Part shown: piece by piece, positions 1 to 7,785 of the stretch
Layout: each line of letters begins with the position of its first letter
How positions within the stretch are numbered: position 1 is the stretch's first letter
Assembly (NCBI GenBank): GCA_030620115.1
Contig: JAUXFG010000168.1
Location: 1 to 7,785, forward strand
Length of the DNA stretch: 7,785 nt
Origin: Candidatus Fermentibacterota bacterium
GTDB lineage: Bacteria > JAFGKV01
Direction of reading: 5' to 3'
Position numbers and translations under genes: made by a program
The notes under the pieces: model-generated
Database searches by the model: none
Told to the model about the DNA's origin: nothing
What the model saw: only the letters and a program-made list of their open reading frames with translations

Positions 1-156
1 TTCCACAGGACCCGAAGAAGCGCGGATAAGACTCTGAACTCTGCGTAGATCCGACATGACCTCCCCCAGCTGCCAAAGAGAACTACTGCTCCGCACAATA
101 TCACGAAATCGCCTCGGGATATTAGGACTGCCGCTTTGCGGAGTCAATGCCCGGAT
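1..156 (-). CDS. Doubtful minus-strand ORF running off the left edge
   Basis: This frame is open on the minus strand from a TGA at 157-159 to the window edge, about 52 codons. Possible starts are TTG at 147, GTG at 96 and ATG at 57. The ATG is preceded by a strong purine block, GGGGGAGG, but this ends only 2 bases before the ATG, which is too close for normal ribosome spacing. The translation includes the stretch FRDIVRSSSSLW followed by an amphipathic segment. It loosely recalls the start of a sigma-54 activator AAA+ region, but no Walker A motif is reached before the edge. It would be transcribed divergently from the tRNA gene. No function is assigned, and it may not be a gene. Confidence 0.2.
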   Translation of the reverse strand, partial: MRALTPQSGSPNIPRRFRDIVRSSSSLWQLGEVMSDLRRVQSLIRASSGPVE

Positions 157-195
157 TCAGCGGCCACAGGAGCATCTCCGTGAGGTGGGATGACC

Positions 196-223
196 TTGCG
201 TCACTACCCGATCCATGTAAATT
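196..223 (+). promoter_or_regulatory. Putative sigma-70-type promoter of tRNA-Glu
   Basis: A -35-like TTGCGT at 196-201 is followed after 16 bases by a -10-like TAAATT at 218-223. Transcription would start near 230, only a few bases before the mature tRNA 5' end at 237, as is common for single tRNA genes. Both boxes are imperfect matches to consensus, so the call rests mainly on position. Confidence 0.4.
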
Positions 224-236
224 AACCTGCCGGTTC

Positions 237-311
237 GTCCCCATCGTCCAGCGGTTAGGACTCCGGCTTTTCAAGCCGGTGACACGGGTTCGACTCCCGT
301 TGGGGATGCCA
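237..311 (+). tRNA. tRNA-Glu (anticodon UUC), CCA encoded
   Basis: The 75-nt sequence folds as a standard cloverleaf. The acceptor arm GTCCCCA pairs with TGGGGAT, with a G-U wobble at the first pair, followed by discriminator G and an encoded CCA at 309-311. The anticodon stem CCGGC/GCCGG encloses the 7-base loop TTTTCAA, giving anticodon TTC for glutamate. The T arm contains GGTTCGACTCC. The 3' CCA is genomically encoded. The gene stands alone and is followed 11 bases later by an intrinsic terminator. No integrase or repeated att-like copy of its 3' end was seen in the window. Confidence 0.97.
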
Positions 312-322
312 AGCATGGATTT

Positions 323-358
323 CGCCTCTCAGGATCTATTGGCCTGGGAGGCGTTTTT
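323..358 (+). terminator. Intrinsic terminator after tRNA-Glu
   Basis: An 11-bp stem (323-333 with 343-353, one G-U pair) closes a 9-base loop and is followed directly by five T residues at 354-358. This is a textbook rho-independent terminator for plus-strand transcription from the tRNA. In the opposite direction there is no U tract, so it would serve the convergent radical SAM gene (stop at 366) poorly, although the hairpin could still block read-through. Confidence 0.88.
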
Positions 359-365
359 CATGGAG

Positions 366-1331
366 TCAATGGTGATCGATCGTGTCCGTCACGGGAGCCC
401 AGAAAAAAACGCGCTCATTTGTCCTTCTCTGTTGTATCGCCCCCTCTTCAAGCAGTAGATCAAGGAGCTTGATTGCTTCATGTCGGTGTATCTCCATTGC
501 TCGAGATACATCCTCAACCGAGCATGGTCTCCGTGAGAGCATGGCGAGGATTCTCGTCTTCAGTAGGGAGGCCTGTTGCGTACTTCCTCCGGCAACCGAG
601 CATCTCTTGAAATCCGCGATGACTGCGGCATCAGGACCAAATCCGTGGGCAAAACGCTGGAGGGATCGGGCAGAACAGGGAGAGACAGAAGCAGATGGAT
701 GCGGTCGCACCGGGGTATTAATATCGACGTTGCCAGGGGCGAGCGTCTTCACCAACCTGGTGAGATAGCCCAATTCGGCGCCAGAATCATTCATCCCCTT
801 GATGATCATGACCTCCAATCTGACATCACCTCTGAACCGGCTTATGGCATTCATCAAACCAGTAGTCATCCGATGGAATGTCACGGCTTGACAAGGCTGA
901 TTCACTCGTTCGAATGTGACCTCGTCGCCCGCATCCAGCGAAGGCGCGAGGATGTCAACAGCCATGATGTCGGCCAGCACATCATCAAGAAAAAGCGTCC
1001 CCCCATTGGTGAGGAGAACCACCGGGATCTCGGTCAATTCCTTCAAGATCCGGATGAGCCGTCCAAGCCCGGCATAGAGGGTTGGCTCTCCGGAGCCTGC
1101 CAAGGTGATCACATCTGGGGATGGCCCTGTTGCAAGGGCAGCCCGCACATCACCAACAATCTCCTCAACGGGATAGAAAAGCCGTCGTGTGATGGTCTTC
1201 TCAGTGGTCCCGCCGAGCTGGCAGTAGATGCAGTCGTAGCTGCACACCTTGTGTGGAACCACATCAACGCCAAGTGAGAGCCCAAACCGCCTCGACGGAA
1301 CGGGTCCATACACACGAATACGGCGGCTCAT
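366..1331 (-). CDS. Radical SAM protein, TYW1-like COG0731 family, C-terminal winged helix
   Basis: This 321-residue protein has a radical SAM [4Fe-4S] motif CxxxCxxC at Cys30, Cys34 and Cys37, inside CSYDCIYCQLG. The family signature GPVPSRRFG at residues 9-17 precedes it. Residues 77-84 carry a GSGEPT motif of the SAM-binding type, and NTPVRP at 205-210 is also typical. These features match COG0731, the family that includes the archaeal wyosine enzyme Taw1; bacterial members have no settled function, so the substrate is unknown. Residues about 255-311 look like a winged helix-turn-helix, suggesting nucleic-acid contact. The ATG start is supported by the family's conserved N-terminus, although no clear ribosome site is visible. 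A 97-bp gap separates it from the upstream M42 peptidase gene. It converges on tRNA-Glu, which may be chance. Confidence 0.9.
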   Translation of the reverse strand: MSRRIRVYGPVPSRRFGLSLGVDVVPHKVCSYDCIYCQLGGTTEKTITRRLFYPVEEIVGDVRAALATGPSPDVITLAGSGEPTLYAGLGRLIRILKELTEIPVVLLTNGGTLFLDDVLADIMAVDILAPSLDAGDEVTFERVNQPCQAVTFHRMTTGLMNAISRFRGDVRLEVMIIKGMNDSGAELGYLTRLVKTLAPGNVDINTPVRPHPSASVSPCSARSLQRFAHGFGPDAAVIADFKRCSVAGGSTQQASLLKTRILAMLSRRPCSVEDVSRAMEIHRHEAIKLLDLLLEEGAIQQRRTNERVFFWAPVTDTIDHH

Positions 1332-1428
1332 ACGGTGCGATAGTCTCGATTATTCATGGACATCGGCGACAGGATGGAGCCCTTCTTCACTTCGCATCAG
1401 ATAGAGGAACCGCAAAGGACAAGGCCAT

Positions 1429-2550
1429 CTACAACGCCGTAAAACTCTCCACGGTCTTGGCGTCGAGTTTCTTGATCACCGCCACAAGCAGATTGATGAG
1501 GTTGTCCACATCCTCCAGGCTCAGAATACCGACGTGCGAGTGGATGTGACGGGTCGGAATTCCGAGGACTAGGCTGGGACATCCTGCATAGGCAAGGTGG
1601 ATGACGCCGGCATCAGTACCTCCGCGCCTCATGTGCGATAATTGATACGGAATATTTGCTTCCTCCGCCGTTGAGATCACGAGTTCCTTCAATGCCTGAT
1701 TGGGGACCATGCTCGCATCGAATGTGAGAATGCTGGGACCTTTGCCTGTCTTGACCAAAACCTTGTCCGGATCGATGCCGGGAATGTCCTGGGCTATATC
1801 CACGTCGAGAGTCAAACAGACATCCGGCTTCGTCAACCACGCGGCGGTTCTCGCACCACGCAGCCCAACCTCTTCCTGGACGGTTCCAGCACCCACAACC
1901 GTGTTGGGGTGCTCGATCCCGCCCTCGCTCAACCTCCGAACCACTTCAGCCGCTATGAGAACCCCGACCCGCTCATCAAAGGCCTTGCCCATGGCCAGGA
2001 TTGTCTCCCCCTTGCGCGCTCCTTCCTCAACAGTTGGTCTCTCAATCGTGCTGAAAGACGAATCGGGAACCACCGGATCGCCGATCCTGACTCCCATCTC
2101 CTGCGCTTCTTCTTTGGTCGAGGCTCCGATGTCGATATACATCTTTTCCTGCTTGACGACCTTATCACGCTCTTCCTGTGGCAGAATGTGCGGTGGTTTG
2201 GAGGCGACGATTCCAGGCAAGAGCCCCTTTGAGGTCCGCACCACTACGCGCTGGGCAAGCAGCACCTGGTCGAACCACCCTCCCACTGGGCTGAACATCA
2301 AGAAGCCCTCTTTGCTGATGCCGGCCACCAGGAAGCCAACCTCGTCCAGATGACCGGGGAGAAGCACCACGGGGCTTTCGCTCGATCCCTTCTTGGAGAA
2401 AAGCAAGGAGCCAAGCTTGTCCGTGGCCATCTTATCGCAGTACTGTTCCACATACCCTTTCAAGAGACGTGCGGGATCTCTCTCAAAGCCAGATGGGCCA
2501 AATGATTCGGAAAGCTGGCGAAAGAAATCTAAAGATTTGTCGTCGATCAT
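1429..2550 (-). CDS. M42 family metallopeptidase (glutamyl aminopeptidase / endoglucanase M-like)
   Basis: This 373-residue protein is a cytosolic dinuclear-metal aminopeptidase of the M42 family. Members form large tetrahedral dodecamers and trim peptides from the N-terminus; some were misnamed endoglucanase M. The expected ligand and catalytic positions are visible: His67 and Asp69 in GHLDEVGF, Asp192 in KAFDERVG, Glu226-Glu227 in TVQEEVGLRG, Asp249 in TLDVDIAQD, and His337 in TRHIHSHVG. RRGGTDAG at 308-315 is also typical. The length is usual for the family. The ATG start has an excellent ribosome site, AGGAGG at 2556-2561. There is no signal peptide. Substrate preference (Glu/Asp, Leu or Lys) cannot be read from sequence alone. 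A 257-bp gap lies upstream, so it may have its own promoter, though none stands out. Confidence 0.94.
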   Translation of the reverse strand: MIDDKSLDFFRQLSESFGPSGFERDPARLLKGYVEQYCDKMATDKLGSLLFSKKGSSESPVVLLPGHLDEVGFLVAGISKEGFLMFSPVGGWFDQVLLAQRVVVRTSKGLLPGIVASKPPHILPQEERDKVVKQEKMYIDIGASTKEEAQEMGVRIGDPVVPDSSFSTIERPTVEEGARKGETILAMGKAFDERVGVLIAAEVVRRLSEGGIEHPNTVVGAGTVQEEVGLRGARTAAWLTKPDVCLTLDVDIAQDIPGIDPDKVLVKTGKGPSILTFDASMVPNQALKELVISTAEEANIPYQLSHMRRGGTDAGVIHLAYAGCPSLVLGIPTRHIHSHVGILSLEDVDNLINLLVAVIKKLDAKTVESFTAL

Positions 2551-2555
2551 CTCAT

Positions 2556-2561
2556 CCTCCT
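2556..2561 (-). promoter_or_regulatory. Ribosome binding site of the M42 peptidase gene
   Basis: A perfect AGGAGG lies 5 bases before the ATG at 2550. It is one of the two strongest ribosome sites in the window and fixes the start. Confidence 0.85.
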
Positions 2562-2590
2562 CGAGAAGTCATGGTTTCACCACATTGCAT

Positions 2591-2800
2591 TCAATCCTGG
2601 GGTTTGCGCAGAAATAACTTCACATCTTGACATCCCATCTTCACCACATCTATTGGCCTCGCCTCGATCGCGAAATCCTCGATGTAGCTCTGGCTACGCC
2701 TCCGGTTTCGCTCCCTCGAGGAGACCAATTCTGCGGCAAATCTGTGCGCCAAAAATGCGAACTTATTCTTGCGCGAACCCTTGGACGGCAATTGCGCCAT
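2591..2800 (-). CDS. Doubtful 69-residue ORF in the gap between the TolB-like and M42 genes
   Basis: This ORF begins 7 bases after the stop of the TolB-like gene and ends 40 bases before the M42 start. It encodes a basic protein with a run of Arg and Ser near residues 29-38 (SSRERNRRRS) and a Cys at residue 57. There is no Shine-Dalgarno match before the ATG, and the middle of the ORF is a 66-bp nested palindrome, so the reading frame may simply be a repeat element that stays open by chance. I recognise no domain. If real, it could be expressed by read-through from the gene above it. Confidence 0.25.
   Translation of the reverse strand: MAQLPSKGSRKNKFAFLAHRFAAELVSSRERNRRRSQSYIEDFAIEARPIDVVKMGCQDVKLFLRKPQD
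2659..2724. repeat. 66-bp nested imperfect palindrome
   Basis: Three pairs of arms share one centre near 2691. The inner pair GTAGC/GCTAC (2684-2688, 2693-2697) closes a 4-base loop. The middle pair is GCGAAA/TTTCGC (2670-2675, 2706-2711). The outer pair, 2659-2667 with 2716-2724, matches at 8 of 9 positions. Symmetric 8-base internal loops separate the inner and middle stems. It has no U tract, so it is not a standard terminator. It resembles a REP-type palindrome or a miniature mobile element, or a structured leader upstream of the M42 gene. Confidence 0.6.
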
Positions 2801-2807
2801 CCAACAT

Positions 2808-3989
2808 TCAAGAAGAAGACAACTTCAATGGTGCCCAGGCAGGGCAATACACTTCATATTCTGTGGGCCAATTCTTGACCACTCTTCCCGCATGATCAAG
2901 CAAGAGGATCTTCCAGAACCCTCGCCCTCGTCGTAGACCATCGGTCACATTGGCGGCAATGTACTTGCCATCTGGAGACCATACCAGTCTTCCACGCCTC
3001 ATGGCCTTGGGCAACGGGATTTCTGTCACGCTGCCGGGGATATGAGGATCGGGCCAGATGAATATGGCCAATGGGAGCGGCCGTTCACGAAGTGCCGCCA
3101 GCTCACCTCGAGATGACCATATGCCTGAGACGAAACGGCCGCGATCTTCCCCTGCCAGAATCACGGGCCTGCTCACTTCAAGATCGATGGTTTCCAATCT
3201 CGCGCGTTTCCTCGTGCTCTGCTCGGCAGAGCTGTACACCAACGAAGCTGAATCGCGAGACCATCGAGCCTTGAATTCGGTCCGGTGATCAGAGGCCATC
3301 ACGACCTCCATTCGACCGGAATCAACATCTATGATTGCCAGGTCCCATTGCCGTTGCTCTTCCTGCCTGATCTGACACACCAGACGGCGTGAGTCGGGCG
3401 ACCATGCCGGCCGTATGAGACGGAAACCCATACGGCCATGCTCAGTGGGCGATCCAGTGAGAAGATCCCTGACAATGACACCCGTGCGCGTGCTGTCCCT
3501 CGATACATAGGCCAATTTCCTCCCATCGGGGGAAAGCGCATACCAGAGTTCTCCCGGAAGCGCCGGGCCATAGAGAGTATCCTCCCTGTCCGACTCCAGA
3601 TCAAGCCTGCAAATCATCACCCGCTTGTCTGGAAGCCCCCTGGCCTCGAAGTAGATCCAGCGATTCCCACCTCCCCAGGCGGGCCACATCTCCGCACGAT
3701 CCGGAGTATGGGTCAGCCTTCTGAGGAGTCGTCCCGCTCCATCGAGAAGCAAAAGATCAGAATCAAGGCCCTCAGAGGTCGAAACCACAATGCGGTATTC
3801 GCCCAGATCCGAGTGGCCGCCACAGCCCTGACCAAGAGCAAGGATGAGGAAGCAAAGCAGTATTCCTCCCGATCTCTCGCATGTCACATTCGCGACATGC
3901 AATGACCCCCGACCCTTTTTCAGTAGAGTGGCGAGCCATGCCCATACAAAAAAGGCTGCCACCCATCTGCCTGCTCCACGCTTCCTCAT
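2808..3989 (-). CDS. TolB-like (PD40) beta-propeller protein, membrane- or lipid-anchored
   Basis: This 393-residue protein has repeated TolB/PD40-type blades from about residue 60 to the end, each marked by a motif like WSPDG or a variant: MWPAWGGG, ALSPDGRK, PAWSPDSRR, ARWSRDSA, VWSPDGKY and CPAWAPL. Six or seven blades are likely. The family usually works outside the inner membrane as a protein-interaction propeller; this is not necessarily the Tol-Pal TolB itself, since no tolQRA or pal is nearby. The start is placed at the ATG whose first three bases overlap the coaC stop as ATGA, implying translational coupling; a TTG 12 bases upstream is the alternative. The N-terminus is odd: a hydrophobic stretch at 9-23 and a second at 43-55 ending in GQGC, with a possible but imperfect lipobox Cys56. 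The true mature start could be at the second segment. Confidence 0.85.
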   Translation of the reverse strand: MRKRGAGRWVAAFFVWAWLATLLKKGRGSLHVANVTCERSGGILLCFLILALGQGCGGHSDLGEYRIVVSTSEGLDSDLLLLDGAGRLLRRLTHTPDRAEMWPAWGGGNRWIYFEARGLPDKRVMICRLDLESDREDTLYGPALPGELWYALSPDGRKLAYVSRDSTRTGVIVRDLLTGSPTEHGRMGFRLIRPAWSPDSRRLVCQIRQEEQRQWDLAIIDVDSGRMEVVMASDHRTEFKARWSRDSASLVYSSAEQSTRKRARLETIDLEVSRPVILAGEDRGRFVSGIWSSRGELAALRERPLPLAIFIWPDPHIPGSVTEIPLPKAMRRGRLVWSPDGKYIAANVTDGLRRGRGFWKILLLDHAGRVVKNWPTEYEVYCPAWAPLKLSSS

Positions 3990-4561
3990 CGTGGAGCACA
4001 AAGCAGGCGGGCCACAATCTCCATAATACTCTCCGGCTCCACCATTCTTCCCGCGCCCACATCGCCGCAGGCCAGATCTCCTTCCTCGGGACCAATTATC
4101 TCGTGCCCAAAAGCCTTGAGCCGATCAACATTGGCTTGGACAAGAGGGTTGCGCCACATCTGATGATGCATGGCAGGAGCCAACAGTATCGGACACCTCA
4201 CTGCGAGACAGACACATGCCAGCAGATCATTTCCCATCCCCGCCGCCATGCGAGCGATAAAGTCCGCAGATGCGGGAGCGATTACGAGGGCATCAGCTGA
4301 CTCGGCAAGCATAAGATGCGGTGGTTGCCCATCTGGTGATGCTTCGAAAAGCTCGGTGTACACCCGAGCACCACTCAAGGAAGAAAATGTATGAACAGTC
4401 ACAAACCGGGCGCCTGCCTCGGTGAGGATGACTCTTACTCGAGCCCCGCCCTTGACGAGAAGTCGCGCCAAATGGGCGGCCTTGTAAGCCGCGATGCTTC
4501 CGGTCACGCCCAAGATGAGCTCTTTCCCTTCCACCCGCCATCGTCGGTTGTCAGTCGTCAT
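3986..4561 (-). CDS. coaC: Phosphopantothenoylcysteine decarboxylase, stand-alone
   Basis: This 191-residue HFCD-family flavoprotein decarboxylates 4'-phosphopantothenoylcysteine to 4'-phosphopantetheine using FMN, in the cytosol. It shows the N-terminal VTGSIAAYKA flavin-binding motif (about 18-27), His82 in PPHLMLA as the likely active-site histidine, the PAMHHQMW motif at 129-136, Cys165 in ACGDVG, and GRM at 171-173. The usual Asn of PxMNxxMW is His132 here. I recall the same change in actinobacterial CoaBC proteins, so it is not a sign of inactivity. The ATG at 4561 is chosen because the family's N-terminus starts there and a GGAG lies 6 bases upstream. An upstream in-frame ATG at 4672 would translate a dispersed repeat. 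The protein ends after the CoaC domain with no CoaB part, which is encoded upstream at 4835-5497. Confidence 0.93.
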   Translation of the reverse strand: MTTDNRRWRVEGKELILGVTGSIAAYKAAHLARLLVKGGARVRVILTEAGARFVTVHTFSSLSGARVYTELFEASPDGQPPHLMLAESADALVIAPASADFIARMAAGMGNDLLACVCLAVRCPILLAPAMHHQMWRNPLVQANVDRLKAFGHEIIGPEEGDLACGDVGAGRMVEPESIMEIVARLLCAPR

Positions 4562-4579
4562 TGCAGACTCCAGATTCTT

Positions 4580-4611
4580 CCCATTCCCGCATTCCAGCAT
4601 TCCGAAATTCC
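4580..4611. repeat. 8-bp tandem repeat, four units
   Basis: Four consecutive 8-base units share the core ATTCC (plus strand: CCCATTCC, CGCATTCC, AGCATTCC, GAAATTCC). They sit just upstream of the coaC start, in the repeat-rich spacer after coaB. Confidence 0.65.
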
Positions 4612-4628
4612 CCTCATCCTCCCCCCTC

Positions 4629-4729
4629 AGATTCTTCGGTCGCTTCGCTCTCTCAGAATGACACGTGTTCACGCAACCACTTATGCACTACCACTGTCAT
4701 TCTGAGCGTCTGCAAGGAGCGAAGAATCT
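4629..4729. repeat. Long inverted repeat of a dispersed intergenic type
   Basis: The outer arms AGATTCTTCG/CGAAGAATCT (4629-4638, 4720-4729) match over 10 bp. The inner arms CTCAGAATGAC/GTCATTCTGAG (4652-4662, 4696-4706) match over 11 bp. The arms are joined by less well paired GC-rich sequence, and a 33-base central region contains the palindrome ACACGTGT. From memory, this TCATTCTGAG...GAAGAATC pattern recurs in intergenic DNA of many environmental bacteria. A further direct copy of CAGATTCTTC lies at 4571-4580. Confidence 0.75.
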
Positions 4730-4749
4730 CTCCTTGCTCCATCATCTCA

Positions 4750-4763
4750 ACGCTGTACGCTGA
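4750..4763. repeat. Two tandem 7-bp units
   Basis: ACGCTGT is followed directly by ACGCTGA in the coaB-coaC spacer. It is short but adds to the repeat content of this gap. Confidence 0.4.
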
Positions 4764-4775
4764 ACACCATCTTCT

Positions 4776-4786
4776 CCCCCCCCCCC
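4776..4786. repeat. Homopolymer of 11 C (G on the coding strand)
   Basis: Eleven consecutive C residues on the plus strand are read as G11 in the coaB-coaC transcript, about 50 bases after the coaB stop. Tracts of this kind are prone to slippage and to sequencing error. It is not inside a gene, so a phase switch could only act through transcription or RNA structure. Confidence 0.85.
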
Positions 4787-4834
4787 ATCAACCCATTCCC
4801 AGATGCCCAGATTGACAGATCATAGATTCCTCCC

Positions 4835-5497
4835 TCATCCTCCATCCACCAGATTCCATAGGTAGGCCGCCAACTGTTCACGACCTGAGATCTCGGCAAT
4901 TATCCTCTCCGATCTGTCCACGATCAGACAACGGTAGTGATCTTTGCCGACCCATTCCTGGAGATTCGCCACCACCACCTCCGCATGGGTCCGCTTGCCA
5001 AGGAGGGCAGCTCGCCTTACCAGTTCAGATCGGTCGATCCCCCGTTCCAATTTGAACCCCACCAAACGCGCCCCCGGAAACATGGCGGGCAATAGGTCGA
5101 TTATCTTGGGTGTGGGGGAGAGCTCCACATGCCATGGAATCCCAGATGGTCGTTTCCCCTCGTCAACCATGTGGGGCGCATAATCCAAAACCGCCATTGC
5201 ATGGAAGATGACGGCAGGGCTTACTCGTGTCTCCACATCTTCCAGGGCGGGGATCAACTGGTCCAACCACGCAACTTGGGTCTGATTCACTATGCCGGAC
5301 CATGTGGACTCCACAGGCAGATCCGCGGTGAACGGCCCACGCAGTAGCTCGATCTGCCATCCCCTCTTTGCTCCCTCGGCTGCCAGTGCGACACCTAGTG
5401 CCCCGGTGGAGCTATTCATGATAAACCTGACTGCGTCCAATCGAACCCTGGTAGGGCCGGCCGTGATGATTGCCGCCTTGCAATGATCACTCGTCAT
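4835..5497 (-). CDS. coaB: Phosphopantothenate-cysteine ligase, stand-alone
   Basis: This 220-residue enzyme joins cysteine to 4'-phosphopantothenate with a nucleotide triphosphate, the step before CoaC. The N-terminal ITAGPTR (11-17), VRFIMNSSTGALG (23-35) with Asn28 in the acyl-nucleotide-binding position, AVLDYAP (102-108), Lys115 in EGKRPSG, SPTPKIID (127-134) and LVGFKLE (145-151) follow the DFP/CoaB fold. The TPKII and GFKLE forms resemble the single-domain ligases of streptococci more than the fused CoaBC, which usually reads NPDI and GFAAET. There is no CoaC domain. It begins 34 bases after the HEAT-J gene; a weak AGG lies before the ATG. Transcription order is coaB then coaC, the reverse of the domain order in fused CoaBC. 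Confidence 0.9.
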   Translation of the reverse strand: MTSDHCKAAIITAGPTRVRLDAVRFIMNSSTGALGVALAAEGAKRGWQIELLRGPFTADLPVESTWSGIVNQTQVAWLDQLIPALEDVETRVSPAVIFHAMAVLDYAPHMVDEGKRPSGIPWHVELSPTPKIIDLLPAMFPGARLVGFKLERGIDRSELVRRAALLGKRTHAEVVVANLQEWVGKDHYRCLIVDRSERIIAEISGREQLAAYLWNLVDGG

Positions 5498-5531
5498 GTG
5501 AGCCTACTGCAGCACGTGAGAGCCCAGCCAA

Positions 5532-6947
5532 CTACTTGGGAATGGCCTTGGTGAGAGTCTCATACGCGACATTGACGCGTTTTGCCTCCTCTTCCGCCTT
5601 CATTTTCTCCGCATCAGGAAGGCTTCCAACAACATCAGGATGAAAACATCGCATGAGCCCCCGCCAGGCATGTCGCACCTCGCTCCTGGTTGCGCCGAGA
5701 TCGAGGTTGAGCACCTCGTACGCTTCCGCCAGGTCCATGCCGCCAATGGAAGGCATCGCGGGCTCTTTTTTCTTCTCTTGGGTTTTCGCCCGATCGTAGG
5801 TTTCCCAGTGCTTGCGCCGCTTCGGCTTGTAACGACGCCGCAGTTCCCCCGACGGGTCTATGGCTTCTATGGCTTGTTGTGCTCTCTCGCGGACAAAATC
5901 TATCGGATCCTTCAGTGCACCAAGCAAGTAGGGAATGGCCGACTTCTCTCCCAATTTCCCTAATGCTTCCGCGGCGTATCGGCGCACGCACCACTCATTG
6001 TCTTCAAGGACTTCAAGGAGTTGTTCAAGCGCCTCATGCGATTTGATGAAACATAGTGTCTTGGCACAGTACTCCCTCATGCCGGAATCGCTCTCCCGGA
6101 GCCCGCGAATCAGCGCAGGAACGGCCACAGGGCCAAGATCCACCAGTGCTTTCACCGCTTGATCTCGAACATGCCGTACTTCATCAGCAAAGAGGGAAAT
6201 CAAGGGTACTACCGCCTTCTCGTCGCCTGTCTTGCCCAGCGCAGCGGCGCTCTTCATACGTACTCGATCGTCATTGTCCTGCAATGCCCCCATGAGCCCG
6301 GCGGCGGCATCTTTCCCCCCGAGCAGGCCAAGGGCATCCACCGCAGCCACACGAACACCCGGTTCCTTATCATTAAGCGCCACCATGAGGGATGCCACTG
6401 ATCGTTGATCGCCCATGGTGCCGAGAAGAACCGCGGCATTCTGTCGCACCCATCGGCGCCCATCCATGAGTGCAGACATCAATGCAGGTATCGCAGTCAC
6501 ACCAAGAGCGCCGATGGACTCCTGAGAGCTCTGAGGTAATCTTGGCACATCCAGCAGTTCGGTGATGGCCGCAGCCCCCTTTGCGCCACCAATCTTTGTA
6601 AGGCAGCGCGCGACCTCATCTTTGATTCTTCGTTCATGGCGTCCCAAAAGACCCGTAACTGCGGGAAGCGCTGATTCGATTCTGAGCGTGCCGATGCTAT
6701 CCAACGCGGCGATGATCACATCCTGGTCCGCGTCCCGCAGCAAAAGAACCAATGGCTCCCGAGCCGTTTCCTCCGTCAGATGGGATGCCAGATGTGCAGC
6801 CTGCGCTCGAATGGGAGATTCCTTGGCCTCGAATGCTTCGAAGAGGGTCTTCTGCCATCCATCGCGTTTGGCCTGCACCAATGATTGCAACTCTTCCGTG
6901 GTGAGCGTGTGACCTCCGAAGAATTTGCCAAACCCAAGTCTCGCCAT
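5532..6947 (-). CDS. HEAT-repeat protein with C-terminal J domain
   Basis: This 471-residue protein has two clear parts. Residues about 44-365 are tandem HEAT repeats of the PBS-lyase/EZ type, roughly 31 residues each, with recurring VRxxAAxALGxLG-like helices (for example 167-178, 198-210, 321-333). A basic linker at 366-395 (RRRYKPKRRKHW and KTQEKKKEP) leads to a J domain at 405-467: EAYEVLNLDLGA, then HPD at 436-438, then a final helix ending near AYETLTK. The HPD motif stimulates the ATPase of DnaK-type Hsp70. HEAT solenoids bind proteins, so a client-specific or localised co-chaperone is a reasonable inference. There is no signal peptide or membrane segment. The ATG is preceded by AGGGA with 7-base spacing. 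It lies 171 bp downstream of the MshEN gene and 34 bp upstream of coaB. I recall no named protein with this architecture. Confidence 0.92.
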   Translation of the reverse strand: MARLGFGKFFGGHTLTTEELQSLVQAKRDGWQKTLFEAFEAKESPIRAQAAHLASHLTEETAREPLVLLLRDADQDVIIAALDSIGTLRIESALPAVTGLLGRHERRIKDEVARCLTKIGGAKGAAAITELLDVPRLPQSSQESIGALGVTAIPALMSALMDGRRWVRQNAAVLLGTMGDQRSVASLMVALNDKEPGVRVAAVDALGLLGGKDAAAGLMGALQDNDDRVRMKSAAALGKTGDEKAVVPLISLFADEVRHVRDQAVKALVDLGPVAVPALIRGLRESDSGMREYCAKTLCFIKSHEALEQLLEVLEDNEWCVRRYAAEALGKLGEKSAIPYLLGALKDPIDFVRERAQQAIEAIDPSGELRRRYKPKRRKHWETYDRAKTQEKKKEPAMPSIGGMDLAEAYEVLNLDLGATRSEVRHAWRGLMRCFHPDVVGSLPDAEKMKAEEEAKRVNVAYETLTKAIPK

Positions 6948-7016
6948 CTCTCTTTCCCTATCCCTTCACCGGATATCTCACCATGCGCTTCGCGTGATAC
7001 CAGAGATCAGTAGTGG

Positions 7017-7036
7017 CGCAGGCGTCCCTGCCTGCG
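7017..7036. repeat. Short perfect hairpin, 7-bp stem
   Basis: CGCAGGC (7017-7023) pairs perfectly with GCCTGCG (7030-7036) around a 6-base loop. It lies between the MshEN and HEAT-J genes. GGCGCAGGC-type palindromes recur in intergenic DNA of many bacteria. There is no U tract. Confidence 0.5.
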
Positions 7037-7060
7037 ATCTCTCCCTGCCTGCCATCCTGA

Positions 7061-7088
7061 GAAGCATCCGCCGATCGGTGGATGCTTC
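7061..7088. repeat. Strong hairpin downstream of the MshEN gene, 12-bp stem
   Basis: GAAGCATCCGCC (7061-7072) pairs with GGTGGATGCTTC (7077-7088), with a single G-U pair, around a GATC tetraloop. It begins 30 bases after the MshEN stop codon. There is no T run on either side, so it is not a canonical intrinsic terminator. It may protect a transcript 3' end or separate expression of the two neighbouring genes. Confidence 0.65.
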
Positions 7089-7118
7089 CAAGACCTCCCC
7101 GCCTTTCGCCTGCTCCGA

Positions 7119-7583
7119 TCAGAAACGCCCCCTCAGCCCAGGCAATGTCAACTCATAGTAGCTGCGAATCACGCGATCAACATCGCTCTTCGGGCAAACG
7201 ACCTGCTTGATGGCAAGCCTTGTCATGTTCTCCAATTCCTGGACAACTTCTTGTTTCAAGGGATACACCACGGCCAGCGAAAGCATCCCTCCCATACGGT
7301 CAACGGGTACCAGCTGGTGTTCTTTTGCAAACTCAGGTGGGATGTACTTTATCACCTCGACATCAAGATCCAGCCCATCCAAATCCAAATAGGGAAGGCG
7401 CAAATGGTTCGCCACCAGATGAATCAGATCCCTCTCGGAAAGATATCCCATCTCGATGAGAAGTGAGCATAGTTTCTTTCCGTGATGCTCTCTCTGCAGC
7501 TCTGCCGCCTCTTCGACATTTTCCCGGCTCACATATCCGTGTTGGACCAGTAGATCTCCAACTCTCACGTGCGGTACGACCAT
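7119..7583 (-). CDS. Stand-alone MshEN / T2SSE_N domain protein (no ATPase)
   Basis: This 154-residue protein corresponds to the N-terminal part of GspE/PilB-type secretion or pilus ATPases. Residues 7-31 carry a first MshEN half-motif, RVGDLLVQHGYVS then EEAAELQ. Residues 36-68 carry a second, KKLCSLLIEMGYLS then LRLPYLDL. Residues 80-145 follow the T2SSE_N pattern, with YIPPEFAKEHQLVPV and a final SYY. It stops there, without Walker A, Walker B or the Cys-rich zinc motif of the ATPase. MshEN domains bind cyclic di-GMP through RLGxxL-type motifs. The first motif keeps Arg7 and Gly9, but in the second the usual Gly is Cys39. The ATG at 7583 is chosen over an upstream TTG at 7610 because AAGGAG lies 6 bases before it. 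It is probably cytosolic and may regulate an ATPase encoded elsewhere. Confidence 0.85.
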   Translation of the reverse strand: MVVPHVRVGDLLVQHGYVSRENVEEAAELQREHHGKKLCSLLIEMGYLSERDLIHLVANHLRLPYLDLDGLDLDVEVIKYIPPEFAKEHQLVPVDRMGGMLSLAVVYPLKQEVVQELENMTRLAIKQVVCPKSDVDRVIRSYYELTLPGLRGRF

Positions 7584-7589
7584 CTCCTT

Positions 7590-7595
7590 CTCCTT
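7590..7595 (-). promoter_or_regulatory. Ribosome binding site of the MshEN protein gene
   Basis: AAGGAG lies 6 bases before the ATG at 7583. A second AAGGAG directly abuts the ATG. This site decides the start against the upstream TTG. Confidence 0.75.
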
Positions 7596-7621
7596 CACCT
7601 GCGCAAACAACTGCCTCTGTC

Positions 7622-7785
7622 TCAGGCATCCTGCCAGCGTCTACCCCCATCTATCGCGGCATCGGAACGGTCTAATGCCTCCCCGATCGCCAGAATCACT
7701 CGTCTTGTGCTTGGCATTGTCGACAGAGGTTCTTCATCGAAAAGCGCGGCAAGATCCATGCACGCCAAGCGTGCCGCATGAAAAA
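7622..7785 (-). CDS. 3' end of an unrecognised gene, cut by the right edge
   Basis: A minus-strand frame is open from the window edge (first full codon at 7783-7781) to a TGA at 7622-7624, giving 53 residues. They look like genuine protein: a predicted helix around ARLACMDLAALFDEE, then STRRVILAIGEALDRSDAAID, ending GGRRWQDA. The stop lies 38 bases before the MshEN start, so the two are probably co-transcribed. The domain is not recognisable from this tail. The other two minus-strand frames here hit stops earlier. Confidence 0.55.
   Translation of the reverse strand, partial: FHAARLACMDLAALFDEEPLSTMPSTRRVILAIGEALDRSDAAIDGGRRWQDA

Follow-up and report, generated by a model that had tools for sequence, protein, structure and literature searches.

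We found that a single gene on the minus strand of the window (the whole 7785-base stretch of DNA analyzed here) joins a solenoid of HEAT repeats to a C-terminal J domain in one protein of 471 aa (positions 5532..6947), hereafter HEAT-J. It is a real gene that has been conserved between genera. Its product is fairly likely to be a specialized J-domain co-chaperone of class C: the solenoid would hold a partner, and DnaK would be recruited by the J domain on its tether.

A conserved gene in a conserved neighborhood

The HEAT-J frame starts from an ATG at 6947 and runs without interruption to 5532 on the minus strand, and the same stretch read in frame on the forward strand is interrupted by stops. 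Both Pfam HEAT_2 and Pfam DnaJ matched the product above cut-off, in agreement with the original prediction that HEAT and J modules share one reading frame, for which no strand had been named. Full-length orthologues (57% and 56% identity) were present in two other genomes, G001 and G002, which are congeners of each other and belong to the same family as the window's genome but to a different genus. HEAT-J was therefore found full-length in all three species of the phylum in the collection, and the earlier reservation that homologues might never carry both domains together did not hold. The E-values, together with conservation across three genomes, exclude a chance origin of this architecture. 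Comparison of the window protein with its relatives revealed 59-62% identity in the HEAT part, 54-57% in the J domain and 33-44% in the linker, and the linker appears at this level to be looser than the other two parts. Between G001 and G002, dN was 0.15 and dS 1.7 for the HEAT part, and pN was 0.17 against a saturated pS of 0.82 for the J domain, which indicates purifying selection on both HEAT and J.

The gene order was shared as well. In all three genomes we observed MshEN, HEAT-J, coaB, coaC, a TolB-like propeller gene and an M42 peptidase gene, with a radical SAM gene coming next in the window and G001, and an APH-type kinase gene preceding the block in G001 and G002. HEAT-J and coaB were separated by 34 nt in the window and 33 nt in G001; thus, these two genes are likely to be co-transcribed.

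The upstream gene (7119..7610, minus strand) encodes a stand-alone MshEN protein of the c-di-GMP receptor type (163 aa; Pfam MshEN E 6e-20; NCBIfam c-di-GMP motif 47.2 bits vs a cut-off of 38). It was adjacent to HEAT-J in all three genomes; the gap measured 171 nt in the window, 8 nt in G001 and about 8 nt in G002. The MshEN fold is that of a c-di-GMP receptor and contains a 24-residue motif (PMC5013675). The first such motif was intact in all three genomes, and the second was degenerate in the window (Gly at position 3 replaced by Cys and the final Gln by His), which makes c-di-GMP binding by the window's MshEN protein doubtful. Downstream, coaB (DFP domain; 4835..5497, minus strand; Pfam DFP E 6e-26) occupies the same position in the relatives and is followed by coaC (flavoprotein; 3986..4672, minus strand; Pfam Flavoprotein E 2e-27; N-terminal half of coaBC_dfp E 1e-57), for which the start at these coordinates is probably internal. 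In the window and both relatives, coaB comes first and coaC is a gene of its own next to it, whereas the common CoaBC fusion has its domains in the reverse order. The conserved block further contains the TolB-like propeller gene (2808-4001, minus strand) and the radical SAM gene (366-1331, minus strand), whose product has a possible C-terminal winged helix. A tRNA-Glu gene (anticodon TTC) was located at 237-311 on the plus strand. In G001 (contig C89, L105:1681-3803), a nucleotidyltransferase gene followed by the APH-type kinase gene lies just upstream of MshEN and HEAT-J, a pair that presumably resembles the MurU-AmgK cell-wall recycling pair.

HEAT solenoid and basic linker

The AlphaFold2 model of the whole protein, built from an alignment of the three orthologues, had a mean pLDDT of 84.6 and a pTM of 0.65. 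Its Foldseek matches included alphaRep HEAT proteins, with a best E of 7e-13, and the A (scaffold) subunit of PP2A. The solenoid spans residues 17-363 (5859..6899, minus strand) and comprises approximately 11 repeats plus a capping helix, with pLDDT mostly 81-95. Tandem matches above cut-off to HEAT_2 (E 2e-64, 214 bits) and HEAT_PBS (90 bits), combined with a solenoid of helix pairs, identify the repeats as HEAT repeats of the EZ/PBS-lyase type. A HEAT array had been anticipated at about residues 44-365; the array is indeed there, but it begins earlier, since the modeled helix pairs extend from residue 17. Ahead of the solenoid, residues 1-12 (6912-6947, minus strand) show an FGLGKLFKG-like start that was kept in all three orthologues and was modeled with low confidence, and they may form a short targeting or membrane-touching segment.

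The solenoid is connected to the J domain by a linker (residues 366-404; 5736..5852, minus strand). The basic character proposed for residues 366-395 was found over the entire linker in all three orthologues (net charge +8, +4 and +6), with a drifting sequence. Residues 379-402 had pLDDT values below 50 and are predicted to be a flexible tether, modeled with low confidence.

J domain

The J domain (residues 405-468; 5544..5735, minus strand) was identified by Pfam DnaJ (residues 409-467; E 9e-9, with 35.7 bits exceeding the curated cut-off of 27.8), by AlphaFold2 (pLDDT 83 for the J domain alone) and by Foldseek. Its modeled helices cover residues 406-412, 421-433 and 445-468. When the J domain alone was used as the Foldseek query, the matches were J domains with modest E-values (best 8.8e-3), and chain B of 5nro, a J domain bound to DnaK, superposed well, with 1.5 A rmsd over 58 columns. 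The HPD motif (residues 436-438; 5634..5642, minus strand) lies between helices II and III and, as predicted, was intact; it was also invariant in the three orthologues. Helix II (residues 421-433; 5649..5687, minus strand) had a net charge of +3 in every copy and kept the basic residues R425, R/K429 and R433, which removed the previous concern that it might be devoid of them. Residue 429, the equivalent of DnaJ position 26, is R in the window and K in both relatives; experiments have shown that J-Hsp70 function requires a basic helix II residue at this position as well as HPD (PMC1906734). Of the residues of E. coli DnaJ, all three copies keep Y7, A24, W at 25, a basic residue at 26, L28, HPD, K48, Y54 and L57, and the contact positions that have changed are R27 (to G/D/E), R36-N37 (to VV) and F47 (to A). 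A DjlA-like protein (L064) also has Ala at position 47.

With a J domain above the Pfam cut-off, an intact HPD and a positive helix II with a basic position 26, HEAT-J has the sequence hallmarks of a J-domain protein (JDP). Pfam and NCBIfam revealed HEAT and J only; the G/F region and the zinc finger and beta-sandwich domains of classes A/B were absent, which places it in class C as defined previously (PMC8215388). It is not a class A DnaJ, as its J domain is C-terminal, G/F and Cys-rich zinc domains are absent and the NCBIfam DnaJ score was 27.6 bits vs a cut-off of 377. Nor is it a DjlA: Pfam gave no TerB match, a HEAT solenoid is found instead, and the NCBIfam DjlA score, although higher than that for DnaJ, was 34.5 bits vs a cut-off of 162, with the C-terminal part matched. 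As for the origin of the domain, the closest outside J domains among the matches listed in the J-profile search were N-terminal DnaJ-type and, prominently, C-terminal TerB-J domains, on proteins without HEAT; TerB was confirmed in all four of the TerB-J proteins checked. A tree calculated for 33 J domains united the three copies of HEAT-J in one group (95/85) that fell with C-terminal J domains and apart from DnaJ, although the deeper fork was weak (65/78) and one neighbor was a long branch. On these sequence comparisons, a DjlA-type origin of the HEAT-J J domain seems likely, but is not proven. The C-terminal position of the J domain had been taken as a hint of client delivery; it carries no particular weight in this respect, as such a position is ordinary in DjlA/TerB-J proteins (PMC11709261).

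Distribution of HEAT-J outside the phylum

A full-length profile search of 386 genomes (~260 families) gave only three full-length matches (E ~1e-277), all from one phylum, followed by HEAT-only proteins from 1.6e-42 onward. The expectation that many unrelated lineages would show the same domain order was thus not borne out, and a search with the J profile did not reveal such a wide family among its listed matches either. Among the 103 fetched loci, no other ORF contained both HEAT and J, and none of the fetched J loci had a HEAT ORF, which leaves no case of split HEAT and J genes as neighbors there. Only HEAT was found in the plasmid collection and in the HEAT-rich phylum of G130, and the scan of named species genomes returned one HEAT-only match. 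We found no literature on bacterial HEAT-J proteins. As the searches were seeded from HEAT-J itself and hence favored its homologues among the matches listed, independent fusions elsewhere could be missed. On present evidence, the HEAT-J family appears to be restricted to one tiny phylum. The biology of this phylum is little known, which limits the present impact of the protein.

DnaK and J-protein complement

The window's genome contains two full-length DnaK genes, on contigs C67 (L108) and C198 (L107). The former is adjoined by grpE and dnaJ, and no J gene was detected near the latter within the 8 kb examined. Only two J domains scored above cut-off in this genome, those of class A DnaJ and HEAT-J; HEAT-J could be the sole dedicated J protein of the organism, and one may speculate that it pairs with the C198 DnaK. 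Two DnaKs and two J proteins offer a setting in which to ask how a DnaK system divides general and dedicated work. G001 has a third J protein, which was absent from the J matches of the other two genomes: a cut-down DnaJ-like protein of 202 aa (contig C183, L104:3591-4199) with an N-terminal J domain and a shortened (half) Cys-rich zinc region.

Proposed function and alternative explanations

Class C J proteins determine where Hsp70 acts. If HEAT-J works in this way, the solenoid would bind one protein or complex, and a flexible basic tether of some 25-35 residues would carry the J domain, whose helix II and HPD would dock on ATP-bound DnaK and trigger ATP hydrolysis. DnaK would thereby be clamped onto the solenoid's partner, leading to its remodeling, assembly or disassembly. 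HEAT-J may in this way deliver a partner to DnaK; the MshEN protein, CoaB and CoaC, encoded by its operon neighbors, are candidates for this role. This reading is favored by the presence of both modules in one gene across three genomes and two genera, by purifying selection on each of them, by the invariant HPD and the net +3 helix II, by the match of the J fold to DnaJ J domains including that of 5nro, and by the occurrence of DnaK in the same genome, where DnaJ and HEAT-J are the only J proteins. On the other hand, the DnaJ contact residues at positions 27, 36, 37 and 47 have been replaced in HEAT-J, and the neighboring genes form no coherent pathway. However, the Ala at position 47 is shared with the DjlA-like protein, DjlA works with DnaK (PMC8215388), and J-Hsp70 interfaces differ between pairs (PMC7289447). 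Class C J proteins are heterogeneous and often have protein-interaction domains (PMC8215388).

Several other explanations were considered. The solenoid might bind unfolded polypeptides broadly; HEAT-J would then be a general co-chaperone that, as a second DnaJ-like protein, assists one of the two DnaKs. The complement of two DnaKs and two J proteins is compatible with this, since the class A DnaJ lies beside the C67 DnaK and the C198 DnaK might use HEAT-J. However, Pfam detected neither a G/F region nor a zinc finger or beta-sandwich client domain, the gene is found in a fixed non-chaperone neighborhood in both genera, and HEAT solenoids are usually specific for folded partners or peptides, so we consider such a broad role unlikely. 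We also judged it improbable that HEAT-J is a c-di-GMP or pilus/secretion-type scaffold that binds the MshEN protein, with the J domain bringing DnaK to remodel the machine in response to c-di-GMP. The gene directly upstream in all three genomes, with its intact first motif, would fit such a role, but the second motif is degenerate in the window, and CoaB, CoaC, the TolB-like protein and the M42 peptidase are linked equally, so adjacency does not point to MshEN in particular.

It is quite unlikely that the J domain is no longer active with DnaK and survives as an ordinary protein-binding module or a relic. The four substituted contact positions and the modest Pfam score would agree with decay, whereas HPD, W25, basic 26, A24, L28, K48, Y54 and L57 were kept in all copies and dN was well below dS across the domain. 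Finally, the window is an entire contig of a genome in 296 contigs, which could raise the suspicion of a chimeric assembly in which two genes, one for HEAT and one for J, had been joined. This was excluded by the identical fusion and gene order in two other genomes, which leaves an artefact with a negligible probability. Within the preferred class C reading, a bolder version has only a slim chance of being correct: a dedicated assembly or disassembly co-chaperone, convergent with RME-8, whose phylum-specific solenoid marks one complex for DnaK, perhaps under the control of the MshEN neighbor, and which the second DnaK has as a J protein of its own.

Comparison with known systems

Several known proteins share part of the HEAT-J design. 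The bacterial class C JDPs DjlA and TerB-J likewise have a C-terminal J domain in which the loop leading from HPD to helix III is longer, but they carry a TerB domain and a membrane segment where HEAT-J has the solenoid. AlphaRep-like HEAT-repeat proteins have the same repeat type and fold, but no J domain. AtcJ of Shewanella, a bacterial class C JDP that acts with AtcC/AtcB, is devoted to specific partners (PMC6715715), as we suggest for HEAT-J; however, it has only 94 aa, recruits its partner by a 21-residue tail and is not fused to a solenoid. The nearest precedent in design is the eukaryotic endosomal JDP RME-8/DNAJC13, in which a J domain is combined with HEAT-containing alpha-solenoids and which removes the coat component HRS/ESCRT-0 from endosomes, thereby limiting the ESCRT-0 coat (PMC9642905). 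RME-8/DNAJC13 differs in having more than 2,200 residues, five solenoids, a J domain in the middle of the protein, IWN linkers and PH-like lipid-binding domains, and neither PH-like nor RME-8 families were among the Pfam matches of HEAT-J, which differs in size and domain order. We regard the resemblance as an analogy in design only and claim no common origin. Since RME-8/DNAJC13 already combines both modules, the HEAT plus J design is not categorically new. Nevertheless, HEAT-J is plausibly a new, lineage-restricted class C J protein with a HEAT solenoid, and the fusion represents a clear and testable design for targeting.
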